A stretch of 40,123 nt of DNA from Pirellulales bacterium (lineage in GTDB: Bacteria; Planctomycetota; Planctomycetia; Pirellulales; JAEUIK01), in contig JAIESQ010000105.1 in NCBI GenBank assembly GCA_019745975.1, positions 1 to 40,123 on the forward strand, written 5' to 3'. Each line of letters begins with the position of its first letter. Position 1 is the stretch's first letter. The position numbers were made by a program, and so were the translations under genes. The notes beneath the pieces were generated by a model. The model saw only the letters and a program-made list of their open reading frames with translations, did no database searches and was not told where the DNA came from. Shown here in pieces: positions 1 through 40,123 of the stretch.

Positions 1-73
1 ATGCGGTAGCTCCGCACGTCCGGTTTGAGGAGGGGAGAGGCGGCAGCAACGTGCTGCCCCTCTCCTACTCGAC
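1..73 (+). mobile_element. 3' end of a group II intron (partial domain V plus domain VI)
   Basis: The window opens inside a group II intron. Bases 2-6 pair with 12-16 as the tip of domain V, followed by the two-base bulge (17-18) and the 3' arm TCCGGTTT (19-26); the matching 5' arm lies before base 1. Domain VI follows. Bases 42-48 pair with 52-58 around an ACG loop, and 34-40 pair with 59-65 with C41 bulged, plus a G33-U66 wobble. A67 is then a single bulged A, and 30-32 pair with 68-70. A bulged A seven bases from an 'AC' end at 73 is the standard branch point and 3' splice site arrangement. The intron-encoded reverse transcriptase, if any, is outside the window. The intron runs opposite to the neighbouring gene and ends 16 bases from that gene's stop codon. 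The exact 3' boundary is inferred. Confidence 0.8.
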
Positions 74-89
74 CGGATGACCAGCAGCC

Positions 90-533
90 TTAGCCCGCCG
101 TTCCGTCGGCCGGCACGGTGCGATGCCCGTGCAGCCAGCGCACAACGAAATACAAAAGCAGCCCGACCGGCCCGAGCATCAAGGTGAAGATCAGGCAGGG
201 AATCACTTGCCAATGCGGGATGGCCAACCGCCCGGCGTTGCGCACTTCCCAAGCGCCGATGAACAGGTCGAACGCCAGGTAGTGCAGCCAGCCGGCCAGC
301 GCGACCAGCGGATTGGCGAACAACTGCTGCACGCCCGCCAGACTGGTCATGTTTCCTTCCGCCTCGCCGAGGCCCAGCGCGATCACCACGCCATAGAGCG
401 CGGCGATTACCAGCGAAAACGCGGCACTATGCACCAACCAAGTGGTCACCTTCCAGCACGGTGCGACGACCAGCAAGATCCACGCCGGCAGCACGGCATT
501 GTTGGCGATAGTAAAGACGAGATCAGGCGTCAT
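90..533 (-). CDS. ABA4-like (DUF4281) membrane protein
   Basis: A 147-residue integral membrane protein with about four hydrophobic segments (near residues 5-25, 35-55, 75-95 and 108-132). Short conserved pieces such as 'LPAWILLVVAP', 'WLHYLAFDLFIGAW' and 'LGPVGLLLYF' match the ABA4-like family (DUF4281). That family is named after the plant protein needed for neoxanthin formation; the bacterial members have no agreed function. The ATG at 533 is preceded by an AAGGA eight bases upstream. This ribosome binding site overlaps the stop codon of the oxidoreductase gene ahead of it, only 10 bases away, so the two genes very probably form a translationally coupled operon. Family assignment is from recalled motif similarity. 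Confidence 0.7.
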   Translation of the reverse strand: MTPDLVFTIANNAVLPAWILLVVAPCWKVTTWLVHSAAFSLVIAALYGVVIALGLGEAEGNMTSLAGVQQLFANPLVALAGWLHYLAFDLFIGAWEVRNAGRLAIPHWQVIPCLIFTLMLGPVGLLLYFVVRWLHGHRTVPADGTAG

Positions 534-543
534 GCGAATTCCT

Positions 544-1536
544 TCACGGCTTCAGGACGATCTTGCCTGCCAGTGTGCCCGCCTTGTGGATCGTGTTCTG
601 TTCTTGCAGCTTGTGCGCTTCGGCAGCCTGCGACAGCGGGATCACGCGATCGATGCACGGTTTCAATTTGCCGCCGGCCAACCAGCCGTTGATCGCTTCG
701 CCCGCCCGCTGCTGCACTTCGGCCGAGCTGTTGAACATGGCAAAGCCGATGAGCGTGCAGTCCTTGGTGTAGAACGGACCGACCGGAAAGGTGGGCCGCG
801 CGTCGCGCCCCGCCATCAGGATCATTCGCCCGCGCAGCGCCAAAAGGCCGATGGTGCGATCGAAGTCGGGCTCGCGCAGTGTCTCCCACCAGACATCGAC
901 GCCACTGGGAGCCGCCGCGCGAATCGCCTCGTCGACCTTCTCGGTCTTGTAGTTGATCGCCACGTCGGCCCCCAGTTGCCGGCAGAGCTTAACCTTTTCG
1001 TCGCTGCCGGCCGTGGTAATGACTTTGGCGCCGATCGCCTTGGCCATCTGCAGCACCGTGCTGCCGACTCCGCCCGAGCCACCGTTGACGAACAGCGTTT
1101 CGCCACTCTTGAGCTTGGCGCGCGGCACCAGCCCGATCCAAGACGTAATGCCCACCAGCGCCGCGGCCGCGGCCTGCTCGTCGCTCACGCCGGCCGGCGT
1201 GCCGTTGAGCCAGCACTCGTCGACCGCGGAGTACTCGGCGAACGAGCCTTGCCGCCCCATCAATCCCTGGTTCGATGCCCAGACGCGGTCCCCCGGCTTA
1301 AAGCGATTGACCCCCGAGCCCACCGCTTCGACCGTGCCTGCCAGATCGCAGCCAATGATGAATGGGCTGGGCAACTGCGCCTTGATCAAGCCGCCGCGGA
1401 TGTAGGTGTCGATCGGGTTGACGGCCACGGCCCCGACGCGGACGAGCGCTTGCCCGGCGCCGGCCGAGGGCGTCGGCAAGTCGCCGTATTGAATCGACTC
1501 GGGGGGACCGGGCTGGGTAATGTAAGCGGCTTTCAT
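544..1536 (-). CDS. NADPH:quinone oxidoreductase-like MDR enzyme
   Basis: A 330-residue medium-chain dehydrogenase/reductase of the zinc-free quinone oxidoreductase class. The N-terminal GroES-like domain is clear ('VAVNPIDTYIRGG', 'IIGCDLAGTVEAVG', 'GDRVWA'). It is followed by the Rossmann domain with the nucleotide-binding stretch 'VNGGSGGVGSTVLQMAKAIG' and the NADP-type continuation 'VITTAGSDEKV'. The Cys/His zinc ligands of alcohol dehydrogenases are absent, as expected for this class. It probably reduces quinones or other activated carbonyl compounds in the cytoplasm with NADPH; the substrate cannot be read from sequence. It lies 27 bases after the nuclease gene of the restriction-modification module and 10 bases before the ABA4-like gene, on the same strand, so it may be transcribed with either. 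Confidence 0.85.
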   Translation of the reverse strand: MKAAYITQPGPPESIQYGDLPTPSAGAGQALVRVGAVAVNPIDTYIRGGLIKAQLPSPFIIGCDLAGTVEAVGSGVNRFKPGDRVWASNQGLMGRQGSFAEYSAVDECWLNGTPAGVSDEQAAAAALVGITSWIGLVPRAKLKSGETLFVNGGSGGVGSTVLQMAKAIGAKVITTAGSDEKVKLCRQLGADVAINYKTEKVDEAIRAAAPSGVDVWWETLREPDFDRTIGLLALRGRMILMAGRDARPTFPVGPFYTKDCTLIGFAMFNSSAEVQQRAGEAINGWLAGGKLKPCIDRVIPLSQAAEAHKLQEQNTIHKAGTLAGKIVLKP

Positions 1537-1563
1537 GGAGTTTTCACTTTGATCCTCGAGGGG

Positions 1564-2427
1564 CTACTCGGCTGCCAGACGCGGCAAGTAGTCGAGATTC
1601 TGCAAGATAGTGGTCGCTTCGGTAGAAAACTCGTCGAGCGACCATGCGACTCGTCGCGTGACGCTTTGCAGAGGCGGGGCGGCGTACACGAAACGCATAT
1701 CGTACTGTTCGTACAACTGCTGAAAGAATCGTTGCATCGCGAGCGGGCTGCTCGCTGGTGGAAAATGAGCCAAGACTTGGCCGACGTTCGGCGGTTCCGT
1801 ATCCGCGACAAGAAGCGCGATGGCTTCGTAGCGCGTCGTGACATCTCGCAGATCATTGCGACCTGCCAAGCGGCCCAAGACATCGTGATATCTGACAATT
1901 GCGTCGGAGATGCGTTCTCCGGAAAAAACAGCAATGTCATTTCGAGGACAACCCGATTCTTCGCGATTGCCTCGCAGCACTTGCAAGAACCCATAGACGA
2001 GCGCCGGATAAGCGATGTGCAAATTCGTGCAATCCCCCACGGCTTCTTCCATGCGATTCGTCAGGTTGCGAAACGCACCCAGGGTTCCCTTCAGAGAAAC
2101 GGCCACCACAGGGCCGACGCGGTCTTTGGCAACCACAACGTCCACTCCCTTGGTTTTCAGGCCGCCCAACACAGTTTGTTCGGCCGAGTCAGCAGCCGCG
2201 GGATCGTAAAGAAGACGCCACCGTCCGCCGCGCTGCTGGGACCTGAATGGAGGGTGAGGCTTAATATCCTCGGGAAAGAAGCCGCCCTCGACAACCAACC
2301 TGCAGGCGACGTACCAGTGCAACGGCCTGATATGACCCGAACCTTGATGTCCGGCCGTGTTTTCAACGAAGGCCGTGAGTGCCGTCCTTAGCCCAACCCA
2401 ACGACAGGCATCCCGTTCGTCAGGCAT
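1564..2427 (-). CDS. Putative type II restriction endonuclease
   Basis: A 287-residue protein that I cannot place in a named endonuclease family. Its ATG at 2427 overlaps the end of the methyltransferase gene by eight bases (ATGCCTGA), so the two are translated together; the open frame extends upstream, but only inside the methyltransferase coding region. Position, size and tight coupling to a solitary DNA methyltransferase point to the cognate restriction enzyme. From this start, residues 94-127 hold D96, then 'SLK' at 111-113 and E127, i.e. D-X16-SLK with E fourteen residues after the lysine. The S-x-K...E arrangement matches the relocated acidic residue of the Cfr10I/NgoMIV branch of PD-(D/E)XK nucleases. 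A conserved-looking block follows ('NLTNRMEEAVGDCTNLHI'). Base composition is lower in GC (30 of 60 at 1921-1980) than the flanking genes. Function is inferred. Confidence 0.6.
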   Translation of the reverse strand: MPDERDACRWVGLRTALTAFVENTAGHQGSGHIRPLHWYVACRLVVEGGFFPEDIKPHPPFRSQQRGGRWRLLYDPAAADSAEQTVLGGLKTKGVDVVVAKDRVGPVVAVSLKGTLGAFRNLTNRMEEAVGDCTNLHIAYPALVYGFLQVLRGNREESGCPRNDIAVFSGERISDAIVRYHDVLGRLAGRNDLRDVTTRYEAIALLVADTEPPNVGQVLAHFPPASSPLAMQRFFQQLYEQYDMRFVYAAPPLQSVTRRVAWSLDEFSTEATTILQNLDYLPRLAAE

Positions 2428-3874
2428 AGTGCCTCCATCGTCGCATGACCGAAATCCCATCAAGTAGGACGTCCCGGTCGCTCTTGCTCTGGGTGGCCGT
2501 CCGCGACAGTAACACGCGGCTGGCTTCGCCTGGTTCGAGCTTGAGCATGCCGCCCCCGAGCGGATGTCCCTCGATCTCACAGCTTAGCGTCGTGAGTGGA
2601 TCGGACCACATTCGCTGTAAATCTTGAGCGCGAAAGCCATTCGACATGCGCACGACGTGCACCGAATTTGTGGCTACACAATTGGCGGCGTTCAACACCA
2701 AGGAAGGCACTTCACCGCTCATGTAAGACAGGAATGCATCCGGGACATGCACCGAGGGAATCACATACCAAGGGTCTCGATTTCGACACTTAAACGTGCG
2801 ACGCGCCTCACAGCCAGCGGGCGTATCTAAGTAGTCGAGTATCGACTGGGGTAGCTCCTTCTTGGGACGCAATCGCAAGAGAAAGCAGGGCTCGTCACGC
2901 TTCCACCACCGCGCAACGGTCTCACTGGTAATCGTCTGTTCAATCAGTGAGCGACCGTTACGAATCGCCGGAACCAGGTACGACCGTGGGATTCTCAACA
3001 TCGATGCAACGGACGGACGCAAATGAAAAAAGTCGTTCGCGCCGCTGACGTAACCGATTCCGACTCGCGCGATTTCACCCAGTCGCACTGTGCCAGACGA
3101 TGCCGCCGACTGCTCGTAGAGCGAACGTACTTGTCGAGGAAGCAGAAACGGACGCAGATGCGAGTTCCAAGACAACCAGGCCTTGGTGCTCACGCGCTCG
3201 CCAGATTGCGGCGGGCGATCGCACGACGAAAACGTATCCATTTGCGTGAAGAGGATCGATGTGGTTCGCCCACCGTATCCCTCGCAGTAAAGTAGCCAGC
3301 AGTCTTCGGACAAGTCTGGAAAAAGTTTCTTCGCAACCGCGACTACCTGAACCAGCGAAAAGTGATCAAGACAATACTGTAACAACGGCGCTGCGTAAGG
3401 AGCGTGTCCAATCTCCGCCGGCGCAACAAAGGCCATGCGACCGCCTGGCTTGAGCAAACTAGCAGCGGCGACCAAGAACGGCGCCCACGACGATGTCAGT
3501 GCGCTAAAGTGCGCCCCGTGACGGGCGCAAAGCTCGAGCGCCGCGCGGCGAGTGCTACCCATAAACCGCTGATAACGGATGAACGGTGGGTTACCCGCGG
3601 CACATTCGAATCGCTCGACCGTGCGAGCCGCCCAGGAGAAGAAGTCGCCTTCATGAATCAAGGAGCCGGGTGCACGCTGATGAACCACCGCCGCTGCGCG
3701 GTGATCGTGCTCCACACCAACACTGTTGGAGTGAACCATCAAAAACCGACCGTCACCGCACGACGGATCGAGAAGTCGGTCCTTGGGGGAACCAACCGCC
3801 CACCTCACCAGCGACTGGACGACATGATCGGGAGTGTAATATGAGCCGAGCGATTTGCGTCGTTCGATATCCAT
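2420..3874 (-). CDS. Type II DNA N6-adenine methyltransferase
   Basis: A 484-residue DNA methyltransferase transferring a methyl group from S-adenosylmethionine to adenine. Visible motifs in order are: motif X 'LGSYYTP' (9-15); the SAM-binding motif I 'LLDPSCGDGRFL' (34-45); acidic 'GDFF' (76-79); catalytic motif IV 'GNPPFIRY' (94-101); and 'LKPGGRMAFVAPAE' further on. The remaining C-terminal half, with little recognisable, should hold the target recognition domain. The order and the NPPF tetrapeptide fit the gamma class that pairs with small type II endonucleases. The ATG at 3874 is chosen because GGGGG lies about seven bases upstream and the motif X region follows at once; a longer frame begins at 3934. 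It is coupled to the putative nuclease gene by an eight-base overlap. Recognition sequence unknown. Confidence 0.88.
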   Translation of the reverse strand: MDIERRKSLGSYYTPDHVVQSLVRWAVGSPKDRLLDPSCGDGRFLMVHSNSVGVEHDHRAAAVVHQRAPGSLIHEGDFFSWAARTVERFECAAGNPPFIRYQRFMGSTRRAALELCARHGAHFSALTSSWAPFLVAAASLLKPGGRMAFVAPAEIGHAPYAAPLLQYCLDHFSLVQVVAVAKKLFPDLSEDCWLLYCEGYGGRTTSILFTQMDTFSSCDRPPQSGERVSTKAWLSWNSHLRPFLLPRQVRSLYEQSAASSGTVRLGEIARVGIGYVSGANDFFHLRPSVASMLRIPRSYLVPAIRNGRSLIEQTITSETVARWWKRDEPCFLLRLRPKKELPQSILDYLDTPAGCEARRTFKCRNRDPWYVIPSVHVPDAFLSYMSGEVPSLVLNAANCVATNSVHVVRMSNGFRAQDLQRMWSDPLTTLSCEIEGHPLGGGMLKLEPGEASRVLLSRTATQSKSDRDVLLDGISVMRRWRHYA

Positions 3875-4011
3875 TTCAGAGCCCCCGTCGTGGCTTCGGA
3901 TGGTGCTGGGCTCGCCCGAGTGGTGGGCGCCCAAAAGGGCAGATCCACCGATCCCGCAATGTCGCGAGTGTATATGCGTACAGTAGAGCCGTCAACCAAG
4001 CGGCTGCCCGG

Positions 4012-7000
4012 TCATGTCCCGCGGTTGTAGCCGTTGCCGTTGCCGCCGCGGCCGTAACCATTGCGCCCGGTGCCGCCGTTGCGACTGGGTTGCCGCAGTG
4101 GCGCGGCCAGCAGCTTCACGTGCCCCACGCCAAGCAGATCGTCGACGCGCGACCTCAATTCCGGAGAGACCGAAACCGCGATCCCGCTACACTCACTGTA
4201 GAGCTTCGAGCCATCGTCGAGCGCAAAAACCAGCTCCAGCGCGCAACTGCCGGGATAGCCGCGCAAGATTTCGTATAACTGCTCGACATGCCGGGGCGTG
4301 TGCCGCGCTTCGTCGAGCCGGATGAGCATGCCGCGCGTCATCCGTTCGGCGAGTTGATCCAGCGGAATCAGGTCGTTGACGATCAGATTCGCTTCGTCGC
4401 TGCCAGGGCGCTTGTCGATCGCGCCGCGGACCGCCAGGATCGCGTCGGCCTGCACCAGCGGCTCGAGGCGCGCGAAATCCTCGGGCCAGACGATCGAGCG
4501 CATGATCCCTTCAGCGTCCTCCAGGTCGAACATCGCGTACTTCGTGGCGGTACTCCCCGGGCGCGGATTCTTGGTGCGCTTGGTCACCAGGGCCGAAATC
4601 ATGCCCCCCAAGAGGACTTCGGTGCGGTGCGCGAGCGCCGCCGCCTCGACGGTCGTGTGCGTGCAATAGGTGCGCAATTGCCGTTCGTGCTCGGCCAACG
4701 GATGACTCGTAAGGTAGAAGCCCAGCACTTCCTTTTCGTGCGCGAGGTTCTGTCGCGACTCGAAGGCGGGCACGTCGGGCAAGGCCGGCGCAGCGGCCGG
4801 CCCAGTATCGGCATCCAAATCGAACAGGCCGCGTTGCCCCGCGCGGCGATCGGCCGCGGCCTGCGAGCCGGCTTGCAGCGCCCGCTCGACGGCGGCCAGC
4901 AACTGCGCGCGATGCCCGCCCAGCGAATCGCAGGCGCCGGCCTTGATGAGCGATTCGATCGCGCCGCGATTCACGACTGACGCATCGACGCGCTCGCAAA
5001 AGTCGAACAAATCGCGAAACGGCCCGCCGCTCGCGCGCGCTCGCACGATCGCCTCCGAGGCCGGCAACCCACACCCCTTGATGGCCGCCAGGCCAAAGTG
5101 AATCCGTCCATCGCGCACGCTGAAGTCGGGTTGCGACTGGTTGACGTCGGGCCCGATCACCACGACTTCCATCCGCCGGCAGTCTTCGATGTGTTCGACC
5201 AACGGGTCCTTGCGCTTGAAGTTGCGGTTCGACATATCGCCCGACAACAACGCCGCCATGAACTCGACCGGCCAATGTGCCTTGAGGTAGGCCGTCATAT
5301 AGGCGACCAGGGCGTAGGCGGTCGAGTGGCTCTTGTTGAAGCCGTAGCCGGCGAACTTCTGCACCAGTGCAAAAATCTCCTCGGCGTCGCGCCGCTTCAG
5401 TCCGTTGCCCACCGCTCCCCGGCAGAATTCCTCACGGTACTCGGCCATCTTCTCCTTATTCTTCTTCGAGATCGCCTTGATGCAGGTGTAAGCGCTCGAC
5501 AGTTCGATCCCTCCCAGTCGGTTCAAGAGCCGCATCACCTGCTCTTGATAGACCATTACGCCGTGCGTCTCTGCGAGCACCTCGCGCATCCGCGGATGTT
5601 TGTACTCGGGCTGTTTGCGGCCGTGCTTGACCTGGATGTAGTCGTCGACCATGCCCCCTTCCAGCGGCCCAGGGCGATAGAGCGCGTTGGTGGCGATGAT
5701 GTCGTGAAAGTGGTCGGGCTTCATCCGCTGCAAGAGGTCGCGAATGCCACCGCTTTCGAGCTGGAACACGCCCTTCGTCTCGCCGCGGCACAACAGCGCG
5801 AACGTTTCCTGGTCGTCGAGCGGGAACTTGTAGGGGTCGATCCGCACGCCAGTCGTCTGCTCGATCAGCTCGACCGCCTTGGCCAGGATCGTCAAGTTGC
5901 GCAGCCCCAGGAAGTCCATCTTCAAGAGGCCGGCTTTCTCGACATCCCCCATTTCCCATTGCGTGATGATTTCCTCTTTGCCGGTCACCTGCTGCAACGG
6001 CACATACTCGACCAGCGGCCGATCGGCAATCACCACGCCGGCCGCGTGCGTGCCGACGTTGCGCGCCAGCCCCTCGATCGCCCTGGCCAGATCGACCAGC
6101 TCGTGCACGTCGGCGTCCGATTCGTAGGCCTTGCGCAGGTCATCACTTTTCTTCAACGCGTCGTCGAGGCTGATCCCCAGCTCGTCGGGGATCATCGCCA
6201 CGATCGAGTCGGCGCGGGCCGACAGCGACAGCGCCCGGGCGACGTCGCGGATCGCCGCCTTGGCCGCCAGCGTGCCGAACGTGCCAATCTGCGCGACGTT
6301 CTCCTCGCCATACTTGGCCTTCACGTACTGAATGACTTCGGCCCGGCGATCCTTGCAGAAGTCGATGTCGATATCGGGGGCTTCCTTGCGGTTCTCGTCC
6401 AAAAAGCGCTCGAAAAGCAAGTCGTACCGCAGCGGACAGACATGGCTCAGCTCCAGGCCGTAAGCCACCAGCGAGCCGACGCCCGAGCCGCGCGCCGTGC
6501 ACGGAATGCCGCGCTCGTGGGCGAACCGCACGAAATCCCACACGATCAAAAAATAATTCGCGAAGCCCAGCTTGTTGATCACATCGAGCTCGCGCTCGAG
6601 ACGCTCGAGCACTGCCGGGGCGAGCCGGCCCTCGACGACGCGCTCGCTGTCACCCTCGTAGCGTCGCAGCAAGCCCGCCTCGCAAATCTCACGCAAATAG
6701 TCGGCCGAGCTCTTGCCCGCCGGCGGATCGTAGGTGGGAAAGTGCCGCTTGCCGAGCTCCAGGTCGATGTCGACCCTGTCGGCGATCTGCTGGCTGCGGG
6801 CGACCGCGTCTTCGAGCCCCGGAAACGACGCGTACATCTCCGCGGGGCTGCGCAAAAAGAACTGGTCCCCCTCCATCTTCAGGCGATTGGTGTCGGTGCG
6901 GAACCGCCCGGTGTTGATACACAACAGCACGTCCTGCGCGACCGCGTCTTCGCGCCGCACGTAATGGGCATCGCTCGTGGCCACCAACGGAAGACCCATG

Positions 7001-7683
7001 CGCTGCGCAACCTCGACCGCCCCTTCGAGCGCCAGCCGCTGCACGTCGACCCCGTTATTCTGGATCTCGATGAAGTAGCGTTCGCCGAACACCGAGTGGA
7101 ACCAGGCGGCCACCTCGCACGCTTCCTTGATGTTCACCTCGGGCGCTTGCCCGCGCAGGATCATCCGGCTGAACTCCCCCGATACGCAGCCGCTCAGGCA
7201 GATGATTCCCTCGCTGTGGGCGGCCAACAGCTCGCGATCGATCCGCGGCTTGTAGTAAAAGCCCTCGCGAAACGCGGCGCTCGCCAGCTTGATCAGGTTC
7301 TTGAAGCCGGTGCGGTTCTGCGCGAGCAAGGTAAGGTGGTAGTTGGTCTCTTCGTGCCGTTCGTACGAGCGGCGGAAACGGCTGTCGGGCGCGACGTACG
7401 CTTCGTAGCCGAGAATGGGATTGATCCCTCCCTCGCGGCAGGCCAGATAGAACTCGATCGCGCCGTGCAAGTTGCCGTGATCCGTAATGGCCAGGGCAGT
7501 CATGCCTTCGGCCTTGGCCCGCTCGACCAGGTCAGGGATGCGGCTCGCCCCGTCCAACAAGCTGTAGTGCGTGTGGCAGTGGAGATGTGCGAACGGGCGG
7601 GGCGTAGTTGCGCCAGTTGTGGCCGCGGAAGTGTCGGTCGTGGTGTTAGGAGCGGAAGCGGCAGCAGGAGCAGCGGCAGTCAT
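4012..7683 (-). CDS. dnaE: DNA polymerase III alpha subunit
   Basis: Replicative polymerase of 1223 residues, slightly longer than the ~1160 of E. coli DnaE. The PHP domain starts at residue 33 ('HLHCHTHYSLLDG') and keeps the family's likely metal ligands ('AITDHGN', 'GYEAYV', 'LSGCVSGE', 'SDAHY'). The polymerase core shows two catalytic aspartates in 'PDIDIDF' (around 432-436) and the third in 'KMDFLGL' (D587). Further on are the beta-binding region and an OB-fold ('VLLGGMISALVTKRTK') near 1010-1080. The first ~28 residues are Ala/Thr-rich linker. The last ~20 residues form a Gly/Asn/Arg tail that ordinary DnaE proteins lack. The PHP ligands look intact, so a proofreading-type nuclease is possible; that is inference from the family. 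The gene stands alone on the minus strand with short spacers on both sides. Confidence 0.97.
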   Translation of the reverse strand: MTAAAPAAASAPNTTTDTSAATTGATTPRPFAHLHCHTHYSLLDGASRIPDLVERAKAEGMTALAITDHGNLHGAIEFYLACREGGINPILGYEAYVAPDSRFRRSYERHEETNYHLTLLAQNRTGFKNLIKLASAAFREGFYYKPRIDRELLAAHSEGIICLSGCVSGEFSRMILRGQAPEVNIKEACEVAAWFHSVFGERYFIEIQNNGVDVQRLALEGAVEVAQRMGLPLVATSDAHYVRREDAVAQDVLLCINTGRFRTDTNRLKMEGDQFFLRSPAEMYASFPGLEDAVARSQQIADRVDIDLELGKRHFPTYDPPAGKSSADYLREICEAGLLRRYEGDSERVVEGRLAPAVLERLERELDVINKLGFANYFLIVWDFVRFAHERGIPCTARGSGVGSLVAYGLELSHVCPLRYDLLFERFLDENRKEAPDIDIDFCKDRRAEVIQYVKAKYGEENVAQIGTFGTLAAKAAIRDVARALSLSARADSIVAMIPDELGISLDDALKKSDDLRKAYESDADVHELVDLARAIEGLARNVGTHAAGVVIADRPLVEYVPLQQVTGKEEIITQWEMGDVEKAGLLKMDFLGLRNLTILAKAVELIEQTTGVRIDPYKFPLDDQETFALLCRGETKGVFQLESGGIRDLLQRMKPDHFHDIIATNALYRPGPLEGGMVDDYIQVKHGRKQPEYKHPRMREVLAETHGVMVYQEQVMRLLNRLGGIELSSAYTCIKAISKKNKEKMAEYREEFCRGAVGNGLKRRDAEEIFALVQKFAGYGFNKSHSTAYALVAYMTAYLKAHWPVEFMAALLSGDMSNRNFKRKDPLVEHIEDCRRMEVVVIGPDVNQSQPDFSVRDGRIHFGLAAIKGCGLPASEAIVRARASGGPFRDLFDFCERVDASVVNRGAIESLIKAGACDSLGGHRAQLLAAVERALQAGSQAAADRRAGQRGLFDLDADTGPAAAPALPDVPAFESRQNLAHEKEVLGFYLTSHPLAEHERQLRTYCTHTTVEAAALAHRTEVLLGGMISALVTKRTKNPRPGSTATKYAMFDLEDAEGIMRSIVWPEDFARLEPLVQADAILAVRGAIDKRPGSDEANLIVNDLIPLDQLAERMTRGMLIRLDEARHTPRHVEQLYEILRGYPGSCALELVFALDDGSKLYSECSGIAVSVSPELRSRVDDLLGVGHVKLLAAPLRQPSRNGGTGRNGYGRGGNGNGYNRGT

Positions 7684-7821
7684 CGCGAATCCTTCGGACC
7701 GAGGGCGTTCCGTCTGGGGGCCGGCGGCACGGCGAATTGCGCCGCCGCGATGATTCTCCCGCGAGCGAGCCGACTCAGCAACGGGGCAACGCTCAATAAG
7801 TCGTCGAGTATGCGAATACGG

Positions 7822-8148
7822 TCACTTCAATGCCAAAACAACCCTGAGCGCGTCGTTCGTTTGCTTCATCGCGCGGGGCCAAAGCCGGCCGATCGAGCCG
7901 ATCACGCGACGTTGATCCACCGAAAACAGCTTGTCGCAGCGCACATGGCAGGGCTTCTTGACGCCCGAGTTAGGCTCCAAGCCCGGATCGATTGCAATGC
8001 TCGTTGGGCTTGCCGTCCCACTGATCATCGCGAGGATCAGGTCGCGGCTTGGCAGCGCATCGGAACTGACGACCAGCGCCGGACGCACCTTTGATCCGGA
8101 GCCGTCTGAAAAAGGATAGTCGAAAGCGACGACTTCTCCGCGCCTCAT
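7822..8148 (-). CDS. MazF/PemK-family toxin (type II toxin-antitoxin)
   Basis: A 108-residue protein of the MazF/PemK fold. The N-terminus 'RRGEVVAFDYPFSDGSGSK' and 'VRPALVVSSD' match the family's first strands, including the Arg-Pro-Ala-Leu-Val-Val block, and the middle carries 'LILAMIS'. Family members are ribonucleases that cleave mRNA at short sequence motifs, or gyrase-type poisons in the CcdB branch; here an mRNA interferase is the simplest reading. The ATG overlaps the stop of the preceding gene as ATGA (8145-8148). This is the usual antitoxin-then-toxin order with translational coupling, which keeps toxin output below antitoxin output. Confidence 0.85.
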   Translation of the reverse strand: MRRGEVVAFDYPFSDGSGSKVRPALVVSSDALPSRDLILAMISGTASPTSIAIDPGLEPNSGVKKPCHVRCDKLFSVDQRRVIGSIGRLWPRAMKQTNDALRVVLALK

Positions 8149-8378
8149 ATCAGCCCGTCGGAGGAAGCGTCCTCCCAGCCTGCCGAGCGGCCAATCTCTT
8201 GAATCAGCGCGGATTGCTCGTCGGCGGTCGGTTCGTCAAAGTCGAGCAACGACTTGATCCGCTCATAAACTGCGGCGCGTATCACCACGAAGTGCTCATT
8301 CGTCTGCGGATGGACGATTTCCAAAGGCGAGCCCGCGGCGGCACTCAGCGCGGCTTGTAATTCGACCGGCATGTCCAT
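8145..8378 (-). CDS. Putative antitoxin of the MazF/PemK-like pair
   Basis: A short acidic protein of 77 residues encoded just ahead of, and overlapping by four bases, the MazF/PemK-like toxin gene. It contains 'LEIVHPQTNEHFVVIRAAVYERIKSLLDF', a pattern seen in small antitoxins that sit before PemK-like toxins. I see no clear AbrB or ribbon-helix-helix DNA-binding domain, so autoregulation is not evident. The open frame reaches 8510, but the first convincing start is the ATG at 8378 (a second ATG is at 8372), with a GAG about ten bases upstream. It should neutralise the toxin by direct binding. The partnership is inferred from overlap and size. Confidence 0.7.
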   Translation of the reverse strand: MDMPVELQAALSAAAGSPLEIVHPQTNEHFVVIRAAVYERIKSLLDFDEPTADEQSALIQEIGRSAGWEDASSDGLI

Positions 8379-8463
8379 GAAGGCATTCTCGGCTTCGCGC
8401 CCGCTCGTGGCAAGCGGGGCAGGCGATTCCAATTCCGGGCCGCATTCGCCCTTTGACCGCGGC

Positions 8464-8472
8464 TGGTATAAT
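8464..8472 (+). promoter_or_regulatory. Extended -10 promoter element upstream of the chorismate-lyase-like gene
   Basis: TG (8464-8465), one base, then a perfect TATAAT (8467-8472) form an extended -10 element. No good -35 hexamer lies 16-18 bases upstream, as is normal for extended -10 promoters. Transcription would begin near 8479 and reach the plus-strand gene at 8610 after a leader of about 130 bases. The spacer between the divergent antitoxin gene and this gene is otherwise featureless. Confidence 0.45.
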
Positions 8473-8609
8473 GGGTCTAAACGCCACCGGGCGCTCGGAG
8501 CCAATCGCATGCCGGTCGGTTCTCCCTGGCGCCGCGCGACTCCCCGCCTTTGCCGCAGAACACAGCCGCACGAATTGGGGCTTGCGCAAATAGCCCGCGT
8601 GACGATGCC

Positions 8610-9158
8610 ATGCCTTTTGGACCAGAGCCTGTGTCGGTCGATCTCGATGCCCTTGTCCGGCTGTTCTATGACGACGCCGGCGACTTGGGACGTTTCTTTG
8701 AACTAGCAGTCGAAGCCGTGCCCGATGCGTATCGAGCCCTGTTAGCCCACAGCGGGCACATGACCGAGACGGTTGAAGCCCATCATGGCGATCGGGTCGA
8801 TGTCGAGGTGCTCGACAAAAACGTGACGCAAACGCACTATGCGCGCAAAATCCTTTTACGCCGACGACACGACCAACAGGTCGTGCAATTCGGCATCATG
8901 CGCGTGGCGTTCGCCTACTTGCCCGACGCGGCCCGCGCCGAGATCGAGGCCGAAACGACGCCGCTGGGACGCGTGCTGATCGAGCACAACGTATTGCGCT
9001 CGGTCGAGCTGGTGGCGCTGTGGCGCGTGGTACCGGGCCCCGATCTGCGCAAGCTTTTCGGCATTCCCTCAGGCGTTGAAACGTACGGTCGCACAGCGCT
9101 GATCTACTGCAACCACGAGCCGGCGGTCGAGTTGGTGGAGATTGTCACCCCGGAGTAG
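8610..9158 (+). CDS. Chorismate-lyase-fold protein of unknown function
   Basis: A protein of about 182 residues resembling the chorismate pyruvate-lyase/UTRA superfamily. The series 'GHMTETVEAHHGD', 'YARKILLRR', 'VVQFGIMRVAFAYLP', 'PLGRVLIEH', 'LRSVELVALWRV' and 'YGRTALIYCNHEPAVELVEIV' follows the order of strands and helices in UbiC-like proteins, including the late Tyr-Gly-Arg and the closing Glu-Ile/Val. UbiC removes pyruvate from chorismate to give 4-hydroxybenzoate. Whether this protein does that, or only binds a small aromatic ligand, cannot be decided. No ubi or other aromatic pathway gene is adjacent. The ATG at 8610 was chosen because the frame before it (from 8550) looks non-coding; neither has a strong ribosome binding site. 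The superfamily call rests on pattern recall. Confidence 0.6.
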   Translation: MPFGPEPVSVDLDALVRLFYDDAGDLGRFFELAVEAVPDAYRALLAHSGHMTETVEAHHGDRVDVEVLDKNVTQTHYARKILLRRRHDQQVVQFGIMRVAFAYLPDAARAEIEAETTPLGRVLIEHNVLRSVELVALWRVVPGPDLRKLFGIPSGVETYGRTALIYCNHEPAVELVEIVTPE

Positions 9159-9178
9159 TGACCAGCCTGCGGTGAGTC

Positions 9179-9264
9179 GTAGGGTGTGCGCAGCACACCA
9201 GAATCCGCAAGGTGGGCTGCCGAGAATTCACCGCCCCACGCCCGGTGCGTTTCACGCACCCTAC
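9179..9264. repeat. Pair of inward-facing palindromes (REP-like intergenic element)
   Basis: The spacer before mutM contains two short hairpins. One is GGTGTGC-gca-GCACACC (9183-9199) and the other GGTGCGT-ttc-ACGCACC (9244-9260). Outside them, GTAGGGTG (9179-9186) is the exact reverse complement of CACCCTAC (9257-9264), so the whole 86-bp unit is an imperfect inverted repeat. The composition resembles short dispersed 'GTAGGGTGCGT...ACGCACCCTAC' elements that I recall from planctomycete intergenic regions. No coding content is seen. Confidence 0.7.
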
Positions 9265-9300
9265 AATTGAACCCCTAATCTCTGACCTCTCACCCCTACC

Positions 9301-10140
9301 ATGCCCGAGCTCCCCGAAGTCGAAACGATGCGGCGCGGGATCGCGCGGGTCGTGGGCGCTCGGGTCGTAGCGGTCGAGCGGCCAGCCTGCAAGCTGCGGC
9401 CGATCGCGCTTTCGCCGGCGCGCATGCCGCAATGGCGCAAGCGGCTCGTCGGCAGGGCGATCACCGGCACCAGTCGCGCGGGCAAGCGCGTGGTCATCGA
9501 GCTCGACTCGGGGGACCGACTGATCTTCGAACCTCGCATGACGGGGCTCGTGCTCTTGGCCGATCCACCCGACATCGAGCACTTGCGATTGCGCCTGGAG
9601 CTGGTCGGCCGCGGCGCGCGGCAACTGTTGTTCTGGGATCGTCGTGGACTGGGTTCGGCGCGGCTGGTCACAGGCAAGGAGTTCGCCGAGCGCTACGGTC
9701 TCGACAAGCTCGGCCCCGACGCGCTCGATATCTCGGCCGAGCAACTGCGCGAGCGCTTGCGCGCCAGCCGGCGGGCGATCAAAGTGGCGCTCTTGGATCA
9801 GCGAGCCCTGGCTGGCGTGGGCAACTTGTACGCCTCGGAGATACTGCACCTTTGCGGCATTCACCCCGCGCGGCGCTGCGACCGGCTAACGCGCGGCGAC
9901 TGGCAGGCGATCGTCGCCGCCATGCACGACGTTCTGGCCACGGCGATTCACTTCGAAGGTTCGACCCTCTCCGATGGCACCTATCGCAACGCCTTGAACC
10001 AGGCGGGCGGCTATCAGAACCATCATCGCGTCTACGACCGGGCCGATGAGCCCTGCACGCGCTGCCGCAAGGCGCGCGTAGTGCGAATCGTGCAGGCCCA
10101 GCGCTCAACGTTTTACTGCCCCGCCTGCCAGAAGAAGTAG
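9301..10140 (+). CDS. mutM: Formamidopyrimidine-DNA glycosylase
   Basis: A 279-residue base-excision repair enzyme that removes 8-oxoguanine and formamidopyrimidines and nicks the DNA by beta,delta-elimination. The start must be the ATG at 9301, because the catalytic N-terminal proline and glutamate directly follow it ('MPELPEVET'). No Shine-Dalgarno sequence is visible. The conserved lysine of the beta-hairpin lies in 'RAGKRVVIEL'. The helix-two-turn-helix is 'DQRALAGVGNLYASEILH', and the C-terminal zinc finger is CTRC...CPAC with the DNA-contacting arginine in 'QRSTFYC'. The length is normal for the family and all key residues are present. It stands alone, preceded by a palindromic element. 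Confidence 0.96.
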   Translation: MPELPEVETMRRGIARVVGARVVAVERPACKLRPIALSPARMPQWRKRLVGRAITGTSRAGKRVVIELDSGDRLIFEPRMTGLVLLADPPDIEHLRLRLELVGRGARQLLFWDRRGLGSARLVTGKEFAERYGLDKLGPDALDISAEQLRERLRASRRAIKVALLDQRALAGVGNLYASEILHLCGIHPARRCDRLTRGDWQAIVAAMHDVLATAIHFEGSTLSDGTYRNALNQAGGYQNHHRVYDRADEPCTRCRKARVVRIVQAQRSTFYCPACQKK

Positions 10141-10176
10141 CCACGCGCATGCCAACAACGGCAGCGCTTTGTTAGC

Positions 10177-10194
10177 CGCGGGACTTGTCCCGCG
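10177..10194. repeat. Perfect 8-bp-arm hairpin between mutM and the RHH gene
   Basis: CGCGGGAC, two bases, GTCCCGCG makes a perfect hairpin in the 56-bp gap between the convergent ends of mutM and the antitoxin-like gene. There is no T-run on either side, so it is not a classical terminator, though it may still end transcription from both sides. The flanking 'TTAGC' resembles the edge of a palindromic 'TAGCCGCGGGACTTGTCCCGCGGCTA' type element that I recall as dispersed in planctomycetes; the right edge here is degenerate. Confidence 0.55.
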
Positions 10195-10196
10195 CG

Positions 10197-10478
10197 CTAG
10201 CTGTTTCGATCGCGAGAAACGTCGGCCGTTTCTACAATTCTCCGACGAAGGTTATCCCAATCCGCGTCCGTCATAATGCTAGACTTACCCGCCAGGGACG
10301 ACTCGATCGCTTCCTCGACGAGCGCCATGTGCTCCGCGGGCACCATCGGAATCGCTCGATCACGCGCCCGCAGCGCGGCGACGGCTGCTTCGAGCGCAGC
10401 TTCCCTCGACGGGTAAATGCCGTCGGCCACCACGCTAGCCAGGTACTGCTCGGATTGCGGCGAAAGCTCGATGTTCAT
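10197..10478 (-). CDS. Ribbon-helix-helix antitoxin-like protein (ParD/CopG type), no partner seen
   Basis: A 93-residue protein whose first ~40 residues ('MNIELSPQSEQYLASVVADG' followed by 'YPSREAALEAAVAALR') have the strand-helix-helix pattern of ParD-like ribbon-helix-helix proteins: a short beta strand, then two helices joined by the 'YPS' turn. The C-terminal half is acidic and helical, as in antitoxins that wrap their toxins. No ParE-, MazF- or PIN-type toxin follows: the 56 bases to mutM hold only a hairpin, and the gene upstream is an oxidoreductase-like protein. It is therefore an orphan antitoxin or a small transcription regulator. No Shine-Dalgarno sequence is visible before the ATG at 10478. 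Confidence 0.65.
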   Translation of the reverse strand: MNIELSPQSEQYLASVVADGIYPSREAALEAAVAALRARDRAIPMVPAEHMALVEEAIESSLAGKSSIMTDADWDNLRRRIVETADVSRDRNS

Positions 10479-10545
10479 ATTTGGCTAGCCTAACACGCCA
10501 GCGGAAATCCCGGCAACCGCGACGCAAGGCTGATCTCCGCGCCTG

Positions 10546-11757
10546 CTAGCGCTCGCTTGAGCGGCCAGCAGGTTGCGTCGACGCTTCGTCGCCCGTCGCC
10601 GCGCCCTCCGGTTGGTCGGGAAACACCAGCTTCAACAACTGCAGCGCCAAGAACGCGACCAGCACGAGCACCAAGGCGTGCGGCCAGTACTCGGCCCACT
10701 TGAGCCCCATCGTCACCCCCGCGACGCCGACGACGAGCACCGCCAACGAGATCAAGAGCAGCCCGCAGCCGAGCGATGTCATCGTCCCCTTGAACGTCCC
10801 TTGCTCGGTGAAGTCCTCGTTATATAGATCGACCGTGCGCGACTTCTTCAAGCTGCGGTCGATCGAATCGGCCAGCTCGATCGCCCGGGCGGCGTCGGAC
10901 CAGTCGGGCACGATCTCGCCGCCGTCGAGCCGTTGCAGCAGGCGATCCAGCTCGTCGTCGGCCACAGCCGCGTGCGCGAAATCTTGCGCCATGTCGCCAC
11001 GCTCGTTGCGCGACTCGAGTCGCCAAGCGCCGTGCTCCGGCATCGTGAGCGTCGCCCGGCCAACAGCGCCGATCACGGTCAAGCGTGCTCCGCTCAATTC
11101 GTCGCGTGGACCGATCGACCACCGCACCAGCGCTCCCGTCGGCCCGGAAAGCTGAATGCCCAAGTTGGCATAAGGATCCACCGCCGCCGTGGGAGCCATC
11201 GCCGACAGCCGCGTCAGGTCGCCGCACAACTCGCGCAGCAAGAGTGCATCGCGGGCAAACAGCTCGCGCACCCGCTGGGGGGAACGATTCTGCCGCCGCT
11301 GGTCGACAATCACCTGCTCCAGCGCGCCGATCGACGAGTTCGCTCCCAGGGCAATCTGGCGGAGCATTTCAAACGCGTCGCTGTAGAGCGCGGGATCGAA
11401 CGGGATCAGGAGCGAACCAGTCTCCTTGCGGATCATCTCCAATTCGTACGCCACGAGCATCGACGAGTGAATCGGATGCTCCACCACCAGCGCCACGCCC
11501 GCCGCGATCAGTTTGCGCAATTGCTCGGCACGCAGCTCTTCGTCGGGGCTGCGCGACACAATCACCAGATCAGCGGACGCGCCCCCCAATAATCCTTCCC
11601 ACGGTTCATCGAAGGTGGCCCGCGGAGCAAGCCGGGTTAGTTCGACGCGGTGCGTGCCCAACTCGGTGGCCCACGCCAGCGATAGATCGCGGCGCGCAGC
11701 AACCGCCCGCACCAGCGGCAGAGTTTCGTCGCTCAATCCGATGAGGGCAATTCGCAT
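10546..11757 (-). CDS. Gfo/Idh/MocA-like protein with a C-terminal membrane hairpin
   Basis: A 403-residue protein. The first ~130 residues form a Rossmann-like domain ('MRIALIGLSDETLPLVRAVA', 'ADLVIVSRSPD', 'ALVVEHPIHSSMLVAYEL') resembling the NAD-binding half of Gfo/Idh/MocA oxidoreductases. The middle (~150-300) could be the matching alpha/beta domain. The usual 'EKP' catalytic lysine position reads 'VEHPIH', so the canonical lysine is missing. After residue 320 come two hydrophobic segments ('LGCGLLLISLAVLVVGVAGV' and 'HALVLVLVAFLALQLLKLVF'), so the protein is probably membrane-tethered, which is unusual for the family. The glycerophosphodiesterase gene ends 12 bases upstream, suggesting an operon. 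It may be a non-catalytic relative; function unknown. Confidence 0.6.
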   Translation of the reverse strand: MRIALIGLSDETLPLVRAVAARRDLSLAWATELGTHRVELTRLAPRATFDEPWEGLLGGASADLVIVSRSPDEELRAEQLRKLIAAGVALVVEHPIHSSMLVAYELEMIRKETGSLLIPFDPALYSDAFEMLRQIALGANSSIGALEQVIVDQRRQNRSPQRVRELFARDALLLRELCGDLTRLSAMAPTAAVDPYANLGIQLSGPTGALVRWSIGPRDELSGARLTVIGAVGRATLTMPEHGAWRLESRNERGDMAQDFAHAAVADDELDRLLQRLDGGEIVPDWSDAARAIELADSIDRSLKKSRTVDLYNEDFTEQGTFKGTMTSLGCGLLLISLAVLVVGVAGVTMGLKWAEYWPHALVLVLVAFLALQLLKLVFPDQPEGAATGDEASTQPAGRSSER

Positions 11758-11769
11758 CCGCGCGCTGAT

Positions 11770-13311
11770 TCAGGGTTTCACCGAAAGTTCAACGGCTCGC
11801 AGCACGCGCAGGGGATGATCGGTCTGAATCAAGTCAATCCCCCACCCGATGGCCCGGGCGTAATCTGCGACCGACTCCTCGATGCCATCGGAAAAAACCT
11901 GCACGCCGCGCTCGTGGCAGCGGGCAATCAGCTCGGCCGACAGATTCTCCCAAGCGGCGTCGACCGCGTAGGGGGCCACAGTCTCGATCAGCTTATCGAG
12001 TTGCTCGGGCCGATACAGAGGCGGCATCCGCCGAATCCTCGGTTCGATCGCGCGCAGCTTCGCCAGGTACGCTGGCCCCTGGAACACCACCGTGTCGTCG
12101 ACCAGTCCGTAGCGCGCGAGCGCTTCCGCCAGTTGCTCGGGCGGAATGTTTTTGGCGTCGAAGTACAGTTTGGCCCTACCGCGGATCGCCGTCAGGAACT
12201 CGTCGAGCGTCGGCACGCGCGCGTTGGCGAACGGCTGGCCGAACCAGCTTCCAGCGTCGAGCTTCTGCACGTCGGCCAGTGCCAGCGCCGCGACCGGCCC
12301 GAGCCCATTGGTCGTGCGATCGAGCGTGGCGTCGTGCAACAGCACCGCCTGCTTGTCGGACGTCAAGCGCACGTCGAACTCGACGAAGTCGGCACCCAAG
12401 GCGATGGCCTTCTCCAACGCCGCTAGAGTGTTCTCGGGGGCATAGCGCTTGGCCCCGCGATGAAAGGCGATCTTCACCGGGGTCCGCTGACGAAGCTCGC
12501 GCAGACGGAATGCCAACAGCTCCTCCGCGCGGTCCGTTTGAAGGAAGTCGACACCGGTGGAGAGGACCCGCTCCCATACGTCGGGGCGATCGTCGTCGCC
12601 GAGTGTCTTGGCCTGCACCTTCACGCCGACCCCGTGAAATTCCTGACAGGCCTCGGTCGAAACGTCGGCCGCGTCGATCTCGACCGCGGTGGGCTGATGC
12701 TGGCGAACGAACGTTTCGATCGCGTCGCCGGGGCGCCACTTGAGCATGATGGGCACGGTGACTTCCGAAATCCGGCGCACCTCGGCGACCGCGGCCGCGT
12801 CGTCGTACACCAGCACTTGCCGCTCCACGCCTGCCGCGCGAATCTCATCAACGAGCCGCCGCGGATCGGCTGCTTTGATGTCGAGGTAGAGGTTAATCTT
12901 GCCCTTAGCGAGCGCCAGGCACTCGGCCAGCGACAAGAACCGCGTGCCGGCGAAGCGTGGGGCAAACCAACTCCCCGCGTCGAGCTTTTGCAATTCGGCC
13001 AGCGTCAAGTCGGCGACACGTCCGTGCCCGTTGCTGACCTGGTCGACCGCGTCGTTGTGTACCAAAACGTGCTGACGATCGCGCGAAAGCCGCACGTCGA
13101 CTTCCACCCATTCCAAGCCGTCGTCGATCGCGTGCTGGATCGCGGGGGCGGTGTTCTCGGGAGCCTGCCGCAGGGCGCCGCGGTGTAGCATCAGTTGTAC
13201 CCGTCGCGGCGGCTCGATTGGCTCGAACAGGGGCTCGACGCCGCTCGTCGGCACGCTCGGCACCGCGCCGGCGAACAGCGCCATCAACATCACCAGGTTA
13301 CATCGCTGCAT
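11770..13311 (-). CDS. Exported glycerophosphodiester phosphodiesterase with tandem GDPD domains
   Basis: A 513-residue protein with a signal peptide ('MQRCNLVMLMALFAGAVPSV') and two consecutive glycerophosphodiester phosphodiesterase domains. Each begins with the family's HRG motif ('HRGALRQAPENT' and 'HRGAKRYAPENT'), followed by the E-x-D metal pair ('VEVDVRL', 'VEFDVRL') and the second histidine region ('VLVHNDAVDQVSNG', 'VLLHDATLDRTTNG'). Both catalytic sites look complete. These enzymes hydrolyse deacylated phospholipids to glycerol 3-phosphate and an alcohol, here outside the cytoplasm. Single-domain enzymes are ~250-300 residues, so this is an internal duplication. The ATG at 13311 is preferred over 13335 because the signal peptide begins there. 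It is followed after 12 bases by the Gfo/Idh-like gene. Confidence 0.9.
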   Translation of the reverse strand: MQRCNLVMLMALFAGAVPSVPTSGVEPLFEPIEPPRRVQLMLHRGALRQAPENTAPAIQHAIDDGLEWVEVDVRLSRDRQHVLVHNDAVDQVSNGHGRVADLTLAELQKLDAGSWFAPRFAGTRFLSLAECLALAKGKINLYLDIKAADPRRLVDEIRAAGVERQVLVYDDAAAVAEVRRISEVTVPIMLKWRPGDAIETFVRQHQPTAVEIDAADVSTEACQEFHGVGVKVQAKTLGDDDRPDVWERVLSTGVDFLQTDRAEELLAFRLRELRQRTPVKIAFHRGAKRYAPENTLAALEKAIALGADFVEFDVRLTSDKQAVLLHDATLDRTTNGLGPVAALALADVQKLDAGSWFGQPFANARVPTLDEFLTAIRGRAKLYFDAKNIPPEQLAEALARYGLVDDTVVFQGPAYLAKLRAIEPRIRRMPPLYRPEQLDKLIETVAPYAVDAAWENLSAELIARCHERGVQVFSDGIEESVADYARAIGWGIDLIQTDHPLRVLRAVELSVKP

Positions 13312-13455
13312 GATCGATCCACGGCCCGTCGTCAAAATCGGCTCGGCCTACAGCTTCGGCCGCGAAGCCCCGTTTTGCAAGGTGGTGGCAATCGTGGTAG
13401 GGAATACCGGGTAGCTATGTGCTAAGTACCTCGGCCCCCCTCGCGCAGGTTTTCC

Positions 13456-15024
13456 GTGAATTCAACCCAGTCCGATGACCGCTCGCCGCCAAGCTCCGCC
13501 GCACGGCGTTCACACCGCGTCGCCATCGTGGGGGCGGGCATCAGCGGGCTGGCGGCCGCCCATCGCCTGCGCGAGCTCGATCCGCGCGTCGAAGTTGCCG
13601 TGTTCGAGGCCGGCTCGCGCGCGGGGGGCGCGATTGCCACGGTCGCCAACGACGGGTTCCTCGCCGAACTGGGGCCCGACAACTTCATCTCCCAGCCGGC
13701 GACGGCCATCGAGCTCTGCTCTCGGCTTGGACTAGCCGAGCAGTTGATCGCGGTCGAGCCATCGGCCCGCTCCGCGTATGTCGTTTCGCGAGGGAAGCTG
13801 GTGCGGTTACCCGAGGGCTTCGCGCTGATGGCTCCCAGGCGCGTGAGCTCCTTCCTGGCGAGTCCGCTTTTGAGCTGGCCTGGCAAGCTGCGCGTGTTGG
13901 CCGAACCGCTGGTGCCGACACGAACGGACGATGCCGACGAATCGTTGGCCGACTTCGCCCGCCGCCGTTTGGGGCGCGAGGCCTTCGAACGGATTGTGCA
14001 ACCGCTCGTGGCCGGCATTTATACAGCCGACCCCGAGAAACTCAGCATGCGCGCCGCCCTGAGGCGGTTTTTCGATTTCGAACGCCGCGACGGCGGCTTG
14101 CTGCGCAGCTTGTCGCGCGAGACGCAAGCCATCGTGCCCGGCGGCGATCACGCTGCCTCACCAGGGCAACAGAGCGGGCCGCGGTACAACCTGTTTGTCA
14201 CGCCGCGCGACGGTATGCAAGTCCTCATCACGGCCTTGCTCGAGCGCCTCCCCGCCGACGCACTCAGATTTAACTCACCGGTAACCTCGGTCTCACCGCT
14301 TGCCCAAACCGATAATGCCGACGCCACGGCGACTGGGTGGCGCGTCACGTGGCGTCGCGCGACCGATCCTCAGGAACTGGTAGAGAATTTCGACGAATTG
14401 ATGCTTGCTTTGCCGGCACCGCGCTGCGCGGAGCTAGTCGCGAACTTCGCGACCGACCTGTCCGCGGAATTGCGGAACATCGATTATGCCGGGGCAGCCG
14501 TCATCGTGGCCGGCTACGAACGATCGCAGGTATCGCACCCACTCGATGCTTCTGGCTTCGTGGTGCCGGCGATCGAAAGGCACCCGATTCTGGCGTGCAG
14601 TTTCTCGAGCTCGAAGTACGCCGGACGCGCAGCGACAGGCAAGGTCTTGCTGCGCGTGTTTGTCGGCGGAGCCTGCGATCCGCAAGCGGGCGAACTGCCC
14701 GACACCGAGTTGCACACGATCGTCGCGGCCCAGCTTGGTGAGCTGATCGGGCTACGAGGCACGCCGTGCTTTTGGCATGTCGCCCGCTGGCCGGCATCAA
14801 TGCCGCAATACTATGTCGGGCATTGCGATCGCGTGGCGCGAATCGAGTCGTTGGCCGAGCGCTGGCCAAGTTTGACATTAGCGGGCAACGCTTATCATGG
14901 CGTCGGCATTCCAGCGTGCATTGCCAGCGGAGAAGCGGCGGCCGAGCGTGTGCTCAAGCGGCGAGCCCCGTGCTCGGAGCGCGGCCGCGACGTCAACGTG
15001 GACGTGATCGGCCAAGTCAGCTAG
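13456..15024 (+). CDS. hemG: Oxygen-dependent protoporphyrinogen oxidase
   Basis: A 522-residue FAD enzyme of the HemY/PPOX type that oxidises protoporphyrinogen to protoporphyrin IX in haem synthesis. The FAD-binding Rossmann motif is at residues ~22-50 ('VAIVGAGISGLAAAHRL', then an acidic end at 'VAVFEAG'). It is followed by 'AELGPDNFI' and the substrate/membrane-binding middle ('FERIVQPLVAGIYTADPEKL'). The C-terminal FAD motif is 'SLTLAGNAYHGVGIPACIAS', with the alanine-glycine-rich helix after it. The start is the GTG at 13456, the first start with enough room for the Rossmann fold; AGG lies eight bases upstream. It is divergent from the glycerophosphodiesterase gene, and no other haem gene is in the window. 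hemY is an alternative symbol. Confidence 0.9.
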   Translation: MNSTQSDDRSPPSSAARRSHRVAIVGAGISGLAAAHRLRELDPRVEVAVFEAGSRAGGAIATVANDGFLAELGPDNFISQPATAIELCSRLGLAEQLIAVEPSARSAYVVSRGKLVRLPEGFALMAPRRVSSFLASPLLSWPGKLRVLAEPLVPTRTDDADESLADFARRRLGREAFERIVQPLVAGIYTADPEKLSMRAALRRFFDFERRDGGLLRSLSRETQAIVPGGDHAASPGQQSGPRYNLFVTPRDGMQVLITALLERLPADALRFNSPVTSVSPLAQTDNADATATGWRVTWRRATDPQELVENFDELMLALPAPRCAELVANFATDLSAELRNIDYAGAAVIVAGYERSQVSHPLDASGFVVPAIERHPILACSFSSSKYAGRAATGKVLLRVFVGGACDPQAGELPDTELHTIVAAQLGELIGLRGTPCFWHVARWPASMPQYYVGHCDRVARIESLAERWPSLTLAGNAYHGVGIPACIASGEAAAERVLKRRAPCSERGRDVNVDVIGQVS

Positions 15025-15217
15025 CCCGCATCTCTCACCAACTTCGTCGCGAGCGGAGTTAAGTGCTTGGATGGCAAGAAGCAGGGTGTGGATCGACCGG
15101 AAGCGTATTGGCTCATACGTTGAGGATCGAGACGCACCCGGCGCCGCCGCCATCCTAGGACTTGGGCTCCGCGTAGCAGATGGCTGGTGAGAAATACGGG
15201 CCAGACAAGAACGCAGC

Positions 15218-15282
15218 GAGGGCGCGACTCTGGCCGGCCACCGTCCCTTGCGAGGCGGTCGCACAGCCGAAGCCGCGCCCTC
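15218..15282. repeat. Long imperfect stem-loop in the gap between convergent genes
   Basis: GAGGGCGCG (15218-15226) is the exact reverse complement of CGCGCCCTC (15274-15282), and an inner ACCG...CGGT pairing is possible. The element lies in the 304-bp gap (15025-15328) between the convergent hemG and RRM genes and could act as a transcription barrier for either. There is no convincing T-run. The rest of the gap holds nothing I recognise; a 91-codon minus-strand frame there looks non-coding. Confidence 0.4.
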
Positions 15283-15328
15283 TTATGCTGATTCAAATTG
15301 TCTGACTGACGATGTTGCCGCGCGTCGC

Positions 15329-15739
15329 TTAGTAGCGAGCGCCGCGGCCGCCACCGCCACCACCGCCGTAGCCACCGCGGCCACCCCCGCCGCCACCACC
15401 GTAGCCGCCGCGGCCGCCCCCGCCGCCACCGTAGCCACGGCCGCCGCCACCGCCGCCGCCACCACGATCTTCACGCGGACGAGCCTCGTTGACCGTCAGC
15501 GGACGGCCAGAGTGCTGTTGCCCGTGCAGACCACTGATGGCTGCTTGAGCTTCTTGATCCGACGACATTTCGACGAACCCGAAACCCTTGCTGCGGCCTG
15601 TGTCGCGATCCGAGATGACCTGGGCGCTTTGCACCGTGCCAAACTGCGAAAACAACTCTTGCAACTGCGAGCTATCCATCGTGTAGCTCAAATTCCCGAC
15701 ATACAACTTCTTGCCCACCTCGGCTTCTCCTGCGGACAA
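15329..15739 (-). CDS. Glycine-rich RRM RNA-binding protein
   Basis: A 136-residue protein with one RNA recognition motif followed by a Gly/Arg/Tyr-rich tail. The RRM (residues ~10-88) shows RNP-2 'KLYVGNL' and RNP-1 'KGFGFVEM', with the aromatic residues that stack on RNA bases. The tail from ~92 to 136 is nearly all glycine with spaced RG and GYGG units. This layout matches the glycine-rich RNA-binding proteins of cyanobacteria and planctomycetes, often cold-induced. It probably binds single-stranded RNA as a chaperone. The ATG at 15739 has AGGAG nine bases upstream. The long upstream spacer suggests an extended 5' leader, which would fit post-transcriptional control but is not proven. The tail is encoded by low-complexity GCC/CCG-rich DNA. 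Confidence 0.93.
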   Translation of the reverse strand: MSAGEAEVGKKLYVGNLSYTMDSSQLQELFSQFGTVQSAQVISDRDTGRSKGFGFVEMSSDQEAQAAISGLHGQQHSGRPLTVNEARPREDRGGGGGGGGRGYGGGGGGRGGYGGGGGGGRGGYGGGGGGGRGARY

Positions 15740-16078
15740 AATTCCCCGGGTATCAGCATCCCGGATCGAATGGTGCGGACAAGGGCTGCTGAATCGGCCC
15801 TTTGTTCAACTGGCGGCCTTCAGAGGCGGCAGACTGCATGCTCGGCAAATCGATACGTCTCAGTCCGGACCAGGCGAACTAACGTGAGAAGTATACCTTC
15901 GCCGTAAGGGCGGGTATACGCCAAAGTGAAATATCCCGGCATGGCCCCGGTCCTGGCCGTCATCGTGGCGATCGTGCGTGTAAGGCAACCATTTCCGGGG
16001 TATTAGGTGCCTCGGGCGTCTTCGACTGGCACTTGTTGCCCCGCGCCGACAGGGGTTCGCGATTCGCACGTTCGGGCT
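15740..16078 (-). promoter_or_regulatory. Gene-free leader/promoter region of the RRM gene
   Basis: This 339-bp stretch contains no credible gene. Read on the minus strand it has GTATAC at two places 22 bases apart (around 15891-15896 and 15914-15919). The one nearer the gene gives a TATACT that could be a -10 element, but no matching -35 hexamer is seen at the right distance. A long 5' untranslated leader of ~150 bases would result. I could not identify a riboswitch or a cold-shock box. Confidence 0.3.
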
Positions 16079-16342
16079 TCAGCGGTCCCGGCTCCGGATG
16101 CGGCGCACCCCGTCCAACAGGGCCCGCACTACGCTCACCAACACCAGGATCGCCAGGGGGGCCGCGATCAAAGCCAGCCGAAACAACATCGTTTCGAGCG
16201 TTGCTTCGCGACCCTGAGTGCGGAGCACCCCCCCCAGAAACGCCAGCAAAACGCTCAATAGCACCGTGACCCAGAGAAGCGTCGCCAAGCTGAACTGCCA
16301 GGGATTTCGGCCCGGCGACTGCGGAGCGGGTGGTTGCGACAT
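16079..16342 (-). CDS. Small two-helix membrane protein
   Basis: An 87-residue protein with a short hydrophilic N-terminus, the helix 'FSLATLLWVTVLLSVLLAFLG' at ~17-37, and a second hydrophobic helix at ~54-74 ('LALIAAPLAILVLVSVVRAL'), ending in a basic tail. The 'FSL-TLL' opening of the first helix is typical of small planctomycete membrane proteins of unknown function. The open frame extends to 16483, but the ATG at 16342 is the sensible start. The phosphoesterase gene ends 76 bases upstream on the same strand. No function can be given. Confidence 0.65.
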   Translation of the reverse strand: MSQPPAPQSPGRNPWQFSLATLLWVTVLLSVLLAFLGGVLRTQGREATLETMLFRLALIAAPLAILVLVSVVRALLDGVRRIRSRDR

Positions 16343-16418
16343 ACAAATGCCCGGACGCCTAACGCTCGCACGAGCACGGGCCGTATCGAAGTTGCCGGCA
16401 AACCCCGGGCGAACGAAC

Positions 16419-17285
16419 CTACACCAGTTTCTTGATCCGCTCGACCAACTCGGCATGCGATGGTTTTTCGGCAACCGGCACAATCAGGTAGGTCGCCTTC
16501 TCCGCACAGCAGTCGAGGATGATTTGACGGTCGTTGGGCACCCGGAACCCGCAGGGGCACGGATCGTGTCCATGAATCAAGATGTCGGCGTCGACTAATC
16601 GGGCGAACGCGGCGGCGTTCTCGGGGCGATAGTCGCGTCCCCACACCAGATCGAACACGTCGCCGTGCTCTTGCAGGTCTCCGGCATCCAACTCGCGCGT
16701 GAAAATGCTCGTGTCGAAGCCGCGGCGATCGACACCCTCGGGGGCGCTGTGCGAAATCCACACCCGATTCGACAGCCGCACCGCCAGTGGGCAACTCCGC
16801 AAGAACTCGATGTATGCCGCCCGCACGCGCTCGGTTGCCGCGCCGTAGACCTCTTGCATACCCAGCCGGAACATCAGGTTGAGCATCTTTTTCGATTTGA
16901 GTATCGGGTAATCCGTCAGCTCGGCCAGCTCGTGGTTGCTGAGGATGAAGTGCACACGGTCCGGATAGGCCACCTTGAGCTTGGCGACATCCTCGAGCAT
17001 CGAGTGCGACATGCAGCCGCCATTGGTCGGATACGTCGGCCCGCCGTGGCAAACTTCCTGCAGGATGAGATGGCGGCCATGATGCGTCTCCAGGTCGGCG
17101 TACTTCTTGATCAGATTAAAGTTGCGGCGATGCCCGTGCACATCGGCCGTGACCATCACCTCGGTGGCCAACTCGGGCGAGAGCTGGACGACGTTGCCTT
17201 CGCGCCCGGCGGTCTTCCAATTGGCAGCCGCGGCTGCCTCGTAGGTCGACACCACCTCCTCGATGTACTCGATGCTTGCGACCAT
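16419..17285 (-). CDS. PPP-like metallophosphoesterase with an altered metal motif
   Basis: A 288-residue calcineurin-like phosphoesterase. Visible metal-site motifs are 'TADVHGH' (D48, H50), 'SNHE' (117-119, in place of GNHE), 'WISHSAP' and 'IHGHDPC'. Serine/threonine phosphatases carry the second aspartate and Arg of 'GDxVDRG'; this protein has 'LILQEVCHGGPTY' instead, so E77 may replace the bridging aspartate. A 'FHQLR'-like substrate region is not seen. It may hydrolyse phosphoproteins, dinucleotides or another phosphate ester. The ATG at 17285 is chosen; an upstream in-frame start at 17324 adds only a non-homologous extension. It lies 103 bases after the cytochrome gene on the same strand. 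Confidence 0.75.
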   Translation of the reverse strand: MVASIEYIEEVVSTYEAAAAANWKTAGREGNVVQLSPELATEVMVTADVHGHRRNFNLIKKYADLETHHGRHLILQEVCHGGPTYPTNGGCMSHSMLEDVAKLKVAYPDRVHFILSNHELAELTDYPILKSKKMLNLMFRLGMQEVYGAATERVRAAYIEFLRSCPLAVRLSNRVWISHSAPEGVDRRGFDTSIFTRELDAGDLQEHGDVFDLVWGRDYRPENAAAFARLVDADILIHGHDPCPCGFRVPNDRQIILDCCAEKATYLIVPVAEKPSHAELVERIKKLV

Positions 17286-17388
17286 GGGACCAGAGCTTAA
17301 TTCACCGCGAGAATTCCTGCCCACTTACCTTGCCCAACCGTCGCCCAGTCTACCACGGCCGGCGGCCGGCTCCGCGCCACGGGCTCCC

Positions 17389-18510
17389 TTAGGGAGTATT
17401 TCCCGCCGGCGGGAGCGAGGCAATCCACTCGCGCACCAGCTCTACACCTTCGCGATGCACAAGTCGTTTGCCCAACTCCGGCATCATGACGTCCGTTTCG
17501 AGCGAAGCGATCCGCAGGGCCAAGATCGACTCGTCGGGTTTGCCCGGCACGATATCGAACCGCCCCCCCGCCGAACCACGCCCGGCCGCCACCGGAGGCT
17601 TGCCGACACCCCAGCGATACGGGTCTTGCTGAGTCACCTGCAAGTCGAGCCCCGAATTGCGGGCAGGACCCTGCGGGTTGTGGCAATGGGCGCAATTGAC
17701 TTCGAGCCAGGCCCGGGCGCGCTGGTCGAGGGAACCGGTCGCCGGATCGTTCCACACTGCCAAGCGCGGGGCGGCGTTGGGCTCGGGCGCGCCGGTCAGC
17801 GCCCCGATGCGCCGCCAATGTGCCAACTGATTCTCGGTCGACGCTCCCGCCGGGCTGTGATACACGAAGTCACGATTGAGATGTCGCGCCTTCGGACCGA
17901 TCGGCAAGTTCCGCTGGCCGTCCGTCTTGTGGCAGCCCTTGCACTGGTTCGAATTCGGAATGATGTAGTTATCGACCGGCCGCTCCTGTCCCGCCTCGTC
18001 GATCCAAGCAAGGTTCCGCGTCGCGCCGGCAACCGCCAGCGTGGCCTCGGTCTGCTGGTCGTTCCAGATATACGGCAGGCCAACCCAGCCCGCCGCTTCG
18101 TGCTTAAGAATGCGGGTTTCGATGAGCCGCTGCCCCTTCGCGGGGTCGCGGGCGTCGATCGGGTAGGCGAACGTCTTCGCGATCACCGTGCCGACGGGAA
18201 ACTCAAAAGCCTCTTGATCGTGATACTGGGCGCTCGTCCCCTTGGGCAGTTTGACGAACCGATACTTCAGCGCGTAGTCGGAGAAGAGCGGCGTGTTGAG
18301 ATCGTAGGGAATCACACCCTCGGCCGGCTCCTGGCTGGCCCCGTTGCCTTGGAACAGCCCATACGCCGACAACAGCTTAGGGGGCGGCGTCGGCTCGGGC
18401 GCTTCGCCGGTGCCTTTTGAAGCGCAGCCGCTTGCTGACCACGCGCCGAAAATCAAAAAAAGCAGCCCGAGAAGCCGCGCTTCTCGAGCTGCCTGGCTCG
18501 CAATGTTCAT
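17389..18510 (-). CDS. SO2930-family dihaem c-type cytochrome lipoprotein
   Basis: A 373-residue exported protein with a lipoprotein-like signal ('LLFLIFGAWSASGC'). It has two haem-c attachment motifs, CKGCH and CAHCH, separated by about 80 residues. The family signature continues with 'PYDLNTPLFSDYALKYRFVK' near the start of the mature part and 'MMPELGK...REGVELVREWI' at the end; the latter methionine is a candidate haem ligand. Members of this family (TIGR03806/HNE_0200 type, as I recall) are nearly always next to a parallel beta-helix protein, as here. The ATG at 18510 follows the upstream stop by two bases with GGAG five bases before it, so the pair is translationally coupled. A role in periplasmic electron transfer is inferred. 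Confidence 0.88.
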   Translation of the reverse strand: MNIASQAAREARLLGLLFLIFGAWSASGCASKGTGEAPEPTPPPKLLSAYGLFQGNGASQEPAEGVIPYDLNTPLFSDYALKYRFVKLPKGTSAQYHDQEAFEFPVGTVIAKTFAYPIDARDPAKGQRLIETRILKHEAAGWVGLPYIWNDQQTEATLAVAGATRNLAWIDEAGQERPVDNYIIPNSNQCKGCHKTDGQRNLPIGPKARHLNRDFVYHSPAGASTENQLAHWRRIGALTGAPEPNAAPRLAVWNDPATGSLDQRARAWLEVNCAHCHNPQGPARNSGLDLQVTQQDPYRWGVGKPPVAAGRGSAGGRFDIVPGKPDESILALRIASLETDVMMPELGKRLVHREGVELVREWIASLPPAGNTP

Positions 18511-18512
18511 GC

Positions 18513-19805
18513 TCACTCCATGCCGGGGATCGTGATCGCCGGCAGCGGCGGTAGCGACCCGGCATGCGGCGCCAGATCGCCGTTGGGCTTCGGAATATCT
18601 CCGCTGGCCAAAGCGCCGTAATTGAAGTTCGAGAAATCGGCGTTGCCATTATTGACGATCACCACCCGCAGTTCCTCGCGTGGCTTGCCGTCGACGAACT
18701 TGGTTTCGTCGACAACGCCATCGTACAGAATGTCGGGGAAGTCCTCGCCGAGGATCGCCTTGGCGACCTTGCCGAACTCGCCGCCGGGGCTCTTGCCGCC
18801 GTCAGCGATGCGGTTGTCGTGGATATAGATTCCCTCGGGATATGGGTCGTAGCCCGGGTCATCTTTGGCCAGTTGGTCGCGGGTCTTCACTCCCGTCGCC
18901 ATGTAACTAATGATGCTCAGGTTGCTGGTGTTGTTGTCCTTGATGTCGTTGTCGAACACCTCGACCTGGTCGTTGGCCATGATGATCATGCCCGTCCCCG
19001 GCGGCACCGTGGCCACGATGTTCCCCGGCTTGGCGAAGTTCTCGTGGTTGTTGGCGAACACCTGGTTCTTGTAGCACCGGCACTGCGAGCCGACTTTCTG
19101 TTCCAGGCCCGGCAGCGAGAAGATCAATAGCCCGCCGGCGTTGTCGGTGGCGACGTTGTCATAGACATCGGCGCCAATCGTGTTCTCGATCTCGATGCCA
19201 GCGACGTTGCGCTCGGCATGGCAGCGGCGCACGATGCAGTTCTTCGACTGGCCCACGTAGACACCGGCGTCCGAGCAATCGGTGACCTTGCAGTCTTCAA
19301 TCAGCACGTCCTGGCAGAGTACCGGATAGACGCCGTACGCGCCATTGTCGGGGTGCGGACCGCGCGTCCACTGGATCAACAAATTGCGATAGACGACCCC
19401 CTCGCACTTGGTCGTCTTGATTCCGTCGCCGCGAGTGTCTTCGATTGTCAGGCCTTCGATGGCGAAGTTCTTGCAGCCGTCGACCTTGATCCCTTCACCG
19501 CCGCCGCCGGCGATCTGCTGGCCATAGCTGATTACCGTCTTGCCGGGGCCGGCGCCGCGAATCGTCACGCCGTCGATGGCGTCGAGCGACACGGTCTGGT
19601 TGAAGTCGTACTTGCCTTCGGCCAGCTCGATCACTTCGCCCGGCTTGGCGTTGATAAGCGCCTCTTGCAGCTTGGTTTGAGCGTCGGCGCCCGGGGCAAT
19701 CTTGGTCACTTTGGTGACCTTCGGCGTACCGTGGCCATTCTCCGAGGAGCAACCGACCACGGCGATCATTGCCGCGCACAGAGTTAGCGTAACGAAGCGA
19801 TGCAT
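18513..19805 (-). CDS. Parallel beta-helix lipoprotein, partner of the SO2930 cytochrome
   Basis: A 430-residue protein with a lipoprotein signal ('LCAAMIAVVGC') and a right-handed parallel beta-helix. Successive short units such as 'VTIRGAGPGKTVISY', 'FAIEGLTIEDTRGDGIKTT', 'VYRNLLIQWTRG', 'VLIEDCKVTDCSDAGVYVGQ', 'CIVRRCHAERNVAGIEIENT' and 'VEVFDNDIKDNNTSN' are the coils. It corresponds to the family (TIGR03805 type) that co-occurs with SO2930-like cytochromes. Such folds usually bind or cleave polysaccharides, but no catalytic residues can be assigned. The start has AGGAG upstream of the ATG at 19805. The gene ends two bases before the cytochrome start, which implies a joint function at the cell surface or periplasm. 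Confidence 0.88.
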   Translation of the reverse strand: MHRFVTLTLCAAMIAVVGCSSENGHGTPKVTKVTKIAPGADAQTKLQEALINAKPGEVIELAEGKYDFNQTVSLDAIDGVTIRGAGPGKTVISYGQQIAGGGGEGIKVDGCKNFAIEGLTIEDTRGDGIKTTKCEGVVYRNLLIQWTRGPHPDNGAYGVYPVLCQDVLIEDCKVTDCSDAGVYVGQSKNCIVRRCHAERNVAGIEIENTIGADVYDNVATDNAGGLLIFSLPGLEQKVGSQCRCYKNQVFANNHENFAKPGNIVATVPPGTGMIIMANDQVEVFDNDIKDNNTSNLSIISYMATGVKTRDQLAKDDPGYDPYPEGIYIHDNRIADGGKSPGGEFGKVAKAILGEDFPDILYDGVVDETKFVDGKPREELRVVIVNNGNADFSNFNYGALASGDIPKPNGDLAPHAGSLPPLPAITIPGME

Positions 19806-19890
19806 GGGTGGCTCCTACGTCGTTTGGGCGGTTGCTGGTCGCGGCGTCGCGACCCAGAGAGCTTGGCAAGAGTCAACTTATCGCGCGGTT

Positions 19891-19928
19891 GCGGGCGCAG
19901 CACTCGCTAGCGAGTCCCCCTGGCCCGC
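19891..19928. repeat. Nested palindrome (ACTCGCTAGCGAGT inside GCGGGC/GCCCGC arms)
   Basis: A perfect 14-bp palindrome (19902-19915) is enclosed by GCGGGC (19891-19896) and its complement GCCCGC (19923-19928). It lies in the 231-bp gap between the beta-helix gene promoter region and the end of the aldehyde dehydrogenase gene. It resembles short dispersed palindromes built on CTCGCTAGCGAG that I recall from planctomycete genomes. It could alternatively be the terminator of the aldehyde dehydrogenase, but no T-run follows. Confidence 0.5.
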
Positions 19929-20036
19929 GCGTCGCTCAAAGCGTCAATCGTAACGTTGCTTGACACCGGGAGCAACGGTCGGAACGCCCCGAAAAGACCC
20001 TGTAAGACGTTTGCGCCGCCCCCCTCAACCGGCTGG

Positions 20037-21452
20037 TCAGACACCGTGGATCACCACCGTCTTTAGCTCCGTCATTTCAAGAATCGCGTACTTCGGACCC
20101 TCTTTGCCCAACCCGCTTTCCTTCAAGCCGCCGTAGGGCATCAGGTCGGCCCGCCACTGCGGTCCCCAGTTGATGTGCAGATTGCCGCTGTCGACCTGGC
20201 GGGCAAAACGGATCGCCGCTGCCAGATCGCGCGTGAAGAGCGCTGCGCTTAGCCCATAACGGGTGTCGTTGGCCAGGCGGATCGCTTCGTCGAGATCGGC
20301 CGCGCGCGTCACGGCCACGGCCGGCCCAAAGACCTCCTCGCAACTGATCTTCATCGTGGGGCGCACGTCGGCGACGATCGTCGGCTCGACGAGCGCGCCT
20401 TGTCGTCCGCCGCCGGTCACCAGCCGCGCCCCGCCTGCCACCGCTTCGTCGATCCACTGGCTGACGCGCTGGGCGTCGGCCTCGCGGATCATTGGTCCCA
20501 TTTTCGTATCGCCGCGCAGCGGATCGCCAACCTTGATCTGTTCGACCTGCGGCTTGAAGGCGTCGATGAAGTCGCCGTACACCTTGCCCAGCGCGATCAC
20601 GCGCTGCGTCGAGATGCAGACCTGACCGGCGTTCGAGTAGCCGGTCGCGGCGGCGGCCTTGGCGGCCAGCTCCAGATCGGCGTCGTCCATCACAATCAGC
20701 GGACTGTTCGATCCCAACTCGAGCGTCACGCGCTTGACGCCCGCCACGCGCGTGATCTGCTCGCCGACGTCGCGGCTGCCGGTGAAGCTGATCTTGCGGA
20801 TGCGCGGATCGGCGCAGAGCCGATCGCCGATCGTGCCCCCAGACCCGGTGAGGCAAGCAATCGCCAGCGGCGGCACGCCCGCCTCGAGCAGGATTTCGAC
20901 CATCCGCAGCGCCGACAGCGGTGTATCGCTGGCCGGCTTGAGAATCACCGCGTTGCCACCCGCCAGCGCCGGACCAACTTTATGGCAGACAAGATTGAGC
21001 GGGAAATTAAAGGGGGTGATCGCCGCCACGATGCCGCATGGCACGCGCAGCGTGAAGCCGAGCCGGCCGGCGCCGCCGGGCGCCCCGTCGAGCGGCAGCA
21101 CCTCACCGCCTAGCCGTTTGGCTTCCTCGGCCGAGAGCTCAATCGTTTCGGCCGCACGCGAGGCCTCGAATTTTCCCTCGGCGAAGATCTTCCCCTCCTC
21201 GCGACTAATCAAGCGGCCCAAATCATCGAACTGGCCGCGCATGATCTCGGCGGCGCGATGCAAAATCTGATAGCGATCGAAGCCGGGCATTTCGCGCATG
21301 ATCGCGGCCCCTTCGACGGCGGCTGCAATCGCAGTCTCGACGTCTTCGACCGATGCTTTGGGAACGGTATCGATCGTCGTACCGTCGAACGGATTGCGCA
21401 CGGCGATCGTCTCCGTGCGATCGACCCAATTGCCGGCCAGGAACATCTTCAT
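20037..21452 (-). CDS. NAD(P)-dependent aldehyde dehydrogenase
   Basis: A 471-residue aldehyde dehydrogenase oxidising an aldehyde to the acid with NAD(P). Hallmarks are 'PFNFPLNLVCHKVGPALAGG' with the cofactor-binding lysine in 'VILKPAS', the Rossmann 'FTGSRDVGEQI', the general-base glutamate in 'LELGSNSPLIV' and the catalytic cysteine C279 in 'NAGQVCIS'. The closing 'EEVFGPAVAV' and 'GGLKESGLGKEG' blocks are also present. It looks like the lactaldehyde/glycolaldehyde or phosphonoacetaldehyde-type branch, but the substrate cannot be fixed. The ATG at 21452 has GGAG ten bases upstream; 21446 is a second possibility. It stands alone between a palindrome and the DCC protein gene. Confidence 0.93.
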   Translation of the reverse strand: MKMFLAGNWVDRTETIAVRNPFDGTTIDTVPKASVEDVETAIAAAVEGAAIMREMPGFDRYQILHRAAEIMRGQFDDLGRLISREEGKIFAEGKFEASRAAETIELSAEEAKRLGGEVLPLDGAPGGAGRLGFTLRVPCGIVAAITPFNFPLNLVCHKVGPALAGGNAVILKPASDTPLSALRMVEILLEAGVPPLAIACLTGSGGTIGDRLCADPRIRKISFTGSRDVGEQITRVAGVKRVTLELGSNSPLIVMDDADLELAAKAAAATGYSNAGQVCISTQRVIALGKVYGDFIDAFKPQVEQIKVGDPLRGDTKMGPMIREADAQRVSQWIDEAVAGGARLVTGGGRQGALVEPTIVADVRPTMKISCEEVFGPAVAVTRAADLDEAIRLANDTRYGLSAALFTRDLAAAIRFARQVDSGNLHINWGPQWRADLMPYGGLKESGLGKEGPKYAILEMTELKTVVIHGV

Positions 21453-21547
21453 GCTCAAGATTCTCCACGCGCGCGAAACGCACGGCCAGGACACCAACCC
21501 GCAGCGCTAGCAAGAGTTCTCAGAATGGCGACGACGCCCGGCCTTGA

Positions 21548-22000
21548 TCACTTCTTGAAGTGGACCTGACAAGCGCCGTCGTCGCAAGAGTCGATGCGCC
21601 CGAAGCGATACCGCATGCGGGCCACGATGCCATAGAGCCACCGCCAGAGACTAAGCGTGCCGGGCAAGTGGAGCAGCGGAGACAACCACCACAGGCGCGG
21701 TAAGCGGCGCGACAGATAGCGTAGCGCCGCCGCGCCGGCGTGGCGCCCCCCCCGAGGATCGATAACGTACATCTGGCGCATCAGTTCGTCGTGCGTCAGG
21801 TCGGGGTAGCGCTCCCTCACCTCGGGATCGTGCAACGACAGAAAGCGGAGCCGGCGGTGCCGGTCCCAACGGGCAAGCCGCTCAATCTGCGCGGTGCAAA
21901 TCCGGCAATGTCCGTCGTAGATGACGACGTCCTGTCGCGCCCGATGATCGCCCGCCGGGCGAGGGGGGAGCTCAGCAGATTCGGTCGTGGCGGCGGTCAT
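21548..22000 (-). CDS. DCC-family (DUF393) thiol-disulfide oxidoreductase-like protein
   Basis: A 150-residue protein of the DUF393/DCC family. The signature 'VVIYDGHCRIC' lies near residue 30, with the CxxC pair, followed by 'LRFLSLHDPEV' and the late 'YLSRRLPRLWWLSPLLHLPG' region. Family members are thioredoxin-like proteins assumed to handle disulfides; the reaction has not been established. The C-terminus adds two more cysteines ('IDSCDDGACQVHFKK') that could bind metal or form a second redox pair. The ATG at 22000 is used because the longer frame would need a TTG at 22024. The 295-bp gap to the next gene (22001-22295) is shared by divergent genes and shows no clear promoter. Confidence 0.88.
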   Translation of the reverse strand: MTAATTESAELPPRPAGDHRARQDVVIYDGHCRICTAQIERLARWDRHRRLRFLSLHDPEVRERYPDLTHDELMRQMYVIDPRGGRHAGAAALRYLSRRLPRLWWLSPLLHLPGTLSLWRWLYGIVARMRYRFGRIDSCDDGACQVHFKK

Positions 22001-22295
22001 CGTGGCACCCCAGGCCTGGCGCAACTTGCCAGCCTGTGCGCAAGGAGTTGGGAACTCGGTCGAGATGGTCCTAGTCTAATGGTAGAACCGCAATCCGAGT
22101 GCGGCAGTTCACGGGGGTACCGAGGTCGCCGCACGTAAAAACCATTCGCCTTGCTGCCGCGTAATCGACTAAACTAGTAAGAGGTTACGCCGTCAACTGC
22201 TGCCAGGCTCGTACCGGAGCCATGCGGCCTTCTGCGGCCGCGACAACGAGCCGGCTGGGACAGGAACATCTCCGAGCGCGACAGGAACGAGCGCC

Positions 22296-24035
22296 ATGGA
22301 ACAACTTCGATCGGACCTTGGCCGAGCACGACGTCGCCTCTTCTGGCACGAATTGCTGCGAGTCGTGCCGCGCTTCTGGACCGTGGCGCTGGTGGTGGCC
22401 GTCGGGGCCGTGCTGGCCGACCGTTTCTATCCACTGGGCATCGAGCCCTTCGGTTGGGTTGGCGGGGCCCTCATATTGGGAACGGCGCTCGCTTGGTTGT
22501 GGGCCCTGGCCAGCAGGCGCAATTCGATCGACGCGGCGACCGAAGTCGATCACCGCTTCGGATTGCAGGATACCGTCGCTACGGCGCTGAGCTTGTCTCC
22601 CGCGGAATTGCAGTCAGCGGCTGGCCGCGCCGTGCTCGCCGACGCCGAGCGCCGGTTGCATCAGATCGACGTCGGTGAAAAGTTCCGCGTCCGTCCCGAT
22701 CGCTGGTGCTGGCTGCCACTGTTGCCCGCCTTGGCCTTGGTTGGCGTGTTGTACGCGTTTCCGCTGGCGGCGGAATCGGCGGCGTCGACCGCCAAACGCG
22801 AGCAAGAGGCCACGCGCCGCCAGGTGCAGGCTTCGGCCCGCGAACTGCAAAAACGCGTGGCCGAGCGCCGCGCCAAGGCGAAGCAGGAAGGGCTGCGAAC
22901 CGCCGAAGAATTGCTGACGCGACTCGAACGCGCGACCGAGTGCGACCTAGCGGCCAAACCACCGGCCGAGCGGCAGCAGGCCCTCGTTAAGCTCAACGAT
23001 CTTTCCAAGGACATCGCTGAGCGCCGCCGGCAGCTTGCCGATTCGGAGCAGATGCAGAAGCAGCTCGACGCGCTCAAGGACCTTGGCTCGGGGCCGGCCG
23101 ACAAGTTCGCCGAAGCCTTGCGCGAGGGCAATCTCAACGCCGCGAGGCAAGAGCTCGAAAAGCTCGCTAAGCAACTCGAACAGGGCGAACTTGGCGCCGA
23201 CCAGCGCGAACAACTTGCTCAACAACTCGACAACATGCGGCAGAAGCTCGCCGACCAGGAGAAAGCCCAACAAGCGGCCGAGCAGAAGCTCGAGCAGCAG
23301 ATGGCCGCCGCCGAGGCCGCCGGCAACCAGGCCGAGGCGCAGAAGCTGGCCGAACAGCTCGAGCGCGCTCGCCAGCAAGGCGGCCCGAAGGGGCTGAACG
23401 AAAAACTGGCCCAGCGCCTGGAGCAGGCGGCCAAGTCCCTGCGCGAAGGACGCGCCAAAGACGCCGAAGCGGCCATGGCCGCGATGGGTGAGGAGCTCGG
23501 TCAACTCCAGGGCGACATGGCCGAAGCCGAGTTGCTCGACGCGGCAATGGACGAACTGGCCGACGCCAAACACTCGATGAGTTGCAAGCACTGCCAAGGT
23601 CAGGGTTGCGGACACTGCCGCGGCAATGGTGGCGGTCGTGATCTGGCACATCGTGAAGGGGGTGGCCGCGGTGGGCGCGAGTGGGGCACTGGCCATGTCG
23701 ACAAACCGCCGCCACAAGCAGGAATTGAAACGCAAACCTACGACTCGAAGGTCGCGCAGCGCGCAGGCCAGGGTGCCGCGAGCGTCGTCGATCTAGTTGA
23801 TGGACCGCAAGCCAAAGGGCGCGTGACTGAAGAGATCGCCCATCAATTTGAAGAGGCCCAAGCCGAAGCGGCCGATCCGCTGACCGGTCAGCGATTGCCG
23901 CGGGCGACGCAGAGCCACGCCCGACAGTATTTCGAAGCCCTTCGCGAAGGGGGGGTGCGCAGCGCCGATGACCATCCCGGCGAGCCTGAACCGGCCGCGG
24001 ACGACGAGCCGGGCGAAGAGGCCGTCGAGAAGTAG
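22296..24035 (+). CDS. Membrane-anchored coiled-coil protein with a CxxCxGxG-type cysteine cluster
   Basis: A 579-residue protein of unknown function. Two membrane helices lie at ~27-45 and ~55-72 and a third at ~143-163. A long charged Ala/Glu/Gln-rich coiled coil spans roughly 170-420. A cysteine cluster C430-C433-C438-C441 follows in 'SCKHCQGQGCGHC', much like one arm of the DnaJ zinc-binding domain, then a Gly-rich linker and an acidic tail containing 'ARQYFEALREG'. The overall plan resembles large proteins found in planctomycete MoxR/DUF58/Bat-type clusters, though none of those partners is in the window. The start has AGGAACGAG upstream of the ATG. A structural or envelope-associated scaffold role is the most that can be inferred. 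Confidence 0.7.
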   Translation: MEQLRSDLGRARRRLFWHELLRVVPRFWTVALVVAVGAVLADRFYPLGIEPFGWVGGALILGTALAWLWALASRRNSIDAATEVDHRFGLQDTVATALSLSPAELQSAAGRAVLADAERRLHQIDVGEKFRVRPDRWCWLPLLPALALVGVLYAFPLAAESAASTAKREQEATRRQVQASARELQKRVAERRAKAKQEGLRTAEELLTRLERATECDLAAKPPAERQQALVKLNDLSKDIAERRRQLADSEQMQKQLDALKDLGSGPADKFAEALREGNLNAARQELEKLAKQLEQGELGADQREQLAQQLDNMRQKLADQEKAQQAAEQKLEQQMAAAEAAGNQAEAQKLAEQLERARQQGGPKGLNEKLAQRLEQAAKSLREGRAKDAEAAMAAMGEELGQLQGDMAEAELLDAAMDELADAKHSMSCKHCQGQGCGHCRGNGGGRDLAHREGGGRGGREWGTGHVDKPPPQAGIETQTYDSKVAQRAGQGAASVVDLVDGPQAKGRVTEEIAHQFEEAQAEAADPLTGQRLPRATQSHARQYFEALREGGVRSADDHPGEPEPAADDEPGEEAVEK

Positions 24036-24185
24036 TCTGGTTTTACGCCCAGCCAACCACGTGGGTCCGATAGTAAGCAACACTTGTCTTGAGTTTGAAT
24101 GGCGCGGCGGCCGTGACGAAAGCCGTTCTGGCAGGCGAACACGTGTCGCCAGCATGCGAGGGATCGCGGGAGGGGAGATTCCAGC

Positions 24186-25418
24186 ATGTACGTTGCACCA
24201 CTGTTGATCGTCGCCTCGCTAGCCGCGGCTCCGGCGACGTCTCCGAGCGGTAAGGCGCCCGACCCCGCGGCAAAGCCCGGGACGACCCAGCGCAAGATCG
24301 AGAAGGTCGTCGAGAACACGACCGACGGCAAGTTGCTCGTCGAGCGCGAAGTCTATCGCGACAATCGCGGCAAGCCGGTGCGACACGGCTTGGAAACGCG
24401 CTACTACGACAACGGCAACAAAGCCTGGGAGCGCCGTTACGCCGACGGCCGTCGGCATGGAGCGTGGATCGAATGGAACCGCGACGGGCAGAAAACCGCC
24501 GAAGGAACTTTCGATAACGGCAGGAAGCACGGCCACGAGACTCGCTATTTTCTCACCGGCGAGCCGCGCTCCGATATTGAATATGACCACGGGGTCAAGC
24601 ACGGCGCGTATCGGGAGTGGCAGCAACCTGGCCAGCCGCTGACCGAAGCCTTCTACGACCACGGCAAACCACACGGGAAGCAGCAGCGTTGGCACCCCAA
24701 CGGCACCCTGCGGCTCGTGCAAATGTTCGACAAGGGCGTCAAGGACGGCGAAGAGAAATCGTGGTACTTCAACGGGCAAGTTGAACGTGAAGCAACGCGC
24801 AAACGCGACAAGTACGATAAGCTGTTTCAGGAGTGGTTCCCGAACGGACAGCTCAAGACGCGGTGCATCTACAGCGAAGGGGACCTCGACGGCCTGGCCG
24901 AATCGTGGTTCGAGACGGGCCAGCGCGAGTCGCTGGCCGAATACCGCAAAGGCGAGCCTGCCAACGACTTCACCCAGTGGGTTACGACCCCCTCCTATCG
25001 CAAAGTTGCCGAGTTCCACTACGTCGATGGCAAGTTCAACGGCTTGCAAACGAAGTGGTACGTCAAAACCGATCAGAAAGAGTACGAAGTCGCGTACGTC
25101 GACGGCAAGCCCGACGGTTTCGGTCGAGAGTGGTTCGAGAACGGCCAACCCAAGTCCGAACGCAAGTTCGACAAGGGGAAGCCGGTGGGGCGCTGGACCA
25201 TCTGGCACGACAACGGCAAGGTCGCTGTCATTCAGGAATACAAAGACGGTGAGCCGCACGGCGTCTGGACAGAGTACGACGAAAGCGGCCAACAGGTAGC
25301 ACAAAAGCATTTCCGAGACGGCAAGCTCATCGACCAATCAGCGGCCGCGGCGGCGACCAGCGGACGAGCGACGCCCACCCGTCGCTCGCGCGCCGTACGA
25401 CCGGCGACCGACCGTTGA
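24186..25418 (+). CDS. Exported MORN-2 (YwqK-like) repeat protein
   Basis: A 410-residue protein built almost wholly from short repeats of the MORN_2/YwqK kind. Each has the pattern Gly-x-x-x-x-W/Y-x-x-x-G-x-x-x-x-x-x-x-F/Y-x-x-G-x-x-x-G, e.g. 'HGAWIEWNRDGQKTAEGTF', 'NGQLKTRCIYSEGDLDG' and 'GRWTIWHDNGKVAVIQEY'. About twelve copies can be followed from residue 55 to 385. A hydrophobic N-terminus ('MYVAPLLIVASLAAAPA') suggests export. Databases label such proteins YwqK-family antitoxins, but at this length and without a toxin beside it that label is not informative. The ATG has a strong GGAGGGGAG upstream. Its C-terminus is Ser/Arg/Thr-rich. Confidence 0.85.
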   Translation: MYVAPLLIVASLAAAPATSPSGKAPDPAAKPGTTQRKIEKVVENTTDGKLLVEREVYRDNRGKPVRHGLETRYYDNGNKAWERRYADGRRHGAWIEWNRDGQKTAEGTFDNGRKHGHETRYFLTGEPRSDIEYDHGVKHGAYREWQQPGQPLTEAFYDHGKPHGKQQRWHPNGTLRLVQMFDKGVKDGEEKSWYFNGQVEREATRKRDKYDKLFQEWFPNGQLKTRCIYSEGDLDGLAESWFETGQRESLAEYRKGEPANDFTQWVTTPSYRKVAEFHYVDGKFNGLQTKWYVKTDQKEYEVAYVDGKPDGFGREWFENGQPKSERKFDKGKPVGRWTIWHDNGKVAVIQEYKDGEPHGVWTEYDESGQQVAQKHFRDGKLIDQSAAAAATSGRATPTRRSRAVRPATDR

Positions 25419-25448
25419 GTCCCGGAGTTGAGCCGTTCGATCTCCGCT

Positions 25449-25465
25449 GGCGGGTGTTTCCCGCC
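25449..25465. terminator. Candidate bidirectional terminator hairpin
   Basis: GGCGGG, five bases, CCCGCC forms a strong hairpin 30 bases after the MORN-2 gene stop, and also lies downstream of the convergent small membrane protein gene. No T-run follows on either strand, so termination is only a suggestion. Confidence 0.35.
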
Positions 25466-25565
25466 CGCTACGGGCAGCCTGTTGAAGGCGGTCGCCGATC
25501 GAGACGAGGCCAGCGATACGATGCGTCGGCTCGCAGACCCGGCTGCAGAAGATTCCAACCGGCGG

Positions 25566-25802
25566 CTAGTCCTTGACCCGTCGTGGAACCGTGAACGAAT
25601 AGAGGATGGTAACGGCCCCCACCGAGATCAGGCTCCAGGGGGCCCACTCTGGCGGAACAAACTCGCGATTGGGCGCCGACTTGCTCGACACGCTGACTTC
25701 AATCGGTTCAGTGGCCTTGAGCGTGGCCTTATCCACCACGAGAAACTCCGCGCCCAGGATCACCGCGCTGGTACCCAGCGCCAAGAACAGAGCTCGCCAC
25801 AT
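25566..25802 (-). CDS. Small two-helix membrane protein
   Basis: A 78-residue protein with an N-terminal hydrophobic segment ('ALFLALGTSAVILGAEFLVV') and a second one at ~54-70 ('WSLISVGAVTILYSFTV') followed by a basic end. The part between them is soluble and contains 'EFVPPEWAPW'. I believe similar small proteins are widespread in planctomycetes, but no function is known. The ATG at 25802 is preceded by GAGGTGA at a good distance, which supports it as a real gene rather than a shadow. It is divergent from the retropepsin-like gene that follows. Confidence 0.7.
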   Translation of the reverse strand: MWRALFLALGTSAVILGAEFLVVDKATLKATEPIEVSVSSKSAPNREFVPPEWAPWSLISVGAVTILYSFTVPRRVKD

Positions 25803-25968
25803 CGCTCACCTCGATCGTCGTGCGTCGGCCGCGTCAGTTGGCGCCAGGGCAAGCGAAAAGGGGGCTGCGCCTCCACCGGCCGCTCCGCATCGCAGGTGTC
25901 ATCGTCCGCTGGAATCGGCTGGGTCCAATAAACTGGCAATCGCGACGACGGCGCCGATCGCGCTGGCC

Positions 25969-27078
25969 TTGCGCTGGCGGCTCGGCCCGCCGCACTACGG
26001 ATGGCCGAAAGTTCTTCGCCAGACGTTGAGCCTGCTGGTTGTAGCGTGCCTTGCCGCCGCGACGAGCCTCGCCAACGCGGAAGACTTCGCACGCTTGGCG
26101 GCCACCGGCCTCCTGCGCCAGGGAAACCTGTGGGTGCTCAAAGAAGAGTCCGACTGGCTGGCCCGAATCGCGCGGCTGCGGCCGTTGGAAAAATCGGCAT
26201 TGTCCGCCCAACAGAAGTACGCGGCCGAGTTGCTCCACAACGAGCGGCGATTCGGCGAACTCGAGCAGCTACGCCGCCAAGTGCAGGAGCTGCAGCGACT
26301 GGCCGCCGGTACCGAAGTCTCCAAGGGCACCAAGGCCCGGCTTGCCGACCAGATACGCGCCAACCAGCAATTGATCGCCACGCTCGAGAAGGAAGTGGCC
26401 GACCCGCGCGAAGCCGATCGCTCGCCCTCGGTCCGGCAAGCCCTGATCGATTGGATCGACCGCCGCGCTGAATTGGCCGAAGCGCTCTTGGCCGACCGCG
26501 GCCTGGCGGCCAGCCTTGCCGCGCGCTATGCCGAACTCCAGCGCGATCCAGGTGTCCTCGCCGCTCTGGGCGATGTGGCCGCACGCCGCCGCTTAGGGCC
26601 CAGTCGCACCTTCGAACTTCAAGCCGCGGCGCTCGACAAACTGGCGACGAACCTCTTCAGCCAGCCGCTTCCCGTCTATCGCCAGCACGGCATCTGGCAC
26701 GTCAACGTCGTGCTCGAAGAACGGGCCGCTCGCACGCTCAATTTCTCGCCCAACGGTACCGAGCACTTCCTCGCCGCCAGCCTGCTCGAGTCGGCCGGAA
26801 TCTCAGTCGACCCGCACGCGCCCGACATTCTGATCCAGTCCTCGGGTGGACGCACCGTTTGTGGCAAGCGAATCGTGTTGGCGAACTTGCGAATCGGCAA
26901 TGTCGTGTTCACGAAGGTCGCCGCCGTGGCGCTGCCGCCAGAAGGAGAGGATCTCGGCTCGGTACTGGCCGGGAAACAACTCGCAGGGCATCGCCTCGAT
27001 ATCGATCCCGCCCGCTTGGAGGCCCACCTGACGCCAAACGCGGCGCCACCCGAACCGGCCGCCGCGCCGAATCGTTAA
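25969..27078 (+). CDS. Exported coiled-coil protein with a degenerate retropepsin-like domain
   Basis: About 369 residues if the TTG at 25969 is used; the open frame reaches back to 25606, but that part runs antisense to the small membrane protein. A signal-like segment ('TLSLLVVACLAAATSLANA') is followed by ~170 residues of charged helices ('RRQVQELQRLAAG'). The C-terminal ~130 residues are arranged like retropepsin domains of planctomycete proteins: 'IWHVNVVLEERAARTLNF', the active-site loop position, 'LAASLLESAGI', 'LANLRIGNVVF', 'AVALPPEGEDLGSVLAGKQL', 'RLDIDP'. The loop that should be D-T-G-A reads S260-P-N-G, so the catalytic aspartate is gone. It is therefore probably not a protease. 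The start codon is uncertain and no ribosome binding site is convincing. Confidence 0.65.
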   Translation: MRWRLGPPHYGWPKVLRQTLSLLVVACLAAATSLANAEDFARLAATGLLRQGNLWVLKEESDWLARIARLRPLEKSALSAQQKYAAELLHNERRFGELEQLRRQVQELQRLAAGTEVSKGTKARLADQIRANQQLIATLEKEVADPREADRSPSVRQALIDWIDRRAELAEALLADRGLAASLAARYAELQRDPGVLAALGDVAARRRLGPSRTFELQAAALDKLATNLFSQPLPVYRQHGIWHVNVVLEERAARTLNFSPNGTEHFLAASLLESAGISVDPHAPDILIQSSGGRTVCGKRIVLANLRIGNVVFTKVAAVALPPEGEDLGSVLAGKQLAGHRLDIDPARLEAHLTPNAAPPEPAAAPNR

Positions 27079-27625
27079 GGCTCGGAGTTGCTGGGCAGTT
27101 TTGGGCACACGGCAGACCCCCAGTCTGGGCGGCACCCGGCACCGATCCCACGGAACTGGTCGCGCGGCGCGCGTGGAAAACTCGTCCTGGTCGGCCCCTG
27201 CCACAAGCTTTACGCCGCTTGCGCAGCCGATCGTCTGATTTCCGCGCTAATTGTCGTCCGATGTCGATCTTGCGACAGCGACGTCTCGGCCGACGTCCCT
27301 AGCATCAGACATTTACGCGCGCGGCAGGTTACGGTTGACCGCGATCGCGACATCCGAGGCGCCCCATGACATCATCGCTACTCGAACACTGTCGGCAGCA
27401 GCGCCACGCTACGGTCCCGTCGACGCAGCAGCGTGTCATCCGCGTGCCAGCGGCGCCACGGCGCAAGTCGCAGGTCCCCTTCCTGCTTGAGTTTTTCGTG
27501 GCGCAACGCCGAGTGCAGCGCGACTTTGACCTAGATTTGGCCAGGCATGACGCCTCGCGCCAGCGCGCCGACGATGCCGAAGGTGTCGGAAGGACGATCG
27601 GCGCCAAAGTCGCCGATTAGCGCAA
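27079..27625. other. Long spacer without a confident gene
   Basis: Between the retropepsin-like gene and the promoter at 27626 there is about 550 bp with only one weak candidate, the plus-strand frame at 27366-27620. No RNA gene, palindrome of note or transposon remnant was seen in the rest. Confidence 0.5.
27366..27620 (+). CDS. Possible small gene (weak)
   Basis: An 84-codon frame with ATG and a GAGG six bases before it. The protein is basic, with no signal or hydrophobic segment and no motif I recognise ('RKSQVPFLLEFFVAQRR' is its most protein-like stretch). By my count about 73% of third codon positions are G or C, lower than the impression given by neighbouring genes. It ends immediately before the promoter of the sensory protein. 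It may equally be chance. Confidence 0.25.
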   Translation: MTSSLLEHCRQQRHATVPSTQQRVIRVPAAPRRKSQVPFLLEFFVAQRRVQRDFDLDLARHDASRQRADDAEGVGRTIGAKVAD

Positions 27626-27654
27626 TTGTTCGGTATGCATGAACTCCCTATAAT
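27626..27654 (+). promoter_or_regulatory. Near-consensus housekeeping promoter of the PAS-GAF-receiver gene
   Basis: TTGTTC (27626-27631), a 17-bp spacer and a perfect TATAAT (27649-27654) form a strong sigma-70-type promoter. Transcription would start near 27661, leaving a leader of about 30 bases to the GTG at 27692. The spacing is ideal and no other explanation for the motif is evident. Confidence 0.75.
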
Positions 27655-27691
27655 GCACTGGGCCACATGACTTGCATCCGGAGCCGAGGGG

Positions 27692-29428
27692 GTGGCAGAG
27701 CGACCCAAGATTCTCGTCGTTAGCGACAGCCGGGGCCACGACGACCCGCTTCTGGGGCAACTCCGACAAACCGCCGACTTGGTGGTTGTCGAAGGGATGT
27801 TGCGGGCCCTCGGTCGGCTGAAACGCGAGGAATTCGCCGGCGTCTACGTCAGCAGCGCCCATCTCAAGCAGGCGTTCGACGTCGGCAAGCTGCTGCAGAA
27901 TGAACGCATTCTGCAGGGGATGCCTGATGCCGCGCTGCTCTTGGACAGCGAAAACACCATTGTCTGGGGCAACGGCCGGCTGAGCGAATGGTCCGGGCGC
28001 GGCAGCGTCCTCGGTCAGAACTTCTACGCGGTCCTCGGCAGCCCGGAAATTCTCGGACCCGACTATTGCCCCTTCCACACGGCGCTGGCCACCGGTTTGC
28101 CGAGTTCGACCACGCTCCGTTCGTCCGACAATCGCTACTACCACGTGCACGCCACGCCCTGTCGCGAAGTCGAAGGCTCGGTCAACTATCTGATCGTCAC
28201 GGTTCGCGACATCACCACCGAAACGCTGCAGCAGCAGAAGCTCGCCGCGATCCATCGCGCCGGCGTCGAGCTGGCCGACCTCACGCCTGACGAGCTCTCG
28301 GGCATGACCGTCGACGAGCGGATTGAGCTGTTGAAATCGAACATCCTCCACTACACGAAGGACCTTTTGAACTTCGACGTGGTCGAGATCCGTCTGCTCG
28401 ACAAAGAGACCGGCCGGCTCGAGCCCTTGTTGGCGGTGGGCATGGAACCGTCGAGCGTCGAGCGCGACCTGTACGCGCAACCGCAAGAAAACGGGGTCAC
28501 CGGGTTCGTGGCGGCCACCGGCAAGAGCTACTTGTGCGAGGACACCGCGCAAGACCCGCTCTACCTCGAAGGGGCCAAGGGGGCCAAGAGCTCACTGACG
28601 GTCCCCTTGATCCTCCACGACGAGGTGATTGGCACCTTCAATGTCGAAAGCCCCGAGCCGCGGGCGTTCAGCGAAAGCGATTTGCAATTCCTCGAGATCT
28701 TCACCCGCGACGTGGCGGCCGCGCTCAATCAGCTCGAATTGCTCGTGGCCGAAAAAGCCACCACCGTCGCCGAGAACGTCGAAGCCATCCACAGCGCGGT
28801 CGCGCTGCCGGTCGACGACATTCTCAATTGTGCCGTGCAAATCATGGAACGGTACATCGGCCACGAACCCGAGGTCGTCGAACGTTTGCAGCAGATCTTG
28901 CGGAACGCGCGCGACATCAAGCAGGTCATTCAAAAGGTCGGCCAGAAGATGACTCCCAGCCAGGCGGCGCCGCAAATGCTGCAGCAAGTCGAGCGGCCGC
29001 TGCTGCGCGGCCGGCTCGTGTTGGTGGTCGATGCCGACGAAAGCGTCCGCAGCAGTTCGCACGCGCTGTTGGAGCGCTACGGCTGCATCGTCGAAACCGC
29101 CCACGACGGCGCCGAAGCGGTTTTCATGGTCCGTAGCACGCTGCCCCATGGCGGCTACGACGTCATCATCGCCGACATCCGCCTGCCCGACATGTCCGGC
29201 TACGATCTTATGCTGCGCTTGCAGGATGTTGTCGATCCGGTGCCGTTGGTGTTGATGACCGGCTACGGCTACGATCCGGGGCACTCAATCGTGAAAGCGC
29301 GTCAGGCCGGACTGAAAGAAGTATTGTTCAAGCCGTTCCGACTCGACCAGTTGCTCGAAACCGTGGAGCGCGTGGTCACTTCTCCAGGAGTCGCCAAACA
29401 AGCGGCCGACACTGTGAAGCAGGCGTGA
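27692..29428 (+). CDS. PAS-GAF-receiver signalling protein without a kinase ATPase domain
   Basis: A 578-residue cytoplasmic signalling protein. Residues ~6-75 look like a receiver fold lacking the phosphorylation aspartate ('KILVVSDSRG', 'FAGVYVSSAHL'). A PAS domain follows (~90-190, 'MPDAALLLDSENTIVWGN', ending 'VTVRDITTE'), then a GAF domain (~215-360, ending 'FSESDLQFLEIFTRDVAAAL'). Next is a helical pair resembling a histidine-kinase dimerisation region ('AIHSAVALPVDDILNCA'), but no HATPase domain. The C-terminus is a complete receiver with D495 in 'IIADIRLPDMSGYD' and the lysine in 'LFKPF'. It begins with GTG after GAGG, behind a strong promoter. It could be a phosphorylation-controlled scaffold or switch; no partner kinase is adjacent. 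Confidence 0.85.
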   Translation: MAERPKILVVSDSRGHDDPLLGQLRQTADLVVVEGMLRALGRLKREEFAGVYVSSAHLKQAFDVGKLLQNERILQGMPDAALLLDSENTIVWGNGRLSEWSGRGSVLGQNFYAVLGSPEILGPDYCPFHTALATGLPSSTTLRSSDNRYYHVHATPCREVEGSVNYLIVTVRDITTETLQQQKLAAIHRAGVELADLTPDELSGMTVDERIELLKSNILHYTKDLLNFDVVEIRLLDKETGRLEPLLAVGMEPSSVERDLYAQPQENGVTGFVAATGKSYLCEDTAQDPLYLEGAKGAKSSLTVPLILHDEVIGTFNVESPEPRAFSESDLQFLEIFTRDVAAALNQLELLVAEKATTVAENVEAIHSAVALPVDDILNCAVQIMERYIGHEPEVVERLQQILRNARDIKQVIQKVGQKMTPSQAAPQMLQQVERPLLRGRLVLVVDADESVRSSSHALLERYGCIVETAHDGAEAVFMVRSTLPHGGYDVIIADIRLPDMSGYDLMLRLQDVVDPVPLVLMTGYGYDPGHSIVKARQAGLKEVLFKPFRLDQLLETVERVVTSPGVAKQAADTVKQA

Positions 29429-29553
29429 TTGCCACCACGCGTCGCCATTGCCTGACTGGAGAAGGCCGCTAGGGTTGTTGCTCAACTTCGCATTGTTTCG
29501 GCCGAGCTCGCGCGCCATGACGCCGCGATCGGGCGCCTGAAGCGGAAGCCTCC

Positions 29554-30783
29554 ATGCTCGGTCTCGATCTCCTGTTAACGGCCGCGGCGCTTGCCGGTCA
29601 CTTCGGGCTGTGGGCCACGGTCGTCAATCGGGTGCATGCGACCGCAGCACCGCAATGGATCGTCAAGCCGGTCACGGATTTTTGCCTGATGTTCCTCTGT
29701 CTCGCGCCGTTGGTCGCCACCTGGTCGGCCTGGCACGCGGGGGCCCTTGATCGAGCCGGCCTGCACGTCGCGAAGTTGCCGACGCTCCTGCAGGGCTATG
29801 GCGCCCTCGTTGTCTTGCTCAGCCCCGGCACGCTCGTCTGGCTGATCCGCTACCCAGCGCGCCGCGATCGGCAGGCACCCGCACTCAAGCGCGCGGCGAG
29901 CAAGCGTCTCGACGTGCCAGCGCGCCTCGGGCGCCACCCGATGGGTCGCGGCCTGCGAGCCCTGATCACGCGGCTCCCAGGCAACGAGTGCTTTCAGCTC
30001 GATATCACCGAAAAGCACCTGGAGATTCCCCGGCTGCCGCGCGAACTCGACGGGCTGTCGATTGCCCAGCTCTCCGACCTGCACTTCACTGGCGCAATCG
30101 ATCGAGGTTACTACCGCGAAGTCGTCGCCACCGCCAACGATTTCGAGGCCGACCTGATTGCCGTCACCGGCGACCTGGTCGACAAGCCCGACTGCATCGA
30201 CTGGATCGCCGAGACGATCGGGCAACTGCGCGCTCAGCACGGCGTGTACGTCATCCTTGGTAATCACGACCATCGCCTCGGTCGGCACCTGCGTCGCTTA
30301 CGCGCGGCGCTCGGCCAGTGCGACCTCGTGCAGCTCGGCGGGCAGTGGCGCGAAATCTCAATCGATGGCACGCCGCTGGTGCTGGCCGGCAACGAGCTCC
30401 CCTGGATCCCGCCGGCGGCCGATCTGTCTGATTGCCCAACCCGCACGGCCGACGGCCAGCCGACGCGCGTCTTGCTGTCGCACTCGCCCGATCAATACGT
30501 CTGGGCGCGACAACACGATTTCGATCTGATGCTCGCCGGGCATACGCATGGCGGGCAGATTCGCTTTCCCCTGGTAGGGCCGATCTTCGCGCCCAGTCGG
30601 TTTGGCGTCCGCTATGCCAGCGGCGTGTTTCACGAGCCGCCGACGGTGATGCACGTGAGCCGGGGCCTGTCGGGTCTTGATCCGTTGCGCTACAACTGCG
30701 CGCCCGAGCTCACCAGGATTGTGTTGCGTTCCCCCGCCGCGACGAGCACGCGGCACGACGGCGAACTGGTCGCGCAACGCTAG
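29554..30783 (+). CDS. Membrane-anchored metallophosphoesterase (YaeI/LpxG-like)
   Basis: A 409-residue protein with three predicted membrane helices in the first ~110 residues and a calcineurin-like phosphoesterase domain after ~155. All five metal motifs are present: 'LSDLHF', 'VTGDLVD', 'LGNHDHR', 'LLSHSPD' and 'AGHTHGGQ'. The order and spacing match the YaeI/YkuE branch, whose members include UDP-2,3-diacylglucosamine hydrolases of lipid A synthesis. The real substrate is not determined by sequence. The domain following the helices should sit on the cytoplasmic face if the helices are oriented as in relatives. Weak ribosome binding site (GGAAG). It follows the receiver-protein gene by 125 bases and is convergent with the giant gene. 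Confidence 0.88.
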   Translation: MLGLDLLLTAAALAGHFGLWATVVNRVHATAAPQWIVKPVTDFCLMFLCLAPLVATWSAWHAGALDRAGLHVAKLPTLLQGYGALVVLLSPGTLVWLIRYPARRDRQAPALKRAASKRLDVPARLGRHPMGRGLRALITRLPGNECFQLDITEKHLEIPRLPRELDGLSIAQLSDLHFTGAIDRGYYREVVATANDFEADLIAVTGDLVDKPDCIDWIAETIGQLRAQHGVYVILGNHDHRLGRHLRRLRAALGQCDLVQLGGQWREISIDGTPLVLAGNELPWIPPAADLSDCPTRTADGQPTRVLLSHSPDQYVWARQHDFDLMLAGHTHGGQIRFPLVGPIFAPSRFGVRYASGVFHEPPTVMHVSRGLSGLDPLRYNCAPELTRIVLRSPAATSTRHDGELVAQR

Positions 30784-30831
30784 TTGCACGATCGACAAGT
30801 AGTTGGCTGTCGATGCGAACGCGTCAAGATG

Positions 30832-33800
30832 TCAGCTCCGCGAAGTTTCTCGCACCCAGCGCTCGGCGATGTCTTGCAGGTTCGGCTCGACTTGCTCGGA
30901 CGCCAGGAAGTAGTGACGTTCCAGGCGGCTGATCGACGCGCTCAACTCCTTGTGCGCCGGTTCGCTCAGCCCGTTGTTCGCCTGAATATCCCGCAGCAGC
31001 CCGATCACCGTGAATGGCGTGACCTGCCGCGGCATGGCAAACCGCGACACAGGCGCGGGCCGCCGGCGACGCACCATCCACACCAAGAGGCCAATGGTCA
31101 AGATCGAAACGACTCCGATCGTCAGCGCCATCCAGAGCCAGCGCAGGTCACGCGCGGCGTACCGCTCGGCCAGCGCGACTTGCGGCTCGACCGTTACCAG
31201 GTCGGCATCGTCGTAACGCTGGTAGAGCATCTCCTTGACCGGTGCCTTGGCGACCGCGAAATGGAACTTGTCGGGCCGCTTGTCGGGCTGCTCGGCCGAC
31301 GCCGCCAGTGCGATCGTCCAGATGCGCTCCGAATCGATCGTGTTCTCGCGCGCGTCTTTATCGAATTGCGTGACCGATACGCCGCCGTCCTCGGTCTTCA
31401 CGATATCGAAGCCCGCCGGCTTGAGGTCGACGAGCTCCGTCAGGTCGGGCACCAACCCCCGTGCCGTGGCGCGCACTTCGAGCAGCAACTTCCCTTCGGC
31501 CGCCTGGCGTTCGTCGAGTGTTTGCGTGATGCGAATCTCCGTCGCTGGGCGCTGGGGCGCGGAGTCGCTCTTGGCGTCGAGCGGTACTGCCGGCGACTCC
31601 ACCGGCAGAATTACGTAGCCCGACGTATCGAGAAAGTCTAAGTCGAGGCGCACCGGCGGCAGCTTGTCGACTTCCGGCCCCTTGGCCTTCAAGAGCAGAT
31701 AGGCATACGGCGTTATCCGCCAGCCGTATTCGGGCAAAGCCCGCGAGTTCACTTCGGCGTCTTGATAGGTGATGGAGATCACCTCGAAGTGTTCACCGAG
31801 CGCCTGCGTGACGATGTCGCGAAACTTGTCGCGGTAGTTCTCCAGCGGGCGGCCGAAGTTGTAGTAGTACGACTGGTTGTTCGCCTGGTTCTGCAAGTAA
31901 CGGCCGAAGCCGCCGCTTTCGCGCTCGATTTCCTTGGTGTGCAGCAAGTTGACAAACACGCCAAACGGCTGCTTATGTCCCACGTTGTCCGAGCCGTCGA
32001 TGCGCGTCTCGAGCTTGATCTCGGTCACCAGGTCGCCGTAGTAGTCCATCAGCTTGCGGGCTTCGAGCGCCAGCTTGTGATCGCCGACGACTTCCAGCCC
32101 CGCTTTCAGGTAGCGGTGCTTGAGCTCGGCCTTGGCCGAGCTGGCCCGCGTGAACAAATCGTTGGCGAACTGCGACAGGTGATGCTCGGCCGTTTCGCCG
32201 GGAAGCGCCAACAGCGCCTGGCGAATCAGGGCCGGCTGCTTGGGATCGGGCACTTTGCTGCCGGTGATCCGCGGCAAGTCGACCGAGCCCAAGCTGGCGT
32301 AGAACCACTGCTCGTAGACCGACAAACTCTGCTCGTCCTCTGGCAGCGCTGCCACGGCCTGGCCATAGAGCTCTGCCGCTTGGGCAAAGCGCTTGAGCGC
32401 CGCGAGCCGCACCGCGGAGAACTCTGAGCGCTTTTCCAACTGCTGCTGGTATTCGTTCTCGTCGTGCAGCACGGCCGCTTCGGCCTGCACCAGCGCCCAA
32501 TGATCGGGATACTTGGCCAAGCCCTTCTGGCAGACGGCGCGGGCGACCTCGAAGCCGCGCAGCACCTCGGCCTTGATATCCTGCTCGCGGCGATTGGTGC
32601 CCGCTTGCTTCTGCACGTCGGGCGCCTGCCAGACCGTGGCCAGGTTGCCGCGCATCTGCTGAATCATTTCGGCCAGCGCGCGGGGCTTCAGGTGTTCCAG
32701 CTCGCCAAAGACGTTTTCGATCGACTCGAGCTTGTAGACCTCGGCCTTGCTGTGCGCGGTGGTGAACGCCCGCGTGAGCAGCTCTTCGTTCAACTCGCCG
32801 ATCGGTAGCGCCCGCAGCCGTTTGATCCACTCGGCCAACTCCTGCAGGTTGCGCTCCTGCTTCGAGCGGGTGAGCGGAATGCGCTCTGCCCGGCGCTCGT
32901 AGCCCCAGTAGTAGAAAAACGGATTGCCGTTGTCGCGCTGCTCGTTGGGGTTATGGTTCGAGATCCAGACGCGCAAGAACTGGTGGGCCAGGTCGCGCGC
33001 CTTGTCGGGGTGCGTGGCGGCCAATTGCTCGATGAACGGAAACGCCTTGGCGTCTTCGTTCACCTTCAAATAAAGCTGCGCGAACGTGCTGGCGAACTTG
33101 GGTGCCAGGTCGGCGCTGACTAACGCGAGCCACTGCTCATTGGGGCGCACCTCGAGCAGTTCGTTGGTCTTGATCGGCTGTGCCATCCCCTCGCTGTAGC
33201 GGAGCGCCGAGACCTGGGTTTCGTCTTCGACGAAAAAGTAGTTGCCGTAGCGATCGCGCTGCCAGCCGGGCCCCATCCGCTCGCGTTGATCGAGCTCGCT
33301 GCTCACCTGGGCTTCGCGCAGCCAGCCCGAGGCCAACAGCGAGAGCGTCTCCTTCCACTCGGTGGCCCGCTCGGGCGCGGCGCGCAGCAACGCCTCGACG
33401 GCGCTCTGCTGCAATTGCAGGCTCTTGAGCCGGAATTGGGCGTCGGTCGGCCGCGAGGCCAGGTTGGTCGACACCAGCGTGCCGATCGCCGTGAGGATTT
33501 CGCGCCCGCGCTCGACCTGCGCGCTGAAACTCTCATTGAGCCACGTCTGACCAAGTTCTTTGCGAACGCGCGGCGCCAGCTCCACCGCCCGACGCAGCGC
33601 TTGCTCCTTGGCTTGCCTGAGGCGCGCGCGCTTTTCGCGGGCGGCCTTCTTGGCCTCGGCCGCGGCCACCGCGGCGGGATCGGCCGGCGCGGCGACTTGA
33701 CCTGCGGCGGCCGGTGCAGCGGCAGCCGCTGGTGTGGCTGGCGATGCCGCGACGGGCGTGAGCGTGATGGTTGCCGGCGCCGCGGCAGCGGGCGCTTGCG

Positions 33801-35322
33801 CGAGTACCGTGGCAGCGACCGCCGCCCGAACCGCCCTCACGGTTGTCGTCCCGCTCACCGTGAGCGTCCCCGACGAAATAACTCTTGGCGCGCTGGCCTG
33901 CGCGGGCGCGGCGCCCCCAACGGCCGGGGCCGCAGGCGCCGCGGGTGCTGCCGGCGGCGCTTGGTCGTCGTCTTCAGGCTGCAATTCAATCGGGATCGGC
34001 AGCACGGCCTGCGTCGCGCGCCAGGCCTGTTCGAGTTGCTCGGCCTTGTGCTCCTTGCCGTGCAACGCCAGGTAGTGACGCGCCAACAAGTTCAGCGCTT
34101 CGGCGTCTTGTTCCTTCGTCGCCTCCTCGATCGTCGGCAGGTACTTGCCGCCGCGAATTTCCTCCCCCGAGGCAAACAAAAGCTGCGCGGTCTGGCGGCG
34201 CGCGAGCTTCGGCTCGGACCCTTCGACATCGATGTTCAATGCCCGTAGCAGTACGTCGAGATCGTTGCCGGCGGCAATCGCCTGGCGCAACAACGTGCCG
34301 AGGCGATTGAAGGTGTTCTCGTCCAGATCGTGCGGCGCGGAAACGACAAGTCCGGCAATATCGGCCATGCCAAATTGATTGCGCTCGACGAACGCGGCCC
34401 CACCCCCTTGCCCGCCGGCCGACAGCATTGCCTGCATCGTGGCCATGTCGGCCGAGTCGAGCACCATGCGCTGGAGAAGCTGCGGATTGATCTGCGGTTG
34501 CCCAGCGTTGGGGCCAGCACGCAGCATCTCGAGCATCCGGCCATACAGTTCGCGGGCTTCATTCTTGTCGAGCCTGGTCAGGTAGTCTTTGACGGCCGAC
34601 CAATCGCCAAGCGTGACGTTGCGCGCGAAGAGCTTCAGCTCGTAGTCGAACGTCAAGTCGGCGCGAACTTGCTCGATCGCGGCGCGCTCGAGCCTGGCCT
34701 TGTCGGCAGCGGCTTTTTCCACTGCGGCCTTTTCGGCCGCGGCTTTGTCGGCTGCCGCTTTCTCGGCGGCCGCCTTTTCCGCGGCTGCCTTCTCGGCTGC
34801 TGCCTTCTCTTCGGGCGTTTGCTCGGCGGGCGCGGTCTCAGTCGCTGGCGGATCCGCGGCCGGTGCTTCGGCCGGCTTCTCTTCTGGCTTTGCCGCATCG
34901 GCCGCCGGCGCCGCAGCTTCGGCCGGCTTGGCAGCGTCGGCTGCCTGGGCCGCGGGAGGAGCAGGTTGCGCCGCTCCTGGTGGCAACTCGGGAAGCTTCG
35001 GCGGCTTCGGGGCCGGATCGAGCCAGGCCTTCAGGATCACCGACGGCCGGCGATCGAACTGCAACTGCTGAATCTTCTGCAAACGCTTTTGCTTGGGATC
35101 GCTGGGGTTGGGCTGACCGCCACTTTGCGCCTGCGCTTGGGCTTGTGCCATCGCCGCCTGCACAAGCGCCTGCTGCTGCTCGGCCGACATCTCTTCGTCG
35201 AATTGGATCGCGACGCCAGATGAAACCGGTGCCGCCACCGGGACGGCGATGCCGAGTTGACCCAGCGCCGGCGAAGCAAGCGCAAGCGCCACAAGCGCCG
35301 CGCAGGCGAACTTCGATGTCAT
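30832..35322 (-). CDS. Giant exported membrane-anchored protein with Ala-rich repeats
   Basis: A ~1496-residue protein of unknown function. The ATG at 35322 is chosen because AGGGAGAA precedes it and a clean signal peptide follows ('MTSKFACAALVALALASPA'). After a Pro/Ala-rich stretch there is a Lys/Glu/Ala five-residue repeat (~170-208), a mostly alpha-helical body with TPR-like sections, a second Ala/Pro linker, and a C-terminal beta-rich region. One membrane helix lies near 1392-1416 ('ALTIGVVSILTIGLLVWMV'). It is followed by 'RRRR' and an ~80-residue cytoplasmic tail with 'VTPFTVIGLLRDI' and 'ISRLERHYF'. The bulk is therefore outside the cytoplasm. The tail resembles those of BatD-like planctomycete proteins. 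It follows a Cys-rich small protein gene and a sigma-54 activator on the same strand. Confidence 0.8.
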   Translation of the reverse strand: MTSKFACAALVALALASPALGQLGIAVPVAAPVSSGVAIQFDEEMSAEQQQALVQAAMAQAQAQAQSGGQPNPSDPKQKRLQKIQQLQFDRRPSVILKAWLDPAPKPPKLPELPPGAAQPAPPAAQAADAAKPAEAAAPAADAAKPEEKPAEAPAADPPATETAPAEQTPEEKAAAEKAAAEKAAAEKAAADKAAAEKAAVEKAAADKARLERAAIEQVRADLTFDYELKLFARNVTLGDWSAVKDYLTRLDKNEARELYGRMLEMLRAGPNAGQPQINPQLLQRMVLDSADMATMQAMLSAGGQGGGAAFVERNQFGMADIAGLVVSAPHDLDENTFNRLGTLLRQAIAAGNDLDVLLRALNIDVEGSEPKLARRQTAQLLFASGEEIRGGKYLPTIEEATKEQDAEALNLLARHYLALHGKEHKAEQLEQAWRATQAVLPIPIELQPEDDDQAPPAAPAAPAAPAVGGAAPAQASAPRVISSGTLTVSGTTTVRAVRAAVAATVLAQAPAAAAPATITLTPVAASPATPAAAAAPAAAGQVAAPADPAAVAAAEAKKAAREKRARLRQAKEQALRRAVELAPRVRKELGQTWLNESFSAQVERGREILTAIGTLVSTNLASRPTDAQFRLKSLQLQQSAVEALLRAAPERATEWKETLSLLASGWLREAQVSSELDQRERMGPGWQRDRYGNYFFVEDETQVSALRYSEGMAQPIKTNELLEVRPNEQWLALVSADLAPKFASTFAQLYLKVNEDAKAFPFIEQLAATHPDKARDLAHQFLRVWISNHNPNEQRDNGNPFFYYWGYERRAERIPLTRSKQERNLQELAEWIKRLRALPIGELNEELLTRAFTTAHSKAEVYKLESIENVFGELEHLKPRALAEMIQQMRGNLATVWQAPDVQKQAGTNRREQDIKAEVLRGFEVARAVCQKGLAKYPDHWALVQAEAAVLHDENEYQQQLEKRSEFSAVRLAALKRFAQAAELYGQAVAALPEDEQSLSVYEQWFYASLGSVDLPRITGSKVPDPKQPALIRQALLALPGETAEHHLSQFANDLFTRASSAKAELKHRYLKAGLEVVGDHKLALEARKLMDYYGDLVTEIKLETRIDGSDNVGHKQPFGVFVNLLHTKEIERESGGFGRYLQNQANNQSYYYNFGRPLENYRDKFRDIVTQALGEHFEVISITYQDAEVNSRALPEYGWRITPYAYLLLKAKGPEVDKLPPVRLDLDFLDTSGYVILPVESPAVPLDAKSDSAPQRPATEIRITQTLDERQAAEGKLLLEVRATARGLVPDLTELVDLKPAGFDIVKTEDGGVSVTQFDKDARENTIDSERIWTIALAASAEQPDKRPDKFHFAVAKAPVKEMLYQRYDDADLVTVEPQVALAERYAARDLRWLWMALTIGVVSILTIGLLVWMVRRRRPAPVSRFAMPRQVTPFTVIGLLRDIQANNGLSEPAHKELSASISRLERHYFLASEQVEPNLQDIAERWVRETSRS
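34699..34812 (-). repeat. Intragenic 15-bp tandem repeats coding for KAAAE units
   Basis: About seven imperfect 15-bp units within the giant gene encode Lys-Ala-Ala-Ala/Val-Glu/Asp repeats. The codons vary at third positions, so the repeat is conserved at protein level more than at DNA level, which argues for selection on an extended charged helix rather than recent slippage. Confidence 0.8.
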
Positions 35323-35416
35323 GGCCCGTTCTCCCTGACCCGGTGGTGTGCTTTGCTGGCGGCTTCGACTTAGTCGCACCCTGAAATGGTCGCCGTCGAA
35401 CGTCCGCGCATGCCCG

Positions 35417-35494
35417 AAGGGGACGGGAATCGTTTCCGGACTACGATGATGCCAGATTGACAACCCGCTGATCGGAAACGACTCCCGTCCCCTT
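35417..35494. repeat. 22-bp near-perfect inverted repeat (MITE/REP-like)
   Basis: Bases 35417-35438 and 35473-35494 are reverse complements at 21 of 22 positions (single mismatch at base 35429), with a 34-base centre. Each arm carries GGGGACGGGA followed by TCGTTTCCG. The element fills most of the 177-bp gap between the Cys-rich protein gene and the giant gene. It looks like the REP palindromes that travel with RAYT (Y1-type) transposases; no such transposase is in the window. It would form a strong hairpin in RNA and may separate the two transcripts. Confidence 0.8.
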
Positions 35495-35499
35495 GCTGC

Positions 35500-36216
35500 T
35501 CACGACCCGCGGTTGTCTGGTGGCGGCCCCGAGCTCGCGCCACGCGCGTCTTGGGGCCCGCTCTTCTCTTTCGGAGTCTTTCCCTTCCCCTTGCACTTGC
35601 ACTGACCGCTGCAACAACCGCAACACTGCTTGGGGAGCGGCAGTGCCTGCAACTCCGAAAGGTCCATCCGCGCCAAGCGAATCGCCGCTTCGAGGTCCTG
35701 GCGGTGGGTGGCGGCCGCTTCGCTATCGCCAGCAGCGGTCGACTGCTCGGCCAACAAGCGATAGTTCTGACGCGCGGCTTCGATTTCCGGTTCCCACTGC
35801 TCGCGCGGCTCCCCCTCCAAACGCATCAGCCAGGTCAGGTAGTACTGCGCGCTGGCCAGTGCATCGCGGGCTTCGGCCTTGAAGTCGGCGCGCGCCGACG
35901 CATCGGGCGTGACTTCGGCAACCAGCTCGGTCAGCTCGTCGTAGGCTTCGGGAAGCCGGCCCACTTCGAGCTTGGCCTGTGCTCGCGAAAGCCGCGCACG
36001 ACGGCCCGCGTCCGACCAGGCGGCGGGCAGCAGCGCCAGCGCGTCGTCGTAAGCGACAATCGCCTTGCTCAACTCACCGGCGGCGACATGGCGATCGGCG
36101 GCGGCGAGCCTGGCTGCCGCGCCGTCGACTAGCATCTGCTGCTGACCGGGTCCGTAGTGATACGCGGCCACGGCCGCGGGAACGAGCAACCACGCCGAAA
36201 GCAAAATGCCGCGCAT
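35500..36216 (-). CDS. Exported helical-repeat protein with a Cys-rich tail
   Basis: A 238-residue protein. The ATG at 36216 is preceded by a perfect AAGGAGG at seven bases and starts a signal-anchor-like segment ('MRGILLSAWLLVPAAVAAYH'); a longer in-frame start at 36264 is therefore rejected. The body is helical and TPR-like ('AAADRHVAAGELSKAIVAYD', 'RLPEAYDELTELVAEV'). The C-terminus has six cysteines in eleven residues (CCGCCSGQCKC) followed by a Lys/Gly-rich tail, suggesting metal binding. It sits between the sigma-54 activator gene and the giant gene, all minus strand; function unknown. Confidence 0.75.
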   Translation of the reverse strand: MRGILLSAWLLVPAAVAAYHYGPGQQQMLVDGAAARLAAADRHVAAGELSKAIVAYDDALALLPAAWSDAGRRARLSRAQAKLEVGRLPEAYDELTELVAEVTPDASARADFKAEARDALASAQYYLTWLMRLEGEPREQWEPEIEAARQNYRLLAEQSTAAGDSEAAATHRQDLEAAIRLARMDLSELQALPLPKQCCGCCSGQCKCKGKGKTPKEKSGPQDARGASSGPPPDNRGS

Positions 36217-36453
36217 GCGACGCCTCCTTGTACCCTTGGCTGTTGAGATTGCCAGGCTCCCCACGGGCCGGCTGGTTTTGGCGCCGGAGAAGATCGTTTC
36301 AGGATACCGCCGGCGGTGGCCAGAAGCTACGCAACTCCCTGCAAGCCGGTTCGAATTGCCACCCCGCGGCCGAGCTTTGACGCCCGTTGGCAGCCTTTCG
36401 TTCCACGCTGCCGCACCGCGCGATCGAAGTAATGGTCACTGCCGATCCGGCGA

Positions 36454-38394
36454 TTACCCCGAGGTCGGCATGCCAAGTTGCCGCATTTTGCGGTACAGAT
36501 TCGAGCGGTGGAGCCCCATGTCTTTGGCCGCCTCGCTCATGTTGCCCGCCGCGCGATCGATCGCCTGCCGGATGAACTCGGCCTGAAAAGCATCGGTCGC
36601 CTCGGCCAAGGTGCCGTCTGGCGGGAGCTGTCCGATCGGCCCACCGCTGGCCGGCGCAATGAATGCCAGATCGTGTGGCTCCACGCGATCGCCGCTCAGC
36701 AAGTAGGCTAACCGCTCCATCAGATTGCGCAGCTCGCGGACGTTCCCCGGCCAGCGATGCCGCAACATGCCCTCTCGCGCCGCAGTCGAAAACACCGGAG
36801 CTTGCCGTCCCAGCCGTCGGCAGAAATCGCCCAAAAAGTGCTCGGCCAGCATCAGCACGTCGTCGCCGCGCTCGCGCAGCGGCGGCAGCTCGATCGACAC
36901 GACATTCAGACGAAAGTACAAGTCCTCGCGAAACCGTCGTTCGCGCACCATGTCGGCCAGATTGCGATTCGTCGCCGCCAGCACGCGCACGTCCGTGGCG
37001 ATCGGCTGCGAGCCACCGACACGCACGACCACCTTCTCTTCCAGCACGCGCAACAGCTTGGCCTGCCCCGCAGGGCTCAGCTCGCCGATTTCGTCCAACA
37101 GCAGCGTCCCGCCGGCGGCCAGTTCGAACTTGCCTTGGCGAACGTCGTGTGCGTCGGTGAACGCGCCGCGCTCGTGCCCGAATAACTCGCTCTCCAGCAG
37201 CGTCTCTGCGATCGCCGCGCAATTGACCGCCACGAACGGATGATTGCGGCGCCGGCTTTGGTAGTGGATGCTGTGGGCGACAACCTCTTTGCCCGTGCCG
37301 TTTTCGCCAAGAATCAAGATCGCCAGGTCGGTGTCGGCGATGCGGCCGATCGTCGAGCGCAGCGCCGCGATCGGCGGGCTGTCGCCAACCAGCTCGATCC
37401 CGGCCGCGGCCTGATCGACGATCCGCCGATTGTTGCGCGCCAGCGCCTCGCGTTCTTGCGTGTTCTCCAGCGCCGTGGCGGCATGCGCCGCCAGTTCGAC
37501 GAGCGCTTCCTCGTCATCTTGTGAGAATTCGCCTGTGAGCTTGTTGATCACCTCGAACGCGCCGAATCGTTGGCCGTTGCGACCCACCAGCGGCGCGCAC
37601 ACCAGCGATCGCGTCACGTAACCGAGTTGCCGATCGGCCTGGCGGCTGATCTCGCGTTGGTCGAGACGCCCCACGCGGCGGCGCTCGCCCGTCTGCACGA
37701 CATGGCCGACCACCCCTTGATCGTCAGCGACGCGCAGCTCACCGCGCGGTACGCCCAATGCCGGACGACCGACCAGCGTGTGCGTGGCGCGATCCCATAA
37801 GAAAATGCTCGCCCGATCGGCAGCCAACAGCCGCGTCGCCGCGGCGGCGATTTCGTTGAGCAAGGCCACGGTCTCTTGCGCGCGATTCCAGTGCGCGGCA
37901 ATCTCCAACAGCGATTCGAGTCGCACGACGCGCGCCGCTTGCCGCCCCTTGTGACGGATCGACGACAATCCCGCCGCCAGCACCTGCGCCAGATCGCCGG
38001 CAACCGCGATGTTGTGCGTGCCAGCGGCCCCAGCGGCCGGCAGAAACGTCACCAGGGCGTCGTTGTCCGCGGCCGAAGTCCGCAGCGGCACCGCCAGCCA
38101 GCGTTCGCGAGCACGGGCTTCTTCGCGGTCGAGCGCCTCACCCACCAGGTCGGCCGGAACCGATTGGCGCAGCCCAACGCTCCTGACAACCTCCAATTCG
38201 CCCGAAATTGCCGACACCAGGGCAGTAAACGAGGCGCCAGTTGCGTCCTGGAAAAGTGCCAGCGCGCGGTCGAGCCAGGCTTCGAGTGCCGATTCCTGCC
38301 CAACGGCCAGCAGAATCTCGATCCCGCGAACCGCCGCATCAGGAGTCCGGTGCAAAGCCTGCCAAAGCGGATTTGAATTGCGAATCGTTGTCAT
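36454..38394 (-). CDS. Sigma-54-dependent transcription activator with GAF sensor domains
   Basis: A 646-residue enhancer-binding protein. The N-terminus has two GAF-like sensory domains (~20-150 and ~170-320; the second with '[17 protein letters not shown]' and 'VVGHVVQTG'). The AAA+ domain has the Walker A 'GENGTGKE' (~361), the sigma-54 contact loop reading GAFTDA instead of GAFTGA (~408), Walker B 'LLLDEIGEL' (~431) and the arginine-finger region. The C-terminus is a Fis-type helix-turn-helix ('[20 protein letters not shown]'). It should open sigma-54 promoters when a small molecule or protein signal reaches the GAF domains. It is transcribed away from fabI across a 262-bp AT-rich spacer; no sigma-54 promoter was found there. 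Confidence 0.92.
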
Positions 38395-38395
38395 A

Positions 38396-38494
38396 TCGAT
38401 ACCACAGCAAGCTGAATATAGTTGTCCATCTGATACTATTCAGCGCGAAATGAGCGAAAATGTTATCAAACAAACTCTATTCATTTGGTATCGA
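38396..38494. promoter_or_regulatory. Divergent AT-rich regulatory region with a 9-bp inverted repeat
   Basis: TCGATACCA (38396-38404) and its exact complement TGGTATCGA (38486-38494) flank an AT-rich stretch between the sigma-54 activator gene and fabI. The half-sites are 90 bp apart from start to start, about nine helical turns. This could be a pair of operator sites allowing DNA looping, or chance. The whole spacer is noticeably AT-rich for this window and should contain promoters for both genes. Confidence 0.4.
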
Positions 38495-38656
38495 AAAGAC
38501 AACACGAGACAGCGGTGGCGAGTCGAAATCCCGCCGTTGAGCCAAGTTGCGCATCGCGGTATCTTGCAGCGCCCAGGCGGCACCTGGGGCCAGAGAGTCT
38601 TGGCGCGAGCAACCGCTCTTGCGCAACAGATCGACCCGCCTACCAGGGAGCACGCC

Positions 38657-39481
38657 ATGGGACTGTTCGACGGTAAGAAGGGACTCGTCCTGGGGGTCGC
38701 CAACGACCGTTCGATCGCCTGGGCGATCGCCGAATTCATCATGGCCGAGGGGGCCGTTTGCGGCTTCACGCATCTGCCAGACCGCCCCGACGATGCCCGG
38801 CAGCGCAACCGTCACCGCGTCAACCGCCTGACCGAAAACTTGCCGGCGGCCAAGTTCCTGATACCGCTCGATGTGAACAACGACGAGCACATCCGCGCCG
38901 TGGTCGATCGCGCCGCCAGCGAGTTCGGCAAGATCGACTTCCTCTTGCACTCGATCGCCTATGCCCCGCTCGACGACCTCAAGGGGGACACGATCGCCTG
39001 TAGCCGCGATGGCTTCAAGCTCGCCATGGAGATCAGCGTCTACAGCTTGCTGGCGGTGGCCAACGCCGCCCGCGAAATTCTCAACGACGGCGCCAGCATC
39101 GCTACGATGACCTACTTCGGCGGCGAAAAGGCCGTGCCCGGCTACAACCTGATGGGCGTCTGCAAGGCGGCGCTCGATTCGTGCGTCAAGTACCTCGCTT
39201 ACGAGCTGGGGCCGCGCGGCATTCGCGTCAACGCCATCAGCGCCGGCCCGCTACGCACGCTGGCGGGCACGGGCGCCGGCGTCGACGACATGCTCATCCT
39301 CTATCAGCAGATGGCCCCGCTGGGGCGCAACATCACTCACGAAGAAGTGGGCCGCATCGGCGGCTTTCTCCTCTCCGACATGTCGAGCGGCATCACTGGC
39401 GAAATCCTGCACGTCGACGCCGGCTACAACATCATGGGTACGCCCGGCCGGATGCTCGATATTTTCAAGCAATTGAAATAA
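38657..39481 (+). CDS. fabI: Enoyl-[acyl-carrier-protein] reductase (NADH)
   Basis: A 274-residue short-chain-dehydrogenase-type reductase catalysing the last step of each fatty acid elongation cycle. Motifs: '[17 protein letters not shown]' (cofactor binding in the FabI manner), '[11 protein letters not shown]', '[20 protein letters not shown]' and the catalytic Tyr-x6-Lys in 'YNLMGVCK'. The C-terminal '[17 protein letters not shown]' and '[16 protein letters not shown]' are also typical. The ATG at 38657 has AGGGAG eight bases upstream; the frame extends much further back without evidence of coding. Size and motifs are those of true FabI, not FabL or FabV. It is the target family of triclosan. 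Confidence 0.95.
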
Positions 39482-39486
39482 GCGCC

Positions 39487-39499
39487 GGGGACTGTCCCC
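39487..39499. repeat. Short hairpin GGGGAC-t-GTCCCC after fabI
   Basis: A perfect 6-bp-arm hairpin begins six bases after the fabI stop codon. It may help end transcription, but no T-run follows. A similar GGGGACTGTCCCC core is one I recall from planctomycete intergenic sequences. The rest of the 227-bp gap to the next gene shows a TATAGA/TATCCT region near 39643-39653 without a usable -35 element. Confidence 0.5.
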
Positions 39500-39708
39500 T
39501 CAGCCCCGTGCGATGGTTCCGCTCGGGTTCCGCTGGGCTCTGCCAGTGCCTGCCACGTATTTCGCGGCGCGATCGCGCGGCCAACCAGCGCTGGCCGAGA
39601 CCTCAAATAAATCGCTGCTCGCGCGCCGCTTAGCGTGTGCAGTATCCTATAGAATTACGAATGCCAGTGCGGTAATCCTCTCCTGGCGAACCCACGAGGG
39701 TGCGAACG

Positions 39709-40005
39709 ATGGCGGTCGATCGAGTGACTCTCGAAGCGTTGGACCTCTCACGCTTAGCCCTCCCAAGCGAACCTCGCGTAGTAGGCATCAAGGTTGATGA
39801 ATACGTCGACTCCGATGGTGCGGATGCACTGCGCGTCACCGTTGTACTGACCAACGATACGACCGACGAACAGCTCAGTGGTGAGAATTCTTGGGCGCTA
39901 AAGTCAGCGATTCGTGAAAGCTTGCGCGCTCACGGCGTGCAACTATTCCCGTACATCTTTCTGGCCACCGAAGCAGAGTTGGCTAGCGGCAGCGGCGAGG
40001 AATAG
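39709..40005 (+). CDS. Small hypothetical protein, first gene of a two-gene unit
   Basis: A 98-residue acidic protein with no signal, membrane helix or catalytic motif. The N-terminal half ('VVGIKVDEYVDSDGADALRV' then 'VVLTNDT') looks like beta strands, and the second half ends with 'LRAHGVQLFPYIFLATEAEL'. I recall similar small proteins upstream of HEPN-domain genes, which would make this pair toxin-antitoxin-like, but the support is thin. The ATG at 39709 is preferred over the GTG at 39700 because GAGG lies nine bases before it. It is followed after six bases by the frame at 40012. Confidence 0.6.
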   Translation: MAVDRVTLEALDLSRLALPSEPRVVGIKVDEYVDSDGADALRVTVVLTNDTTDEQLSGENSWALKSAIRESLRAHGVQLFPYIFLATEAELASGSGEE

Positions 40006-40011
40006 CCAGCG

Positions 40012-40116
40012 ATGCACGACGATTTGCTCGCGCAGGCCTTGTCGCTTACTGCACTTTCTGAGAACCGTTGCTGTATCAAGCAGCCAGAGCTAAGAGGCTT
40101 TCGGTCAGTTGGATGA
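40012..40116 (+). CDS. Short partial or disrupted gene at the window end (HEPN-like N-terminus?)
   Basis: The ATG at 40012 opens a frame that ends at a TGA at 40114-40116 after only 34 codons, seven bases from the window edge. The start 'MHDDLLAQALSLTALS' resembles the N-terminus of HEPN-type helical proteins ('MHxDLLxQA'). Those continue for about 150-200 residues, so the gene may be broken by a frameshift here or may be a chance frame. The codon phase just before the stop gives 'AKRLSVSWMIF' in another frame, somewhat like the continuation expected of such proteins. Not decidable from this window. Confidence 0.35.
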   Translation: MHDDLLAQALSLTALSENRCCIKQPELRGFRSVG

Positions 40117-40123
40117 TTTTTCG

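Follow-up and report, generated by a model that had tools for sequence, protein, structure and literature searches.

A predicted Type II restriction-modification gene pair from a Pirellulales bacterium whose endonuclease is remotely related to XhoI

The window, a stretch of 40,123 nucleotides from a Pirellulales bacterium, contains a predicted Type II restriction endonuclease gene that overlaps the gene of a predicted N6-adenine DNA methyltransferase. The pair most likely represents a real and widespread Type II restriction-modification (R-M) family, unnamed in the annotations seen, which forms a branch of the XhoI group with a permuted active site. In the proposed mechanism, the methyltransferase would mark an adenine in a short site of the host DNA, and the 287-aa protein, as a Mg2+-dependent PD-(D/E)XK endonuclease, would cleave incoming DNA wherever that site is unmarked. 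Where the orthodox D...E-x-K arrangement has its acid, this protein would carry a serine (S111-x-K113), and the work of the missing acid would be done by an acidic residue of the next helix, more likely E128 than E127. This explanation as a whole, that of a Type II R-M pair whose endonuclease is a remote XhoI homologue with a relocated helix acid, is held with good confidence.

The endonuclease gene lies at 1564..2427 on the (-) strand, with an ATG start and the TAG stop included. The methyltransferase open reading frame (484 aa) occupies 2420..3874 on the same strand, and thus its end and the endonuclease start share the 8 bases 2420..2427 (-), as the initial annotation had stated; relatives overlap similarly. 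The reading frame also permits a longer endonuclease with a GTG start at 2580, and the ATG with its 8-base overlap agrees with the gene arrangement of the relatives. The pair is flanked by a gene at 4012-7683, presumably dnaE by the look of its sequence, and on the other side by a gene for a zinc-type dehydrogenase. The DNA of the pair occurs once in its own genome (7.0 Mb, 204 contigs). The dnaE surroundings of 19 relatives gave no match to the dehydrogenase or an ABA4-like gene, and since these loci extend about 1.5 kb or less past dnaE, no empty site is demonstrable in the 19 relatives.

The endonuclease family, here called clade A, is spread over distant phyla. A scan of species genomes confirmed 137 relatives among 171 candidate stretches, and the best 80 of the 137, which are the clade-A loci analysed here, come by record title from Planctomycetota, Pseudomonadota, Acidobacteriota, Chloroflexota, Nitrospirota, and others. 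One contig of a viral collection bears a clade-A endonuclease gene, and neither gene of the pair was matched in phage records. The distribution is patchy in the window's phylum, where full-length matches come from 2 of 392 genomes, one of them the own genome, and from 1 of 19 close relatives of the host (G400). A tblastn search of plasmids with the endonuclease matched 40 records, 30 of which are predicted conjugative or mobilizable. Eight matches span 80% or more of the query and are about 46-50% identical to it, and seven of these were retrieved (H8 was left out). Plasmids with such a pair include those of Methylorubrum extorquens CM4, Paraburkholderia terrae, and Cereibacter azotoformans. 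In all seven, the endonuclease gene is annotated as 'hypothetical protein' and lies downstream of a methyltransferase gene; two of the upstream genes are themselves annotated as hypothetical, yet match methyltransferase P0002 at 57%. Plasmid pNGR234a of Sinorhizobium fredii NGR234 (L022) has a partial endonuclease match only, among IS21 and IS66 elements.

The 70-row clade-A alignment and profile consist of 68 of the 80 genome loci, the window, and L104. L029, L039, L041, L043, L045, L049, L076, L077, L083, L085, L088, and L094 were left out by choice, because of doubtful starts, an internal stop (L085), near-duplication, or a position at the edge of a contig, or in order to limit the size of the set. 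Two PADLOC REase_II models match 40/70 and 38/70 members, respectively (E <= 0.01), and the PADLOC model PDLC03558 matched 0 of 294 genomes, with none among the controls either. The literature matches listed contained nothing on the clade-A family: the portion seen of PMC11473606, on Paracoccus R-M, has an HNH enzyme as its subject, and the motif in the portion seen of PMC11711589 is not tied to clade A.

The pairing itself is highly regular. In 78 of 81 clade-A loci, the endonuclease gene directly follows a methyltransferase gene of the same kind on the same strand, so that the adjoining endonuclease and DNA methyltransferase genes of a Type II R-M system are found in the relatives as in the window, and the view of the protein as a restriction endonuclease candidate with an adenine methyltransferase partner is supported. 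Two of the remaining three loci are contig starts; in L043, 4 kb of upstream sequence contains no methyltransferase match. In 70 of the 78 paired loci, an in-frame endonuclease start gives an overlap of 4-17 bases with the methyltransferase stop, a count that leans toward overlap because the start nearest to an 8-base overlap was picked. Endonuclease and methyltransferase distances are correlated over 79 pairs (Mantel r 0.612, reached in 0/2000 permutations), with host relatedness still contained in this value.

The partner methyltransferase has DPSCGDGRF before NPPFIRYQ and an M.Eco57I C-terminal domain. It matches PF22837 (2.5e-10), N6_Mtase (1.8e-7), the PADLOC Type II MTase model (5e-90), and M.TaqI (1.1e-7). 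Judged by its sequence, it is an N6-adenine enzyme of the M.Eco57I/TaqI kind, and it has the PF22837 and N6_Mtase domains and the NPPF motif in common with these gamma N6-adenine methyltransferases. Three distant plasmid relatives (L247, L248, L249; 27-31% identical) adjoin a larger second N-6 DNA methylase, unlike the window gene with its endonuclease neighbour, and their arrangement presumably recalls Eco57I-type systems. On a plasmid of Rhizobium sp. C104 (L250), a methyltransferase of the clade-A type (51% identical) looks solitary; the next gene annotated downstream of it lies on the opposite strand and is of the helix-turn-helix type.

The initial annotation had found no resemblance to any named restriction family, a view that profile comparisons revise, as they make the endonuclease a remote relative of XhoI. 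Searches of Pfam and NCBIfam gave nothing above cut-off for the single protein. The XhoI model PF04555 scores 13.5 bits (E 0.067), below its gathering cut-off of 25 bits, and matches 24 of the 70 clade-A members weakly at E <= 1 (best 0.017). Conversely, the 70-member profile matches an XhoI-type gene of the phylum at E 3.9e-7 (G077, where PF04555 gives 9.9e-78). By hhalign, where each E-value refers to a single comparison, the 70-row profile aligns to 9 XhoI-type proteins at 93.6% (E 2e-7; drawn from 11 PF04555 matches, L113 and L115 being unused) and to 8 further XhoI-type proteins from viral contigs at a probability of 69% (E 4.4e-5). Two sister clades are much closer: clade C (Gordonia, Rhizobium, and others) at 99.0% (4.6e-18) and clade B (L006, L007, Cryobacterium, Mycobacterium marseillense, and others) at 98.3% (1.2e-14). 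A joint set of the three clades (29 rows: 13/70 of A, 8/10 of B, 8/10 of C) aligns to the 17 XhoI-type proteins at 97.1% and E 5e-11 over 169 columns, and the homology spans the core and the C-terminal part. As far as the alignments tell, clades B and C bridge the gap between clade A and XhoI. Both have the same type of neighbour, with an N-6 DNA methylase annotated directly upstream in 7/8 clade-C plasmid loci (L127 is the one without) and 4/4 clade-B loci. The Pseudonocardia plasmid pBCI1-2 (L122, L131) bears a clade-B pair and a clade-C pair together. The XhoI-type proteins likewise have a methyltransferase nearby.

The active site was compared across these groups. D96 (2140..2142), S111 (2095..2097), L112, K113 (2089..2091), and E127 (2047..2049) are all present in the translation of 1564-2427 (-), and E127 stands 14 positions beyond K113 (K-X13-E), as had been described; the next residue is E128 (2044..2046). 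The described spacing of 16 residues between D96 and K113 also holds, and only its notation as 'X16-S' fails, since 14 residues separate D96 from S111. The motif alone proves little, because shuffles yield it by chance: among 20000 shuffled versions of the protein, 12 contain the exact form D-X14-[SC]-x-K-X13-E, 158 a looser one, and 11985 a very loose one (D...K...[DE]). The real evidence is conservation. D96, the predicted metal-binding aspartate, is present in 70/70 clade-A rows, as are S111 and the pair E127 and E128, although the counts for the pair are biased because NLTNR[ML]EE, which served as a search pattern, occurs in 68/70 rows; both acids are also kept in the 7 plasmid members obtained by plain tblastn. 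K113, the predicted catalytic lysine, is found in 68/70 rows (R in L037 and L071), and R125 in 69/70 (P in one). The common core of clades A, B, and C and the XhoI-type proteins is K93-x-x-D96, K113, and N121-x-x-N124-R125, in a joint alignment displaying 24 of the 70 clade-A rows as well as in separate ones. The N121-x-x-N124-R125 element (2053..2067, (-) strand) forms a helix start as in XhoI-type proteins and supplies candidate DNA-contact residues; this sharing suggests that some recognition contacts may be common to both groups.

Two positions distinguish the groups. Position 111, the usual acidic place of (D/E)xK, is serine in 90/90 sequences (70 A, 10 B, 10 C) and glutamate in 17/17 XhoI-type proteins, which supports the claim of a relocated acid. 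The choice of E127 for this acid stands less well. Conservation within clade A alone cannot separate E127 from E128. Position 127 is E in 97/97 sequences of A, C, and XhoI-type but G, A, or Y in 10/10 clade-B relatives, while position 128 is acidic in 107/107 sequences of all four groups (D in 10/10 of clade B). Clade-B and XhoI searches used patterns without the EE pair; 2 of the 10 clade-C rows came from EE-containing patterns. The clade-B helix was placed in the same register against clade A by hhalign, independently of MAFFT. XhoI-type proteins thus have the E of E-x-K together with the helix acid pair, clades A and C have the pair only, and clade B has only its second acid. Since 127 is non-acidic in clade B and 128 is acidic throughout, E128 is the better candidate, and the relocated catalytic acid is probably this residue, one past E127. 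A nuclease-fold protein that has no cleavage activity, for example a helper or regulator of the methyltransferase, would agree with the loss of the orthodox acid and with the change of K113 to R in 2/70 members. However, D96, S111, and the acidic residues are otherwise fixed, the gene holds the R position of an R-M pair in 78/81 loci, and its distances co-vary with those of the methyltransferase; an inactive protein is therefore considered very improbable.

The homology raises the question of specificity. XhoI cuts CTCGAG. The endonuclease could be a plain XhoI isoschizomer cutting the same site, a reading which overlaps the preferred explanation, as the latter leaves the site open, and which draws on the profile homology and on the shared K-x-x-D...K...N-x-x-N-R-x-x-E core. 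When measured against the PF04555 family, the protein has the profile homology and the N-x-x-N-R-x-E-E helix, but it stays at 13.5 against the Pfam cut-off of 25 and has S-x-K in place of E-x-K. The partners differ as well: clade A adjoins a methyltransferase with motif IV NPPFIRYQ, whereas XhoI-type loci (L105-L114, L251-L258) are accompanied by two other types, with an SPPYW motif in Planctomycetes and an NPPY(V/L/I)R motif in 6/8 viral-collection contigs. CTCGAG is the most depleted of the 64 hexamer palindromes in 728 kb of flanking sequence from 88 loci (of which L077 and L019 represent one and the same plasmid), and in the own genome it ranks third in depletion under a maximal-order model (189 observed against 269.7 expected). 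By contrast, a second-order model shows no depletion there (189 against 190.6), and eight Planctomycetes genomes that do not carry the system (400 kb pooled) are equally depleted (50 against 92.2, O/E 0.54, rank 1), so that avoidance was dropped as an argument for CTCGAG. With these observations on both sides, a plain isoschizomer is thought unlikely.

A second candidate site, CAGCTG, was rejected in the same way. It occurs 8 times in 400 kb of the own genome (G000; the 20-kb stretches L165-L184, 20 in all) against about 201 expected, but relatives of the same order without the system also nearly lack it (G395, 0 against 21.3; G408, 1 against 26.1; G397, 0 against 7.5; G404, 0 against 5.9; stretches of 20-60 kb each). 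The scarcity is weaker in the relatives G401, G402, and G393.

The predicted structure agrees with a PD-(D/E)XK nuclease. The AlphaFold2 model of the endonuclease, built from 70 sequences, has a pLDDT of 92.4 and a pTM of 0.92. It has an alpha-beta core in which D96 lies between strands 91-95 and 97-101, S111 and K113 lie on the following strand 105-115, and E127/E128 are on helix 119-139. This element order and the nearest solved folds, which are such nucleases, both point to the PD-(D/E)XK fold. Foldseek gave no match in the PDB at E <= 0.001 for the model, and BsaXI and BbvCI head its mixed list. The leading VIA-align rows are proteins that we take to be PD-(D/E)XK nucleases: NucC at Z 8.5 (3.7 A, 158) and BbvCI at 8.3 (3.9 A, 160), followed by BstEII (7.8), PspGI (7.4), PfoI (7.2), Kpn2I (7.0), AgeI (6.8), EcoRI (6.3), Bse634I (5.6), and SgrAI (5.2). 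A Z near 8 may reflect a common arrangement, and acetyl-CoA carboxylase at 6.0 marks the background. In the model of an XhoI-type protein (8 sequences, pLDDT 82.6), the core elements follow one another as in the clade-A model; the structural matches of this XhoI-type model are PspGI (Z 9.7), NgoMIV (9.6), BbvCI (8.8), and NucC (8.7), and Foldseek gave none at E <= 0.001.

These matches bear on the comparison with the CCGG family (Cfr10I, Bse634I, NgoMIV, SgrAI, AgeI, PfoI), which has the fold predicted for the endonuclease. NgoMIV and Cfr10I have a serine at the usual acidic place, and the initial annotation rightly likened S111 and the acid on the next helix to the permuted sites of such enzymes. 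As to the relocated acid, the endonuclease may work like the CCGG family, with its preferred acid one residue further on. Full membership would mean E127 as catalytic acid in the K-X13-E register and a site with a CCGG core. Several features speak for it, namely the K113-X13-E127 spacing, the serine at the usual acidic position in 70/70 rows, the structural matches to PfoI, Kpn2I, AgeI, BsaWI, Bse634I, and SgrAI (Z from 7.2 down to 5.2), and the closeness of the XhoI-type model to PspGI and NgoMIV. The family is described in a section of PMC6344858 by a PD...K...D/E active site and by R-(D/E)R, a recognition motif where the helix begins, and a PD-XXK-E variant is named in a part of PMC551604. 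The permuted order would fit the endonuclease in sequence and in the predicted order of elements. The recognition motif is absent, as residues 114-126 read G-T-L-G-A-F-R-N-L-T-N-R-M, with R120 and R125 having no acid between them, and by that test the endonuclease is not a member of the CCGG family. Moreover, the detectable sequence homology is to XhoI. PDB sequence searches with the single protein and the clade-A profile gave chance-level matches only and no CCGG enzyme, though many are in the PDB, and those with the XhoI-type and clade-C profiles gave no matches. Finally, position 127 is non-acidic throughout clade B, and because the distance from lysine to acid differs among the clades, the Cfr10I/NgoMIV spacing K-X13-E has no diagnostic value in this group. 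Membership in the CCGG family is accordingly judged to be improbable, and the preferred reading remains that of a remote XhoI homologue with its acid relocated to the helix.

If this reading is correct, more than 100 clade-A gene pairs, whose endonucleases are 'hypothetical proteins' in the plasmid records seen, would gain a concrete and testable function. Of the 40 plasmid records with a match, 30 are predicted conjugative or mobilizable, and such systems would shape gene transfer there; any new cleavage sites would also be of practical use as tools. XhoI, a textbook enzyme for whose type the PDB sequence search gave no solved relative, would gain many relatives with a different active site, on which the migration of catalytic residues could be tested among natural homologues. 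It is further proposed, tentatively and with somewhat less than even confidence, that the active site has migrated in nature within one homologous group, with XhoI at one end of the process and clade A at the other, accompanied by new cleavage specificities. In that case, the XhoI group would show the stepwise change from a PD-(D/E)XK to a Cfr10I-like active site.
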